From an uncultured SAR86 cluster bacterium (lineage in GTDB: Bacteria > Pseudomonadota > Gammaproteobacteria > Magnimaribacterales > D2472), in NCBI GenBank assembly GCA_902518715.1, contig CABYHU010000001.1, forward strand, positions 1-64,000: a stretch of DNA of 64,000 bases, read 5' to 3'. The notes under the pieces are model-generated. The model was not told where the DNA came from. It worked only from the letters and a program-made list of their open reading frames with translations, and made no database searches. The position numbers were made by a program, and so were the translations under genes. Shown here in pieces: positions 1-64,000 of this stretch. Each line of letters opens with the position of its first letter. The first letter of the stretch is position 1.

Positions 1-81
1 TTGTCAACAACACAAATATATACTCATATTGCAAAACAGCGCTTAAGTGAGCTTGTTAAAAAGCATCATCCACGAGGATAA
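1..81 (+). CDS. xerD: Tyrosine recombinase XerD, C-terminal fragment (5' end outside window)
   Basis: Frame 1 reads LSTTQIYTHIAKQRLSELVKKHHPRG*, the typical XerD C-terminus with the active-site Tyr region. It is followed by dsbC-hom-thrC, the order seen in Pseudomonas-type genomes. Confidence 0.85.
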   Translation: MSTTQIYTHIAKQRLSELVKKHHPRG

Positions 82-83
82 AT

Positions 84-785
84 ATGAAAAAGGTTTTAAT
101 TTGTTTATTTTTCTGTTCATCATTATTATCTCAAGATCTTATTTTGGTAAAAGAAAAGATTAATAAAATCTTACCTGAGGGCGTTTCAGTAAAAGAAATA
201 ACTTACTCTCAAGAGAGAGACATTTTCATAGTTGATATTGGAGATATACAACCTATCTATGTCCTTCCAAATACTGAATATATTATTCTTGGAGATATAT
301 TCTCTCTCAAAGGCGACAGACCAGAGAGTGAAACTGAAAAAGATAAAGGAAGGCTTAGGCTAAAAATACTTGCTGACCTAGATCAAGATAGTTTTATTAA
401 ATTTAAATCAAATAATGAAAAGTCTGTTTTAACTGTTTTTACAGATGTTGAATGCACTTATTGCAGAAAATTTCATTCAGAAATTGATGAGTATTTAAAA
501 AATGGAGTTTCAATTAATTATTTAGCTTTTCCTAGGACAGGGATCGACTCAAGCTCCTACGAGAAGATGGTTGCAGCATGGTGTTCTAATGAAAAAAAAG
601 AATCAATAACGAATCTTAAAAATGATATCGATATCGAATTGAATAATTGTGAAAATCCTGTAGAAAATCATTTTGAGATTGGAAGACGCATTGGTGTTAC
701 TGGAACACCTGCAATTATTACTCAAACTGGATTATTGCTACCAGGATATATTCCAGCAAATGAGCTAATTGGTATCATTAAATAA
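84..785 (+). CDS. dsbC: Thiol:disulfide interchange protein DsbC (periplasmic isomerase)
   Basis: Signal peptide, FTDVECTYCRKFH (CxxC) and GTPAII cis-Pro region; xerD-dsbC-hom context. Confidence 0.9.
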   Translation: MKKVLICLFFCSSLLSQDLILVKEKINKILPEGVSVKEITYSQERDIFIVDIGDIQPIYVLPNTEYIILGDIFSLKGDRPESETEKDKGRLRLKILADLDQDSFIKFKSNNEKSVLTVFTDVECTYCRKFHSEIDEYLKNGVSINYLAFPRTGIDSSSYEKMVAAWCSNEKKESITNLKNDIDIELNNCENPVENHFEIGRRIGVTGTPAIITQTGLLLPGYIPANELIGIIK

Positions 786-2032
786 TGAAGAAGATAAAAA
801 TAGGCATCTGTGGGTGGGGTACAGTAGCTACAGCATTGCATAGGTCTATTCTCGAAAATAAAAACCAAATAAAGAGAACTCATCAAGTTGATCTTGAGAT
901 TGTTGCTATAGGAGCTCGAAGAGATAATCCTAAATACAATGCTGGTGAAACAAAGATTTTAAGAAATATTTTTGATGTTTTAGACGAAGATATAGATGTT
1001 TTAGTTGAGTTAATTGGTGGAACAGATGACGCAAAAACACTGATTTCTTCTGCCTTTGAGAAAAAAATTCCAGTTGTTACAGCCAATAAGGCAGTTATTT
1101 ATGAGTATGGCGATATTCTTTTTAGAGAGGCATCTAACAATGGTGTTGATTTTCTTTTTGAAGCTTCAGTCTGTGCTGGAACTCCAACAATTAATTTGCT
1201 TAAAAATGACCTTGCTGGAAATAAATTTTTGTCTATCAAAGGCATGCTTAATGGAACATCTAACTTTATTATTTCTCAAATGGAAGATGGAATGAGTTTT
1301 GAAGATAGTTTATCTTTCGCTCAAGAAAATGGTTATGCTGAGGCAGATCCAACATTTGATATAGAGGGAATTGATGCTGCACATAAAATATCAATCTTAT
1401 CAAATATAGTTTTTGGATCGCCATTACCACCAAATGAATTCTTAATAGAAGGAATCTCAAATATTACTAAACAAGATATTTATATAGCTGAAAAATTAAA
1501 TTTCACAGTAAAGCATGTCTCATCAGCTGATATAAAGGATGGAAAACTTCTTTTGAGATCTAATCCAGCACTAGTTAAAAAATCTGATTACCTTTCCAGC
1601 CTTAAGAATGTAAGAAATGGTTTAGTAATTGATACTGACTTAATAGGGAAGATTCATATTTCAGGATCTGGAGCAGGAGGAGAGGCTACAGCAGCAGGAG
1701 TAATATCAGATATTGTGCGTCTAGCCTCTGAGTCAAGTAATCATAATGCTTCATCAAAAGAAGATCTTAAATATAGACAAATCTTAGATGAGTTATTTTC
1801 ATTTTTGATAATCGTAAATTCTTCAAGTGAAAATATAAATAGTGATGTTCTAGACATGCTAGCAGAACACAATATATCTATTAGAAACTCAGGCTTAATA
1901 AATGATGGAAATAAGTCTGATATAACTTGCTTCTTCGAGACAGAGGAAATTACATCTATTAACTTGCAAGAATTTTTAAATGGTCTCAACAATCTTTCTA
2001 GTAATTTTAAAACGTTAAGAATTGAAAAATAA
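785..2032 (+). CDS. hom: Homoserine dehydrogenase
   Basis: GICGWGTVA Rossmann start, VTANKAV, GMLNGTSNFI and GYAEADPTFDIEGIDAAHK motifs; followed by thrC. Confidence 0.95.
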   Translation: MKKIKIGICGWGTVATALHRSILENKNQIKRTHQVDLEIVAIGARRDNPKYNAGETKILRNIFDVLDEDIDVLVELIGGTDDAKTLISSAFEKKIPVVTANKAVIYEYGDILFREASNNGVDFLFEASVCAGTPTINLLKNDLAGNKFLSIKGMLNGTSNFIISQMEDGMSFEDSLSFAQENGYAEADPTFDIEGIDAAHKISILSNIVFGSPLPPNEFLIEGISNITKQDIYIAEKLNFTVKHVSSADIKDGKLLLRSNPALVKKSDYLSSLKNVRNGLVIDTDLIGKIHISGSGAGGEATAAGVISDIVRLASESSNHNASSKEDLKYRQILDELFSFLIIVNSSSENINSDVLDMLAEHNISIRNSGLINDGNKSDITCFFETEEITSINLQEFLNGLNNLSSNFKTLRIEK

Positions 2033-2034
2033 TA

Positions 2035-3423
2035 ATGTTATTTGAGAGTACAAGGGGTGGAGATAAAGCTAAAACATTTGAAGAAGTTCTTTTAAAAGGA
2101 CTTGCAGATGATGGAGGTTTATATATTCCAACAGAATGGCCTAAAGCAGATATTAGAAAGCTTCAAGAATGTAACTCATTTATTGATATAGCCAAATTAA
2201 TAGTCCCACTTTTTACAGAATCTTCCTATAAAAAAGAAGAAGTAATAACTCTTCTTGAAAACACTTGGCATGATTTTGAAAAGAGTGATCTTGTTGGAAT
2301 TAAAGAAGTTAATGAGGATATCTTTATTGGTGAGTTATTCCATGGACCTACAGCAGCTTTTAAGGATTTTGGTCTTCAGTTATGCGCAGCTTTTTTTAAT
2401 AAGGCTCTAGAAAAGAATAATCAGACTGCAATAATACTTGGTGCTACATCAGGTGATACAGGGTCTGCTGCAATTGATGCATGTAAAGAATATAAAAACA
2501 TTAAAACATTTATGTTGCTCCCAGAAGGAAATATGACTGATATTCAAAGAAAGCAAATGACAACAGTAAATCAAGAAAATGTATTCGTCTTAAATATCAA
2601 TGGTACTTTTGATGATTGTCAGGATATTGTTAAATCAGCTTTTAAAGACAAATCTTTTTTAAAGCATGATCAAGTCCTTTTAGCTGTAAATTCTATAAAT
2701 TGGACAAGAATCATAGGGCAGATATGTTATTACTTTTATCTGTGCATGAAGATAAATAACTTTTCTAAACAACTTTGTTTCTCAGTTCCTACAGGCAATT
2801 TCGGTAACGTTTTTGCATGTTACTCAGCAATGAAATTAGGATTACCAGTTAAAAAAATAGCTGTTGCAGTTAATGAAAATGATATTTTACATCGTTTTTT
2901 TTCAAAAAATCTTTATAAAAAAGAATTAGTAAATGAGACACTTTCACCCAGCATGGATATAACTGTTGCAAGTAACTTTGAAAGATTGATTTATGATTTT
3001 TATTTAGAAAGGGATGCAGAAACATGTAAAAACTTTTTTGATAACTTCCCAAATAGTCCTATTTCGCTTAGTGAAGATGTATGGAAAAAAACTTATGATT
3101 TATTCTGCAGTTCAAGTATTGGAGATGTGGAAACAACTGAGATTATGAAAAAAATATATAAAGATTTTAATTATGTTGTTGATCCACATACTGCAGTTGG
3201 ATTATGTGTTTCAAAAATATTTGGAGGACCAATTAGTTCAGACCTTGTTGTGCTTTCTACAGCTCATCCAGGAAAGTTCTTAGACTCATTAAAATTAGCA
3301 GAAATCCCAACTTTTGAAAAACACCACACTTTAAGTGAGGTATTAAATAAAGAAGAATACTCTTATTCTTTGGAAGCCGACCAAGACCAAGTCTTTAATT
3401 TTATAAAAAGAAACAATCATTAA
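2035..3423 (+). CDS. thrC: Threonine synthase (proteobacterial type)
   Basis: FHGPTAAFKDFGLQ PLP-lysine motif, GATSGDTGSAAI; adjacent to hom. Confidence 0.95.
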   Translation: MLFESTRGGDKAKTFEEVLLKGLADDGGLYIPTEWPKADIRKLQECNSFIDIAKLIVPLFTESSYKKEEVITLLENTWHDFEKSDLVGIKEVNEDIFIGELFHGPTAAFKDFGLQLCAAFFNKALEKNNQTAIILGATSGDTGSAAIDACKEYKNIKTFMLLPEGNMTDIQRKQMTTVNQENVFVLNINGTFDDCQDIVKSAFKDKSFLKHDQVLLAVNSINWTRIIGQICYYFYLCMKINNFSKQLCFSVPTGNFGNVFACYSAMKLGLPVKKIAVAVNENDILHRFFSKNLYKKELVNETLSPSMDITVASNFERLIYDFYLERDAETCKNFFDNFPNSPISLSEDVWKKTYDLFCSSSIGDVETTEIMKKIYKDFNYVVDPHTAVGLCVSKIFGGPISSDLVVLSTAHPGKFLDSLKLAEIPTFEKHHTLSEVLNKEEYSYSLEADQDQVFNFIKRNNH

Positions 3424-4205
3424 TGAAAATAGAAGTTTTTGAGTACAATTCTTTTTGTTCAGACACTTTCCTTGGGAATCCAGCGGGAGTTTGCATGGAT
3501 GTAGGCTTGAGTAAAAAAGAAAAGCAAAATATTGCCTACAAAAATGGATTTTCTGAAACAGCTTTTTTGTTTGAAGAAGATTCATGCTTCAAGATTAGTT
3601 TTTTTACGCCAACATCTGAAATAGATTTATGTGGGCATGCCACTGTTGCAAGTGCCGCTCATCTGTCTAATAAAATGGGAATAAAAAAAATAACCTTTAA
3701 GGCAAATCATGATGTTTTATATTGTGATGTCGATAATGAATTTGTCTCATTAATACTTCCTGATCAAAATATTAAAAAAAAAGAACCAAATGAAGTTATA
3801 AAAGAAATTTTAGGAACTTCATGTATTGATTATTATGAATCTAAGATACATTTCATTGGAGTGTTAGATTCATTTGATAATTTAATGAAATGGGATAATG
3901 ATTTCTTTAGTCATGACAATCTAGGTAAAGATCAATTGATACTCACATCAACTTATGAAAACAGCAATTATGACTATGCCCTCAGAATGTTTGGAACAAA
4001 AAATCTTGGAGTAAGGGAGGACCCTGTTACAGGAAGTGCTCAGCCACCGATATTTTCATATTGGTCTAAGATACTAAAAAAGGAAGATGTTTTAGTTTAT
4101 CAGTCCTCAGAGAGAGGCGGTTTGATGAGGGTCAAAAGAGATTTAAGAGGTATTGATGTTAATGGTAGGGTAAAATTAGTAAAACATTTTAATCAAGAAA
4201 TCTAA
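3423..4205 (+). CDS. PhzF family phenazine-biosynthesis-like isomerase
   Basis: N-terminal FCSDTFLGNPAGVC, SETAFLF, FTPTSEIDLCGHATVASA and C-terminal GVREDPVTGSA motifs. Confidence 0.88.
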   Translation: MKIEVFEYNSFCSDTFLGNPAGVCMDVGLSKKEKQNIAYKNGFSETAFLFEEDSCFKISFFTPTSEIDLCGHATVASAAHLSNKMGIKKITFKANHDVLYCDVDNEFVSLILPDQNIKKKEPNEVIKEILGTSCIDYYESKIHFIGVLDSFDNLMKWDNDFFSHDNLGKDQLILTSTYENSNYDYALRMFGTKNLGVREDPVTGSAQPPIFSYWSKILKKEDVLVYQSSERGGLMRVKRDLRGIDVNGRVKLVKHFNQEI

Positions 4206-5301
4206 ATGGATGCTTCAGAACTAAAAATTGAAATTTCTAATCTTCTGTCTCAACTTGATGAGATTAGGGGGTACCTTTGACGTTGATAGTAAAGAAAAAG
4301 AAATCTTAGAAATCGAAAATCAACTTCTTGAAAAAGAAATTTGGTCAGATATTGAGAAATCTACTGATCTTAATAAAAGAAAGACCTTTCTTGAAAAATC
4401 CCTAGCAACTTATAAAGACTCACTTAATAAGCTTAGCGACAACAAGTTGCTCCTAGATATGGCACTTGAAGAAGATGATCAGATAACCATTAAACAAATT
4501 ATTGATGAAATATTGGAAATAAAGCCGTCTATTGAGAATCTTGAATTCACAAAGATGTTTAGCGGTAAAATGGATTCATCAAATGCATTCGTTGACATTC
4601 AATCAGGATCAGGCGGGACAGAAGCTCAGGATTGGGCTGACATGTTATTAAGGATGTATTTGAAGTGGGCTGAAAGTAAGGGATTTTCAGCAACCATCAC
4701 TGAATCCTCACCTGGCGAAGTCGCTGGCATTAAATCATCTTCAATTTTAATAGAGGGAGACTATGCTTATGGATGGCTTAGGTCTGAGACGGGCGTTCAT
4801 AGGCTAGTAAGAAAATCACCATTTGATTCAGGTAATAGAAGACATACCTCTTTTGCATCAGTTTTTATTTCTCCTGAAATAAATGATGATATTGAGATAG
4901 AGATAAACAATGCTGATATAAGAGTTGATACTTACAGGGCTTCTGGAGCAGGAGGCCAGCACGTTAATAAAACAGACTCTGCTGTGAGGTTAACTCACAT
5001 ACCGACAGGAACAGTTTCTCAGTGTCAAAATGGAAGATCACAACATAAAAATAAAGAAAATGCATTAAAACAATTAAAATCTAAGCTATACGAGTTAGAA
5101 TTACAAAAACAAAAAGAGGAACAGCAAAAGTTGGAGGATAGTAAGGCCGATATTGGTTGGGGAAGTCAGATTAGATCTTATGTTTTAGATCAATCAAGAA
5201 TTAAAGATTTAAGAACCAACTATGAAACAGGTAACACATCCGCAGTTCTTGATGGCAATATTGATGAATTTATGCGAGCATCACTTAAAGCAGGAATATA
5301 A
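4206..5301 (+). CDS. prfB: Peptide chain release factor 2, expressed by +1 programmed frameshift (join 4206..4277, 4279..5301)
   Basis: ATG at 4206 opens [24 protein letters not shown] then TGA at 4278-4280. The +1 frame continues [11 protein letters not shown]...[10 protein letters not shown]...[21 protein letters not shown] (GGQ motif). The ORF-track start at 4228 is an artefact of the frameshift. Confidence 0.95.
4266..4281 (+). promoter_or_regulatory. prfB: prfB autoregulatory +1 frameshift site
   Basis: AGGGGGTACCTTTGAC: internal SD-like AGGGGG three bases before CTT-TGA-C, matching the canonical AGGGGGUAUCUUUGAC. Confidence 0.95.
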
Positions 5302-6792
5302 ATGAGTGAAGATAAAATAGGCGGCGAAAAAGCTATTCTTGAAGAAAGAAGAAAAAAACTTGAAAACTTAAGGGACAAAGGCGTTGCTTATGCTAATTCT
5401 TTTCGACCAAAGAATAATGCAAATGAAATTCATAAATTATATGGCGAAACCTCTAAAGATGATTTAGCCAAAAAAAACATTAAGAACATTTCAATTGCAG
5501 GAAGAATTGTTCTCAAGAGAGTAATGGGGAATGCGAGCTTTGCCACTTTACGAGATGCCAGCGGAGATATTCAGATATATGTAACCAAAAACAATATTGA
5601 TGAAAGCGTATACGATGATTTTAAAACATGGGATTTGGGGGATATTGTCGGAGTTTCTGGATCGCTATTCAGGACAAAAACAGATGAACTCACGATTGAG
5701 GTTTGGGACTTAGAAATGATTACTAAATCTTTACGACCGATGCCAGAAAAATTTAAAGGCTTAACAGATGTTGAGGCTAGATATAGGCAAAGATATCTAG
5801 ATTTAATGACAAATACCCAAACTAAAGAAATTTTTATAAAAAGGACAAGAATTATTGACTCAGCAAGAAAAAAGATGAATGAAAGAGGTTATTTAGAAGT
5901 AGAGACTCCAATGATGCATCCTTTGGCAGGAGGAGCTGTAGCAAGACCTTTTGTAACTCAACACAATGCTTTAGGAAGAGACTTATACTTACGAATAGCT
6001 CCAGAGCTTTACCTCAAAAGACTTTTGGTTGGTGGTTTTGATAAAGTTTATGAAATAAATAGAAGCTTTAGAAATGAAGGACTTTCTACTAAACATAATC
6101 CTGAATTTACTATGATGGAGTGGTATGAAGCATATGCAACAATGCAAAATCAGATGGATTTAACCAAAGATATCATTGTGAATGCCGCTAAAGCTATAGA
6201 TTGTGGTGAGAGGATTCAGTGGGATGAGTTAGAGATTGATCTTGGAAAGTTCTCTCAGGAGAAGTTATCAGACCTTGTTTTAAGTTATAACAAAGATCTA
6301 AGTAAAAAAGATTTAAATGACAGGTCAGCACTCGAGAAATATTTTAAAGGACTAGGAAAGGAAACAGATAAAAGTTGGGGAACAGGTAGATTATTACTGG
6401 AAATATTTGAAGAAACCGTTGAGGAAAGACTTGTTAATCCTACATTTGTTACAGAATACCCAGTTGAAGTTTCTCCTCTTTCAAGAAGAAACCCTGATAA
6501 CCCAGATTTTGCAGATAGATTTGAATTATTTATTGGTGGAAAAGAGTTTGCAAATGGTTTTTGCGAGCTTAATGATCCTGATGATCAGGCTTCAAGATTT
6601 GAGGCACAGGTCGCTGCTAAGGATTCTGGAGATAAGGAAGCAATGGATTTTGATAAGGATTATATTACAGCACTGGAGCATGGAATGCCGCCAGCAGTTG
6701 GAGTAGGGCTTGGAATAGATAGATTAGTAATGCTTCTAACAAATCAATCATCTATAAGAGATGTTTTGCTATTCCCGCAATTAAAAAATTAA
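5302..6792 (+). CDS. lysS: Lysyl-tRNA synthetase (class II)
   Basis: Class II motifs RYRQRYLDLM, FRNEGLSTKHNPEFTMMEWYEAYA and GLGIDRLVMLLT; prfB-lysS linkage. Confidence 0.97.
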   Translation: MSEDKIGGEKAILEERRKKLENLRDKGVAYANSFRPKNNANEIHKLYGETSKDDLAKKNIKNISIAGRIVLKRVMGNASFATLRDASGDIQIYVTKNNIDESVYDDFKTWDLGDIVGVSGSLFRTKTDELTIEVWDLEMITKSLRPMPEKFKGLTDVEARYRQRYLDLMTNTQTKEIFIKRTRIIDSARKKMNERGYLEVETPMMHPLAGGAVARPFVTQHNALGRDLYLRIAPELYLKRLLVGGFDKVYEINRSFRNEGLSTKHNPEFTMMEWYEAYATMQNQMDLTKDIIVNAAKAIDCGERIQWDELEIDLGKFSQEKLSDLVLSYNKDLSKKDLNDRSALEKYFKGLGKETDKSWGTGRLLLEIFEETVEERLVNPTFVTEYPVEVSPLSRRNPDNPDFADRFELFIGGKEFANGFCELNDPDDQASRFEAQVAAKDSGDKEAMDFDKDYITALEHGMPPAVGVGLGIDRLVMLLTNQSSIRDVLLFPQLKN

Positions 6793-7172
6793 TTTAGATT
6801 AATCTTAAATTCTAAAATGTTGAAGCCATGATTTGCTTCGAATAGATCATCGTTATAAATTGAAGGGTACTCGAAATTTTCATAATTTCTTGTGAAAGCA
6901 TTAACTGAGATATATCTTTTATTATCATAGATTTTTATCCCATTGGGGCGATTCTGACTATCAAAATTTATATATGATAGAGAGCTCTGATCTGATCCTG
7001 AATTCATGGTTACGGCAAGAATTAGACCAACCCCAAGATAGGGAAGAAGATCTTTAGCTACTTCATCACCAGTATCTTTAAAGTGTTCTAGAGCGGGGCA
7101 TGCTCCACCATCACAGTGGTCACCCGTTACTAATGAAGGCAAGAATAAAAAACCGAGGATTAACTTTTTCAT
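6789..7172 (-). CDS. Hypothetical secreted protein
   Basis: Complete ORF with N-terminal signal peptide (MKKLILGFLFLPSLVTG); no family recognised. Confidence 0.6.
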   Translation of the reverse strand: MKKLILGFLFLPSLVTGDHCDGGACPALEHFKDTGDEVAKDLLPYLGVGLILAVTMNSGSDQSSLSYINFDSQNRPNGIKIYDNKRYISVNAFTRNYENFEYPSIYNDDLFEANHGFNILEFKINLN

Positions 7173-7275
7173 ATTATTGTAGACAGAGGAAAATATAAAA
7201 AGTTCCTTGATCTCGCTCTAAAAATTAATTATAAAAGTTAGAAATATCTCTAGGTGAATAGTTTTTATCTGCAAA

Positions 7276-7716
7276 TTACCATCTATATTTATTAAAGTTT
7301 TCAGGATTAGCCCATCCTTTTGGATTATTCCAATCTCTTTTAATATTATAGGTTTTTAAATTATAGCTATGACAGTGCAAATCTTTCTCAGAAAATTCTT
7401 TAACCAACCCAAGCTTTAAAAGATCTTCATTTATATTTTTAAAGCTAAAAATAATTAGCTTTTGAGAAAGAGCATTCTTAACAAGACCAATCTCTTCAAG
7501 GGTAAAATTTACATCTGGAAAAATAAAATAAATCTCTGCACTTCCACAAAAACCATTAATTTTGTTATAAACATTCAAAGAATCAAAATTTCCTGAAAGA
7601 TTGTCGACAAATTTAGAAATATTAGCGGTTGTTATAATTGCTATTTCGCTAAGTTTCTCATCGATTACAATACTTTGAATATAATTAATGAACTTTGAGG
7701 TTAAAAAGCTTTTCAC
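7276..7716 (-). CDS. Conserved hypothetical protein (possibly DUF6231-like)
   Basis: Complete 146-aa ORF overlapping the mdh stop by 4 nt. C-terminal YNIKRDWNNPKGWANPENFNKYRW resembles gammaproteobacterial DUF proteins; the family call is tentative. Confidence 0.6.
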   Translation of the reverse strand: MKSFLTSKFINYIQSIVIDEKLSEIAIITTANISKFVDNLSGNFDSLNVYNKINGFCGSAEIYFIFPDVNFTLEEIGLVKNALSQKLIIFSFKNINEDLLKLGLVKEFSEKDLHCHSYNLKTYNIKRDWNNPKGWANPENFNKYRW

Positions 7717-8708
7717 AAAAGATCTTTTACGGCTTCTCTTTCAGAAAGCAACTCATCAACTGACAAACTCAATCTAGATCTTGCATTATCAGAAAGTGTT
7801 AAATCCCTAATGATTTCAATCTCTCCACTAGGAGTTGTCATTAAAGGAAAGCCGCACATAATTCCTTCAGGAACATCATATGCTCCATCACTATAAACTG
7901 CTGCACTAAAGCAATCATCTGTTGAAGTTACATTTTCACAAGCAATCACTGTATCTAGTGCAGCCTTTGCGGCAGAAGTTGCTGAAGAAGCTCCCCTTGC
8001 ATCAATCACTGCTTTTCCTCTTTGCTGAACATTTGGTATAAAGTGAGAATCTATCCAATTTGTATCCTCAATTAAGTTTGCTACAGACTGATTGTCTTTT
8101 AATGCATTTTCAAAATCTGGATACATAGTAGGGCTATGATTACCCCAGATGATCATCTTCTTAATTTCCGAAACGTTGCATGAAAGTTTTTTTGCTAACA
8201 TCGATTTAGCTCTATTGGAATCAAGCATAGTCATGGCCATCCAGGTTTGAGATGAATTATTTGCAGCCTTTCTCCCTATCAAAGCATTTGTATTTGCTGG
8301 ATTCCCAACAACAAGAATTTTTGCATTTTCATTACCAAATTCTCCAATCGCTTTTCCTTGATCCACAAAGATCCCCCCATTAATTTGAAGTAAGTCTGAA
8401 CGCTCTTCAATCTTTTTTCCGTTGTAAACAATGCCTCTCGGAATACTTCCTACAAGCAAAAACCAATCAGCGCCATCTGCGGCATCTGAGAAGTTATCCG
8501 TGTAATCAATAGTTCCGAGATTTGGAAAGTATGAATCATCGAGCTCCATAGCTAATCCTTCAAGTTTTGATACAACTTGAGGAATTTCTACTAACGAAAG
8601 ATTAACAGTCTTATCTCCAAAAGTATTTCCATCAATTAATCTAGGAATCAACGAATAGCCGATCTGACCAGCTGCCCCAGTAACCACCACTTTAATTTCA
8701 TTTTTCAT
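7713..8708 (-). CDS. mdh: Malate dehydrogenase (NAD-dependent)
   Basis: VTGAAGQIGYSLIPRL, VVGNPANTNALI and IIWGNHSPTMYPDF motifs of the cytosolic/actinobacterial-type MDH. Confidence 0.95.
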   Translation of the reverse strand: MKNEIKVVVTGAAGQIGYSLIPRLIDGNTFGDKTVNLSLVEIPQVVSKLEGLAMELDDSYFPNLGTIDYTDNFSDAADGADWFLLVGSIPRGIVYNGKKIEERSDLLQINGGIFVDQGKAIGEFGNENAKILVVGNPANTNALIGRKAANNSSQTWMAMTMLDSNRAKSMLAKKLSCNVSEIKKMIIWGNHSPTMYPDFENALKDNQSVANLIEDTNWIDSHFIPNVQQRGKAVIDARGASSATSAAKAALDTVIACENVTSTDDCFSAAVYSDGAYDVPEGIMCGFPLMTTPSGEIEIIRDLTLSDNARSRLSLSVDELLSEREAVKDLL

Positions 8709-8811
8709 TTTTTCTAGTAGAGATTTAAATTACCTTATTATAAATCTTTAAAATTTAATACCAACAAAAACTACTCATTATTGATAAAATAATCCTACAG
8801 GGGGGTTCATA

Positions 8812-9939
8812 TTGAAGCAATTCGATAAGAAAAAAAATAGGAAGAATTCAAATAGCAAGAAGTGGGATAGATACCAATCAAGGGATATTTTACCAATGTG
8901 GGTTGCAGATATGGATTTTGAATCTCCTGCTTGTATAAAAAGCGCGCTAAGGAAATATGTAGATAATGGTATTTTTGGTTATCACTCAGAACCAAAAGGA
9001 TTAAGAGATATACTTAAAAAGTACCTTAAGAATAAAGGCTGGAACATTAAAAAAGAATGGATTGTTTTAACTCCATCAGTCGGAGCTCCTATTTATAGTA
9101 TCTACAATCTCATTCCTAAAAATACACAAGTAATTATTCCTACTCCTATATACTTAAATTTTCTTAAAGCGCCTAAGCATCTTGGAAGAAAGATTCAGAA
9201 AATTCCAATGGTAAAAAGTAGAGGAAGACTTGTAATTGATTTTGACAAGCTTTCATTAATAGCAAAAAAGAATTCGTGGTTAATGTTCGTAAATCCGCAG
9301 AATCCAGGAGGCACCGTTTATTCAAAAAAAGAAATAAAAGACCTTACAAAAATTATCAAAGAGAAAAATATTACAGTTTTTTCAGACGAGCTTCATTGTG
9401 ATCTTATTTTGCAGAATAGTCTTAAACACACTCCGTTAGGTTCTATGAAGACTATTGAAAAAAATGTTATTGCTTTTTATTCAGCATCTAAAACATTTAA
9501 TGTTCCTGGTTTGAACTGCGCTTTTGCCGTAATACCTTGTGATAAGTTAAGAAAAGCTTTTAAAAAGAATGCGGAAGGCATAACTGATGATGCCAATATA
9601 ACTGGTCTTATTGCTCTTTCTGCTGCTTTCAAAAAAGGATGGAAATGGAGAGATGACCTTATAAGATATCTAAATAAGAATTTGGAAACTTTATTGAATG
9701 CCATAGAAAATCATAAAAACGCATCTCCTGTTGTTCCTGAAGCAACATATCTTTTATGGGTAAGTTTGAAAAACCCAAAACGCAAAAATCTTCAATCTCA
9801 TTTTGAGAAATATGGAGTAGGGATTAATGATGGAATAGAATTTGGTAAAAAAAATAATATTAGAATAAATTTTGCTACCAATCATCAAAACATAAAAAAA
9901 GCATCAAAAAGAATAGAAGAAGCACTAATTAATTTATAA
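8812..9939 (+). CDS. MalY/PatB-family PLP aminotransferase (cystathionine beta-lyase-like)
   Basis: MWVADMDFESP, GVGIND, SDELHCDLIL and SASKTFNVPGL (PLP Lys). TTG start after an AGGGGGG SD. Confidence 0.88.
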   Translation: MKQFDKKKNRKNSNSKKWDRYQSRDILPMWVADMDFESPACIKSALRKYVDNGIFGYHSEPKGLRDILKKYLKNKGWNIKKEWIVLTPSVGAPIYSIYNLIPKNTQVIIPTPIYLNFLKAPKHLGRKIQKIPMVKSRGRLVIDFDKLSLIAKKNSWLMFVNPQNPGGTVYSKKEIKDLTKIIKEKNITVFSDELHCDLILQNSLKHTPLGSMKTIEKNVIAFYSASKTFNVPGLNCAFAVIPCDKLRKAFKKNAEGITDDANITGLIALSAAFKKGWKWRDDLIRYLNKNLETLLNAIENHKNASPVVPEATYLLWVSLKNPKRKNLQSHFEKYGVGINDGIEFGKKNNIRINFATNHQNIKKASKRIEEALINL

Positions 9940-9946
9940 TTCAAAT

Positions 9947-11113
9947 ATGAAAAGCGACCTTACTTTAGATAAAAATCCAAAAAGGGGTTTCTTGCCTGAT
10001 CATTCTCCATTAAAAAGCGTAAGATCAGACTCACAGTCTAGATATTTAACTGATCTTTCAGCGGAAGTACCTAAATTGCTTTTAACCAGCTCTTTACCTC
10101 AAGTCATTGAATCATTACCTGGTACTTTTTTTAATTTTAGTGAAATGATTGGAAATGATGAAGAAAAGAAGTTGAGATGTATTAATTCACAGTTATCTTT
10201 TTTAGCACATGCTTATGTTTATTCTGATAATAAACCTAGAAAAAAGTTACCAAAATCTATAGCTTCTCCATGGATTAAAGTATCTAAATACTTAGGAAGA
10301 CCTCCGGTACTTAGTTACGCAAGCTACTGCCTAGATAATTGGTATTTAATTGATAAAAATAAAAAGATTTCCTTAGATAACGTAGCGCTTATAAATAACT
10401 TTCTTGGAGGCGTTGATGAGGACTGGTTTGTCACAATACATGTTTGTATTGAAGATGCTGCTTCCGAAGCAGTTAGCTCAACAATTGCTTTAGTCGAAGA
10501 GACTGCAGAATCAGAAATAGAAATGCATCTAAAGAATATTCTTGGCTCGCTTGAAAAAGTTAATAGTATTTTTAAAAGAATGCCTGAAAAATGCGATCCC
10601 TATATTTATTATCACAGAGTCAGGCCCTATATATTTGGGTGGAAAAATAACCCTGATCTTCCAAAGGGCTTAATTTACGAAGGCTTCTATAAAAATAAAC
10701 CCCAACAGTTTAGGGGTGAGACAGGTGCCCAAAGCTCAATAATTCCTCTCTTAGATGCTTTGTTTGATGTTAAGCACAAAAAAGATTCTTTAAGAGATTA
10801 CCTAGAGGAAATGCTCTTGTATATGCCTCCCGCTCATAGGGAGTTAATTTCCCAAACAAAGAAAAATTCAAAAGTAAAAATTTATGCAAATGATTCTATC
10901 AAGATAAGAAGGTTGGTTAATAAGTGTTTAGACCAGATGACACAATTTAGATCCCAACACATAAGATATGCAAATGATTACATTCATAGCCAATCAAGGA
11001 ATCCATCAGACTTTACTTCTGGTGGATCAACCATTAGAGGAACTGGCGGTACACCCTTTATGCGATATTTAAGAAAACATAGAGATGAGACTAAAAGTTC
11101 AATTAAAAAATAA
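9947..11113 (+). CDS. Indoleamine 2,3-dioxygenase-like heme dioxygenase
   Basis: LGRPPVLSYASYCLDNW, VRPYIFGWKNNPDLPKGLIYEGF, FRGETGAQSSIIPLLDALFDV and YLEEMLLYMPPAHRELI align by eye with IDO-family signatures (GWKGNPQLSDGLVYEGF, GGSAGQSS, MRRYMPPAHR). Confidence 0.85.
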   Translation: MKSDLTLDKNPKRGFLPDHSPLKSVRSDSQSRYLTDLSAEVPKLLLTSSLPQVIESLPGTFFNFSEMIGNDEEKKLRCINSQLSFLAHAYVYSDNKPRKKLPKSIASPWIKVSKYLGRPPVLSYASYCLDNWYLIDKNKKISLDNVALINNFLGGVDEDWFVTIHVCIEDAASEAVSSTIALVEETAESEIEMHLKNILGSLEKVNSIFKRMPEKCDPYIYYHRVRPYIFGWKNNPDLPKGLIYEGFYKNKPQQFRGETGAQSSIIPLLDALFDVKHKKDSLRDYLEEMLLYMPPAHRELISQTKKNSKVKIYANDSIKIRRLVNKCLDQMTQFRSQHIRYANDYIHSQSRNPSDFTSGGSTIRGTGGTPFMRYLRKHRDETKSSIKK

Positions 11114-11121
11114 GGAATATT

Positions 11122-12027
11122 ATGTCTATTAGGTTTGATGAAAAAGTTGTAATAGTAACTGGAGCAGGAGGAGGTCTTGGAAGGGAGCATGCTTTAGAGT
11201 TTGCTAGAAGAGGAGCAAAAGTTGTTGTAAATGATTTAGGTGGCTCTGTTGATGGAAATGGCGCCAGTGATTCAGCGAATGAGGTTGTAGAGCAGATTGA
11301 ATCTGAGGGCGGTGATGCTATAGCAAATGGAGCTAGTGTTACTGATCTAGATGCTGTAAAAAGAATGGTTGATGAGACCATGGAGAAGTGGGGAAGAGTA
11401 GATGTCCTAGTAAATAATGCAGGAATCTTAAGAGATAAAAGTTTCCATAAAATATCTATTGAAGATTTCAATTTAGTTATGTCTGTTCATTTTCAAGGTA
11501 CTTTGAATTGCACACATACAGTTTTTCCAATAATGAGAGAGCAAAATTATGGGAGAATAATCTTTACTAGTTCCTCTAGTGGTGTATTTGGAAACTTTGG
11601 TCAATCTAACTATGGATCAGCAAAAATGGCTATGGTTGGCTTAATGAATACGCTTAAGATAGAAGGACAAAAATATAATATTCACACAAATTCAATAACC
11701 CCTGTTGCTTACACAAGAATGACAGATGGATTGCTACCGGATGAGGTTGGAGAGAGCCTTCAGCCAAGATATGTAACGCCGGCTGTTATTTACCTTTCAG
11801 GTGATGAAGCTCCTAATGGAGCTATTGTTTCGGCTGGTGCTGGAGTTTACTCGCGAATATTTATTCATGAAACAGATGGAGTATCGCTTGGAATGGGTGA
11901 AGAAATGACTCCTGAAAACATTGCTGCAAGTTGGGACTCAATATCCGATATGAAGGGCGCTAAGGCCCTTCAAAGTGGGCCAGAGCAATCGATAAAGATT
12001 TTTGAAAAATTAAACCAAAAAGATTAG
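11122..12027 (+). CDS. SDR-family (3R)-hydroxyacyl-CoA dehydrogenase-like protein (HSD17B4/MFE-2-type)
   Basis: VTGAGGGLGREHALEFARRGAKVVVNDLGG, NNAGILRDKSFHK, and SxnYGSAKMAMVGLMNTL (Tyr-x3-Lys). Confidence 0.88.
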   Translation: MSIRFDEKVVIVTGAGGGLGREHALEFARRGAKVVVNDLGGSVDGNGASDSANEVVEQIESEGGDAIANGASVTDLDAVKRMVDETMEKWGRVDVLVNNAGILRDKSFHKISIEDFNLVMSVHFQGTLNCTHTVFPIMREQNYGRIIFTSSSSGVFGNFGQSNYGSAKMAMVGLMNTLKIEGQKYNIHTNSITPVAYTRMTDGLLPDEVGESLQPRYVTPAVIYLSGDEAPNGAIVSAGAGVYSRIFIHETDGVSLGMGEEMTPENIAASWDSISDMKGAKALQSGPEQSIKIFEKLNQKD

Positions 12028-12028
12028 T

Positions 12029-13276
12029 TTATTCATCAAAATTAAGCGCACCACCAGTTTGATATTCGATTACTCTGGTTTCAAAGAAATTCTTTTCTTT
12101 TCTTAGATCCATAATTTCGGACATCCAAGGAAAAGGATTTGTTGCGCCAACAAACTCTTCCTCTAATCCAATTTGAACAAGACGTCTATTTGCAATAAAT
12201 TGTAAATACTCTTCCATCATATTTGCATTCATTCCAAGTATTCCACGTGGCATTGTTGCTCGTGCATATTGAACTTCTAGCTCAGTACCTTCTAATATCA
12301 TTTGAGCTGCTTCATGTCTCATTTCATCATCCCAAAGGTGTGGATTTTCTATCTTGATCTGATTGATCATGTCAATTCCAAAATTAACGTGCATCGATTC
12401 ATCTCTAAGTATGTATTGGAACTGTTCTGCTGTTCCTGTCATCTTATTTCTTCTTCCCATAGATAATATTTGTGTAAACCCACAATAAAAGAAGATCCCT
12501 TCTAAAACACAATAGAATGCAATCAAATTTTTAAGGAGAGCTTTATCTGCCTCTTCTGTTCCAGTTTGGAAAGAGGGGTCAGACATTTCTTTTGTATACT
12601 TTAAGCCCCAAGATGCTTTCTTTGCAACACTTGGTATTTCTCTATACATATTGAATATTTCTCCTTCATCCATGGCAAGAGATTCAATACAGTATTGATA
12701 GGCGTGAGTGTGAATAGCCTCTTCAAGACTTTGTCTTAAAATGTATTGTCTACATTCCGGATTTGTAATTAATCTATATATAGCTAAAACTAGATTATTG
12801 GCAACCAACGAATCGGCGGTTGAGAAAAACCCAAGATTTCTTTTTACAATTTTTCTTTCATCCTCAGTTAAACCATCTTCTGATTTCCATAGAGCTATAT
12901 CAGCTGTCATATTTATTTCTTGAGGCATCCAATGGTTTGCACTTCCATCGAGATATTTTTGCCACGCCCAATCATATTTAAACGGTACAAGCTGATTTAG
13001 ATCTGCTCTGCAGTTAATCATTGCTTTGTCATCAACCTGAACACGACCTGATTGACCTTCAAGCTCTTCTTCACCTTCAGTCGCATCAAGATTTTCAATT
13101 GCTTCTTTAGCAAGTTGGGCCCTATCTCCAGTCTGAACTGAGCTTACTGCTTCTTTTGAAACTGGCTCTTCTGCTTCTTGAGCAGTTTGCTTTGCTGCTT
13201 CCTTAACAACTTCCTGGGGAACTTGTTTTGTTTTTTCTGTATTTTCTACTTCGTTGAATTCATCCCAATTTAACAT
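12029..13276 (-). CDS. nrdB: Ribonucleoside-diphosphate reductase beta subunit (class Ia)
   Basis: [27 protein letters not shown] (Fe ligands and radical Tyr), [14 protein letters not shown]. Carries an acidic/Gln-rich N-terminal extension. Confidence 0.96.
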
Positions 13277-13290
13277 TTTATTCTCCTATT

Positions 13291-16173
13291 TTATTGGCAA
13301 GCTTCACAGTCAGGATCGTCTATAGAGCATGCATCCGGTACAGGTGCCGGTTCACCTAATTCTTGCGAATTTGTTGTTTCTGTTGAAGCACTAACAGCAT
13401 TTAGCGCTCCTTGTTTAACTGTTGATTTCTCTGTTGTTGTAGCAGCTAAAGATCTCAGATAGTAGGTAGTCTTTAGCCCAAGCAACCATGCCATTCTGTA
13501 TGTTACATCAAGTTTTTTGCCACTTGCATTTGCGATATAGAGATTTAAGGATTGGGCTTGGTCAATCCACTTCTGTCTTCTGCTTGCTGATTCCACTATA
13601 TAGCGGGGCTCAACTTCGAAGGCTGTCATGAATAAATTCTTTACTTCATCAGGAATTCTTCCTATTTGAGCAAGGCTTCCCTCATAATACTTGAGGTCAT
13701 TAATCATCACATCATCCCAAAGTTCAAGTTCCTTGAGTTTTTCCACGAGGTGGGGATTTATTATTGTAAATTCTCCTGAGAGATTAGATTTAACATAAAG
13801 ATTCTGATAGGTGGGTTCGATCGACTGCGTTACGCCTGTTATGTTAGAAATCGTTGCTGTGGGAGCAATAGCCATAACATTAGAATTTCTCATCCCTTGT
13901 TTTTTTACTTTTTTTCTAAGCTCTTCCCAGTCTAACGTCTCTGTTTCATCAACATTAATATAATCTTCGCCTCTATTTTCCTTTAGGATCTTTATTGAGT
14001 CTTTTGGGAAGATACCTTGACTCCATAGTGAGCCTTCATATGTCTTGTAGGTACCTCTTTCTTTTGCAAGATCGGATGATGCATTTATTGCATAGTAGCT
14101 TATAAGTTCCATACTTCTATCAGCAAAATCTACAGCTTCCTGTGAATTATATGAAATATTCTGCATGTATAGAGTATCTTGGAATCCCATCAGGCCAAGA
14201 CCTATTGGTCTATGCTTCATGTTCGAGTTCTCCGAGGTCTCCACTGAGTAATAATTAATATTGATAACGTTATCGAGCATCCTGATTGCGGTTGTAACTG
14301 TTTGTTTTACTTTTTCCTCATCAAGTTTTCCATCTTTCATATGCTGCTTTAAATTAACAGACCCCAAATTACACACTGCAATTTCTTCACTCGCTTTTGT
14401 GTTGAGTGTTATTTCGGTACAGAGGTTAGATGAGTGAACAACTCCCTCGTGTTGCTGGGGTGATCTTAGATTGCATGAATCCTTGAAAGTTATCCACGGA
14501 TGACCTGTTTCAAAGAGCATTGTAAGCATTTTTCTCCATAACTCTTTTGCTTTTATTTTTTTGAATTGTCTAAGCTCTCCTTTTTCGCCCATTTCCTCAT
14601 ACTCGGCATATCTTTCTTCAAATTCTTTACCAATTAAGTCATGAAGATCAGGTGTTTCACCTGGCGAGAAAAGTGACCAGTCTTCATCATTTTGAACCCT
14701 TTTCATGAAAAGATCTGGCACCCAGTTGGCCGTATTCATATCGTGTGTTCTTCTTCTATCGTCTCCTGTGTTTTTTCTCAGTTCTAGGAACTCTTCAATA
14801 TCCATATGCCATGTTTCTAAATAAGAACACATAGCACCCTTTCTCTTACCACCTTGATTGACTGCGACAGCTGTATCATTTGCAACTTTGAGGAAAGGAA
14901 CTACACCTTGGCTTTTTCCGTTTGTTCCTTTTATGTAAGATCCAAGAGATCTCACCGGTGTCCAATCATAGCCTAGCCCTCCAGCCCATTTAGAGAGTAG
15001 AGCCATATCTTGGTATGCAGTGAAGATGCCTTTCAAGTCATCTGGTACAGTTGATAAATAGCAAGACGAAAGCTGTGGTCTTACGGTTCCAGAGTTAAAA
15101 AGGGTGGGTGTTGAACTCATGTAATCGAAGCTTGATATTAAGTTGTAAAACTCTATTGCTCTTTCTTCTCTATTTTCTTCTTCCATTGCAAGACCCATAG
15201 CAACTCTCATGAAGAAAACTTGTGGTAACTCATACCTTGTATCATCTGAATGGATAAAATATCTGTCATAGAGCGTTTGCAGTCCAAGATATGTAAATTG
15301 GTTATCTCTTGTATGATCTATTGCTTGACCTATTTTTTCTAAATCAAATGTTTTTAGTTCTGGATTAAGAATGTCTAGTTCAATACCCTTATCGATGTAG
15401 CTTAAGAGGGCTTTTGGATAATATTCTTGCATATCTCCGAATGTTGCATCTTCTGCAATACCTAAAAATTCAAGTGCTTCGTTTCTTATTTGATCCATTA
15501 AAATTCTAGCTGTCACAAATGAATAGTTTGGTTCTTTTTCAACTTTTGTTCTTGCTGTCATGATTAGGCTGGCTCTCATATCTGCAACAGACACGCCATC
15601 GTAAAGATTGCCAATTGATTCTTCTAGAACTACCTTTGGATCTACATCATCTAGCCCTTCGCATGCATCGGTAATGATTGATGAAAGTCTTGCAACATCA
15701 AGTGGCACCGTTTCACCATTTATCTTTGTTACGCTTATGTTTACTTCTTTGTCGAGTTCTATAGTCTTTTTCTCTGGTTTTCCTCTTTTCTTTGCTCTTT
15801 CTTCCCGGTATAAAATGTAGCTTCTTGCTACTTGATATTCTTCCTTTCGCATTAATTGGAGTTCAACCTGGTCTTGTATTTCTTCAATGTGCAAAGTTCC
15901 ACCAGAAGGCATTCTTCTGGTAAAGATATCCATAATCTCAGATGTTATCACTTCAACTTTCTCATGTATTCTCTCACTTGCAGCGGCATTGCCACCCTCA
16001 TTGGCAAGGAAAGCCTTTGTTACAGCTACTTGTATTTTTTCATTTTCGAAAGCAACAACTTTTCCATTTCTTTTTATGACTCTAAGTTTGCCGGGCGCAG
16101 CCAGATTTATGTCTTCTTGTATTTTTGGCGGCGTTGCCTTTATTTCTTTTTCAGTTATTTCGTTTTTTTGCAT
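13291..16173 (-). CDS. nrdA: Ribonucleoside-diphosphate reductase alpha subunit with two N-terminal ATP-cone domains
   Basis: Two ATP-cone repeats (LRVIKRNGKVVAFENEKI..., ISVTKINGETVPLDVARL...), catalytic SSNLCTEITLNT and SNVMAIAPTATISNITG; C-terminal Cys pair (CEACQ). Confidence 0.97.
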   Translation of the reverse strand: MQKNEITEKEIKATPPKIQEDINLAAPGKLRVIKRNGKVVAFENEKIQVAVTKAFLANEGGNAAASERIHEKVEVITSEIMDIFTRRMPSGGTLHIEEIQDQVELQLMRKEEYQVARSYILYREERAKKRGKPEKKTIELDKEVNISVTKINGETVPLDVARLSSIITDACEGLDDVDPKVVLEESIGNLYDGVSVADMRASLIMTARTKVEKEPNYSFVTARILMDQIRNEALEFLGIAEDATFGDMQEYYPKALLSYIDKGIELDILNPELKTFDLEKIGQAIDHTRDNQFTYLGLQTLYDRYFIHSDDTRYELPQVFFMRVAMGLAMEEENREERAIEFYNLISSFDYMSSTPTLFNSGTVRPQLSSCYLSTVPDDLKGIFTAYQDMALLSKWAGGLGYDWTPVRSLGSYIKGTNGKSQGVVPFLKVANDTAVAVNQGGKRKGAMCSYLETWHMDIEEFLELRKNTGDDRRRTHDMNTANWVPDLFMKRVQNDEDWSLFSPGETPDLHDLIGKEFEERYAEYEEMGEKGELRQFKKIKAKELWRKMLTMLFETGHPWITFKDSCNLRSPQQHEGVVHSSNLCTEITLNTKASEEIAVCNLGSVNLKQHMKDGKLDEEKVKQTVTTAIRMLDNVININYYSVETSENSNMKHRPIGLGLMGFQDTLYMQNISYNSQEAVDFADRSMELISYYAINASSDLAKERGTYKTYEGSLWSQGIFPKDSIKILKENRGEDYINVDETETLDWEELRKKVKKQGMRNSNVMAIAPTATISNITGVTQSIEPTYQNLYVKSNLSGEFTIINPHLVEKLKELELWDDVMINDLKYYEGSLAQIGRIPDEVKNLFMTAFEVEPRYIVESASRRQKWIDQAQSLNLYIANASGKKLDVTYRMAWLLGLKTTYYLRSLAATTTEKSTVKQGALNAVSASTETTNSQELGEPAPVPDACSIDDPDCEACQ

Positions 16174-16294
16174 TTCTTTTTCCCAAAAAATCCCCTACAA
16201 AATCTATTTATATTTATTCGGGTGAGGCAAGAATTTTTATGTTTTTTGTATGCGCTTTTTAGATTTTCCTTAGCCTTCGTACATATAATCAAAT

Positions 16295-16303
16295 TGTGGA
16301 TAA
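16295..16303 (-). promoter_or_regulatory. DnaA box (TGTGGATAA = TTATCCACA on minus strand)
   Basis: Exact 9-mer consensus DnaA box in the nrdA upstream region. Confidence 0.65.
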
Positions 16304-16319
16304 GAAATCAACCCCAAAA

Positions 16320-16335
16320 ACACAATATATTGTGA
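16320..16335. promoter_or_regulatory. NrdR box 1
   Basis: ACACAATATATTGTGA fits the NrdR consensus acaCwAtATaTwGtgt; upstream of nrdA. Confidence 0.8.
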
Positions 16336-16350
16336 ATTTTTTACCTTTAT

Positions 16351-16364
16351 TTACTATATAGTGT
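16351..16364. promoter_or_regulatory. NrdR box 2
   Basis: TTACTATATAGTGT; its centre is about 30 bp from box 1, i.e. about three helical turns, the usual paired arrangement. Confidence 0.75.
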
Positions 16365-16405
16365 GTATATGGTGTAAAAGTAATGTAAAAAAGTAGTTGA
16401 TAAGA

Positions 16406-16414
16406 TGTGGATAA
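16406..16414 (-). promoter_or_regulatory. DnaA box (TGTGGATAA)
   Basis: Second exact 9-mer consensus in the nrdA/glpK intergenic region. Confidence 0.6.
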
Positions 16415-16430
16415 ATGTAAGAATATCAAA

Positions 16431-17882
16431 ATGAAATACGTACTTTCCATAGATCAAGGAACAACAAGCTCACGTGCAATAGTTTTTGATGAAAATCAAA
16501 AAATAATTGCAGAAAGTCAGAAAGAATATGAACTTCAATATCCAAATGATGGTTGGGTTGAGGCAAACCCAGATGAAATACTGAGTAGTGTAAAAGAAAC
16601 AATAAAAAAAGCGTTGGAAAGTGCTGATGTTGATATTGCCGCTTGCGGAATCACGAACCAAAGAGAAACAGTGATTGTTTGGGATAGGTTGACAGGTAAG
16701 CCAATATATCCGGCAATTATATGGCAGGACAGAAGAACCTCAGATTTATGTAATGATCTTAAAAAGAAGAAAAATTTAGAAAGTGAAATTAGAAAAAAAA
16801 CTGGACTTCTGCTAGATCCATATTTTTCCGCTACAAAAATTAAGTGGATTCTTGATAACGTGGAGAGTGCTAGGAGTATGGCAGAAAATGGCGAGCTTTG
16901 TTTTGGAACAATAGAAACTTATCTAATTTGGAATCTCACAGAAGAAAAAAACCATAAAACAGATGCAACAAATGCCTCGAGAACAATGTTAATGAATCTT
17001 GAAACTTTAGGGTGGGATGACTCGCTTCTTGAAATATTTAATATACCAAAAAATATTCTTCCTGAAATTTGTTCCTGTGATGATAATTTTGGTTCAATCG
17101 GTGCTTGTGATCAAAAGTTTCCAATAACTGGAGTAATAGGCGATCAACAATCAGCACTTTTTGGACAAAATTGCTTCGAGTTCGGCGAAATGAAAAGCAC
17201 TTACGGAACGGGCTGTTTTTTAATGGTTAATACGAAAGAAAAAATCTATGAATCTCAAGCAAGATTGCTTTCAACAGTAGGGTGTATGCTTGGCAAAAGT
17301 GTCTCCTATGCTCTTGAGGGTAGTATATTTTCTGCCGGTACCTCAATTCAGTGGCTGAGAGATGAAATGCAGTTCTTTGATGATTCTTCTAAAAGTGAGG
17401 AACTTATTAACGAAGACTTTGACTCAAAGGGTGTTAACTTTATTCCTGCATTTACTGGTCTTGGAGCTCCGCATTGGAATTCTGAAATAAGAGGAAGTAT
17501 TCATGGCATTCAGAGAGATAGTAGTAAAGAAGATATAATCACAGCAGTATTTAAAGCTATTTGTTTCCAAACCCTTGAAATCGTTGAGGCTTTGGAACTT
17601 GACGGTGTTTCAGTGCGTTCTTTAAAGGTTGATGGTGGGATGGTAAAAAATAGGAAGTTTCTTCAGCTATTAAGCAATACTTTATCGACAAATGTAAAAA
17701 AACCTGACCAAATTGAGTCAACCGCAGTAGGTGCTTTTAAGATTGCCATGCTGGGATCTGGCATTAAAGATATAGATGAAATCCAAGAAATTGGTTTATA
17801 TGATGAAGTTAAATCAAAACAATCTCAACAATTAAGTGATGATTATCAAATCTGGAAGAACTACTTAACAAAAAATCTTTAG
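16431..17882 (+). CDS. glpK: Glycerol kinase
   Basis: MKYVLSIDQGTTSSRAIVFD, GVIGDQQSALFGQ, STYGTGCFLMVNT. Start placed at the internal ATG 16431 rather than the ORF-track 16407. Confidence 0.95.
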   Translation: MKYVLSIDQGTTSSRAIVFDENQKIIAESQKEYELQYPNDGWVEANPDEILSSVKETIKKALESADVDIAACGITNQRETVIVWDRLTGKPIYPAIIWQDRRTSDLCNDLKKKKNLESEIRKKTGLLLDPYFSATKIKWILDNVESARSMAENGELCFGTIETYLIWNLTEEKNHKTDATNASRTMLMNLETLGWDDSLLEIFNIPKNILPEICSCDDNFGSIGACDQKFPITGVIGDQQSALFGQNCFEFGEMKSTYGTGCFLMVNTKEKIYESQARLLSTVGCMLGKSVSYALEGSIFSAGTSIQWLRDEMQFFDDSSKSEELINEDFDSKGVNFIPAFTGLGAPHWNSEIRGSIHGIQRDSSKEDIITAVFKAICFQTLEIVEALELDGVSVRSLKVDGGMVKNRKFLQLLSNTLSTNVKKPDQIESTAVGAFKIAMLGSGIKDIDEIQEIGLYDEVKSKQSQQLSDDYQIWKNYLTKNL

Positions 17883-17883
17883 T

Positions 17884-18501
17884 CTAAGAAAGGGTATAAG
17901 ATCTTGTCTCAACCTGAGCAATATTATTTATTTCTTCGTGAGAAACCAAAATACATACAATTTCTTTATCTTTAATAAAATCTGAAATAATTTTTATTAT
18001 TTCAATTTTATTATTTTTATCTTGATTTGAAATAGGCTCATCAATTAAAAGGATTTTTGGTTCTGAGTATATTGCTCTTGCTATTGAAGTCCTTTGTTGT
18101 TGCCCTCCTGATAGCTCATGAGGGTATTTAGAAAGATGGTTTTTAATAGAAAGATTATCAATTAATGTATCAAATAATTCTTTATTTCCATTTTCTGAGA
18201 ATTCAATATTTTGTTTAACATTTAAATGCGGAAATAAAGCAAAATCTTGAAAAACAAAGCCGATATTTCTTTTTTCAGGTTCAACAAATTTATCGATACT
18301 TGATTGAATATTATCATCAAGCATTATTAAACCAGACGAGGGTTTTTCTAACCCAGCGATTAGATTTAACAATGTAGTTTTTCCAGAGCCGCTGGGTCCT
18401 GAGACTAGATTTAAGATTCCAGAATTAAAATTGAGATTTAAATCTTTGAAAACATCTTCACTATGATAAGAAAAATTTAGTGACTTAATAATTAAATTCA
18501 T
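17884..18501 (-). CDS. ABC transporter ATP-binding protein (orphan, ModC/ThiQ-like size)
   Basis: Walker A GPSGSGKTT, signature LSGGQQQR, Walker B ILLIDEP. No permease gene adjacent. Confidence 0.9.
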   Translation of the reverse strand: MNLIIKSLNFSYHSEDVFKDLNLNFNSGILNLVSGPSGSGKTTLLNLIAGLEKPSSGLIMLDDNIQSSIDKFVEPEKRNIGFVFQDFALFPHLNVKQNIEFSENGNKELFDTLIDNLSIKNHLSKYPHELSGGQQQRTSIARAIYSEPKILLIDEPISNQDKNNKIEIIKIISDFIKDKEIVCILVSHEEINNIAQVETRSYTLS

Positions 18502-18562
18502 TTTTTTATATGCCTTAATAAGTGTATATATTAAACTAGCTTACTTTCCACAAAAAGTTTTT

Positions 18563-19735
18563 ATGTATAAATATAAAATATTCAATAACATAGCTCATGA
18601 AGGGACTGATTACTTAGTCAATGAGAATCTCATATTAAATGAAGAAGAGCCTGAAGCTCTTTTATTAAGAAGTAAAGTTTTGCATGAAAATGACCTCAAT
18701 GATGAGTTACTTTGCATCGGCAGAGCTGGAGCTGGAGTTAACAATATTCCAATTGATATTGCCTCAAAAAAAGGAGTTGTTGTATTTAATACACCGGGAG
18801 CCAATGCAAATGCTGTAAAGGAATTAGTTTTGTGTGGGTTACTTCTATCCTCAAGAGGGATAATTCAAGGAAACTCTTTTGCTAAGAGTCTGACAATTGA
18901 TGAAGCCAATGAATTTAATTCAAAAATTGAGAATGAAAAAAAGAATTTTAAAGGAAGCGAGCTTTATGGAAAGACACTGGGTGTAGTCGGGCTTGGAGCT
19001 ATTGGATCAATGGTAGCCCAATCTGCTGATGCATTGGGAATGAAGCTGGTCGGTTACGATCCATATATTTCTATAGATGCTGCATGGCGCTTACCAAAAG
19101 AGGTGGAAAAGGCAAATTTAATTGAAGAGCTTGTTGAGAGCTCAGACTTTATTTCTATTCATGTTCCTCTTGTTGATAGCACAAAAAACCTAATTTCTAA
19201 GGAACTATTAAAGCATTTTAAGCGGGGATCAAAACTCATTAACCTTTCAAGGGGCGGCATCGTAAATAATAATGATGTTATTGAGGCTCTCCAAAATGAG
19301 ACTTTGAGTGCCTTTGTTACAGATTTCCCTTCAATAGAGTTAGCACAAAGAGCAAATGATTCTGGCGATGTCATTTTATTGCCTCATATTGGTGCAAGTA
19401 CTAAGGAAGCTGAAGTGAATTGTGCTGTTATGGCTGCTGAGCAGGTTGTTGACTTCCTAAAGAATGGCAACATCATTAATTCTGTTAATTTTCCAAGAAT
19501 AAAACTTAGCAGGTCAACGGATCATAGGTTAATTGTTATCAATAAGAACGAACCAGGCATGATAGGAAAGATTGCAGAATTTATTGCAAATAAAAAATTA
19601 AATATTAGTGATATGGTTAATAAGAGTAGGGATGATATTGCAATAAATTTAATAGATCTCGATAGCGAACCACCCAAAGAATTAATTGAATCTCTTAAAA
19701 AAATTGAGCATGTACTATCAGTGAGAGTATGCTAA
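18563..19735 (+). CDS. serA: D-3-phosphoglycerate dehydrogenase (with C-terminal ACT domain)
   Basis: GRAGAGVNNIPID, LGVVGLGAIGSMVAQ, INLSRGGIV, ILLPHIGASTKEA; terminal ACT-like segment. Confidence 0.93.
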   Translation: MYKYKIFNNIAHEGTDYLVNENLILNEEEPEALLLRSKVLHENDLNDELLCIGRAGAGVNNIPIDIASKKGVVVFNTPGANANAVKELVLCGLLLSSRGIIQGNSFAKSLTIDEANEFNSKIENEKKNFKGSELYGKTLGVVGLGAIGSMVAQSADALGMKLVGYDPYISIDAAWRLPKEVEKANLIEELVESSDFISIHVPLVDSTKNLISKELLKHFKRGSKLINLSRGGIVNNNDVIEALQNETLSAFVTDFPSIELAQRANDSGDVILLPHIGASTKEAEVNCAVMAAEQVVDFLKNGNIINSVNFPRIKLSRSTDHRLIVINKNEPGMIGKIAEFIANKKLNISDMVNKSRDDIAINLIDLDSEPPKELIESLKKIEHVLSVRVC

Positions 19736-19916
19736 AAACTGCATTCCTTTAATCTTTGACATTAAATAAAAAATATTTTTAATCCGTAACATTTGTTTAT
19801 ATTTGCCCACAAGGTATGCGGTATTAATATATCTTTTATTTAATTTTAATTAATAAGATAAAATTCTGATACCAAATTTATGTAAACTACTGATATAAGG
19901 TACTTTTTTATAAAAC

Positions 19917-19933
19917 TGATCAATTTTTGATCA
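19917..19933. repeat. Palindrome TGATCAA-TTT-TTGATCA
   Basis: Perfect 7-bp arms read directly in the serA-ung intergenic region; contains two GATC sites. Confidence 0.9.
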
Positions 19934-19982
19934 ATCTTGTCAAGACCCTTATTTAATAATGTTTTTTAATATAATATTAAAG

Positions 19983-20017
19983 TTATCCATAAAGTTATCC
20001 ACAGAATCTGTGGATAA
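19983..20017. promoter_or_regulatory. DnaA-box cluster: TTATCCATA, TTATCCACA and inverted TGTGGATAA; the last two form a 23-bp palindrome
   Basis: Direct read: TTATCCATA (19983-19991), TTATCCACAGA-A-TCTGTGGATAA (19995-20017). Preceded by a very AT-rich stretch. Confidence 0.75.
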
Positions 20018-20031
20018 AATTTTATAGTTTT

Positions 20032-20715
20032 ATGAGTGATCTTTTCAAAGGAGTAGATATTAGCTGGAAGCCATTCTTAGAGGGCGAGTTCCAAAAAGAT
20101 TATATGAAAAAAATTAAAAACTTTCTTGTTAATTGTTCTAAAAATAATCAAACAATCTACCCTCATCCAAAAGACATTTTTAGATCCTTAGAATTAACAT
20201 CTTATGAAAATGTAAAAGTGGTAATTTTAGGTCAAGATCCTTACCATGGACCAAATCAAGCGCATGGCTTAGCTTTTTCTGTTCAGGAAAATGTCCCCAT
20301 CCCACCCTCACTAAAAAACATTTTTAAGGAAATTTCCGAAGATCTGGAAATTGAAAAAAGACTTTCAGGTGATCTTACAAATTGGGCAAATCAGGGAGTG
20401 CTTTTATTAAATACATGTTTGACTGTTTTTCCTGGGAGACCGGGGTCTCATTCTAATTTAGGATGGCAAGAATTTACCGACTCAGTCATCAGATCAGTCG
20501 ATACCAGGGACAGAATAGTATTTATACTTTGGGGCTCCTATGCTAGAAAAAAGAAAGAACTTCTTTGTAACAATAAAAATTTAATTCTGGAGGCTCCTCA
20601 TCCTTCACCCTTATCAGCTCATAGGGGTTTCTTTGGGTGTAAACATTTTTCAAAAACTAATCAGTTTCTTAATGAACATAATATTAAAAAAATTGATTGG
20701 GCTAGTCTGGAATAA
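20032..20715 (+). CDS. ung: Uracil-DNA glycosylase (family 1)
   Basis: VVILGQDPYHGPNQAHGLAFSV and APHPSPLSAHRGFFGCKHFSKTN motifs. Confidence 0.97.
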   Translation: MSDLFKGVDISWKPFLEGEFQKDYMKKIKNFLVNCSKNNQTIYPHPKDIFRSLELTSYENVKVVILGQDPYHGPNQAHGLAFSVQENVPIPPSLKNIFKEISEDLEIEKRLSGDLTNWANQGVLLLNTCLTVFPGRPGSHSNLGWQEFTDSVIRSVDTRDRIVFILWGSYARKKKELLCNNKNLILEAPHPSPLSAHRGFFGCKHFSKTNQFLNEHNIKKIDWASLE

Positions 20716-21448
20716 AGCTTACAAGCTTAAAAGTACTGCCTTCAAAGTGTACTTCTTTTAAAGTTTTAATTTTTTTTGATTTAATATTTGCTTCATCTTC
20801 AGCTTTAATAGAAATAATTTCTTTTTTCTTTTTGCTTAGATGCTCCGTCCTTGCAATAACCTCTTGTCCTCTGAAACAGCCTTTCGAAAAAGAGACATGA
20901 CTCCCATTCATTCCGACATCATGCGGTCTATGCTTGCCAACATCCTGATAATTGAATAAAAATTGCCCCATAAGTAAAATATTCAAATCAAACTCTGCTT
21001 CTGTAAGCAATTTTTCATGACCATTTTCTTTGAACTCAATTTCGCAAAAGAGCATATTGTTAGAAAATATATGCCTCGCAGAATTACGTCTTTTAAAAAA
21101 TTTATATAGGACTTCTCTTGAGTTTATCTCCATTTCAAGATTATAGAACTTGATAAATTTACTTAATTCTTCAAATAAAATACTTAAACATGATTCATCA
21201 ACCAGAATCTCCAAACCATTTTCATTTGATAATAGGAATTCAGCCTTTATAAAACCTTTTTCATCACAAAGACATGATTGAATAAAATTTTTTGATTCAA
21301 GATCTTTTAAATCTGCAGTAACTTGGCCTTGAAGAAGTTCAAAAACATTCTCTTTGCTGCCTACAAAGGAAATAACCTTTTTATTGATAGCAAAAGTTCC
21401 AGGTTTGAAATATGATTCTAGTTTTTTGATAATTAAGAGTATATTGTT
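20702..21448 (-). CDS. ygfZ: YgfZ-family folate-binding / Fe-S protein; start codon unresolved
   Basis: KGCFRGQEVIARTEHL is the YgfZ signature. The frame extends upstream of the called TTG (21214) through ELLQGQVTADLKDLESKNFIQSCLCDEKGFIKAEFLLSNENG to an in-frame stop (21449-21451), with no ATG/GTG/TTG in that extension. Confidence 0.85.
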   Translation of the reverse strand, partial: NNILLIIKKLESYFKPGTFAINKKVISFVGSKENVFELLQGQVTADLKDLESKNFIQSCLCDEKGFIKAEFLLSNENGLEILVDESCLSILFEELSKFIKFYNLEMEINSREVLYKFFKRRNSARHIFSNNMLFCEIEFKENGHEKLLTEAEFDLNILLMGQFLFNYQDVGKHRPHDVGMNGSHVSFSKGCFRGQEVIARTEHLSKKKKEIISIKAEDEANIKSKKIKTLKEVHFEGSTFKLVSFIPD

Positions 21449-21465
21449 TTAAATTATTTTATCCG

Positions 21466-21711
21466 ATGAAAGCTGAAATAAATAGAATTAAATGGAAATC
21501 TAGAAGGGGCATGCGTGAACTTGATCTTTTGTTTGAAAATTTTTTTAAATTTCATGCAGATAAAATATCAGAAAGCGAACTCGAGACACTCCGAGAACTT
21601 TTAGTTTATGATGATCAGTCATTATTTGATTTTATATTTAAGGATATAAAGCTTGGAAATTCTGATCATGAAGTTTTCATTAAAAAATATTTAAAAAAAT
21701 ATGAAAAATAA
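21466..21711 (+). CDS. sdhE: Succinate dehydrogenase assembly factor SdhE (YgfY)
   Basis: IKWKSRRGMRELDLLFENF motif (RGxxE); divergent from ygfZ. Confidence 0.93.
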   Translation: MKAEINRIKWKSRRGMRELDLLFENFFKFHADKISESELETLRELLVYDDQSLFDFIFKDIKLGNSDHEVFIKKYLKKYEK

Positions 21712-21758
21712 AAGAACTTTTTATACTTTTGAATGTCTTAAAGTTTGAGGTATGAGTA

Positions 21759-22331
21759 ATGAGTATTCCTCAGAAAAATGAAGCCTCACTTTTAAAAAAG
21801 GCAAAAAATGGAGATAAAGATGCTTTTAACCTTATGGTTATCAAATATCAGCCACGTATTATGAGTGTTTTATATGGCTTTTTAAAAACTCACTCAGATG
21901 CTGAAGATCTTACTCAGCAAACATTCATTAAGGCATGGACTAATCTAGAAAAATTTAGAGGTGATAGCAGTTTTTATACTTGGATATACAGAATAGCAAT
22001 TAATTTAGCGAAGAATTTTGTTAAAAAACCATCAACACAAATTGAAAAAACATCTATATCAATTGATGAGCATCAATATGACTTGCCAGAAGACTTGGAC
22101 CCGTTGTCATTTATTTCTAATGAACAACTGAAAACCGGCCTTGATTCTTTCATTAGCTCAATGCCCGAAAAATTAAAAACTGCATTTATTCTCAGGGAGT
22201 ACGAAGGAAAGTCCTATGAGGAAATAGCTATGGTTACAAATTGTCCAGTAGGAACTGTTAGGTCTAGAATATTTAGAGCTCGAGAGGAAATAATTAATTA
22301 TTTTAAAGAAGAAGTGAATGAAAGAGATTGA
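21759..22331 (+). CDS. rpoE: RNA polymerase sigma factor RpoE
   Basis: SDAEDLTQQTFIKAW, FYTWIYRIAINLAKN, and EGKSYEEIAMVTNCPVGTVRSRIFRARE region 4. Confidence 0.95.
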   Translation: MSIPQKNEASLLKKAKNGDKDAFNLMVIKYQPRIMSVLYGFLKTHSDAEDLTQQTFIKAWTNLEKFRGDSSFYTWIYRIAINLAKNFVKKPSTQIEKTSISIDEHQYDLPEDLDPLSFISNEQLKTGLDSFISSMPEKLKTAFILREYEGKSYEEIAMVTNCPVGTVRSRIFRAREEIINYFKEEVNERD

Positions 22332-23001
22332 TATAAACCAATTGATATCGGCTTATTATGACAATGAGTTGACCGAAAGTGAGTTAGAGCTTTTATTGGA
22401 GGAAACAAAAAGAGATCCCGATCTTTTGGCTAAGCTAAATAATTACGCACTCATTAGTGCTATTTCTGAAAAACAAGACAAGGTGGTCTCGATTTTTGAA
22501 AACATTTCAGGTTTTGTTCAAAAAAGATGGGTTGGCAACGGTCTTACTGCAGCAGCAGCAGTTCTTTTAACAGTTATGTTCATAAATAATCCTTTTGAAT
22601 CTAGATTTTCTGAGTCAGATGTTATCAACTCTCAAATTAGGGATGCTATCGAAAGTGATGAGGCTGCAAAAACCTTCAGCATTATTGAGAAAGATCTTAT
22701 ACCTCATGTAATGTCTTTAATTGAAAGCAATGGAAAATCATATGGAGATGATCTTGCAATTGATCTATCTCCGGTTGGCTTCAATCGTATAGATAACAAT
22801 CCGGGCCATTTTATTAAAGATAAGAAAAAGATTCATGTAAGAGTTGAGCCAAATAGGATTGGATTAAATGAAAACAAGTATTGGAAGTCTGGTAACAAGC
22901 TTATCTATTTACACCCAACGGTTGATGGCAAAATAATTTCCATATATGGAGATTTATCAATTCAAGAGGTTGAAAAAATAATACCAGTCCTAATTAAGTA
23001 A
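22318..23001 (+). CDS. rseA: Anti-sigma-E factor RseA-like membrane protein
   Basis: Overlaps rpoE by 14 nt; N-terminal INQLISAYYDNELTESELELLLEE plus a single TM segment; upstream of a DegP-like protease. Confidence 0.75.
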   Translation: MKEIDINQLISAYYDNELTESELELLLEETKRDPDLLAKLNNYALISAISEKQDKVVSIFENISGFVQKRWVGNGLTAAAAVLLTVMFINNPFESRFSESDVINSQIRDAIESDEAAKTFSIIEKDLIPHVMSLIESNGKSYGDDLAIDLSPVGFNRIDNNPGHFIKDKKKIHVRVEPNRIGLNENKYWKSGNKLIYLHPTVDGKIISIYGDLSIQEVEKIIPVLIK

Positions 23002-23004
23002 CAA

Positions 23005-24372
23005 ATGAAAAAACTTTTAGTATTACCTTTGTTTTTCTTTTCACTTACTGAAGCATTTGATCAAAATATTCCTGAACTTGTTGTTGATACATCACCAGCC
23101 GTTGTAAACATCACATCCAAAAGAGAAGTAACTTATTCAAATCAGGATTATTTTAGAGGTATGCCTGAAGAGTTTGAAAGGTTTTTTGGTATTCCTAGAG
23201 ACTTTGGACAGCAACCCCAAACAAGAGAGTCTGTTGCTTACGGATCAGGCTTCTTTTTTAAAGAAAACTATTTGCTAACCAATTACCATGTAGTAAATGA
23301 TGCGACTGAAGTTATTGTTTCACTTACTGATAGAAGAGAATTTAAAGCTGAAGTTATTGGTGTAGACATGCTATCTGATTTAGCTGTTCTTAAAATCGAT
23401 GGAAAAGATCTTCCCAGCTTGCAGATGGGTAGCAGCGAAGAACTTAAAGTTGGTGATTGGGTTGTGGCAATTGGCTCACCATTCAGTTTCGATTTTTCAG
23501 TAACTGCAGGAATCGTAAGCGCTAAGGGTAGGAGCATTCAAAATCAAAACATTGGTGGATATGTACCCTTTATTCAAACAGATGTAGCAATAAATCCAGG
23601 TAACTCTGGCGGACCTTTATTTAACCTTGATGGTGAGGTGGTTGGAATCAATTCTCAAATATATTCAAGAAGTGGCGGCTATCAAGGGGTTTCTTTCTCC
23701 ATTCCTATTGATGTAGCAATAGAAGTTGCAGATCAAATAATTGCATCTGGTGAAGTTGCTAGAGGCTACCTTGGTGTCAGAATGGGTGATGTTGATTCTG
23801 ATCTTGCTCAAGCACTTGGAATGAAAAAACCATATGGAGCATTGATAAATAGTATTGAAAAAGATGGAGCCGCCGATAACGGAGGCTTAAAGACCGGAGA
23901 TGTAATTATTGAATTCGCTGGCGAAGAAGTTAAATTTGCTGGAGATTTGCCACATATTGTTGGGAGAAAATTACCGGGAACTAAGTCAACTGCAAAAGTT
24001 GTAAGAAATGGTAAGACAATTAAATTAGATTTTATTCTTGGTAAATTAGAAAGCTCTAATAGCACCTTTGTTCCTGCTTCTTCAACAGAGAATGAATATC
24101 CTCTTGGTATCAAGGTTGAGGACCTACCAGATGATTATGAAGCAGCTGATGAAGGAGTAATGGTTTCAAAAGTAGATAATTCTTCAAATTCAGCAACAAA
24201 GATATTAGAGGGAGACGTTATTACAGATATACAATCAGGTTTTCAAAGATACTCTGTTAAAGATTCTGATAGCTTTAACGATATTGTCTCTAAGTTCCAA
24301 AGCGGGGATAAAATAGCAATCTTTGGTCTCAGAGAAAATTCAAGGTTTATTGTGCCAATTACAGTTGATTAA
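23005..24372 (+). CDS. degP: DegP/DegQ/MucD-type periplasmic serine protease
   Basis: Signal peptide, TNYHVV (His), DLAVLKID (Asp), NPGNSGGPL (Ser), PDZ region. Confidence 0.93.
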   Translation: MKKLLVLPLFFFSLTEAFDQNIPELVVDTSPAVVNITSKREVTYSNQDYFRGMPEEFERFFGIPRDFGQQPQTRESVAYGSGFFFKENYLLTNYHVVNDATEVIVSLTDRREFKAEVIGVDMLSDLAVLKIDGKDLPSLQMGSSEELKVGDWVVAIGSPFSFDFSVTAGIVSAKGRSIQNQNIGGYVPFIQTDVAINPGNSGGPLFNLDGEVVGINSQIYSRSGGYQGVSFSIPIDVAIEVADQIIASGEVARGYLGVRMGDVDSDLAQALGMKKPYGALINSIEKDGAADNGGLKTGDVIIEFAGEEVKFAGDLPHIVGRKLPGTKSTAKVVRNGKTIKLDFILGKLESSNSTFVPASSTENEYPLGIKVEDLPDDYEAADEGVMVSKVDNSSNSATKILEGDVITDIQSGFQRYSVKDSDSFNDIVSKFQSGDKIAIFGLRENSRFIVPITVD

Positions 24373-24419
24373 ATTTATCTCAAAATAAGTAAGCTTTTTC
24401 ATTTAAAATACCTGTACTT

Positions 24420-26207
24420 ATGGAACACATACGTAACTTTTCTATAATTGCACATATTGATCACGGCAAGTCTACACTTTCTGATAGATTAATTGAGTTC
24501 TGTGGCGGCCTATCTGCTAGGGAAATGTCTAGTCAAATCCTTGATTCCATGGAAATAGAGCAAGAAAGAGGTATTACGATCAAGGCACAGGCGGTTTCCT
24601 TAGAGTATACCCATAAAGATAAAACATACTTATTAAACTTTATTGATACACCTGGACATGTAGACTTTTCATATGAAGTTTCTAGATCTCTATCAGCATG
24701 TGAAGGAGCTCTCTTATTGGTTGATGGCTCTCAAGGTGTAGAGGCACAAACACTTGCAAATTGTTATACAGCAGTTGATCAAGGTTTAGAGGTAATTCCT
24801 GTTATAAATAAAATTGATCTTGATCAAGCTGATCCTGACAGAGTGAAGCAAGAAATTGAGGATATGATAGGCCTTGATTCAACAACAGCACCTTTAGTAA
24901 GTGCCAAATCAGGACTTGGAGTAGAGGAGCTTCTAGAAAACCTTATTGAAAAGGTACCCCCACCAGTTGGAAATATAGCAGATGAATTGAAAGCGCTTAT
25001 TATTGATTCATGGTTTGATCCCTACCTAGGAGTTGTATCACTTATTAGGATCGTTAATGGGGAAATTAGAGTAGGTGAAAAAATTAAAGTCTTTTCAACT
25101 AATCAAACATATAAAGTTGAAGATGTAGGAATATTTTCACCAAAAAAAATTAAAAAAGAAAAACTCTCTGCAGGAGAAGTTGGTTATTTAGTGTCTGGAA
25201 TCAAAGATATAAAAGGCGCTCCAGTCGGAGATACTCTTACCTCTAATTTAAAAGATGAGATAAAACCACTTCCCGGTTTTAAAACAGTTACACCTAATGT
25301 TTTCTCTTCACTTTTCACTATAGACTCTGATGATTATGAAAGGTTTAGAGATGCATTATCTAAGCTTGCACTTAATGATTCCTCATTAGTTTATGAGCCA
25401 GAGGTTTCAGATGCTCTTGGCTTTGGTTTTAGATGTGGATTTTTGGGTACCTTGCATATGGAGGTTGTGCGCGAAAGATTAGAGAGAGAATATGATTTAG
25501 ATCTTATTTCAACTGCTCCATCAGTTCAGTATGAAGTTCTTAAAACAGATGGAGAGACTATTATTTGTGATAATCCATCGCAACTCCCTGAACCAAATTA
25601 TATTGAAGAAATTAGAGAGCCAATTGTAAGAACAAATATTCTTACTCCAAATGAGTATGTAGGTTCAGTTATCACCTTATGCAATAACAATAGAGGTGTA
25701 CAAAAAAATATGGAATATTTTGGTAATCAGGTATCCATTGTCTTTGAGCTACCCCTTGGGGGAGTAATTATTGATTTTTTTGATCAAATTAAATCTATTA
25801 CTAAGGGTTTTGCATCTGTAGAACATTCACTGATTGGATTTGTAAAATCTGATCTTACCAAAATTGATGTATTAATAAATAATAATAAAGTTGATGCACT
25901 TTCAATGATTGTTCATAAATCATTTTCTAATAGAAAGGCTCGGGAAATTGCAAAAAATCTTCAAAAGCTTATTCCAAGGCAGATGTTCGATGTTCCAATA
26001 CAAGTTACACTTGGATCGAAAATTATCTCTAGAGAGACTGTTAAAGCATATAGAAAGAACGTTACTGCAAAGTTGTATGGCGGCGATGTAACAAGAAAAA
26101 AGAAGCTATTAGAGAAACAAAAAGAAGGTAAGAAAAAAATGAAACAACTTGGAAGTGTCTCCATACCCCAGGAGGCGTTCTTAAATTATTTTAACTCAGG
26201 TGATTAA
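24420..26207 (+). CDS. lepA: Elongation factor 4
   Basis: [29 protein letters not shown], and the LepA-specific C-terminal domain. Confidence 0.97.
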
Positions 26208-27112
26208 TGTTTGGATTAGATAAAGATACTGGAAACTTAATAATTATAATTTCAGTTTTAGGTATTCTTACTTGCCTTTGTTTATGGCTATTAAGAAGTT
26301 TAAATATTATTTTAAAGAACCATGACATTAAAAAGGTTGAAGATTATCTAAGTTGGATTGGAGTCTCCTTGGCGTTTCTAATTCTCTTGATGATTTTTGT
26401 GACGGCAGGTGACCTCGGTATCTTATTGCTTGTCGGATCGATAGTAAGTTTTTTATTAATGGTGGTAGGTTTAATTGCGAAAAATACTGAAATCGCAAAA
26501 ACTGGAAGAGGTTGGTTCGCGCCATTCTTTTTAATATTTATTTTGAGAACTTTTCTTTTTGAGCCTTATCAAATCCCTTCTGGCTCAATGTTACCCGGAC
26601 TTAAAGTAGGAGATTTCATTCTTGTAAAGAAATTTACTTATGGCATCAAAGTTAAAAGAACAGGTCCGCCAATAGCTTTTGGAAAAGATCCTGAGCTTGG
26701 TGATGTAGTTGTTTTTATTCCTCCTCATGACCATAGGCCATTCGTCAAAAGATTGATTGGCAAACCTGGAGATAGAATTACCTACATAAATAAGAAAATA
26801 TATGTAAACGGAAAACCAATTAATCAAAAGCTTTTAAGTGAAAAAGATAATCTAAGAATTTATGAAGAATTGTTGAACGATAGAACTATTCAGATTCAAC
26901 AAATCACTTCCCGCATTAATTATCCAGAGGAATGGGCAGTTCCAAAGGATATGTATTTTGTTGTTGGCGATAATAGAGATAATTCAAATGACAGCAGATA
27001 TTGGGGTTTTGTGCCAAGAGAAAATTTTATGGGAACAGCAGATTATATTTGGATGTCTTGGGAGTGCTGGACATGCGCACCATCATTTAAGCGAGCAGGA
27101 AAAATTAATTAA
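26207..27112 (+). CDS. lepB: Signal peptidase I, with extra N-terminal TM segments
   Basis: PSGSMLPGLKVGDFILV, FVKRLIGKPGD, VVGDNRDNSNDSRYWGFVP. Confidence 0.95.
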   Translation: MFGLDKDTGNLIIIISVLGILTCLCLWLLRSLNIILKNHDIKKVEDYLSWIGVSLAFLILLMIFVTAGDLGILLLVGSIVSFLLMVVGLIAKNTEIAKTGRGWFAPFFLIFILRTFLFEPYQIPSGSMLPGLKVGDFILVKKFTYGIKVKRTGPPIAFGKDPELGDVVVFIPPHDHRPFVKRLIGKPGDRITYINKKIYVNGKPINQKLLSEKDNLRIYEELLNDRTIQIQQITSRINYPEEWAVPKDMYFVVGDNRDNSNDSRYWGFVPRENFMGTADYIWMSWECWTCAPSFKRAGKIN

Positions 27113-27765
27113 TGTACAAACAGCTATATGAGAAAATTAATTATTCTTTTAGGGATGAGAATATTTTAGATCTAGTATTTACTCATAAAAGTTCTGGAGA
27201 AAAAAATAATGAGAGATTGGAGTTCCTTGGAGATGCGATTCTTGGAGCTGTAATATCAGAGGAATTATATAATCGATTCACAAATATCAATGAAGGAGAC
27301 TTAACAAGAATAAGATCAGCCCTTGTTAAAGGTACAACTTTAATAAAGAAAGGAAAAGAGCTTGATCTTTTAGCTCTGGCAAAGCTTTCAAAGGCTGCAA
27401 AGAATTTATCAGATTTAGAGGATTCATCAATTCTAGGAACTATTTTTGAGGCACTAGTTGGTGGAATTTATTTAGACTCTTCATGGAGTGAAACCAAAGC
27501 AGTAATTTTATCTTTATATCGCAATGATCTTGAATCAATTGATATTCAAAATTCATTTAAAGATCCTAAGTCTGAATTACAAGAATATCTTCAGTCACTT
27601 GGCGAGGAGCCACTTGAGTATATTTGCGAAAAATCTCACAGTGATTCAAAAGACATTTTTGTATGTTATGTAGTTTTTAATGGAAATAAATTCACGGATT
27701 CAGGAAAATCTAAAAAGAAGGCGCAAATGAAAGTTGCAGATAAAATTCTTAGATCAATAAAATGA
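27112..27765 (+). CDS. rnc: Ribonuclease III
   Basis: NERLEFLGDAILGAVISE and C-terminal dsRBD; lepB-rnc-era order. Confidence 0.97.
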   Translation: MYKQLYEKINYSFRDENILDLVFTHKSSGEKNNERLEFLGDAILGAVISEELYNRFTNINEGDLTRIRSALVKGTTLIKKGKELDLLALAKLSKAAKNLSDLEDSSILGTIFEALVGGIYLDSSWSETKAVILSLYRNDLESIDIQNSFKDPKSELQEYLQSLGEEPLEYICEKSHSDSKDIFVCYVVFNGNKFTDSGKSKKKAQMKVADKILRSIK

Positions 27766-28658
27766 AAGATTTTTGTGGCTTGATTTCTATTGTCGGAAGA
27801 CCAAATGTAGGTAAATCAACTTTACTAAATAGATTAATAGAACAAAAGGTATCAATAACTTCAAGAAAGTCTCAAACTACAAGGAATAATATTTTAGGCA
27901 TCAAAACAAAAGACAATCATCAAATGGTATTTATTGATACACCTGGAGTTCATATAAATGCATCCAAAGTTATGAACAAAGTCTTAAATCAGAGCGCTCT
28001 TGGTGCAATTGAGGACGCTGATTTAATAATCTTCATGCTTCAAAGAAATAAAATAAATACTCTCGATGAGCTTATTCTTGAGAGACTTAAAGGAGTAGAA
28101 ACCAAAAAGATTTGTGTAATTAATAAGTTAGATCAAGTTGCATCTATAAATAGCCTATTACCTGTTGTTGAAAAACTAGGAAGTGAGAATGATTTTGCCG
28201 AAATAATTCCTGTTTCAGCTAAAACAGGTAAAAACATAAATGAACTAGAGAATATGATCTGTCAAAATCTACCTGAAAATAATCATCTTTATGACAGCGA
28301 AACTAAGTTCCTCGCCAAAGAGTCATTTATGATCTCAGAAATCATAAGAGAAAAAATAATAAGATTCTTAGGAGAAGAGCTTCCACATGAAACTTATGTT
28401 CAATTGCAAAAGCTTGAGGATAAAGAGAGCATTATTAATATTGATGCTGAAATAATTGTAGCTAGAGAGTCACAGAAAGGAATTGTAGTCGGCAAAAACG
28501 GAGCAAAGCTAAAAAAAATTGGCGAGAAAGCTAGGATAGATCTTGAAAAATTCTTTAATAAGAAAGTTTTCCTAAAAACATGGGTAAAAACTAAAAAAAA
28601 TTGGAACAATGATTCAGACTTTATCTCCAGCCTTGGTATAGGCAGTTTATATGACTGA
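27762..28658 (+). CDS. era: GTPase Era
   Basis: [26 protein letters not shown] domain. Confidence 0.97.
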   Translation: MKDFCGLISIVGRPNVGKSTLLNRLIEQKVSITSRKSQTTRNNILGIKTKDNHQMVFIDTPGVHINASKVMNKVLNQSALGAIEDADLIIFMLQRNKINTLDELILERLKGVETKKICVINKLDQVASINSLLPVVEKLGSENDFAEIIPVSAKTGKNINELENMICQNLPENNHLYDSETKFLAKESFMISEIIREKIIRFLGEELPHETYVQLQKLEDKESIINIDAEIIVARESQKGIVVGKNGAKLKKIGEKARIDLEKFFNKKVFLKTWVKTKKNWNNDSDFISSLGIGSLYD

Positions 28659-29340
28659 ATTGTGGCATGATGCTTTTCTTTTACATCAGAGGCCATATGG
28701 CAATACGAGCGTTATAGCAGAGATGTTTACACTGGAAAATGGTCGTATATCTGTAATTGCACGTGGCGCAAAAAAACCAAAATCTAAGTTTTTCGGTGTT
28801 CTATCTCCTTTTTCAAAATTAAGGATTACTTATCGAGGTAGGTCAGAACTAAAAACTTTAACTAATGTGGACAAAGAAGATTTTTTTTCAGATAGTTTTT
28901 CAAAGCTCTCTTATACACTTCTGTATATAAATGAGCTTTTAATAAAAATCCTTCCTCAAGGCGCTCCACAAAGTGAATTATTCAATCTCTACGATAAGTT
29001 CTTAATTGAAGTAAAATCTAGCGAAGAAATTGATATAGTTCTAAGGAAATTTGAATTAGATTTATTAGAAATGCTCGGTTATGGAATTAACTTTATAACT
29101 GAGGTTGATTCTGGACAAAGCATTGAATCGAATAAATCTTATGATTTTGTTCCTGAGCTAGGCTTCAAAGAGTCTCCTAATGGACTTTTTGAAGGTAATG
29201 AAATTATCTCAATATCAAAACTAAATTTTAAGGATATTAACAAAAAGAAATTTAAATCATTAACAACAATGGCGATAGGCTATAGTCTTGACGGCGGTGA
29301 TTTAAAAAGCAGAAAAATTTTTAAGACTTTAAAAAAATGA
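28651..29340 (+). CDS. recO: DNA repair protein RecO
   Basis: Position after era; N-terminal LLHQRPYGNTSVIAEMFTLENGRISVIARGAKKPKS. Confidence 0.9.
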   Translation: MTELWHDAFLLHQRPYGNTSVIAEMFTLENGRISVIARGAKKPKSKFFGVLSPFSKLRITYRGRSELKTLTNVDKEDFFSDSFSKLSYTLLYINELLIKILPQGAPQSELFNLYDKFLIEVKSSEEIDIVLRKFELDLLEMLGYGINFITEVDSGQSIESNKSYDFVPELGFKESPNGLFEGNEIISISKLNFKDINKKKFKSLTTMAIGYSLDGGDLKSRKIFKTLKK

Positions 29341-29711
29341 TAATAGGAACAGGCATAGATATTGTTGAAATTGATCGCTTTAAGAAAATTAAAGATCTTA
29401 AAGGAATAGCAAAAAAAATCCTTCACACTAATGAACTTGAAGAATTTAATAAAAAAGCTAAAGGTCAAACTATATTTCTTGCAAAAAAATTTGCGTTTAA
29501 AGAGGCTTTTGTCAAAGCGCTTGGAACTGGCTTTAGAGAGCCTTATTACTTAGATAGAATTGAGATTATTAAGGATAATTTAGGTAAGCCATCTGTTATT
29601 ACGCATGAAGAAGCAAAAAAAGAATTTAAGAATTTGGGGATAACAAAAGCGCATGTTAGTCTTTCAGATACAGAAAACTATGTTGTTGCATTTGTAGTAT
29701 TAGAAACATGA
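29337..29711 (+). CDS. acpS: Holo-[acyl-carrier-protein] synthase
   Basis: MIIGTGIDIVEIDRF and FLAKKFAFKEAFVKALGTGF. Confidence 0.96.
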   Translation: MIIGTGIDIVEIDRFKKIKDLKGIAKKILHTNELEEFNKKAKGQTIFLAKKFAFKEAFVKALGTGFREPYYLDRIEIIKDNLGKPSVITHEEAKKEFKNLGITKAHVSLSDTENYVVAFVVLET

Positions 29712-30352
29712 ATACCTTCATACTATTAGGACCACCTGGTGCAGGAAAGGGCACTCAAGCAGATCTTATTTCAGCTAATCTAGGTATCCCAAAAATAAGT
29801 ACTGGCGATATGTTACGATCTGCTGTAGCCTCTAAAAGTGATTTAGGTAATAGAGTTGAAGATATTCTTAACTCCGGCAAGCTCGTCTCAGATGATATTA
29901 TTATTGAATTAATAAATGATCGCATCAATCAATCAGATTGTAAGTCTGGTTACTTATTCGATGGAGTGCCAAGAACTCTTGGGCAAGCCAATCTTTTTTT
30001 ACAAAATGATATAGAGGTAAAAAAGGTTATAGATATATCACTTGATGATGAACTAATTATAAAAAGGATGTCTGGCAGAAGATTTCATATAGCATCTGGC
30101 AGAAGCTATCATATTGAATTCAATCCGCCAAAAGCTGAAGGCTTAGATGACGAGACAGGAGAGCCATTAATTCAAAGAGAGGATGATTTCCCTGAGACCG
30201 TTAAAAAAAGGCTTGAGGTTTATCATTCTCAAACCAAACCATTAACAGATTTTTACAAATCAAAGGCTTCAGAAGGCATTATTAGTTTTATTTCTATTAA
30301 CGGTAATCAGTCAGTTGATGAAGTTTTTAGTGAAATTAAATATTATTTATAA
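29708..30352 (+). CDS. adk: Adenylate kinase
   Basis: LLGPPGAGKGTQADLI, ISTGDMLRSAV, LFDGVPRTLGQA. Confidence 0.97.
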   Translation: MNTFILLGPPGAGKGTQADLISANLGIPKISTGDMLRSAVASKSDLGNRVEDILNSGKLVSDDIIIELINDRINQSDCKSGYLFDGVPRTLGQANLFLQNDIEVKKVIDISLDDELIIKRMSGRRFHIASGRSYHIEFNPPKAEGLDDETGEPLIQREDDFPETVKKRLEVYHSQTKPLTDFYKSKASEGIISFISINGNQSVDEVFSEIKYYL

Positions 30353-30354
30353 AA

Positions 30355-30807
30355 ATGAAAATAATTTCTTATGACGGCTCTATGCAAGAAAAATCGTCAA
30401 TGTCAGTCCTCCTAGAAAATGATATTAAGACAGAAATTATAGAGCACGGAAAAAAAACTAGACCTTCTTGGGAAACATTTTTTAAAAAATTACATCTTCG
30501 TCATAAAGATTTATCAAACATTGATCTTTTTCTTATTTGCACAGGTCCAGGATCTTCCTATACCGCCGTTCGGTCATCAGTGAGTTTTTTTAAAGCTTTA
30601 TGCACTGGGTTAAATAAGCCACTAGCTGGCATTAGCTGTAATGAAATAAGAGATTTTAGACAAAAAAATAAAGGTACTGGCAAAGCTAACTCGATTGAAA
30701 TGATAAATCTCGTTAGGCTTAGCGTTGATGATTATTTAGACTCAGCCCCTTCTTCTGTTAATCCAATACATGATGAGGAGCATAGCTTTAGAGAGATGAA
30801 TGTCTGA
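30355..30807 (+). CDS. tsaB: TsaB-like tRNA threonylcarbamoyladenosine biosynthesis protein (short, divergent)
   Basis: NIDLFLICTGPGSSYTAVRSSVSFFKALCTGLNKPLAGIS resembles the TsaB GRGPGSFTGVRIG region; it follows adk as in pseudomonads. Confidence 0.7.
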   Translation: MKIISYDGSMQEKSSMSVLLENDIKTEIIEHGKKTRPSWETFFKKLHLRHKDLSNIDLFLICTGPGSSYTAVRSSVSFFKALCTGLNKPLAGISCNEIRDFRQKNKGTGKANSIEMINLVRLSVDDYLDSAPSSVNPIHDEEHSFREMNV

Positions 30808-31588
30808 TATTTTTTTAAGCCTTATTCTTGGGCTTATTCAAGGCCTTACAGAATTTCTTCCTATATCAAGCTCAGCTCATCTTCTTATCCCTTCTCTTGT
30901 ATTTGGTGCAAATGATTTAGGGTTAGGCTTTGATATTGCAGTTCATGCAGGAACTCTGTGTGCTGTTATCTATTTCTTTAAAAATGATATAAAAGTTTAC
31001 ACATTATCTATATTTAATTCTTCCAACAGGTATCAAAATGAAAGAAGGGTTGCTATTAATTTATTGATTGCGACAATACCGATTGTCTTTGCAGGAATAT
31101 TATTTAATGACTTAATTTCACAAAGACTAGTAACTAAAGAACTTATTGCATGGTCAAATATTTTCTTTGCATCTCTGCTTCTATTGAGTTTTTATTTATC
31201 TAAAAAAAATAAGGATATATTTCATTTATCTATACTAATGAGCATTTTTATAGGCTGTGTTCAAGTCTTTGCATTAATTCCAGGTGCCTCAAGGTCAGGA
31301 GTGGTAATAATGGCTTGTCTATTTCTAGGATTAAATTTAAAAGATTCCTCCAGGTTTGCATTTCTTTTAGCCATCCCAACTATTTTGGGAGCATTAATCT
31401 TTTTGGTTGCTGATTCAATTGCTACTAATTTGGATATTTTCAATGCACAGCTTTTCGTTGGATTTATTACCTCTGCATTGGTAGCTTTTTTTACTATTAA
31501 GTATTTTCTACAATTTGTTGAGCGGATTGGCATGATGCCTTTTTTTGTATACAGAATCTTTTTAGGCCTACTATTGATAATTTTGTGA
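30800..31588 (+). CDS. uppP: Undecaprenyl-diphosphatase UppP/BacA
   Basis: LGLIQGLTEFLPISSSAHL and PGASRSGVVIMACLFLGL motifs. Confidence 0.95.
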   Translation: MSDIFLSLILGLIQGLTEFLPISSSAHLLIPSLVFGANDLGLGFDIAVHAGTLCAVIYFFKNDIKVYTLSIFNSSNRYQNERRVAINLLIATIPIVFAGILFNDLISQRLVTKELIAWSNIFFASLLLLSFYLSKKNKDIFHLSILMSIFIGCVQVFALIPGASRSGVVIMACLFLGLNLKDSSRFAFLLAIPTILGALIFLVADSIATNLDIFNAQLFVGFITSALVAFFTIKYFLQFVERIGMMPFFVYRIFLGLLLIIL

Positions 31589-32220
31589 AAGAAGAAGATT
31601 TCTTTTATAAAAATAATATTCTTCACTATAAGATAAGTGATAAAGAAAGTTTAAGTTTTGATTTCCTAAAAGGTCGATTATTTAGCCGATTGAAGAGAAT
31701 TGAGCATGAATCACTAATTAAAAAAGCTATAGGTAAAAATAGAGCTCATTTAAAAATTTTTGATGCAACTGCAGGATCGTTGATTGATACTATAATTCTT
31801 TTAAAGCTAGGTCATGAAGTTATTGCATGCGAGCAAAGTAAAATACTATACAAGCTTTTAGATGATGCTATTTTACGAGCAAAGAATGAATACAATTTTT
31901 TTGAAAATCTTTCATTTATTAATTCAGATTCAGCAAAAATTATAGATTCGCATTCAGATTCAGATATTTTCTATTTTGACCCAATGTTCAAAGACATAAA
32001 ACAAAACACAAAACGATCCGGAACGCTTCAAAAAATTGGTAACGTACTCAGTCTTGAGAGATTGGAAGATACAAGCGAACAAATTTTTAATCAAATGTTA
32101 GAAAAGAAATATAAAAAGATTATTGTTAAAAGACCAATTAAAAGTAATCCACTTTATGAAAAAATAAATTATCAAGTTAAAGGAAAAGCAATTAGATATG
32201 ATGTTTATATTAAAACTTAA
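31585..32220 (+). CDS. rsmJ: 16S rRNA (guanine-N2) methyltransferase RsmJ-like
   Basis: IFDATAGSLIDTIILLKLGHEVIACEQSKILYKLLDDAI and FYFDPMF motifs. Confidence 0.8.
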   Translation: MKEEDFFYKNNILHYKISDKESLSFDFLKGRLFSRLKRIEHESLIKKAIGKNRAHLKIFDATAGSLIDTIILLKLGHEVIACEQSKILYKLLDDAILRAKNEYNFFENLSFINSDSAKIIDSHSDSDIFYFDPMFKDIKQNTKRSGTLQKIGNVLSLERLEDTSEQIFNQMLEKKYKKIIVKRPIKSNPLYEKINYQVKGKAIRYDVYIKT

Positions 32221-32223
32221 TTA

Positions 32224-32308
32224 TGGTGCCCCATATCTGAGTCGAACAGATACTCCCGAAGGAACGCGATTTTGAGTCGCGCGCGTCTACCAATTCCGCC
32301 AATGGGGC
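32224..32308 (-). tRNA. tRNA-Leu (anticodon CAA)
   Basis: Reverse complement GCCCCATTGGCGGAATTGGTAGACGCGCGCGACTCAAAATCGCG...TTCGACTCAGATATGGGGCACCA; acceptor stem pairs, encoded CCA, long variable arm. Confidence 0.95.
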
Positions 32309-32356
32309 AAGTGGCTAATTGTAGCTAACTATTCATTCTTTTAAAATTAGTGAGTA

Positions 32357-33379
32357 ATGAAAACAATAGAATTTGACTATAACTTGCCGGAAGAGTTAAT
32401 TGCATCTTATCCAAGTAAAGATAGAACTAAAAGCAGGCTTCTAATTGATGCAAATCCTGAAGAGCACAGAATCTTTTCAGAGATAGATAAGTTTATAAAC
32501 AAAGATGATTTATTAATTCTTAATAACACCTCAGTTTTGCCTGCAAGATTGTTTGGAAAAAAAGAAACTGGTGGAGAAGTTGAAGTTTTTCTCGAGAGAA
32601 TTATTGGCGAGACGACAGCACTTGTTCAAATTCGCTCTTCAAGATCTCCCAAGCCAGGCACACTTATAATCGTTGAAAAAAATGAGCATCGACATAAATT
32701 GTTATGTAAGGATCGCAAAGAGGGATTCTTTATTGTTGATTTTCAAGAAGATCCAAAAAAGATTTTTAATTCTCTAGGAAATACACCTTTACCACCTTAT
32801 ATAAAAAGAAAGATTGAGATCAAAGATAGACACAGATATCAAACGGTATACGAAAACAAAGATTATCAAGAATCAGTAGCAGCCCCGACAGCTGGGCTTC
32901 ATTTTGATAACTTATTATTAAGAAATATAGAAAAGATTGGCGCAAAAATTAGGTATATAAATTTAACAGTTGGTGCAGGAACTTTTCAGCCAGTAAAAGC
33001 AGAAAATATAAAGGATCATAAGATTCATAGTGAATATATAAGTGTTTCAAAGGAGCTTATTACTGAAATAATCAATACCAAGAAGATCGGTGGAAATATA
33101 ATCGCAGTTGGGACGACATCTTTAAGAGCCATAGAAACTGTTTTTTCAAAGAAATTAGATCAATTCGAAGGGTTAACAGATATATTTATTTATCCAGGAT
33201 ATGAATTTAAGGCTGTAGATAAGTTAATTACAAATTTTCACTTGCCAAAATCAACCTTGTTGATGCTTGTGGCTGCATTTATAGGTTTTGATAGAATGAA
33301 AAAACTATATGAAATAGCAATAAAAAAGAGATATAGATTTCTTTCTTATGGAGATGCAATGTTTCTTACTAGAAAATGA
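32357..33379 (+). CDS. queA: S-adenosylmethionine:tRNA ribosyltransferase-isomerase
   Basis: [42 protein letters not shown]; followed by tgt. Confidence 0.96.
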
Positions 33380-34497
33380 AATATAAACTTTTAAAAAAAG
33401 ATGGATACGCAAGAAGGGGTTTCTTAGAACTCCAACATGGCAATATTCAAACACCAGTATTTATGCCTGTTGGAACAAATGCAACAGTCAAGGGCTTAAC
33501 TGTTGAGGATCTTGAAGAAACAGGCTCACAAATAATCCTTTCAAATACTTATCACTTAATGCTCCGTCCAGGAGATGAGATTATAAAGCAGCTTGGTGGC
33601 CTTCATAATTTTTGTAATTGGCAGAAACCTATTCTTACAGATTCAGGTGGCTTTCAGGTATGGAGTTTAGGCGATCTAGCAAAAGTTTCAGAGAAAGGGG
33701 TAAGTTTTAAATCACCTTATGATGGAAAGAATATATTTATGAGTCCAGAAGATTCAATTCAAATTCAAGAAAATCTTGGTTCGGATATTGTGATGGTATT
33801 CGATGAATGTACAAACTATCCATCCAATAAGAAAGAAGCGCAAAAATCTATGGAGCTGTCAGCAAGATGGGCAGCTAGATCAAAAGAAGCTCATAAATCA
33901 GAATCAGCATTATTTGGAATTGTGCAGGGAGGAATGTATGAAGATTTAAGAGAAGAATCACTAAATCTTACCTTGGCATGTGAATTTGATGGCATTGCGA
34001 TTGGAGGGTTAAGTGTTGGCGAGCCCAAAGAAGAAAAAACAAAAGTGCTTAAACATTTATCAAATATTCTTCCAGATGATAAGCCAAGGTATCTTATGGG
34101 AGTAGGGAAGCCTGAAGATATTGTTGAAGCAGTCTTCTATGGTGTTGAAATGTTTGACTGTGTCTTGCCTACAAGGAATGCAAGGAATGGACAGCTTATA
34201 ACTAGCACAGGAGTGATAAATATTAGGAATGCGAAATATAAAAATGATGATTCACCGATAGATGAAAATTCAGATTCTAAGGTTTGTAAAAATTATTCAA
34301 AAGCCTATTTACATCATCTAGATAAAACTAATGAAATGCTAGGATCAATGCTTGCCAGCTATCACAATATTTATTATTACCATGAGCTAATGAAGCAAAT
34401 TAGACAATCAATTGATGACGATATATTCGTAAACTTTGCAAAAGACTTTTATAATAGTCGAAATTTACCAATTCCAGATTATTTGGAGGGCTTATAA
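33376..34497 (+). CDS. tgt: Queuine tRNA-ribosyltransferase
   Basis: [53 protein letters not shown]. Confidence 0.97.
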
Positions 34498-34779
34498 ATG
34501 GAATTTTTCCCACTATTATTTTTACTTTTTTTATTTGCTTTGTTGTACTTCACAACAATTAGGCCTCAACAAAAACGTCAAAAAGAAATCAATGCAATGC
34601 TTGATGCACTTGAAAAGGGTGATGAAATATCAACTGCAGGCGGAATTCTTGGAAAGGTAAGAAATATTAAAGGCCCTTATGTAGCAATTGAAGTTAGCGA
34701 AAATGTAACTTTCAAGATTCAAAAGACTGCAATTGCAAATACTTTACCGAAAGGAACTATAGATTCCATAAATAGTTAG
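34498..34779 (+). CDS. yajC: Preprotein translocase subunit YajC
   Basis: TM segment then FTTIRPQQKRQKEINAML...GDEISTAGGILGKV; between tgt and secD. Confidence 0.95.
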   Translation: MEFFPLLFLLFLFALLYFTTIRPQQKRQKEINAMLDALEKGDEISTAGGILGKVRNIKGPYVAIEVSENVTFKIQKTAIANTLPKGTIDSINS

Positions 34780-34782
34780 TTT

Positions 34783-36642
34783 ATGAATAAATTTCCGACA
34801 TGGCGCTACTTTGTAATTATCGCAGTGCTTATGCTTGGGATACTTTATGCTTTACCTAATCTTTATCCTGCTCAACCAGCAATCCAGGTAGCTTATACAG
34901 ATTCATCTAAATCAGCAGATCAATCTTTGCTTAACACAATCCGCGAGGAGATCGCTAAGCAAGATATAGAAATATCAGAAATTAATCTTAAGAATAACAA
35001 TATAGTTGCTCAGTTTTCTTCTGTAGAAGATCAACTTATTGCCAAAACAGCTCTGCAAAAAGCTTTACTTGATAGAGTTATTGTTGCACTAAAGCTTGAA
35101 CCTACAACTCCAGATTGGTTGGCATCAATTGGCGGACGACCCCTTAAACTTGGTCTTGATTTATCAGGCGGTGTTCATTTCTTATTAGAGGTAGATGTAG
35201 AAACTGCTTTGGGTGATAAAGTTGATGGCCTTTTAAACTCTTATAGAAAGAAATTTAGGACTGAGAACATAAACTATATTTCTTCATCAATTTCAGATGA
35301 TCAGGTCTCATTCAAATTTAAATCAAGTGAGGATTATGAAAAAGCATTAGATATATTCCTAACGGATACCCTTACTCCTACCGGATTTCAATTTGATTTA
35401 GTCGAGCAAAGCAATATCTCAACTTTAAAGGTAAGTTATTCAGAGATTGCAATTAAAGAGCTAAGGGATTATGCAGTTAAGCAAAACCTAATGACACTTA
35501 GAAATAGAGTTAACGAGCTAGGAGTATCAGAGCCTGTTGTTCAACGACAAGGGGCGAATAGAATTGTAGTTGAATTACCCGGTGTACAAGATACTGCAGC
35601 TGCAAAAAAGATTATTGGTAAGACAGCAAATCTAGAATTTAGACTTGAAGCAAAATCTAATGCATCACGCCTTAGAAAAACTGAGTTTGATTATAAAGAT
35701 GAAAGGTACGGGACAGCATTTTTAGAAAATGATGTGATTGTTACTGGAGACCGAGTAACAAATGCAAATACAGGTTTTGATGAGAGTGGTTTTGCACAAG
35801 TCAATATTACTCTAGACATGCAAGGTGGAAGAGCTATGCAACGAGCAACCAATGGAAATGTTGGCAGAAGGCTTGGTGTTTTATTTGTTGAGCAGAAGAG
35901 TAAATCTACTCTTGTTGAAGATGAGTTTGGCAATGAGGTCATTGAGCAAACTTCATACATTGAAAAAAATATAATTAATCTTGCAACAGTTCAAGCTGTA
36001 TTAGGAACTAACTTCAGAATTACTGGCGTTGGCTCACCACAAGAGGCAAGCGAGCTTGCATTACTATTAAGGGCTGGTGCTTTGGCTGCCCCAATGAAGT
36101 TTGTTGAGGAAAGAACTGTTGGGCCAAGTCTTGGAAAAGAAAATATTGAACTGGGAATGAGATCAGTAATGATTGGGTTTTTAATGGTTATTCTTTTTAT
36201 GGGTTTTTATTATCGATTGTTTGGTCTGGCAGCAAATGTTGCTCTAACATCAAATCTAGTCCTTATTACCGGGATTATGTCATTGCTTGGAGCTACATTA
36301 ACTTTACCTGGAATTGCAGGTATTGTATTAACAGTTGGTATGGCCGTTGATGCTAATGTTTTAATATTTTCAAGAATCAGAGAAGAGCTTAAAGGAGGCA
36401 AAAATCCGCATCAAGCAATCCAAGATGGGTTCTCGAGAGCATTTGTTACAATTTTTGATGCAAACATCACAACTTTGATTGCAGCTTTAATTTTGTATGC
36501 AATTGGTACAGGACCAATTAAAGGGTTTGCCGTAACACTCTCTATAGGGATTATTACATCAATGTTTACAGCAATAATGGGTACTAGAGCAATCGTTCAA
36601 TTAATGTATGGTTCAAGAAACATACAGGAGCTTAAAATCTAA
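34783..36642 (+). CDS. secD: Protein translocase subunit SecD
   Basis: LKLGLDLSGGVHFLLEV, VNELGVSEPVVQRQG, AVDANVLIFSRIREE. Confidence 0.97.
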   Translation: MNKFPTWRYFVIIAVLMLGILYALPNLYPAQPAIQVAYTDSSKSADQSLLNTIREEIAKQDIEISEINLKNNNIVAQFSSVEDQLIAKTALQKALLDRVIVALKLEPTTPDWLASIGGRPLKLGLDLSGGVHFLLEVDVETALGDKVDGLLNSYRKKFRTENINYISSSISDDQVSFKFKSSEDYEKALDIFLTDTLTPTGFQFDLVEQSNISTLKVSYSEIAIKELRDYAVKQNLMTLRNRVNELGVSEPVVQRQGANRIVVELPGVQDTAAAKKIIGKTANLEFRLEAKSNASRLRKTEFDYKDERYGTAFLENDVIVTGDRVTNANTGFDESGFAQVNITLDMQGGRAMQRATNGNVGRRLGVLFVEQKSKSTLVEDEFGNEVIEQTSYIEKNIINLATVQAVLGTNFRITGVGSPQEASELALLLRAGALAAPMKFVEERTVGPSLGKENIELGMRSVMIGFLMVILFMGFYYRLFGLAANVALTSNLVLITGIMSLLGATLTLPGIAGIVLTVGMAVDANVLIFSRIREELKGGKNPHQAIQDGFSRAFVTIFDANITTLIAALILYAIGTGPIKGFAVTLSIGIITSMFTAIMGTRAIVQLMYGSRNIQELKI

Positions 36643-37550
36643 TGAATATTAATTTCATGCGCTTTAGAAAGATTGCAATTACTATTTCATTGATTTTATT
36701 TGTAGGCTCAATTGGATCTATTTTTACAAAAGGTCTTAGTCTTGGCTTAGATTTTAGCGGTGGCACTCTTGTTGAGATTCAGTATGAGGACTCCGTAGAT
36801 CTTCAAGAAATTAGAGGCGTACTAAGTGATAATGGCTATGAGGATTTTCAAGTTGTTAATTTTGGTTCAAGCTTAGATGTGCTAATTAAGATTGCTGATC
36901 AGCCTGGAAATAGTTCTCTTGGTGATCAAATATTTACTTTACTGTCATCAAATGATTTCGAAGGTGAACTTAAACGAATTGAATTTGTTGGTCCTCAGAT
37001 TGGTTCAGAATTGAGAGATCAAGGTGGTTTAGGAATGCTTGTAGCTCTTGGAATGATTTTGCTTTATGTTGCTTTTAGATTTCAGTATAAATTTGCTTTA
37101 GGAGCTGTAGCTGCACTAGGACATGATGTAGTAATTATCTTAGGCTTATTTTCAATTTTTGCCTGGGACTTTGATCTTTCTGTTCTAGCTGCTCTTTTAG
37201 CGGTAATAGGTTATTCACTCAACGACTCAATAGTTGTATCCGATAGGATTAGAGAAAACTTTAGATCAGAAAGGGCTTTGGGTTCTGAAGATTTAATAAA
37301 CCTCTCCCTTAATCAAACCCTTAGTCGAACAGTAATTACATCTTTAACCACATTGCTTGTTTTGTTTGCACTATTTTTCTTTGGTGGCGAAGCAGTTAGG
37401 GGATTTAGTTTAGGTCTTATTATAGGAGTTCTCATTGGAACATACTCATCACTTTATATTGTTACAACAATACTTATTTCATTAAATTTATCTCAAGAAG
37501 ATATGGCTGTACCTGATGTTGAGGGTGCAGAATTTGATGATATGCCCTAA
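36642..37550 (+). CDS. secF: Protein translocase subunit SecF
   Basis: GLDFSGGTLVEIQYE, IGYSLNDSIVVSDRIREN, NQTLSRTVITSLTTLLVL. Confidence 0.97.
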   Translation: MNINFMRFRKIAITISLILFVGSIGSIFTKGLSLGLDFSGGTLVEIQYEDSVDLQEIRGVLSDNGYEDFQVVNFGSSLDVLIKIADQPGNSSLGDQIFTLLSSNDFEGELKRIEFVGPQIGSELRDQGGLGMLVALGMILLYVAFRFQYKFALGAVAALGHDVVIILGLFSIFAWDFDLSVLAALLAVIGYSLNDSIVVSDRIRENFRSERALGSEDLINLSLNQTLSRTVITSLTTLLVLFALFFFGGEAVRGFSLGLIIGVLIGTYSSLYIVTTILISLNLSQEDMAVPDVEGAEFDDMP

Positions 37551-38353
37551 GTTTTACTTTCTAAATTTGATTCAACAGCCTGGAGTATTGGCTTAAAACA
37601 TTTTGGTGAACAGCAAACAATATTTTCGCTGCCATGATACTTTGGGTTTCCATTAAAGTCAGAGAGAAGAGCTCCAGCTTCTTCGGCAATGATTATTCCT
37701 GCAGCAACATCCCATGGTTTGAGGCCATTACCCCAGAAACCATCCAGTCTTCCAGCAGCAATATAAGCTAAATCTAAAGCAGAGCATCCTGTTCTTCGAA
37801 TAGTTATTTCATTTTTATAAAGCTCCATAAATGTTCCAAGCAAGTTATATTTATAATTTTGTTCCGGAGTACTTCGTGAGCTACAACTTAACAAAGCATC
37901 TGTAAGATTTTTTTGATCACTTACTCTAATTCTTTCTCCATTTAACTGAGCACCTTTGCCCTTAGATGCAGAAAATTCTTCTCTTCTTGTTGGATCTATT
38001 ATGACTCCATGAGTAGGGACTCCATCCACAGAGGCACATAAAGAAATACAATAATGAGGAAATCCATTAATGAAATTTGTAGTTCCGTCTATTGGATCAA
38101 GTATCCAGGTAACATTTGAGTTATTAATTTCCTTACCTGACTCCTCGCCTAAAAAATTATGCTCAGGATAGTAAGATTTTATATCCTCAAATATTATTTG
38201 CTCAACTCTTCTATCAACTTCCGTCACGTAATCAGTAGATCCTTTTTTCTCTACTTTAAGCTTATGAAGTTTTTTAACGGCAAATTCTAACTCTACCGCT
38301 CCCTTTCGAGCAGCCATAAGTCCAATATTTAATAATGCTGGTTGATTCATCTC
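37547..38353 (-). CDS. suhB: Inositol-1-monophosphatase SuhB
   Basis: WILDPIDGTTNFINGFPHYCISL and KPWDVAAGIIIAEEAGA. Start probably at the internal ATG (MNQPALLNIGLM). Confidence 0.94.
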   Translation of the reverse strand, partial: EMNQPALLNIGLMAARKGAVELEFAVKKLHKLKVEKKGSTDYVTEVDRRVEQIIFEDIKSYYPEHNFLGEESGKEINNSNVTWILDPIDGTTNFINGFPHYCISLCASVDGVPTHGVIIDPTRREEFSASKGKGAQLNGERIRVSDQKNLTDALLSCSSRSTPEQNYKYNLLGTFMELYKNEITIRRTGCSALDLAYIAAGRLDGFWGNGLKPWDVAAGIIIAEEAGALLSDFNGNPKYHGSENIVCCSPKCFKPILQAVESNLESKT

Positions 38354-38386
38354 GCATATTGTAATGGAAATATTCATAATAACGAT

Positions 38387-39112
38387 ATGAATGACATAAA
38401 AAACCAGATTGATATAGTTTTAGTAGAGACCTCTCATCCAGGGAACATCGGCTCAGTTGCCAGAGCGATGAAAACAATGGGACTTAAAAACCTCATATTG
38501 GTTAACCCAAAAGAATTCCCAAGCAAAGAAGCATTTATACTTTCTGGTAATGCGCAAGATGTAATTGAGGAAGCTATTGTAGTGGATACTCTTGATGATG
38601 CCATTAGAGACAGTACTAATATTTATGCAACTTCTGCAAGAACTCGAACCATTTCTTGGCCTATCATTTCAGCAGATCAGGCGGGAAAAGAGATAAATAA
38701 GAATGTTAAAAAAAATTCAAAAACATCAATAATTTTTGGCAGAGAGGATAGGGGCCTAACTAATGATGAATTGCAAAAGGCTAACAAGCATATCCTGATT
38801 CCATCAAGTGAAGAGTATCCAGTTCTAAATATTGCAATGTCAGTTCAAGTTATTGCATATGAGATTTTTAAAAATTCTAATATTGAAATTGATACTGAGT
38901 GGCAAGATTATCCAGAACTTAATTCTGAGGAATTAACAATGTTGATAGATCACTTTGTTGATACAAGTTATAAACTTAATTTGTTTGATGAAGAGAATGC
39001 AAAAAAAATTCTTGTAAGAATTAAAAGAATGTTTACCAGACTAAAACCTGACAAGATGGAAGGAAATTTCCTTCGTGGATTTCTTACAAGAATTAACAAA
39101 AAAATTAAGTAA
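38387..39112 (+). CDS. trmJ: tRNA (cytidine/uridine-2'-O-)-methyltransferase TrmJ
   Basis: VLVETSHPGNIGSVARAMKTMGL, IFGREDRGLTNDEL, LNIAMSVQVIAYE. Start set at MNDIKNQID. Confidence 0.93.
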   Translation: MNDIKNQIDIVLVETSHPGNIGSVARAMKTMGLKNLILVNPKEFPSKEAFILSGNAQDVIEEAIVVDTLDDAIRDSTNIYATSARTRTISWPIISADQAGKEINKNVKKNSKTSIIFGREDRGLTNDELQKANKHILIPSSEEYPVLNIAMSVQVIAYEIFKNSNIEIDTEWQDYPELNSEELTMLIDHFVDTSYKLNLFDEENAKKILVRIKRMFTRLKPDKMEGNFLRGFLTRINKKIK

Positions 39113-39157
39113 TCAATATTTGAAAGAAGCTTTTAAATGATTATAATTACGGCTCCT

Positions 39158-39233
<76 letters not shown>

Positions 39234-39241
39234 ATTTCTTA

Positions 39242-39267
39242 AAAAGCCCTTTAATTAGGGCTTTTTT
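39242..39267 (+). terminator. Rho-independent terminator after tRNA-Glu
   Basis: AAAAGCCC-TTTAATTA-GGGCTTTTTT hairpin plus T-tract. Confidence 0.85.
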
Positions 39268-39321
39268 ATTACTTATTCCTAAAAAATATATATTATTAGA
39301 ACTTACCTTTTTTTCGACAAA

Positions 39322-40671
39322 ATGAATAAGTTTTTATTTATATTAATTTGTTTAGCCTTAAATGCTTATACAACTGATTTTGATACCAATAACTCTCTAA
39401 TTGACTTCTATGGAAAATCTGAAACCAAGATCAACATTGTCATTAAAGATAATATCGATATTCAGGGAAAAGTTACTTCTGCTGGTTCGTTAGCTCTCAA
39501 AGATAATGCAGCCTATAAAAATGCTTTCATAATTCAAAGACTAATTGATTCTAATTTTTATATTTCTGGAAAAGCAAATCTTTCAGAGTGGGCAAATTTT
39601 AGAAGCGAAAATTCTGTTAGCGGCTGGTCAAGTATAGGTGGCCAAACTACACATGTTTTAGATAGTAAATACAATCCATGTGGATCAAGTTCAGGATCTG
39701 CCGTAGCCGTTGCTTCAGGATTGGTTGATATTGCGATTGGAACTGAGACAAATGGATCTATTTCTTGCCCATCATCTATTAATGGCATTATCGGATTTAA
39801 GCCTACAGTGGGTTTAGTTAGTAGGTCAGGAATAATTCCAATTTCTTCGTCACAAGATACTGCAGGTCCAATGGGTAAAACTTTGGAGATTGTTGCTAAG
39901 ACATTGGAAGTAATTTCTGGTTATGATCCAAATGATAAGGCGACCGCATCTATTCCAGAAGATTTTAATTACAATTTTGTGGATGCAACAAATAATAGGA
40001 GACTTTATGGCATTCGATTTGGATTACTTAATGCAGATAATCAACACCCCCAAGTGATTGAGTTTCATAATGAAATCAAAGCGATAGTAAAAAAACTCGG
40101 TGGCGAGCTCATAGATATCAAAGATGATCGAATTTATCCAGATGAAGCTGAATATTTTATTCTTTTGTATGAATTTAGAGTTGGTCTAGAGAAATATTTA
40201 CAAAGCTCATCATCCAAAATGCAAAATCTCAATGATTTGATCATGTTTAATGAAGAAAATAAGAATACCGTTATGCCTCACTTTGGCCAGGATATTTTTT
40301 TTAAATCTCTAGAAAGTGATAGTTACATAAGATATATGTGGTCAAAATATAAAGTAAGTAATTCATACAAAGAGACCTTGCGACTTCTTGAGGAATATGA
40401 AATAGATGCTTTTATTGGCCTTACAAGAGGACCAGCATGGAGAATAAATTATGATGGCGGCGATTGGCCAGCAATGCAGGAAACTCTAAGATTTAGTAGT
40501 GGTGGATTCGCAGCACATAATGGAATGCCTCATATTACAATTCCATTTTTTAACATAGATAATTTTCCAGTGGGGATTTCTATTATTGGCAAGCGTTGGG
40601 ATGATAGAGAAATATTAAAGTTTGCTTCTGCAATTGATAGTCAAAAACCTAAAATCATAATGGGCGATTAA
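39322..40671 (+). CDS. Amidase-signature family protein, probably exported
   Basis: N-terminal hydrophobic leader, VIKDNIDIQG, NPCGSSSGSAVAVASGLVDIAIGTETNGSISCPSS (Ser-Ser-Lys triad), GFKPTVGLVSR. Confidence 0.88.
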   Translation: MNKFLFILICLALNAYTTDFDTNNSLIDFYGKSETKINIVIKDNIDIQGKVTSAGSLALKDNAAYKNAFIIQRLIDSNFYISGKANLSEWANFRSENSVSGWSSIGGQTTHVLDSKYNPCGSSSGSAVAVASGLVDIAIGTETNGSISCPSSINGIIGFKPTVGLVSRSGIIPISSSQDTAGPMGKTLEIVAKTLEVISGYDPNDKATASIPEDFNYNFVDATNNRRLYGIRFGLLNADNQHPQVIEFHNEIKAIVKKLGGELIDIKDDRIYPDEAEYFILLYEFRVGLEKYLQSSSSKMQNLNDLIMFNEENKNTVMPHFGQDIFFKSLESDSYIRYMWSKYKVSNSYKETLRLLEEYEIDAFIGLTRGPAWRINYDGGDWPAMQETLRFSSGGFAAHNGMPHITIPFFNIDNFPVGISIIGKRWDDREILKFASAIDSQKPKIIMGD

Positions 40672-40673
40672 AA

Positions 40674-41573
40674 ATGGAAACAACTTTACTTTTTAAAACA
40701 ACACTTATTCTTACATTTGAGCTCAGTATTGCATTTGGGTTGTGTATTTATTTTCTTAAAGCTGCAAAAAAAGCAGCATTAAGTGGGAAAGATTTTTTTG
40801 GAATACATTTTACCCATGCAGTAAACATGAATAATGAACTTGATTTGATTCCTGATCCAACAAGATCAATTGAATATCCCAGGAAAATGTCAAAGTTAGT
40901 CGATAAACCAAAGCAAAAATGGAAAAACCCAAATAAGAAGGAAACCGAATGGTCGGTAGAGTTTGCCGCAAACAGAGAAGAAGCTATTGCATATCTTAAA
41001 GATGGATATGAAGATGAGATGGATATGCCTAAGCCGCTGGCAATAACTTTCTATCTTTGGATTTTATCTTCGACCGCCTTACTAATTTCATCAATTGTTC
41101 CACCATATGAATATTATCTTTTAGTTGGCATGCTTCTATTTACATTTACAAATATTTGTCTAGGCCCTGTGCTCGCAGGGATGATGCTTTGGATTGATGA
41201 GAATGATGGAATGAGAGCTTTGAAGATTACTTTAATTGTGACTTTTCTAGCTGGCTTTATTGGCTACTCAGATTTTTATAGCTTTGCCCAAAATGAGTAT
41301 CTGATTTTAGTCATGTTTCTATTGTTGTTAGGCCTTGTTGTTTTTAGTCTTGTTAATCTTTTTAGAGGATTTTCAAGGAGTGTCTCTAGAGCGGTGGCAA
41401 TAGGAGGAGCAACGCTATTTTCATTATATATAATAGTGGATTTTAATAGACTTATTTATATGGAAGATTTAAATATCAATGACTGGAATACAGCTTTTTA
41501 TATGTCTTATACCATTTATTTAGATATTATTAATTTACTTTTACAGATACTTGATGCTATGAGTAATTCATAA
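40674..41573 (+). CDS. Hypothetical multi-pass membrane protein
   Basis: Complete ORF with about 6-7 hydrophobic segments; starts 2 nt after the amidase stop; no family recognised. Confidence 0.65.
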   Translation: METTLLFKTTLILTFELSIAFGLCIYFLKAAKKAALSGKDFFGIHFTHAVNMNNELDLIPDPTRSIEYPRKMSKLVDKPKQKWKNPNKKETEWSVEFAANREEAIAYLKDGYEDEMDMPKPLAITFYLWILSSTALLISSIVPPYEYYLLVGMLLFTFTNICLGPVLAGMMLWIDENDGMRALKITLIVTFLAGFIGYSDFYSFAQNEYLILVMFLLLLGLVVFSLVNLFRGFSRSVSRAVAIGGATLFSLYIIVDFNRLIYMEDLNINDWNTAFYMSYTIYLDIINLLLQILDAMSNS

Positions 41574-41926
41574 TGCACATACAAAATTTCAACTTAGTAA
41601 GGATATATGCTCTGGCAACTTTATTGTTATCATCGATAGTATTTTCTGATGAACCTCTTGTTATAGATGTAAGATCGTTTGAGGAAGTCAAAACTGGGAT
41701 TATTCAAGATGCAATTCACATTGAATGGACGCAGATAGATAAAGAAATAAACAATATAGATATCACTAAAGATCAACCAATATACTTGTATTGCAGGAGT
41801 GGAAATAGATCTGGAAAAGCTGCAGTTATGCTTGAAAAAATAGGATTCACAAATGTTATAAATGCAGGTGGCATAGACGAGGCAGCAAAGAAGTTAAAAA
41901 AGAAAATAGTTAAATATTCAGAATAA
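41573..41926 (+). CDS. Exported rhodanese-domain protein
   Basis: Signal peptide, LVIDVRSFEEVKTGII, active-site YCRSGNRSG. Confidence 0.88.
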   Translation: MHIQNFNLVRIYALATLLLSSIVFSDEPLVIDVRSFEEVKTGIIQDAIHIEWTQIDKEINNIDITKDQPIYLYCRSGNRSGKAAVMLEKIGFTNVINAGGIDEAAKKLKKKIVKYSE

Positions 41927-41955
41927 ATAAGATCAATAAGTGGTAAAATCATTAT

Positions 41956-44601
41956 ATGAAATCTGGCAAAGATTTCGATCCTATAGAAACAAGAGAGTGG
42001 ATCGAATCACTTGATGATGTAATTGATGATCAGGGTACTGATAGAGCATCATTCCTTCTAAATGAGTTAGCTAAACACCTCATGGATAAGGGGGCTGTAC
42101 CTTCTTATAACTTAACAACGCCATTCAAAAATACTATTTCTCCTGAAAATGAGGCAATGATGCCAGGTGATCTTTTTATGGAAAGAAGAATTAGATCACT
42201 AATAAGATGGAATGCTCTTGTTACTGTATTAAGAGCAAACAAAAATGATGATGAACTTGGCGGACATATTGCTACTTTTTCATCGGCAGCAATGCTCTAT
42301 GACATTGGTTTTAATTATTTCTTTAGAGGGCAAGAAAGCGAAAATGATGATTTAGTTTATTTCCAAGGACACTCTTCGCCAGGTATTTATGCAAGAAGTT
42401 TTCTTGAGGGGCGCTTAAATGAAGAGGATTTGGATAATTTTAGAAGAGAAGTTGATAAACCTGGGCTTTCTTCATATCCGCATCCATGGCTGATGCCTGA
42501 CTATTGGCAATTCCCAGTCGTTTCAATGGGTCTTGGACCTATTTCTGCTATCTATCAAGCTCATGTGATGAAGTATCTTCATGCGAGGGGATTAAAAGAT
42601 TTAGGCGATAGAAAAATTTGGGGATTTTGGGGTGATGGTGAAATGGATGAACCAGAGTCCTTGGGAGCTATTGGTTTAGCTGCAAGAGAAAAATTAGATA
42701 ATTTGATCTTTGTTATAAATTGCAATCTACAAAGACTCGATGGTCCAGTAAGAGGAAACGGAAAAGTAATTCAGGAATTAGAAAGACAATTCAGAGGATC
42801 TGGTTGGAATGTTATTAAAGTTGTTTGGGGCCGACTTTGGGATCCTATTATTGCAAAAGATAGAGGAGGACATCTTCAAAAAATAATGGATGAAGTCGTA
42901 GACGGTGAAATGCAAAATTTTAAAGCTAAAGGAGGAGCATATACTCGTGAAAACTTCTTTGGTAAACATCCCGAAGCACTCAAATTAGTAAAAGGTCTGT
43001 CCGATGAAGAGATCTATAAATTAAATAGAGGTGGCCACGATCCTTATAAGGTTTATGCTGCCTATCATGAAGCAGTGAACCATAAAGGAGCACCTACAGT
43101 TATTCTTGCACTCACAACAAAGGGTTATGGTGTTGGGTCAAGAGAAGCAGATAATACCACTCACCAAGTAAAGAAACTCTCGCTAGACAATATAAAGATT
43201 TTTAGAGATCGATTTGATATACCTGTATCTGATAGTGAGATAGAGGATCTTCCATATGTAAGGCCAAAAGAAGATTCTCCTGAAATAAAATATCTCAAGG
43301 AGACAAGAGAAAAACTTGGTGGACCAGTCCCAAAAAGAAGAGAGCACTCTGAAACTCTTAAATTAAAAAATAAAGATGCCTTCAAAGTTCTTCATGAAGG
43401 CAGTGGTGAAAGAAAGGTATCAACTACAACAAACTGTGTTCGAATTATGAATAACCTTATCAAGGATGAAAACCTTGGAGAGAGAGTGGTGCCAATAGTT
43501 CCTGATGAGGCAAGGACATTTGGTATGGAAGGCATGTTTAAGCAAATAGGTATTTATTCCTCAGAAGGGCAGCTATATGAACCAGAAGATGCTGATCAAG
43601 TTATGTGGTACAAAGAATCTGAGACTGGAGTAATGCTCGAAGAGGGAATCACTGAAGCTGGTTCATTTGCTGCTTGGACAGCATTGGCAACCTCTTACTC
43701 TAATCATAATTTGACCATGATTCCCTTCTATGTCTTTTATTCAATGTTTGGTTTTCAAAGAATACATGACTTAGCATGGGCTGCAGGGGACGCTCAGGCT
43801 AAAGGTTTTTTAATAGGAGCAACATCAGGAAGAACAACATTAAATGGTGAAGGACTTCAGCATCAAGATGGTCACAGCCATATCCTTTCATCAACTATTC
43901 CAAACTGCAAATCTTATGATCCAGCATATGGTTATGAGCTAGCTGTAATTATCGAACATGGTTTGAAGGAGATGTACAAAGATAAAAAGAATTATTTTTA
44001 CTATTTAACTGTTACTAATGAGAGATATGTTCAACCACCTAAACCAAAAGGTAAGGATGTTGATAGCAATATCATTAAAGGAATGCATAGAATTTCTGAA
44101 ACTAAAAAGCCTCAGATAAGGCTGCTTGGGTCTGGAGCAATCTTAAATGAGAGTTCAAAAGCAGCTGACATATTAAGTCGTTTTAACATTGAAAGTGAGG
44201 TTTGGAGTGTAACCAGCTTTAATATGCTCAGAAAAGATGGAATGGAAGTTGAGAATGAGAATATTAAAAATCCTTCAAACAAAGCAAAAGAATCTTTTGT
44301 TGCAGAATCCTTTAAAGAACATGATATACCAACTGTGGCATCAACAGATTATATGAGAGCCTATTCTGAGCAAATAAGACCATATATAAATTCTTCTTAT
44401 TACACACTTGGAACTGATGGTTTCGGCAGAAGTGATAGCAGAGCAAAGTTACGAGAGTTTTTTGAGGTAGATGCAAACAGTATTGTTATGACTGCAGCTT
44501 ATGCACTTCACAAAGAAGGCCAACTTAATAAAAAAGAACTTCAAAAGATTTATAAAGAAATCAAAGTAAATAAAAATAAGATTTCACCTTGGAATACATA
44601 A
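41956..44601 (+). CDS. aceE: Pyruvate dehydrogenase E1 component (homodimeric)
   Basis: FFRGQESENDDLVYFQGHSSPGIYARSFLEGRL, GDGEMDEPESLGAI, HQDGHSHIL. Confidence 0.97.
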   Translation: MKSGKDFDPIETREWIESLDDVIDDQGTDRASFLLNELAKHLMDKGAVPSYNLTTPFKNTISPENEAMMPGDLFMERRIRSLIRWNALVTVLRANKNDDELGGHIATFSSAAMLYDIGFNYFFRGQESENDDLVYFQGHSSPGIYARSFLEGRLNEEDLDNFRREVDKPGLSSYPHPWLMPDYWQFPVVSMGLGPISAIYQAHVMKYLHARGLKDLGDRKIWGFWGDGEMDEPESLGAIGLAAREKLDNLIFVINCNLQRLDGPVRGNGKVIQELERQFRGSGWNVIKVVWGRLWDPIIAKDRGGHLQKIMDEVVDGEMQNFKAKGGAYTRENFFGKHPEALKLVKGLSDEEIYKLNRGGHDPYKVYAAYHEAVNHKGAPTVILALTTKGYGVGSREADNTTHQVKKLSLDNIKIFRDRFDIPVSDSEIEDLPYVRPKEDSPEIKYLKETREKLGGPVPKRREHSETLKLKNKDAFKVLHEGSGERKVSTTTNCVRIMNNLIKDENLGERVVPIVPDEARTFGMEGMFKQIGIYSSEGQLYEPEDADQVMWYKESETGVMLEEGITEAGSFAAWTALATSYSNHNLTMIPFYVFYSMFGFQRIHDLAWAAGDAQAKGFLIGATSGRTTLNGEGLQHQDGHSHILSSTIPNCKSYDPAYGYELAVIIEHGLKEMYKDKKNYFYYLTVTNERYVQPPKPKGKDVDSNIIKGMHRISETKKPQIRLLGSGAILNESSKAADILSRFNIESEVWSVTSFNMLRKDGMEVENENIKNPSNKAKESFVAESFKEHDIPTVASTDYMRAYSEQIRPYINSSYYTLGTDGFGRSDSRAKLREFFEVDANSIVMTAAYALHKEGQLNKKELQKIYKEIKVNKNKISPWNT

Positions 44602-45858
44602 ATGAAGCAAGTAATTAAAATTCCAAGCCTAGGTGATGCAGAAAACACCGAAGTTATAGAAATCTGCGTTAATCCTGGTGATAGTGTTGGTTCAGAGGAT
44701 TCAATTGTTGTTCTTGAATCTGAAAAAGCTGCAATGGATGTACCCGCCTCTAAAAATGGAGTTGTAAAAAAGGTTCTTGTAAAAATTGGAGATGAAGTAA
44801 AGGAGGGAGATGACTTCTTAGAGATTGAAATTACTGAAGAAGAAATCAAAGTGGATGATTCCCATAAAGAACTTAAAAATGATACTCAAGAAGATGATCA
44901 TGCCGAAGTAGAAGAAATTATCGAAGAGAAAAAAGTAGAAGAGATTATTGAAGAACCAAAATATGAATCTTCTGCATCTGGAATTTATGCTGGTCCTGCA
45001 GTAAGAAAGCTAGCACGTGAATTTGGAATTGACCTAAATAAGGTAATTGCTACAGGTCCAAGAAATAGAATTCTCAAAGAAGATCTTCATAAATTTGTTA
45101 AATCAAAACTTGAAGGTTCCTCAGTTGGAATACCTAAGATGCCTAGCATCGATTTCTCTGAGTTTGGGAATGTCGAAGAAATTGATTTAACTAAATTCCA
45201 AAAAACTTCAGCACTTAATCTTCAACAGTCTTGGATAACAATACCTCATGTCACTCAGCATGATGAAACTTCGATAGATGAACTCTTAACTGTCAGAAAA
45301 TCTCTGATGAAGAAACACAAGGTCAAGGTTTCACCTTTGGCTTTTTTTGCTAAAGGGGTCTGTAAGCTTCTTGAGGAGTTTCCATTATTTAATGCATCTA
45401 TAGACATGAATACCATGAAAATTATAAAAAAAGATTTTATTAATCTTGGTATTGCTGTTGATACATCCCAAGGCTTAATTGTTCCAAATATTAAATCAGC
45501 GAATAAGATGTCTATTAGAGAAATATCTGATGAAATTTCCAGACTTGCTGATCTATCTAAATCAAGGAAGATTAAAGTGGATGATTTGAAGGGATCAACT
45601 TTTACAATTAGCTCACTTGGGAGTTTTGGCGGTAAATTTTTTACACCAATTATCAATCCACCAGAAGTAGCTATATTGGGTATTTCAAAGAGTTATGATT
45701 CAGTTTTGCTAAAAGATAAAAAACCAGTAAGTACAACCAATCTTCCAATATCTCTTTCCTATGATCACAGAATTATAAATGGAGTGGAGGGCGTAAAGTT
45801 TACAACAAGATTTTGTGAAATTCTCTCAGATATTAGTTACTTTGAGGAGAATTTTTGA
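44602..45858 (+). CDS. aceF: Dihydrolipoamide acetyltransferase (E2), single lipoyl domain
   Basis: One lipoyl motif VVLESEKAAMDVPA, E3-binding segment GPAVRKLAREFGIDL, catalytic SYDHRIINGVEG. Confidence 0.95.
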   Translation: MKQVIKIPSLGDAENTEVIEICVNPGDSVGSEDSIVVLESEKAAMDVPASKNGVVKKVLVKIGDEVKEGDDFLEIEITEEEIKVDDSHKELKNDTQEDDHAEVEEIIEEKKVEEIIEEPKYESSASGIYAGPAVRKLAREFGIDLNKVIATGPRNRILKEDLHKFVKSKLEGSSVGIPKMPSIDFSEFGNVEEIDLTKFQKTSALNLQQSWITIPHVTQHDETSIDELLTVRKSLMKKHKVKVSPLAFFAKGVCKLLEEFPLFNASIDMNTMKIIKKDFINLGIAVDTSQGLIVPNIKSANKMSIREISDEISRLADLSKSRKIKVDDLKGSTFTISSLGSFGGKFFTPIINPPEVAILGISKSYDSVLLKDKKPVSTTNLPISLSYDHRIINGVEGVKFTTRFCEILSDISYFEENF

Positions 45859-46315
45859 TTTTTGCTTCCATAGTTCCATCATCTTTAATTTTAATCACGA
45901 GAGGTTGCCATTCCTCGCCTCTGCAGAAGGAACGTAAGCATCCCTCCACCTTTAAATTCCCACTTGGTTTGTAATATAAATTTGAGTTATATATTCTTCC
46001 ACTTCTAGGGTCATATATTTTTCCACCTTTAAAAGTTTTCTGTTCTTGACTGTTGATTTGAAACTCGCTTAGCAAATCAACACCAACTAATGTTCTATCT
46101 CTTAGAGATTTATTTTTATTATTTTTATCAAGTATGGAGTTCGGATCAATTCCATCCTCAACAAAAACTGTAATAATTTTTCCACAAACTAAATTGTTGC
46201 AATTCTCAATCTTTACTATGGATCCTGATGTAAGCCAGTATCCAAATATATTTGTATCTGCAAACATATTTGAATTAAAAAACGATAAAATTATAAATAA
46301 AATATACTTTTTCAT
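45833..46315 (-). CDS. DUF2147-family exported protein
   Basis: Signal peptide, IFGYWLTSGSIVKIENC, GGKIYDPRSGRIYNSNLYYKPSGNLKVEGCLRSFCRGEEW. Confidence 0.8.
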   Translation of the reverse strand: MKKYILFIILSFFNSNMFADTNIFGYWLTSGSIVKIENCNNLVCGKIITVFVEDGIDPNSILDKNNKNKSLRDRTLVGVDLLSEFQINSQEQKTFKGGKIYDPRSGRIYNSNLYYKPSGNLKVEGCLRSFCRGEEWQPLVIKIKDDGTMEAKIKNSPQSN

Positions 46316-46336
46316 ATTAATTAATTATTTGAATTT

Positions 46337-47515
46337 ATGAATAATTTTGTCACACATTTAGAATGTTCGGAAGCTGGAGATCATTACAATTTCGCAGAAA
46401 TAAATAATTTATCTAAAATTAACAAACCTCTACTTGTGAAATATGATTTAGAAAAACTAAAGAATAGTTTTTCAAAAGAAGATTTCATAAATGATTTTGC
46501 ATCTCTTCCTGGTTTTTGGAAGTATCAATACCTTCTTCCACTTTCAAAAAAAAGTTCAGTTATTGATTTAGGTGAAGTTATAACGCCTCTCGTCAGAATA
46601 AGTAAATCTAACAATCTATTTATTAAAGATGAGGGCAGATTACCAACAGGTTCTTTCAAAGCAAGGGGACTTGCACTTGGTGTTGCAAGAGCAAAAGAGT
46701 TGGGAATAAAAAAGATAGCTATTCCAACAAACGGTAATGCTGGCGCTGCACTTGCTGCCTACGCAACAGCTGCTGGTATTGAATCGTTTGTTTTTTGTCC
46801 AGAAGATACACCCTCAATCAATATAAGGGAAGCGGAAATACAGGGCGCAAAAACCTTTACTATTGACGGTCTTATCAATGACTGTGGATCAATTATTGCA
46901 AAGCATAAAGAAAAAGAAGGTTGGTTTGATATTTCCACTTTGAAAGAACCTTACAGATTAGAAGGAAAGAAAACTATGGGATTTGAGCTTGCTGAGCAAC
47001 TTAACTGGGAATTACCTAAAAATATTTTTTATCCTACTGGAGGCGGAACTGGATTGATAGGCATGTGGAAAGCATTTAATGAATTAAAAAAACTAAATTG
47101 GATTGATTGCGATCTTCCAAAAATGTTTGCTATTCAATCTTCCTCTTGCGCACCAATAGTAACAGCATTTGAAAAAGGTAAAGATTATGCAGATCCATGG
47201 CCAAATGCTCATACATTAGCTTCAGGGATCAGGGTTCCTGTAGCAGTTGGTGATTTTTTAATATTACGGACTATTAGAGAATCAAATGGTCATGCTCTAG
47301 CAGTTGATGATCATGAAATAATTACAGAGAGAGATAATTTAGCAAACAGATATGGATTTTTAGCATGTCCTGAGGGTGCCGCAACACTTGCAGGATACAA
47401 AAAAGCCCTTCAGCTCGGGTTGGTAGATGCAAACGAAAAAACGGTTTTATTTAACTGTGCTACAGGTCTTAAATATCCAATGCCAGAAGTAAATAATAAA
47501 TTTCATGACAAATAA
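46337..47515 (+). CDS. Second threonine synthase-like PLP enzyme
   Basis: IKDEGRLPTGSFKARGLALGVARAKELG (PLP Lys), PTNGNAGAALAAYA, PTGGGTGLIGMWKAF; 392 aa, different subfamily from thrC at 2035. Confidence 0.85.
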   Translation: MNNFVTHLECSEAGDHYNFAEINNLSKINKPLLVKYDLEKLKNSFSKEDFINDFASLPGFWKYQYLLPLSKKSSVIDLGEVITPLVRISKSNNLFIKDEGRLPTGSFKARGLALGVARAKELGIKKIAIPTNGNAGAALAAYATAAGIESFVFCPEDTPSINIREAEIQGAKTFTIDGLINDCGSIIAKHKEKEGWFDISTLKEPYRLEGKKTMGFELAEQLNWELPKNIFYPTGGGTGLIGMWKAFNELKKLNWIDCDLPKMFAIQSSSCAPIVTAFEKGKDYADPWPNAHTLASGIRVPVAVGDFLILRTIRESNGHALAVDDHEIITERDNLANRYGFLACPEGAATLAGYKKALQLGLVDANEKTVLFNCATGLKYPMPEVNNKFHDK

Positions 47516-48431
47516 ATTAAATTTTTTAAATCCATTTTCAAAAAAATATAAAAAAGTTTTAGCCTTTGATGGTGGAGGTGTTAGAGCCATAATGGGTATC
47601 TATTTTTTAAGAAAACTGGAAGAAGAATCATCAAAAAGTATTTTTGAATCTTTTGATTTATTTATAGGTACAAGCGCTGGGGCTACTAATGCATTAATGC
47701 TTGGAATGAATGGTTCTAAAATTAAAGATCTAGAGAAATTTTGGACTGTAGATAACTTAAAAAAAATCATGAATCAGTCCTTCATTGATAAAACCTCAAT
47801 ATTTCAAACGAGACCTAAATACTCAAATGAAGGAAAGAAAGAAATACTACACAATTTTTTTGAGAATAAAAAAATAGGACAGTCATTAAAGCCAGTTGTT
47901 GTTACCGCCTATGATCTTGAGGCGAGAAAACCAATTCTTCTATCAAGTTATGGTGATCCAGAAGTAACAGCAGTGCAAGCTGCAAATGCATCAAGCGCTG
48001 CTCCGATTTATTTCCCAACAGCAAGTATGGAAGATGGTAGATGGTTGATAGATGGAGGGATTGCTACAAATAATCCATCATTGCTAGGGTATATTGAAGC
48101 AAAAAAGATTTTTTCTACTAACAACATTAAGGTACTAGGAATTGGAGCAGGCTTAAATAAGAGAAAGATCAGTGGAAAAAATTCGAGAAATTGGGGAGCT
48201 CTTGGATGGTTGAGACACGATATTCTTGGAATAATGCTGGAATCAAGTTTACAAAATGAAATTTTAAAAGATTTAATTGGAGATGATTATCTTCGAGTAA
48301 ATTCACCAATTGGTAATGTAAACCGACGAATGGATGACATGTCTGAGAAAAATTTACATAGAATTAAGGAACTCGCAGATGATTGGTGGCTTAAATTTGG
48401 AAAAAAATCTATTAATTTTATAAATTCTTAA
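47505..48431 (+). CDS. Patatin-like phospholipase
   Basis: AFDGGGVRAIMGIYFL oxyanion motif, GTSAGATNAL (GxSxG), DGGIATNNPS (DGG). Confidence 0.92.
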   Translation: MTNKLNFLNPFSKKYKKVLAFDGGGVRAIMGIYFLRKLEEESSKSIFESFDLFIGTSAGATNALMLGMNGSKIKDLEKFWTVDNLKKIMNQSFIDKTSIFQTRPKYSNEGKKEILHNFFENKKIGQSLKPVVVTAYDLEARKPILLSSYGDPEVTAVQAANASSAAPIYFPTASMEDGRWLIDGGIATNNPSLLGYIEAKKIFSTNNIKVLGIGAGLNKRKISGKNSRNWGALGWLRHDILGIMLESSLQNEILKDLIGDDYLRVNSPIGNVNRRMDDMSEKNLHRIKELADDWWLKFGKKSINFINS

Positions 48432-48499
48432 ACAATCTATATTACATTGCATAAATCTGTTGTACACTCACGTTTCATTTATTTTTTATAAGGACATCT

Positions 48500-48745
48500 A
48501 TGAATATTTACGTCGGAAACCTTCCTTGGTCTATTGATGATCAGCAACTAGAAGATCTTTTCAAAGAGCATGGTGAGGTAGCTTCAGCAAGAGTTATTAC
48601 TGACCGTTTCACTAAAAGATCAAGAGGCTTTGGTTTTGTTGAAATGGAAAGCGGAGCTGAGGATGCTATTCAAGCTTTAAATGATTCTGAAGTTGAAGGA
48701 AGAAAGCTTGTAGTGAACGAATCAAAACCAAAAGAAGATAGATAG
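48500..48745 (+). CDS. RRM-domain RNA-binding protein
   Basis: RNP2 IYVGNLPW, RNP1 RGFGFVEM; SD AAGGA upstream. Confidence 0.95.
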   Translation: MNIYVGNLPWSIDDQQLEDLFKEHGEVASARVITDRFTKRSRGFGFVEMESGAEDAIQALNDSEVEGRKLVVNESKPKEDR

Positions 48746-48752
48746 TCGTTAA

Positions 48753-48829
48753 CCCCTAAAAATAAGCAAAAACTTGACATACAAGGCTTATTTTTATTCA
48801 ATTGACATACATTTTATTCACTTTAGGGG
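48753..48829. repeat. Nested inverted repeats and a TTGACATACA direct repeat upstream of the TonB-dependent receptor
   Basis: CCCCTAAA (48753) ... TTTAGGGG (48822); AAAAATAAGC (48758) ... GCTTATTTTT (48786); TTGACATACA at 48774 and 48802. Confidence 0.8.
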
Positions 48830-48834
48830 AATTC

Positions 48835-51800
48835 ATGAATATTAGAAACTTTTTAATGATTTCGATGGTGTTATTTATGGCACCGAACTTTGTTTTTGCT
48901 CAGGATAATGATGAAGCTACCGATGTAGAAGAAATTATTGTTACTGCAACAAAAAGAGAGACAAACTTAATGGAGACACCACTTGCAGTATCTGTCATTA
49001 CTCAAGAACAAATGGCTTTGCAAGGTCTTTCCAGAATATCTGACTTATCTTCATTGGTTCCAAACTTAGTTGTTGGAAACTCAGGAGAAGATTCTGGTGT
49101 ATCAATTGCTATAAGAGGTATAAGTTCTAATAACTATACAGAGCTTGGCGATCCTACTGTTGCTGTCCACGTAGATGGGATGTACACACCAAGAGCTCAG
49201 GCAGCTCTAGCTTTAGCACATGATATTGAGAGAATTGAGGTACTAAGAGGACCACAAGGAACACTTTTTGGAAGAAATTCAACTTCTGGTGCAGTTAACG
49301 TAATTTCAGCACGACCAAAGTTTGGTGATGAGATTTCTGGAAGAATGGGTTTAAGACTCTCTGCTGATGGAAGAAATATGACAGAAGTTGATGGTTTTCT
49401 TAACATTCCCGTAAGCGACGAAATTGCTTTCAGAGCATCTTTCAAATCTTCACTTGCTGATTCTTTTATAAACCAAACTGTTGATAGATATGATTGGTCT
49501 CTTGACTACAATAGAGACGGTAAAATTGGTCAAAATGTTTCTGGACCTGGAGGTCCTGATCAAGGAACTGTGACATGGGCTGATGGTAGAGATATTGTTG
49601 CAGACGGTATTCCAAACGTTGACCAAAGAAGAGCAAGAGATGTTAATGCAAGTGATGCATATTACAACATAGACAATGAGGCAATGAGACTAGGAATGCT
49701 ATATGCTCCAGTTGATAAAGATTTTGAGTGGTATTTGTCCTTTGATTCATTTCAAGACAATGGTGCTGGATCAATCTACCTAAAAGATTGTGAGCAGGCA
49801 GAGCTTTCAAGAGGTCAAGCGTATGATTTTTCTTGCGACACTGGAGCAAGTGATCCATTTCATGCTGCTATTAATAATCCTGGTGAGCTTGATCTAAGTA
49901 TAGAAACTATTCGATCAGAGCTTAAATTTCAGGTCAATGAAAATGTTGTCGGAGAGCTAAGAGTAGCTGTTGGCGAACATGATAGATATCAGATATATGA
50001 TGGTGATGGAGGCTTCCATACTTCTCCAACTCACCCTGCATATGGTTTTGTAAGAAATAATGCAGACTCAATGATGATGAACTGGACTGCTTTAAGAGGA
50101 CATTTTGATGGCTTATTTGGTTATCAATATGGATGGGGACCAAGAGTTTTTGGTTCAAATGGAACCGGATTTAATAATGATGCATATTTCCAAAACACCG
50201 CATGGGATATGGGTTATGACAACTGTCAAATGGGATGGGGCGGTTCTGTTGAATCATCCTTTGCTTATGGTTGTCAGTACTCATTTTGGATGCAAGATTT
50301 AGATGCAGTAGCAGCTCTTCTTGGACTCTCTCCAGGAAATGCAGCGGCAGCTTTAAACAATGCTGTAAAACCAATGTGGTTTGATGAGTTATATAGAACA
50401 ATACAAAATAACAAATCAAATGTTCTTGAATTTCAACTTAAGTCTGATGGAGAAGGCGATGTTCAATGGGTTGCAGGTGTTTTCCTCATGGATGAGGAAA
50501 CTTATACAAGATTTGATGTTGAAATGCCATTTCTTGGGCCTATTATAAGACCACTTCATGAGATATATCTTCAACCTGAGAGAACCACAGAAACTTCAGC
50601 TGTTTTTGGTCAATTAGATTATAAAACTGGTGTTGAAGGTTTAAACCTTACGGTAGGTTATAGACATACTTGGGACGAAAAAAGAGATGTTGGTGGAAGA
50701 ACATATAAAACATATGGCTACTTCGATAATGCTAATGCTTATTGTAATGGTGGTCCTTGTTTTTGGTTTGAGAGCTATGATTTTGTAGGTGATACAAGAC
50801 TTACAGGGTTTGACGGAACAAACTTTACATTTTCTCCATGGAATCAATACTATCAATCTGATGACTTGCTTCCAAGTATGGGTATAAGTGGGAGTGATGA
50901 TCTTTCAGCATTCGTAGCTAATGCAAGCAATGACTATGACGCAAAATGGGATCAAGGAACTTGGAGACTTGGTGCAGACTATGTTGCTAATGAAGATCTT
51001 TTTCTTTACGCATCGGTTGCAACTGGTTATAAAGCTGGTGGATTTGGAGATAATGTTGACAGAGGTGATGGTCAGTTTATTAACTTTGAATATGATCCTG
51101 AATTTAATACAACATATGAGTTAGGGTTTAAGTCCGTTCATTTAGATGGCGATCTCAAACTTCTTGGTAATGTTTTCTATAGTGATTATGAAGACATGCA
51201 AAGAACATTATTTGGTTTTGTTGGATATAGAGAACTTGACGGCCAAGCTATATATACTCTTATGACAAAAAATGTTCCAAATTCAACTATACAGGGTGTT
51301 GAGTTAGAATTTGATTGGAAACCTTATGAGGCTGGTCGACTATTTGGTTGGGTCTCTTTGCTAGATACAAAAAATGGAGGCTCAAGTTCTTCTGAAGCTA
51401 CTCAAGACGGTTATCTATGCATGGAAAGAGCCTTAGTTGGTGTTGATCCATGTAATGCTGATGGGACTATTGATTTAAGTGGTAAGAATCTTACTTGGTC
51501 TCCTGAAAAATCATGGAATCTTCAGTTTGAGCACAATACTTACACAAGTAATGGTTTCAGAATCATGAACGTAATTAGTGCTAATTACACTAGTGAAATG
51601 TTCTATAACGAGAGCAACTATGCTTCCGAACCATTTCACAGTGGAAGAGATGATTTATATACCGTTAACACAAGCATGGTTTTTATTGATGAAGCTAATG
51701 CATGGGCTCTTGAATTTTATGTCCATAATGCTACTGATGAGCTAATTAAGACTGACTCATATCCCGCTAATGCTGGATTTGTTAAAGCAATGTATGCTCC

Positions 51801-51840
51801 TCCAATGGCATATGGAGTTAGATTTAATAAAGATTTCTAA
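48835..51840 (+). CDS. TonB-dependent outer-membrane receptor
   Basis: Signal peptide, EEIIVTATKRETNLMETPLAVSVIT, plug motif RIEVLRGPQGTLFGRNSTSGAVNVIS, C-terminal beta-strand ending in aromatic (GVRFNKDF). Start set at ATG 48835. Confidence 0.95.
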   Translation: MNIRNFLMISMVLFMAPNFVFAQDNDEATDVEEIIVTATKRETNLMETPLAVSVITQEQMALQGLSRISDLSSLVPNLVVGNSGEDSGVSIAIRGISSNNYTELGDPTVAVHVDGMYTPRAQAALALAHDIERIEVLRGPQGTLFGRNSTSGAVNVISARPKFGDEISGRMGLRLSADGRNMTEVDGFLNIPVSDEIAFRASFKSSLADSFINQTVDRYDWSLDYNRDGKIGQNVSGPGGPDQGTVTWADGRDIVADGIPNVDQRRARDVNASDAYYNIDNEAMRLGMLYAPVDKDFEWYLSFDSFQDNGAGSIYLKDCEQAELSRGQAYDFSCDTGASDPFHAAINNPGELDLSIETIRSELKFQVNENVVGELRVAVGEHDRYQIYDGDGGFHTSPTHPAYGFVRNNADSMMMNWTALRGHFDGLFGYQYGWGPRVFGSNGTGFNNDAYFQNTAWDMGYDNCQMGWGGSVESSFAYGCQYSFWMQDLDAVAALLGLSPGNAAAALNNAVKPMWFDELYRTIQNNKSNVLEFQLKSDGEGDVQWVAGVFLMDEETYTRFDVEMPFLGPIIRPLHEIYLQPERTTETSAVFGQLDYKTGVEGLNLTVGYRHTWDEKRDVGGRTYKTYGYFDNANAYCNGGPCFWFESYDFVGDTRLTGFDGTNFTFSPWNQYYQSDDLLPSMGISGSDDLSAFVANASNDYDAKWDQGTWRLGADYVANEDLFLYASVATGYKAGGFGDNVDRGDGQFINFEYDPEFNTTYELGFKSVHLDGDLKLLGNVFYSDYEDMQRTLFGFVGYRELDGQAIYTLMTKNVPNSTIQGVELEFDWKPYEAGRLFGWVSLLDTKNGGSSSSEATQDGYLCMERALVGVDPCNADGTIDLSGKNLTWSPEKSWNLQFEHNTYTSNGFRIMNVISANYTSEMFYNESNYASEPFHSGRDDLYTVNTSMVFIDEANAWALEFYVHNATDELIKTDSYPANAGFVKAMYAPPMAYGVRFNKDF

Positions 51841-51856
51841 TTTTTAAGCAATCTTA

Positions 51857-51888
51857 AAAAAGAGGGGAGCGTAGCTCTCCTTTTTTTT
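51857..51888 (+). terminator. Rho-independent terminator of the TonB-dependent receptor gene
   Basis: GGGGAGC-GTA-GCTCTCC followed by eight T. Confidence 0.85.
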
Positions 51889-51910
51889 GAATTAAATTTA
51901 TAATATACAT

Positions 51911-52303
51911 ATGTCCAATGCAGCAAATTACATAAATAAATGGCACGAAGTTATTCTTGAAGGGAAAATGGAGCTTCTTGATAACCTTCTCAGCGATAAT
52001 GCTACTTTTTATTCACCTGTAGTCTTTAAACCGCTTGAAGGCAAAGAAATTACAAAAATGTATCTCAGTGCGGCTGGCCTTTCATTTAATATGGAAAGCT
52101 TTAAATACACACGAGAATTAAATGACGCTAATCACTCTGTTCTAGAGTTCGAGACGACAATTGATGACATAAGCGTAAATGGGGTAGATATGATTGAGTG
52201 GGATGATGATGGCAAGATACTTAGTTTTAAAGTCATGATTAGGCCCTTCAAGGCAGTTGAAATCGTTAGAGCAAAAATGGTTGAAGCTCTTGAGCAAATT
52301 TAG
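51911..52303 (+). CDS. NTF2/SnoaL-like domain protein
   Basis: Small alpha+beta ORF: INKWHEVILEGKMELLDNLLSDNATFYSPVVFKPLEGKEI... Confidence 0.78.
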   Translation: MSNAANYINKWHEVILEGKMELLDNLLSDNATFYSPVVFKPLEGKEITKMYLSAAGLSFNMESFKYTRELNDANHSVLEFETTIDDISVNGVDMIEWDDDGKILSFKVMIRPFKAVEIVRAKMVEALEQI

Positions 52304-52378
52304 TTGAATCCTTTATTTTATCAAGCAGCCTAGGGTAGCAGAGTAGCCGTAGCAATGTTTTGATTTTCCACTATTTGT

Positions 52379-53078
52379 GCATGGCTAACGCTCGTAACCC
52401 ATTGTATCGAACTCGATCCTGCAGTTCTTATATATTTGGTCCTTTACTTTTTGCGACAACAGCTCGGATGCAGGCCTTCTGTTAGTTCTGAATTTGTGTT
52501 TGGTTTGTGGATAGTGCGCGACAATATCAAATTCAAGCCTGTCGCCGAGGGTCGTGAGGTCTTCCTGCATATTGTCAAAATTGACAATGAAATCGACAAT
52601 AGGTTTTTCACCGTCTGAATAGGTTGGGTAATTGACGTATTTCTTCTTCTTCAGAACACGCTCAAGCTCCTTGTCAAAACTCCAGTTTTTTTTTCCGCGC
52701 GCATGATAATAGATATGTGATACAACCTTTTCGTACGGATGCCTTTCGATCGAAAAAGTGAAGTAATCATCATAAGTTTTTTTGCCGACGTGCTCGCGAA
52801 TCGCAACAGCTGGCATATGATTGAAAAATTTGCCACGGCGTCTGGCGCGTAAAAATTTCATCTTGCGTGCCTTTATCATATTGCGATATCGCTGCTCTCC
52901 AAGACCAGCATAGTTCTGAGGTAACGTGCCGCCCATGTCCAGCCTGACGAGCTCGTCTTCAAACGATATTGGAGTGATGATGTCATCGGGACCACAGACT
53001 TGGCTCAGACTAACCTCCATGCTTGTGCCCGAGGTTTTACGGGTCTTTACGAAAATAAACTTCTTTGCATGGCTAACG
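52379..53078. repeat. 12-bp direct repeat GCATGGCTAACG bracketing the sulfotransferase gene
   Basis: Copies at 52379-52390 and 53067-53078. Confidence 0.75.
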
Positions 53079-53083
53079 ATCAT
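52385..53083 (-). CDS. Sulfotransferase family protein
   Basis: N-terminal FVKTRKTSGTSMEVSLS (PAPS 5'-phosphosulfate loop-like) and SIERHPYEKVVSHIYYH (3'-phosphate-binding-like). Confidence 0.82.
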   Translation of the reverse strand: MIVSHAKKFIFVKTRKTSGTSMEVSLSQVCGPDDIITPISFEDELVRLDMGGTLPQNYAGLGEQRYRNMIKARKMKFLRARRRGKFFNHMPAVAIREHVGKKTYDDYFTFSIERHPYEKVVSHIYYHARGKKNWSFDKELERVLKKKKYVNYPTYSDGEKPIVDFIVNFDNMQEDLTTLGDRLEFDIVAHYPQTKHKFRTNRRPASELLSQKVKDQIYKNCRIEFDTMGYER

Positions 53084-53876
53084 TGGTTGCTCCGCTGATT
53101 CGACTAAGTCCTTTCTTGTACCGATAGATAGCTATTTTTCTCGAAGCATCAATGGATTGCGTAATTCTCTGCCAAAAAGGTTTCTTTTCCGGATACCAAC
53201 TGTTAGATTTATCCGGTAAAACGCCGTCCAGAACAACTTCCCAATCCCGCGATGATTCGTATCCACAACCGACCAGATCTGGTGTCATTGTGCCATGGAT
53301 TGCCTGCTGTTGGACGATGCGACCGAGATGTTTTCGCCAGACACCAACACTGGTCGGTCCAATAGGACGGACGCCACGCATTGCAACCTTTGACTTTTCA
53401 GACACTTGCGCGTGTTCATGGTACTCAGAAAATTTGTGTTGTTTCTCAAGCCATGGAAATTTTTCAATGATTTGGCTTTGTGTGGCATCAGGGTTATTTA
53501 CGAAATCTTCGTACCGGATATTGAGAAAACGATCGTGGCCGAACAATGAGCGTGCACAGGCATGCAATTCACGCCAAAGCCTAATGTTCGAGTAGTACAT
53601 ATCCTCGCTCTTACCGTGCCGGCTAACGATGACATCACGCGGATCGCGCGTTACGTAAATGACATAGAGATTAGGATCGTCGATGACTCCTGGCATATAC
53701 AAAGTATCTTTGGGTCGTTTCGTGATAACTACATCGTTGTTTTTTGCGGTTACGAGGTGAAAGCGAATCTCATGGTCGTAATGCTTATTTGTCCGAAAAC
53801 AGGTTACCATCGCTTCGTGCAAGAGAGTAGTTCCGGATCGCGGCGAGCAGGCAACAATGTGAATGTGCTTAAACAT
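53073..53876 (-). CDS. Sulfotransferase
   Basis: HIVACSPRSGTTLLHEAM (5'-PSB loop) and YVIYVTRDPRDVIVSRHG (3'-PB motif). Confidence 0.9.
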   Translation of the reverse strand: MFKHIHIVACSPRSGTTLLHEAMVTCFRTNKHYDHEIRFHLVTAKNNDVVITKRPKDTLYMPGVIDDPNLYVIYVTRDPRDVIVSRHGKSEDMYYSNIRLWRELHACARSLFGHDRFLNIRYEDFVNNPDATQSQIIEKFPWLEKQHKFSEYHEHAQVSEKSKVAMRGVRPIGPTSVGVWRKHLGRIVQQQAIHGTMTPDLVGCGYESSRDWEVVLDGVLPDKSNSWYPEKKPFWQRITQSIDASRKIAIYRYKKGLSRISGATNDR

Positions 53877-54597
53877 TAGCCATTGCCGCTTTGTTATAGG
53901 CAGATATTAGTATTTGCCAATCGGCCAGTTGCCAATAAATATTATGTAATCGTTTTTCTTTCTCAAATGATCGCTTTAAACGCGCTATGTTTGAGTTTTT
54001 CCAATTACTGCCTTGTCTAATTTGGCATTTATCAAAATCAATTAGCCAAACCTCGTTTTCTATATCGAGCATAATGTTGTGGATATTTAAATCGTGGAGA
54101 TAAATCTGATGATGATGGAATTTGGCAATGGTTTGACCAATTTTTTTCCAAACATCAGCGGTTAAGCTGTTTGCTAGTAAAATATGATGTAAGTCCCTAG
54201 CGCTGGAAATTTTTTTTAAAATGATATCGGCTTGATAATATAAGCCAGTCTTCTTCAACATCGCTGCGATCGGGGTTGGACAATTTAAATCCATATTTTT
54301 CATTTGCTGTAGCAGCTTAAATTCTCTCCATGCTCGTGATTTTTCAATACCTGTATACATATATTGATCACTTAGTACTTTTCCAATCAAGCCGCCGCGA
54401 CGATAGTGCCGTAATACATATTCATTTTTGTTATGTTTAAAAAAGTAGGTGGTGCCACGGCCAGTTGCCTGTCCTGTTATAGCATTTTGTGTCTTCCAAT
54501 ATTGACCTGTAAAGATTTTTGGGACAGGTACAGGGAAATGGCCTGAATCAAACAACATGATGTGGGACTTAACTGATTTTTGTTGTATGTATGACAT
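53869..54597 (-). CDS. kdkA: 3-deoxy-D-manno-octulosonic acid kinase (KdkA-like, LPS core kinase)
   Basis: GRGTTYFF..YVLRHYRRGGLIGKVLSDQY...SRAWREFKLL, YLHDLNIHNIML and WLIDFDKCQIR kinase motifs. Confidence 0.88.
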   Translation of the reverse strand: MSYIQQKSVKSHIMLFDSGHFPVPVPKIFTGQYWKTQNAITGQATGRGTTYFFKHNKNEYVLRHYRRGGLIGKVLSDQYMYTGIEKSRAWREFKLLQQMKNMDLNCPTPIAAMLKKTGLYYQADIILKKISSARDLHHILLANSLTADVWKKIGQTIAKFHHHQIYLHDLNIHNIMLDIENEVWLIDFDKCQIRQGSNWKNSNIARLKRSFEKEKRLHNIYWQLADWQILISAYNKAAMANV

Positions 54598-54601
54598 GTA
54601 A

Positions 54602-55525
54602 CTATTTTTGGCTTAAACGGATATTACTACGCACTTTAGACAATTGAGAATTTTCTTTATAACGTCCTTTTGTAACATGATGAATATGAAAAACACCATC
54701 AATATGCTTAGGTTCACCATCAGTGCCAAGTAGCCAGCGAAAGGCGGTGTCTTCATAGGTTTTACGCCAACGGTCAGATTCAGTTTGAAATATTGAAAGT
54801 TTTTCACAATAACCTATAGCACGAGCAACGTCACCATGAACAATTTGAAATGGGCCACGTGCTTTATCACGGGATTTACCACGTTCGTATAAACTGAAAT
54901 TTTCTGTTTCTATATCGATAACTTGTGGTTGGACATCATTTGACAATAATGGGTCATCATCTTCTAACATCTCACTGATTTTTTCTTCTTTAGGAAAAAA
55001 CAATGAACCTTTCTCACCTTGTAAACTATCGGCGAGTGAGTCTAAGCAGTTTTCATAAAAGATAACGTCGCAATCTGTAAACCATATCCAGTCAGCTTCT
55101 GTTGACCGCGCAGCCATATTTCGGCCTATAGCACGTCTAAAGAGCTTTCCTTTGGTAAGAGGGTGGAAATTCCAAGTTACATTTGGCGTGGTTATTTGAC
55201 TAAAGAAGTCCAATGTAGCCTTTGTTTTAGTATCTTCTTCAGCATAAAAAACGGTCACAGTTAAATTTAGTTTTGTTGGTGGATAGTTTACAAACGAACT
55301 TAATTGATAGGTTAACATGCTGGCATAACCCCAACAGTGACTAACAATTTCTAAATCAAACTTTCCCTTTACTGCCTTGCGATCTGCTTCAGCAGGTATT
55401 TTATCGCGAAACAATGACTGCGGTAAAATACGACCAAACACTAAACGATAAGCTTGTATAGCAAAGCTATTAAAGACATTAGGTGAAAATGTTTTTGTTT
55501 CTATCATGATAAATAAGTAAGCCAA
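54602..55525 (-). CDS. GT-A-type glycosyltransferase-like protein
   Basis: RAIGRNMAARSTEADWIWFTDCDVIF (DxD-like), GPFQIVHGDVARAIGYCE, YEDTAFRWLLG. Confidence 0.75.
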   Translation of the reverse strand: MAYLFIMIETKTFSPNVFNSFAIQAYRLVFGRILPQSLFRDKIPAEADRKAVKGKFDLEIVSHCWGYASMLTYQLSSFVNYPPTKLNLTVTVFYAEEDTKTKATLDFFSQITTPNVTWNFHPLTKGKLFRRAIGRNMAARSTEADWIWFTDCDVIFYENCLDSLADSLQGEKGSLFFPKEEKISEMLEDDDPLLSNDVQPQVIDIETENFSLYERGKSRDKARGPFQIVHGDVARAIGYCEKLSIFQTESDRWRKTYEDTAFRWLLGTDGEPKHIDGVFHIHHVTKGRYKENSQLSKVRSNIRLSQK

Positions 55526-55681
55526 CTCATTTCTTAAAAATCTAATAAAAGTTCCACAATCCTAATCATACCAAAATGATGAGAAATGATGAGTTTTATG
55601 AATCTCTTTCATCACTAAACTTTTTACAATTCTGCTTGAAAGCCCATTACATTGCAGTTATATTTACTACCCACTTGTGAT

Positions 55682-55757
55682 GCGGGAATAGCTCAGCTGG
55701 TAGAGCGCAACCTTGCCAAGGTTGAGGTCGCGAGTTCGAACCTCGTTTCCCGCTCCA
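55682..55757 (+). tRNA. tRNA-Gly (anticodon GCC)
   Basis: GCGGGAATAGCTCAGCTGGTAGAGCGCAACCTTGCCAAGGTTGAGGTCGCGAGTTCGAACCTCGTTTCCCGCTCCA; full cloverleaf. Confidence 0.97.
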
Positions 55758-55774
55758 ATTAAGAATCATTATTT

Positions 55775-56251
55775 ATGAAAGAATTATTTCCTTATCACGG
55801 TGAAAAAATATTGGTTACTCAAGAGATGTGTGACCACAATGGTCATATGAATACTGGATCATATACAAGATGTTTTGATGGGTGTTGGGGTCAAATGTAT
55901 ACAGATATGGGTTTTGATGATGAGTATTTCAATAATGGATATTCTTCCTTTACTTTAGAGGAAAATTTAAAATATTTTAAAGAATTTTTAGAAGGCGATT
56001 TAATATATCCGTCTTTTAGAATTGTTGGTTTAAATAGGAAATGTATTCATATTTTAGGATGCCTTTTAGATTCAGAAAATAATATATCTACAGTCTATGA
56101 GACTGTGCTGGGTCACATTGATATGAATTTACGTAAGATTATCGAAATGGATGATTCTTTCTTTAATTCAATTACATCTTTAAAACATAGTCATGATAAT
56201 CTTGGGAGCATTCCATTTGATTTGAGGTTGGCAGTTAAAGAAAGCGTCTAA
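55775..56251 (+). CDS. Hotdog-fold thioesterase-like protein
   Basis: VTQEMCDHNGHMNTGSYTRCFDGCW (DxNGHMN hotdog thioesterase motif). Confidence 0.82.
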   Translation: MKELFPYHGEKILVTQEMCDHNGHMNTGSYTRCFDGCWGQMYTDMGFDDEYFNNGYSSFTLEENLKYFKEFLEGDLIYPSFRIVGLNRKCIHILGCLLDSENNISTVYETVLGHIDMNLRKIIEMDDSFFNSITSLKHSHDNLGSIPFDLRLAVKESV

Positions 56252-56272
56252 TACCTCTGATAAAATATTAAT

Positions 56273-58432
56273 ATGCAAAGTTACATTAAACACGGAAGTC
56301 TTAATATCCATAATGCTCTTTATAGATTTCTTAATGATGAGGTGCTTTCGGGACTTGATATAAGCTCAGATGAGTTTTGGGGAAAGTTTGAGGGTCTTTT
56401 AGAGGAATTCCATCAAAGAAATAAAGATTTATTAGCAAGAAGATCTTTATTACAAGATCAAATCTCTTCTTGGCACAAGAGTAATGATTTTAATTTAAAT
56501 GAATATAAAAAGTTTTTAAAAGAAATAGGTTACTTAGAGAAAGTGCCTGCAGATTTTACAATCACTACAAGGAATACAGATCCAGAAATTTCGGGTATTC
56601 CAGGACCCCAGCTTGTTGTTCCAATCATGAATGCAAGATTTGCTTTAAATGCAACAAATGCAAGGTGGGGCAGCCTTTATGACGCACTATATGGAACTGA
56701 TGTTATTTCAGAAGAAGGAGGCGCACTTAGAGAGGGTGCATATAATGAAATTCGTGGAAATAAAGTCATTGATTTTTCAAAAAAATTTTTAGATCAGTGT
56801 TTCCCACTTACTGATCTTAGTTATAAAGATATTACAAATATTTCAGTTAGGGATCAAAGATTACTTTTTCATACTGAGCAAGATCAAATTACTTATCTAA
56901 AAAATGAAAATCAATTCAAAGGATTTAATGGATCTCCTGAAAATCCTTCAGAGGTTCTATTAGTAAACAACAATCTTCATTTAGAAATACAAATAGATCC
57001 CAATCATCCTGTCGGTAAGACTGACAAAGCAAATATTAAAGATATTGTTTTGGAGTCTGCAGTTTCAACAATCCAAGATTGTGAGGATTCAGTTGCCGCA
57101 GTTGATGCTGAAGATAAAGTAATTGCTTATAGAAATTGGCTAGGTTTGATGAAAGGGGATCTCTCTGAAACATTTGAAAAAAATGGAAAACAATTAACAA
57201 GAGTCTTAAAGGAAGATAGAAAGTATCTAGATGCTAATGGAAATTCTTTTTCTCTTCCTGGAAGAAGTCTTTTACTTGTTAGGAATGTTGGTCATCTTAT
57301 GCAGAATCCTTCAGTAATATTAGAAAATGGTGACGAGGTTTTTGAAGGAATCTTAGATGCCATGTTTACCATATGTATCGCTTTATATGATCTAAATAAG
57401 TTAAATACATTGTCGAATTCAAGGAACAAAAGTATGTATATCGTCAAACCAAAAATGCATGGTTCTGAGGAGGTAGCTTTCACATGCGACTTGTTTGATG
57501 CAGTTGAACGATTATTCAATCTAGAAAAAAATACTGTAAAAGTTGGAATTATGGACGAGGAGAGACGCACCACTATTAATCTAAAGGCTTGCATCGAAAA
57601 AGCTAAAGAAAGAATAATTTTTATAAATACTGGTTTTTTAGACAGAACAGGAGATGAAATACATACAAGCATGGAAGCAGGAGCAATGGTTCCTAAATCA
57701 GAGATGAAGGCTCAATCATGGATAAACGCTTATGAAGATTGGAATGTAGATATAGGTATAAGCTGTGGATTAAGTGGTAGAGCACAAATCGGAAAGGGAA
57801 TGTGGGCAATGCCAGATGAGATGAAAGATATGGTAGAGACTAAAATAGCTCATCCATTATCTGGTGCAACATGTGCATGGGTCCCATCACCAACAGCAGC
57901 AACGCTTCATGCAATGCATTATCATCATGTTGATGTGTTATCAAAACAAGAGGAGCTATCTTCTAGGGAACAAGCTGATTTAGATAAGATTTTAACTATT
58001 CCTCTTTTAAAGGAGCATTTAGATAAACAAACAATTAGGAATGAGATAGCAAACAGTGCTCAAGGAATACTTGGTTATGTCGTGAGATGGATTGATCAGG
58101 GCATTGGATGTTCAAAAGTTCCAGATATTAACAATGTTGGTCTTATGGAGGATAGAGCAACGTGCAGGATATCAAGCCAGCATATTTCAAACTGGATTCA
58201 CCATGGTGTTTGTTCAGAGGAAGAAGTAATTGATATTTTTAAAGAGATGGCTCTAGTTGTTGATGAGCAAAACAAAGATGATTCAAACTATCAAAAAATG
58301 GGATCAAATTTTTCTGGATTTGCATTTCAAGCTTCCCTAGATTTAGCAATAAAAGGAGTTTCCCAACCAAGCGGATATACTGAGCCGTTGTTACATAAAT
58401 GGCGTCTAGAGTTCAAGAAAAATATTCGTTAA
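56273..58432 (+). CDS. glcB: Malate synthase G
   Basis: NATNARWGSLYDALYGTDVI, IQDCEDSVAAVDAEDKV, VKPKMHGSEEVAFT, MDEERRTTINLKACI, and GATCAWVPSPTAATLHAMHYHHVDV. Confidence 0.97.
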   Translation: MQSYIKHGSLNIHNALYRFLNDEVLSGLDISSDEFWGKFEGLLEEFHQRNKDLLARRSLLQDQISSWHKSNDFNLNEYKKFLKEIGYLEKVPADFTITTRNTDPEISGIPGPQLVVPIMNARFALNATNARWGSLYDALYGTDVISEEGGALREGAYNEIRGNKVIDFSKKFLDQCFPLTDLSYKDITNISVRDQRLLFHTEQDQITYLKNENQFKGFNGSPENPSEVLLVNNNLHLEIQIDPNHPVGKTDKANIKDIVLESAVSTIQDCEDSVAAVDAEDKVIAYRNWLGLMKGDLSETFEKNGKQLTRVLKEDRKYLDANGNSFSLPGRSLLLVRNVGHLMQNPSVILENGDEVFEGILDAMFTICIALYDLNKLNTLSNSRNKSMYIVKPKMHGSEEVAFTCDLFDAVERLFNLEKNTVKVGIMDEERRTTINLKACIEKAKERIIFINTGFLDRTGDEIHTSMEAGAMVPKSEMKAQSWINAYEDWNVDIGISCGLSGRAQIGKGMWAMPDEMKDMVETKIAHPLSGATCAWVPSPTAATLHAMHYHHVDVLSKQEELSSREQADLDKILTIPLLKEHLDKQTIRNEIANSAQGILGYVVRWIDQGIGCSKVPDINNVGLMEDRATCRISSQHISNWIHHGVCSEEEVIDIFKEMALVVDEQNKDDSNYQKMGSNFSGFAFQASLDLAIKGVSQPSGYTEPLLHKWRLEFKKNIR

Positions 58433-58461
58433 AAAAACTTAACTTTTTTTACACAAAGGTG

Positions 58462-58489
58462 TTGACACTTTTCAAAAAGAGCGTAATAT
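58462..58489 (+). promoter_or_regulatory. Sigma70-type promoter for the downstream ncRNA
   Basis: TTGACA (58462-58467), 16-bp spacer, TAATAT (58484-58489). Confidence 0.85.
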
Positions 58490-58495
58490 GAACTT

Positions 58496-58716
58496 TACCT
58501 GATGAGGACTGATAAGAGACCAACTGCAGACGGAAACTTAAGGGAAATCATAGGAAGAGCCCTCAAGGCGAAAGCGTTTTAAAGAGTATACGATAAAAAA
58601 TAGCTTTAAAACCCACCAAGGATGAAGAGATAGCATCCAAGGAGCTAAAGAAAATCTCACTTTAGACACTTGAGGAACTCGAACTGAAAGACAGAGCGCA
58701 AGCTCTGTTTTTTTTT
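58496..58716 (+). ncRNA. Unannotated ~220-nt structured small RNA; GGA-rich, CsrB/RsmZ-like candidate
   Basis: Bounded by a strong promoter and a strong terminator, with no matching ORF. Hairpins readable by eye: CUUAAGGG/CCCUCAAG, GUUUUAAAG/CUUUAAAAC, GGAUG/CAUCC, CUAAAG/CUUUAG. Seven GGA motifs. Confidence 0.75.
58691..58716 (+). terminator. Rho-independent terminator of the ncRNA
   Basis: ACAGAGC-GCAA-GCTCTGT followed by a run of T. Confidence 0.93.
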
Positions 58717-58764
58717 GTGCTGAAAAAATTCCTTATGGTTCTTTTTTAATGTAATATCCACCTC

Positions 58765-60174
58765 ATGTTCACTAGAACAAAAATTATTTGCACTATTGGT
58801 CCAGCTACATCTGAATTAATCACAATGCAAAAGATGTATTCAGCTGGAATGAATGTTGTTCGAATTAATATGTCACATGCGTCTCATGATGAGGCTTTAA
58901 ATGTAATAAATAATGTTAAAAAAATTAATAAAAATCCAGATATTAAAATGGGCCCAATTTCCATTTTGATAGATACACAAGGCCCTGAAATCAGAACAGG
59001 AGATAGGGATACATCTCTTGATTTAAAACTTGGTGATAAAGTAAACCTGACTGTAAGAGATGAAGTCGATGTTGAGACATCATCTATCAAGATTAACTAT
59101 AGGGGATTAATTAACAGTGTAAAAAAAGGTTCAAAGATTTCTGTAGATAATGGCCTAGTAAATTTTAAAGTTTTAGAAAAACATGACGATAAGCTTTTGT
59201 GTAGGGTTATTGATGGAGGAAAAATTGGTAGTAAGAGAAGTGTTAATCTCCCTGGAGTGAGGATTGACCTTCCTTCAATAACAAAAAAAGATAAAGCCGA
59301 TATAAATTTTGCTATCAAACATGATGTAGATTACATAGCTCTTTCCTTTGTTAGAAAAATTGAGGATATTCATAGCTTAAGAAAGATCTTAAAGAGAAAG
59401 AAATCACAAATAAAAGTTGTTTCAAAAATTGAAGACAATGAAGGTCTTTCTAATATTCATGCCATTACACAAGAATCAGATGCTGTCATGGTTGCCCGAG
59501 GCGATCTTGGAATTGAAACTAGCTTGGCTGATTTGCCAAATGTACAAAGACGTATAATGTATGCCTGTTCAAAATGGGGAAGAAGATCAATCGTAGCTAC
59601 TCACTTGCTTGAATCAATGATAGAGAAGCCAACACCTACCAGAGCTGAAGTAACTGATGTTGCTAACACTATTTATGAGGGTGCAGATGCAATCATGCTG
59701 TCTGGCGAGACCAGCATTGGGAAATATCCAATTGAATGCATAAGATTTCTTAAATCTATAGCTGATAGATCAGAAAAATTTAGAACATTAGGGTATGAAG
59801 AAAAACTTCAATTAAGTGGCGATTGGGAATACTTGGCTAAGACTGCGAGAGATCTCGCTGAGTCGATTAATGCTGACGGCATTATAGTTATTACGCGAAG
59901 TGGTTATACAGCAAATCTAGTTTCAAACGCAAAGCCATTCAATGTTCCAATATATGCTTTCACAAATGATAAAAGAGTTCATAGACAGCTTTCATTAGTT
60001 GGCTCTGTTTTAAGTTTTTATCAAAAAAGTATTGTTGATAATAAAAATAATATGTCTAAAATTGCTAATACACTCAAAAAAGTTTTTAGTAAAAAGAAAA
60101 AATTAAAGTTTGTTCTTATTTCTGGAATGTTCTCAGAGAAACATTCTGATGCAATTAGAGTTGTAAACTTTTAA
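58765..60174 (+). CDS. pyk: Pyruvate kinase
   Basis: TKIICTIGPATSE, MNVVRINMSHA, VSKIEDNEGLSNI, MVARGDLGIE, GADAIMLSGETSIGKYP. Confidence 0.96.
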   Translation: MFTRTKIICTIGPATSELITMQKMYSAGMNVVRINMSHASHDEALNVINNVKKINKNPDIKMGPISILIDTQGPEIRTGDRDTSLDLKLGDKVNLTVRDEVDVETSSIKINYRGLINSVKKGSKISVDNGLVNFKVLEKHDDKLLCRVIDGGKIGSKRSVNLPGVRIDLPSITKKDKADINFAIKHDVDYIALSFVRKIEDIHSLRKILKRKKSQIKVVSKIEDNEGLSNIHAITQESDAVMVARGDLGIETSLADLPNVQRRIMYACSKWGRRSIVATHLLESMIEKPTPTRAEVTDVANTIYEGADAIMLSGETSIGKYPIECIRFLKSIADRSEKFRTLGYEEKLQLSGDWEYLAKTARDLAESINADGIIVITRSGYTANLVSNAKPFNVPIYAFTNDKRVHRQLSLVGSVLSFYQKSIVDNKNNMSKIANTLKKVFSKKKKLKFVLISGMFSEKHSDAIRVVNF

Positions 60175-60185
60175 AAGGGGATAGT

Positions 60186-61748
60186 ATGTTTTTTAATTCA
60201 TTAGATTTTTCAATCATTGCAATTTACTGTGTCGGTATAATTGCTATAGCTACATATGTTTCCAGGCAACAATCAGGATCTGAGAGGAGTCCTGAGGATT
60301 ATTTTTTAGCTGGCAGATCGCTCCCTTGGTGGGCTATAGGAGCTTCTTTGATTGCTGCAAATATTTCTGCAGAACAAATTATTGGTATGTCAGGTCAGGG
60401 TTTTGTAGTGGGTATAGCTATTGCGACATATGAGCTTACGGCTGCAATTGCATTAATTGTTATGGCAAAGTATTTCTTGCCTCTTTTTCTAAAAAAACAA
60501 ATCTATACGATGCCGCAATTCTTAGAACAACGCTTCGATAAAAGAGTTAGCTTGGTATTGTCCTTTTTCTGGCTTGCAGTATATATATTTATCAATCTTA
60601 CATCAGTCTTATGGCTTGGCTCACTTGCTATAAATACACTCACAGGACTTGAAACTTTCTATGGTTTAGTTTTACTTGCAATTCTATCTTTAGCATATTC
60701 GTTATATGGTGGATTAAAGGCTGTTGCACTTACAGATATTATTCAAGTCGTTCTCTTAATATTTGGTGGATTAGCTGTTTCTTTTATTGCATTATCAAAG
60801 ATTGGAAATGGTGTTGTGACTGATGGTTTTGTTGAAGTGTATAGATCATTACCTGAAAAATGGGACATTATTTTATCTCCAGATAATCCATCCTATAAAG
60901 ACCTTCCAGGTGTTTGGGTTTTAATTGGTGGTCTCTGGATAGCACACTTTGCATATTGGGGCTTCAACCAATACATAACTCAAAGAGCTCTTGGGGCTAA
61001 GTCTCTGCCAGAGGCGCAGAAGGGAGTAATGTTCGCCGCCTATTTAAAAATTATAATGCCGCTTGTTATTGTTCTTCCTGGAATATGCGCAGCTGTTCTA
61101 TTCCCATTACTTGAAACAAGCGATAAAGCATATCCTATGATGATGTCTTTACTACCCAATGGATTGTTAGGATTAACTTTTGCTGCATTAATCGCAGCTA
61201 TCGTTTCTTCTTTAGCATCTATGACCAACAGTATAAGCACAATATTCACTATGGATGTATACAGAGCTTATGCAACAAATAATCCATCGAATGCAAGATT
61301 AGTTAATATCGGAAGATCAACCTCGGTTGTGGCTTTAGTAATAGCAGTATTTTCTGCAACACCTCTCTTGGGGAGTCTTGAGTCAGCATTCCAATATATT
61401 CAAAACTTTACCGGATTTTTTACTCCAGGGATTTTAGTGATATTTTTAGTAGCTCTATTTTGGCCAAAAGCTACGACATTGTCGGTACTTAATGCTGCAT
61501 TAACTTCTCTAGCTCTATCAATATTTATATTTTACTTTTTCCCTGAATATCCATTTATTCATAGAATGGCTGTGGTGTTCTTTTCATCATTCTTTGTTTG
61601 TTATCTAACATCTTTGATTCAAGGCTATACAGACAGTCCTAAGGCTATTAATTTAAATGATATGAGTTTTGCAACATCTAAAGCTTTTAATGTAAATACT
61701 GCTGTAGTTGTAGTAATACTATCAATAATTTATATCAGCCTGTGGTAA
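60186..61748 (+). CDS. SSS-family sodium/solute (sugar) symporter
   Basis: PEDYFLAGRSLPWWAIGASLIAANISAEQIIGMSGQGF is an SGLT-like signature; multiple TM segments. Confidence 0.9.
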   Translation: MFFNSLDFSIIAIYCVGIIAIATYVSRQQSGSERSPEDYFLAGRSLPWWAIGASLIAANISAEQIIGMSGQGFVVGIAIATYELTAAIALIVMAKYFLPLFLKKQIYTMPQFLEQRFDKRVSLVLSFFWLAVYIFINLTSVLWLGSLAINTLTGLETFYGLVLLAILSLAYSLYGGLKAVALTDIIQVVLLIFGGLAVSFIALSKIGNGVVTDGFVEVYRSLPEKWDIILSPDNPSYKDLPGVWVLIGGLWIAHFAYWGFNQYITQRALGAKSLPEAQKGVMFAAYLKIIMPLVIVLPGICAAVLFPLLETSDKAYPMMMSLLPNGLLGLTFAALIAAIVSSLASMTNSISTIFTMDVYRAYATNNPSNARLVNIGRSTSVVALVIAVFSATPLLGSLESAFQYIQNFTGFFTPGILVIFLVALFWPKATTLSVLNAALTSLALSIFIFYFFPEYPFIHRMAVVFFSSFFVCYLTSLIQGYTDSPKAINLNDMSFATSKAFNVNTAVVVVILSIIYISLW

Positions 61749-64000
61749 AAAGATATTTCTTAATTGCCTTACTGTTAGGTATTTCCTCAAATGTGACTGC
61801 ATCTATAGATTGGTCAAGTCCATCAACTTGTAATATTGAGGGCTCAAACAACCTTGATGAGATTATTAATCAAATGACATTAAGGCAAAAGATAGGCCAA
61901 ATAATTATGCCTGATATTCAATATGTCACACCTGAAGAAGCAAAAAAGTATCAGTTAGGTTCAATTCTCAACGGAGGCGGAAGTTGGCCAAACAATAAAA
62001 AAACTAGCACAGTCCAAGATTGGCAAAATCTAAGTAAAGCTTACTATGATGCTTCACCAGTTATTGGAGACCAAATCGTTCCAATTATATGGGGGACAGA
62101 TGCAGTGCATGGTCATAGTAACGTTATTGGAGCAACTGTATTCCCTCACAACATAGGTATTGGCGCGACTCAAGATACTGATCTGATTAAAAGAATTGCA
62201 GGGGTTGTAGCTAAGGAAGTTCTCTCAACAGGGATTGTTTGGACTTTTGCTCCTACAATCACAGTTCCTCAGAATGATACTTGGGGAAGGACTTATGAAG
62301 GTTTTTCAGAGAATCAAGATCTTGTATCTAGAATAGGGAAAGCTTTTATCGAAGGAGTTCAAGGGACTGGTGATGAATTTCTTGATTCAAATCATATTAT
62401 GGCAACTGCGAAGCACTTCATTGGTGATGGCGGTACCTTTAAGGGTATTGATAAGGGTGATACAAGGATTTCTGAAGGTGGTTTAAAGAATATACATGGA
62501 ACGCCATACTATTCAGCTTTTGAAGCTTGTGTTCAATCTGTTATGGCAAGCTTTAACTCCTGGAATGGTGTAAAAATGCATGGCCATAAATATCTCTTAA
62601 CTGACGTTTTGAGGGATCAAATGGGCTTCAATGGGTTGGTTGTTGGAGATTGGAATGGTCATGGAGAGGTCCCAGGATGCACAAATGCGAATTGTCCTGA
62701 AAGTTTTAATGCTGGCGTGGATATTTATATGGCTCCCGATGAATGGAAAGAGCTATACACAAACACCGTAAGGGCAGTTAAAGCTGGAGATATTTCAGAG
62801 GATAGATTAGATGATGCAGTTAGAAAAATTCTCACTGTAAAGGATAGGCTAGGAATGCTTGATGGGCGAAAGCCACATGAGTATGAGAATTATGTTGGTA
62901 AAATTGAGCATAGAAAGCTTGCAAGAGAAGCGGTATCAAAGTCACTAGTTCTCCTTAAGAATAATGATAATTTACTTCCTCTTGATTCAACAAAACATTT
63001 TTTAGTAATTGGTAATGCTGCTGTTGAAATAATGAATCAAATGGGTGGCTGGACAATCACATGGCAGGGTACTGAATTAAATAGGTCAGATTTTCCAAAT
63101 ACACTATCCATATACGAAGCTTTAGCTGAACAAGTCATTGAGAATGGAGGTTCAATAGAGTTTTCACAAAATGGAACTTACAAACAAAAACCTGACTATG
63201 TAATTTCAGTTTATGGAGAAAATCCCTATGCAGAGTTCTTTGGTGATGTGAAGGATCTATCATTTAAATCGTCCGACTTAAATTATTTAAATGCAATGAG
63301 AAAGCTTAGCAGCGAATCTATTCCCATTACTTCAATATTTTTAAGCGGAAGACCTCTGGCGGTTAATAAACAAATTAATCTTTCTTCTGCTTTTATTGCT
63401 GCATGGCTCCCTGGTCAGGCCGTTGAGGGAATAGCTGATGTTATCTTGAAAAAAGATGGAAAGATAAATAAAGATTTCACAGGAAAACTTTCATTTACTT
63501 GGCCAAAAAAATCTACACAGACTGTTTTAAATTCTAATGATCCACTGTCTGATCATTTATTTGCATTTGGGTACGGATTATCTTATTCCGACACTATTAA
63601 TATTCCTTTTCTTGAAGAGGAAGAAATAATCGAAAAGATTGATAGTAAAATAATCTTTGAAGGCTCCCCTTTGAACGCTAATGAGTTTGTAATCGAAAAT
63701 AATAAATCTCCATCAATTGTGAATGCTAATTTATACACTAGCCCTGAAAAAAATATTTCTTTGAAAAGATTTGATCTTAATCAGCAGTATGACTCTAGAA
63801 ACATTGTTTTTAATGATTCTGAGCTAATGAATGCCTGGGGCATATCATTGAATGAGAACCTTGTCATGAGTGAGCTAAGCAACCCATATGTGAGTATTAA
63901 GTTTAGAATAAACTCCAGATCTGATGACCTGCTATTTTTTGTAGCAACCTGCGGTGTAAATTGCAGTGGAGCAATTAATTTAATGGATTTCTTGAGTGAT
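61742..64000 (+). CDS. Glycoside hydrolase family 3 beta-glucosidase/exo-glucanase (3' end outside window)
   Basis: GTG start overlaps the symporter stop; frame open to 64000. Signal peptide, IIWGTDAVHGHSNVIGATVFPHNIGIGAT, ATAKHFIGDGGT, LVVGDWNGHGEVPGC. Not in the supplied ORF list because no stop is present. Confidence 0.93.
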   Translation, partial: MVKRYFLIALLLGISSNVTASIDWSSPSTCNIEGSNNLDEIINQMTLRQKIGQIIMPDIQYVTPEEAKKYQLGSILNGGGSWPNNKKTSTVQDWQNLSKAYYDASPVIGDQIVPIIWGTDAVHGHSNVIGATVFPHNIGIGATQDTDLIKRIAGVVAKEVLSTGIVWTFAPTITVPQNDTWGRTYEGFSENQDLVSRIGKAFIEGVQGTGDEFLDSNHIMATAKHFIGDGGTFKGIDKGDTRISEGGLKNIHGTPYYSAFEACVQSVMASFNSWNGVKMHGHKYLLTDVLRDQMGFNGLVVGDWNGHGEVPGCTNANCPESFNAGVDIYMAPDEWKELYTNTVRAVKAGDISEDRLDDAVRKILTVKDRLGMLDGRKPHEYENYVGKIEHRKLAREAVSKSLVLLKNNDNLLPLDSTKHFLVIGNAAVEIMNQMGGWTITWQGTELNRSDFPNTLSIYEALAEQVIENGGSIEFSQNGTYKQKPDYVISVYGENPYAEFFGDVKDLSFKSSDLNYLNAMRKLSSESIPITSIFLSGRPLAVNKQINLSSAFIAAWLPGQAVEGIADVILKKDGKINKDFTGKLSFTWPKKSTQTVLNSNDPLSDHLFAFGYGLSYSDTINIPFLEEEEIIEKIDSKIIFEGSPLNANEFVIENNKSPSIVNANLYTSPEKNISLKRFDLNQQYDSRNIVFNDSELMNAWGISLNENLVMSELSNPYVSIKFRINSRSDDLLFFVATCGVNCSGAINLMDFLSD

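Follow-up and report, generated by a model that had tools for sequence, protein, structure and literature searches.

Gene organisation at the locus

The window, that is the whole stretch of 64,000 nucleotides analysed here, carries on its forward strand a stand-alone gene of about 220 nt located between the genes for malate synthase G (56273-58432) and pyruvate kinase (58765-60174), both confirmed by their domains. The interval from the end of the first at 58432 to the start of the second at 58765 contains no open reading frame of 60 aa or more, in agreement with an earlier note on this DNA, which had seen no plausible ORF there and had predicted a discrete structured non-coding RNA. This RNA is real and is already catalogued as IMES-1, which contradicts its earlier description as unannotated. 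Indeed, the search with Rfam models proposed in that note gave a full-length match to RF02034 (IMES-1) at positions 58503-58691 (+), scoring 195.8 bits where the gathering threshold is 81, with an E-value of 2.1e-44 and a covariance-model alignment covering model positions 1 to 191. Membership is indicated by this score over the full model, together with the marine bacterial origin of the sequence and with its relatives, which are SAR86 cluster genomes. We take IMES-1 to be an ocean RNA that has been in the catalogues since 2009 without a known function; a search of the open-access literature returned nothing on it, and its dimerisation may have been mentioned earlier elsewhere.

The body of the RNA (about 190 nt) is enclosed by promoter-like boxes and a terminator, both correctly described before. 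The promoter (58462-58489, +) combines a -35 box TTGACA (58462-58467), a spacer of 16 nt and a -10 box TAATAT (58484-58489). In f1, the family of the window (the three other families of its order are called f2, f3 and f4), 38 of 45 loci have the two boxes in this position and 16 nt apart. Promoter-like matches were no commoner than chance in the AT-rich stretch (4 found, 6.9 expected) and scoring upstream of the f3 and f4 copies gave values no better than shuffled sequence; conservation of the promoter is therefore claimed for f1 only. Immediately before the -35 box, a run of T is followed by a run of A, an arrangement seen again in f1, in f3 and, loosely, in f4; its resemblance to an UP element suggests strong transcription. 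The intrinsic terminator, ACAGAGC-GCAA-GCUCUGU-U8 (58691-58716, +), is perfect and has a counterpart at 89 of the 90 homologous loci examined; in f4 and f2 its stem is of another sequence.

Distribution and genomic neighbourhoods

IMES-1 was found in 131 of the 204 genomes of the window's order, 124 of them above the gathering score, and in none of the 365 other gammaproteobacterial genomes sampled, three matches there being members of the order. In a collection with one genome per species, the matches to the pattern were mostly titled SAR86 cluster. Records titled SAR92 (AG-896-F13), Woeseiaceae, Pseudohongiella and Neomarinimicrobiota hold copies as well (L203, L193, L200, L119, L150), which may reflect transfer, mislabelling or contamination. 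Clear copies are present in f1, f3 and f4, and a divergent form occurs in some genera of f2 (E-values from about 1e-8 to 1e-6, obtained using a model not trained on f2). Four f2 sequences of about 158 nt (L093-L096) keep the 5' part with CAACUCGAGACG and show no recognisable P4 palindrome; they adjoin, on its upstream side, a gene that reads by eye as tryptophanyl-tRNA synthetase.

At least two copies were listed for 29 genomes, some of them as tandem copies spaced by about 320 nt. In six genomes (G041, G051, G077, G088, G129 and G134) copies are placed at the extreme ends of contigs, which would be expected of near-identical repeats that interrupt assembly, and such breaks are perhaps also why neither G049 nor G120, both fairly complete genomes of the family, shows a copy. 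Copy numbers are probably underestimated. Since most of the genomes are incomplete, an absence from a single genome weighs little, and absences from whole families, such as those of CsrA from f1 and f4 and of Hfq reported below, weigh more.

The genes surrounding the RNA are specific to each family. In f1, its surroundings are rearranged and include the genes for malate synthase, indoleamine 2,3-dioxygenase and pyruvate kinase; in f3, it is flanked by the gene for ETF-ubiquinone oxidoreductase on one side and a DUF1285 gene on the other; in f4, it precedes prephenate dehydratase and, in f2, the presumed tryptophanyl-tRNA synthetase gene. The functional link to malate synthase or pyruvate kinase proposed earlier was rejected because the neighbours differ in f2, f3 and f4. 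For the same reason a function tied to any one neighbour is unlikely, and we consider a gene acting in trans to be likely.

Secondary structure

Covariation was analysed on 73 sequences, using the Rfam structure to which a pairing between loops L5 and L6 was added. Standard pairs make up 85% of the paired positions, and in 33 of the 39 pairs both partners show changes. The covariation score reaches 0.481, where shuffles give 0.17 and slid partners no more than 0.12. The structure (all on the + strand) comprises a 5' domain (58503-58550), in which P2 (58513-58517/58536-58540) is nested in P1 (58503-58506/58547-58550), and a multiloop closed by P3 (58562-58674), which pairs CUCAAG (58562-58567) with CUUGAG (58669-58674) and encloses three hairpins. 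These are P4 (58576-58612; GUUUUAAAG with CUUUAAAAC, 9 bp, all pairs of which covary), P5 (58620-58638; GGAUG/CAUCC) and P6 (58645-58665; CUAAAG/CUUUAG). Among the four local hairpins drawn previously, these three stand with strong covariation in relatives, and the fourth (CUUAAGGG/CCCUCAAG) does not: its CUUA pairs with an upstream UAAG within P2, and its CUCAAG with the distant CUUGAG that forms P3. The alignment also contains highly conserved single-stranded stretches, including AAGGAG and CCACCAAG.

In the window, the P5 loop GAGAU (58627-58631) is complementary to AUCUC in the P6 loop (58654-58658). Across the family, this L5/L6 complementarity reads GAGA/UCUC in most sequences, is extended to GAGAU/AUCUC or GAGAA/UUCUC in some, and is kept as GGGA/UCCC in L132 and, by reading of the alignment, as AAGA/UCUU in L076 and GAAGA/UCUUC in L053. 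Three pairs with double changes were counted, and 2 of 500 shuffles attained that many; the support is good but modest because the loops vary little.

GGA motifs and known RNA classes

The window copy does contain the seven GGA motifs reported in the earlier note, which had interpreted them as the mark of an RNA titrating CsrA/RsmA. Such a CsrB/RsmZ-like sponge would suit this copy, with its repeated GGA and its A/G-rich loops, and IMES-1 is free-standing like CsrB, CsrC, RsmY and RsmZ. However, its host family lacks CsrA and its GGA motifs are not enriched. CsrA (Pfam PF02599) was detected in 64 of the 204 genomes, all belonging to f2 and f3, and a search for the same domain found it in no genome of f1 or f4, two families that both keep IMES-1; the window's own genome, about 85% complete, gave no PF02599 match, nor did any other of its family. 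The mean number of GGA per copy stays close to that of shuffled sequences (5.2 against 4.6 in f1, 3.6 against 3.9 in f3, 4.4 against 4.0 in f4) and ranges from 0 to 7 in f3; the copy of G158 has none although this genome encodes CsrA. Moreover, a copy is undetectable in many of the f2 genomes that bear CsrA, and among the Rfam matches listed at the locus the only model of the CsrA-sponge class is RsmY, with 16.7 bits for a cut-off of 57. Considering that CsrA is missing from two families that retain the RNA and that GGA occurs at chance level, the CsrB-like reading fails, and we regard it as very improbable.

A regulator of RNA polymerase comparable to 6S RNA would agree with the size of about 190 nt and with the free-standing gene, but this identity was rejected as scarcely credible: no 6S model matched the locus, a separate 6S RNA is present elsewhere in the same genome (G000:C2:163417-163596, 55.9 bits, above the cut-off), and the three-hairpin multiloop differs from the long rod with a central bubble of 6S RNA. 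Hfq was found in none of the 204 genomes of the order, with control genomes responding to the same search, and an Hfq-dependent small RNA was rejected on this basis.

Self-complementary loops

Two apical loops of the structure contain a palindrome of six nucleotides: GUAUAC in the P4 loop (L4, 58586-58591, +) and CUGCAG in the P2 loop (L2, 58524-58529, +), both of which we propose as self-kissing sites. With G-U pairs allowed, L4 is self-complementary in 94 of 95 distinct sequences and in 11 of 12 distinct hexamers, the ten besides that of the window being GUCGAC, GUUAAC, GUUGAC, GUCGAU, GUCGGC, GUGCAU, GCCGGC, GCUAGC, GGUACC and GCAUGC, with four pair types at the second pair and five at the third. 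As controls, neighbouring registers gave 0 to 2 self-complementary sequences, and reshuffling the 3' halves gave an expectation of 33 and a maximum of 46 in 2000 trials. The register in f3 and f4 was taken from the alignment, two f3 rows being placed by eye; in f1 alone, where it is fixed, 56 of 57 sequences are self-complementary. The exception among the 95 is L203 (CCCGGU), in which ACC-C-GGU could still self-pair; this sole sequence with an imperfect L4 palindrome comes from the SAR92 record. Out of about 180 hexamer positions scanned, only L2 and L4 are self-complementary in more than 90% of the sequences in f1, f3 and f4 alike, for a background of 3-4%.

On a tree built without the hexamer columns, the L4 hexamer has changed at least 23 times, and one of these changes leads away from self-complementarity. 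In 22 of the 95 sequences self-complementarity depends on G-U pairs, and breaks of the A-C type are absent. L2 has two states, both self-complementary: f1 and f4 carry CUGCAG, and f3 and f2 carry CUCGAG; the switch between them probably corresponds to few evolutionary events.

These palindromes could also be sites acting in the DNA, either as the operator of a dimeric protein inside the gene or as restriction or methylation sites, and, read as DNA, both forms of L2 and seven of those of L4 are indeed perfect palindromes. We hold this to be quite improbable: the 22 sequences relying on G-U are self-complementary as RNA and not palindromic as DNA, the palindrome is always in an apical loop, on a hairpin that covaries, and recognition of as many as 11 different hexamers by a single protein is hardly to be expected. 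Alternatively, IMES-1 may be a monomeric RNA that pairs with mRNAs in trans through its unpaired A/G-rich segments, the palindromes being incidental or pairing with another RNA. The stand-alone gene with its own terminator in different neighbourhoods and the highly conserved single-stranded stretches are in favour of this explanation, which nevertheless appears unlikely given the lack of Hfq from the 204 genomes, the conservation of the whole folded structure and, for the loop, the fact that a heterologous target would not preserve self-complementarity over some 23 changes.

Six adjacent bases of a loop cannot pair with one another within their own hairpin, so the partner of L4 would be the same loop in another molecule; a complement of L4 elsewhere in the same RNA exists in only 1 of the 95 sequences. 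Taken together, the roughly 23 changes and the 22 G-U-dependent sequences point to pairing of L4 between copies of the RNA.

A putative kissing-loop oligomer

We therefore come to a model in which IMES-1 probably forms a kissing-loop homodimer or oligomer through L4 and very likely L2. The free-standing gene would probably be strongly expressed, and its transcript would fold into the 5' domain, with P2 inside P1, and the P4-P5-P6 multiloop closed by P3, L5 and L6 pairing with each other, within or between molecules. L4 would then kiss the L4 of a second IMES-1 molecule through its six self-complementary nucleotides, and L2 would very likely do the same, also over 6 nt, with the L2 of another molecule. 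If a single partner served both loops, the outcome would be a homodimer; if L2-L2 and L4-L4 contacts alternated, it would be a ring or a chain. We infer that such an oligomer, whichever its form, may work in trans, serving as a scaffold or particle of RNA for the binding or storage of something. That the two different loops build a defined particle made of RNA only (closed dimer, ring or filament) we consider about evenly balanced. If this particle exists, no smaller natural RNA of such a kind is known to us.

The dimer initiation site of retroviruses (HIV-1 DIS) exposes a 6-nt palindrome with unpaired purine flanks in an apical loop. The IMES-1 palindrome has the same arrangement, with 6 nt, unpaired purine flanks and an apical location; HIV-1 DIS differs in being a signal for packaging a viral genome, in having one such loop and in having no homology to IMES-1. 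Closer parallels are OLE, ROOL and GOLLD, bacterial or phage RNAs which are homo-oligomers by cryo-EM (PMC12286853). The same covariation logic applies to OLE L9.3, with the palindrome variants GGCC, GAUC and AGCU, and to GOLLD L21a, with GC and CG, for which cryo-EM showed intermolecular contacts (PMC12286853). Like them, IMES-1 is a structured non-coding RNA of unsettled function whose loops covary within a palindrome, L4 changing its sequence and staying self-complementary (94 of 95 sequences, 11 of 12 hexamers, about 23 changes). It is far smaller (about 190-220 nt), has two such loops and shows many more palindrome variants, and whereas their oligomers were seen, its pairing is predicted from sequence. 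In the Rfam description of RF02034, of which the window copy is a full-length member, L2, L4, L5 and L6 are unpaired; the present analysis would add to IMES-1 two proposed self-kissing loops, a predicted L5-L6 pairing and a host range.

Besides removing the attractive but wrong reading of IMES-1 as a CsrA sponge, the model makes a specific prediction about its physical state, which is cheap to examine in the test tube because the exact bases to mutate are given. If it is true, a small RNA would join the handful of natural RNA homo-oligomers, and an abundant group of surface-ocean bacteria, whose cells lack Hfq and, in two families, CsrA, would produce a particle of this kind.
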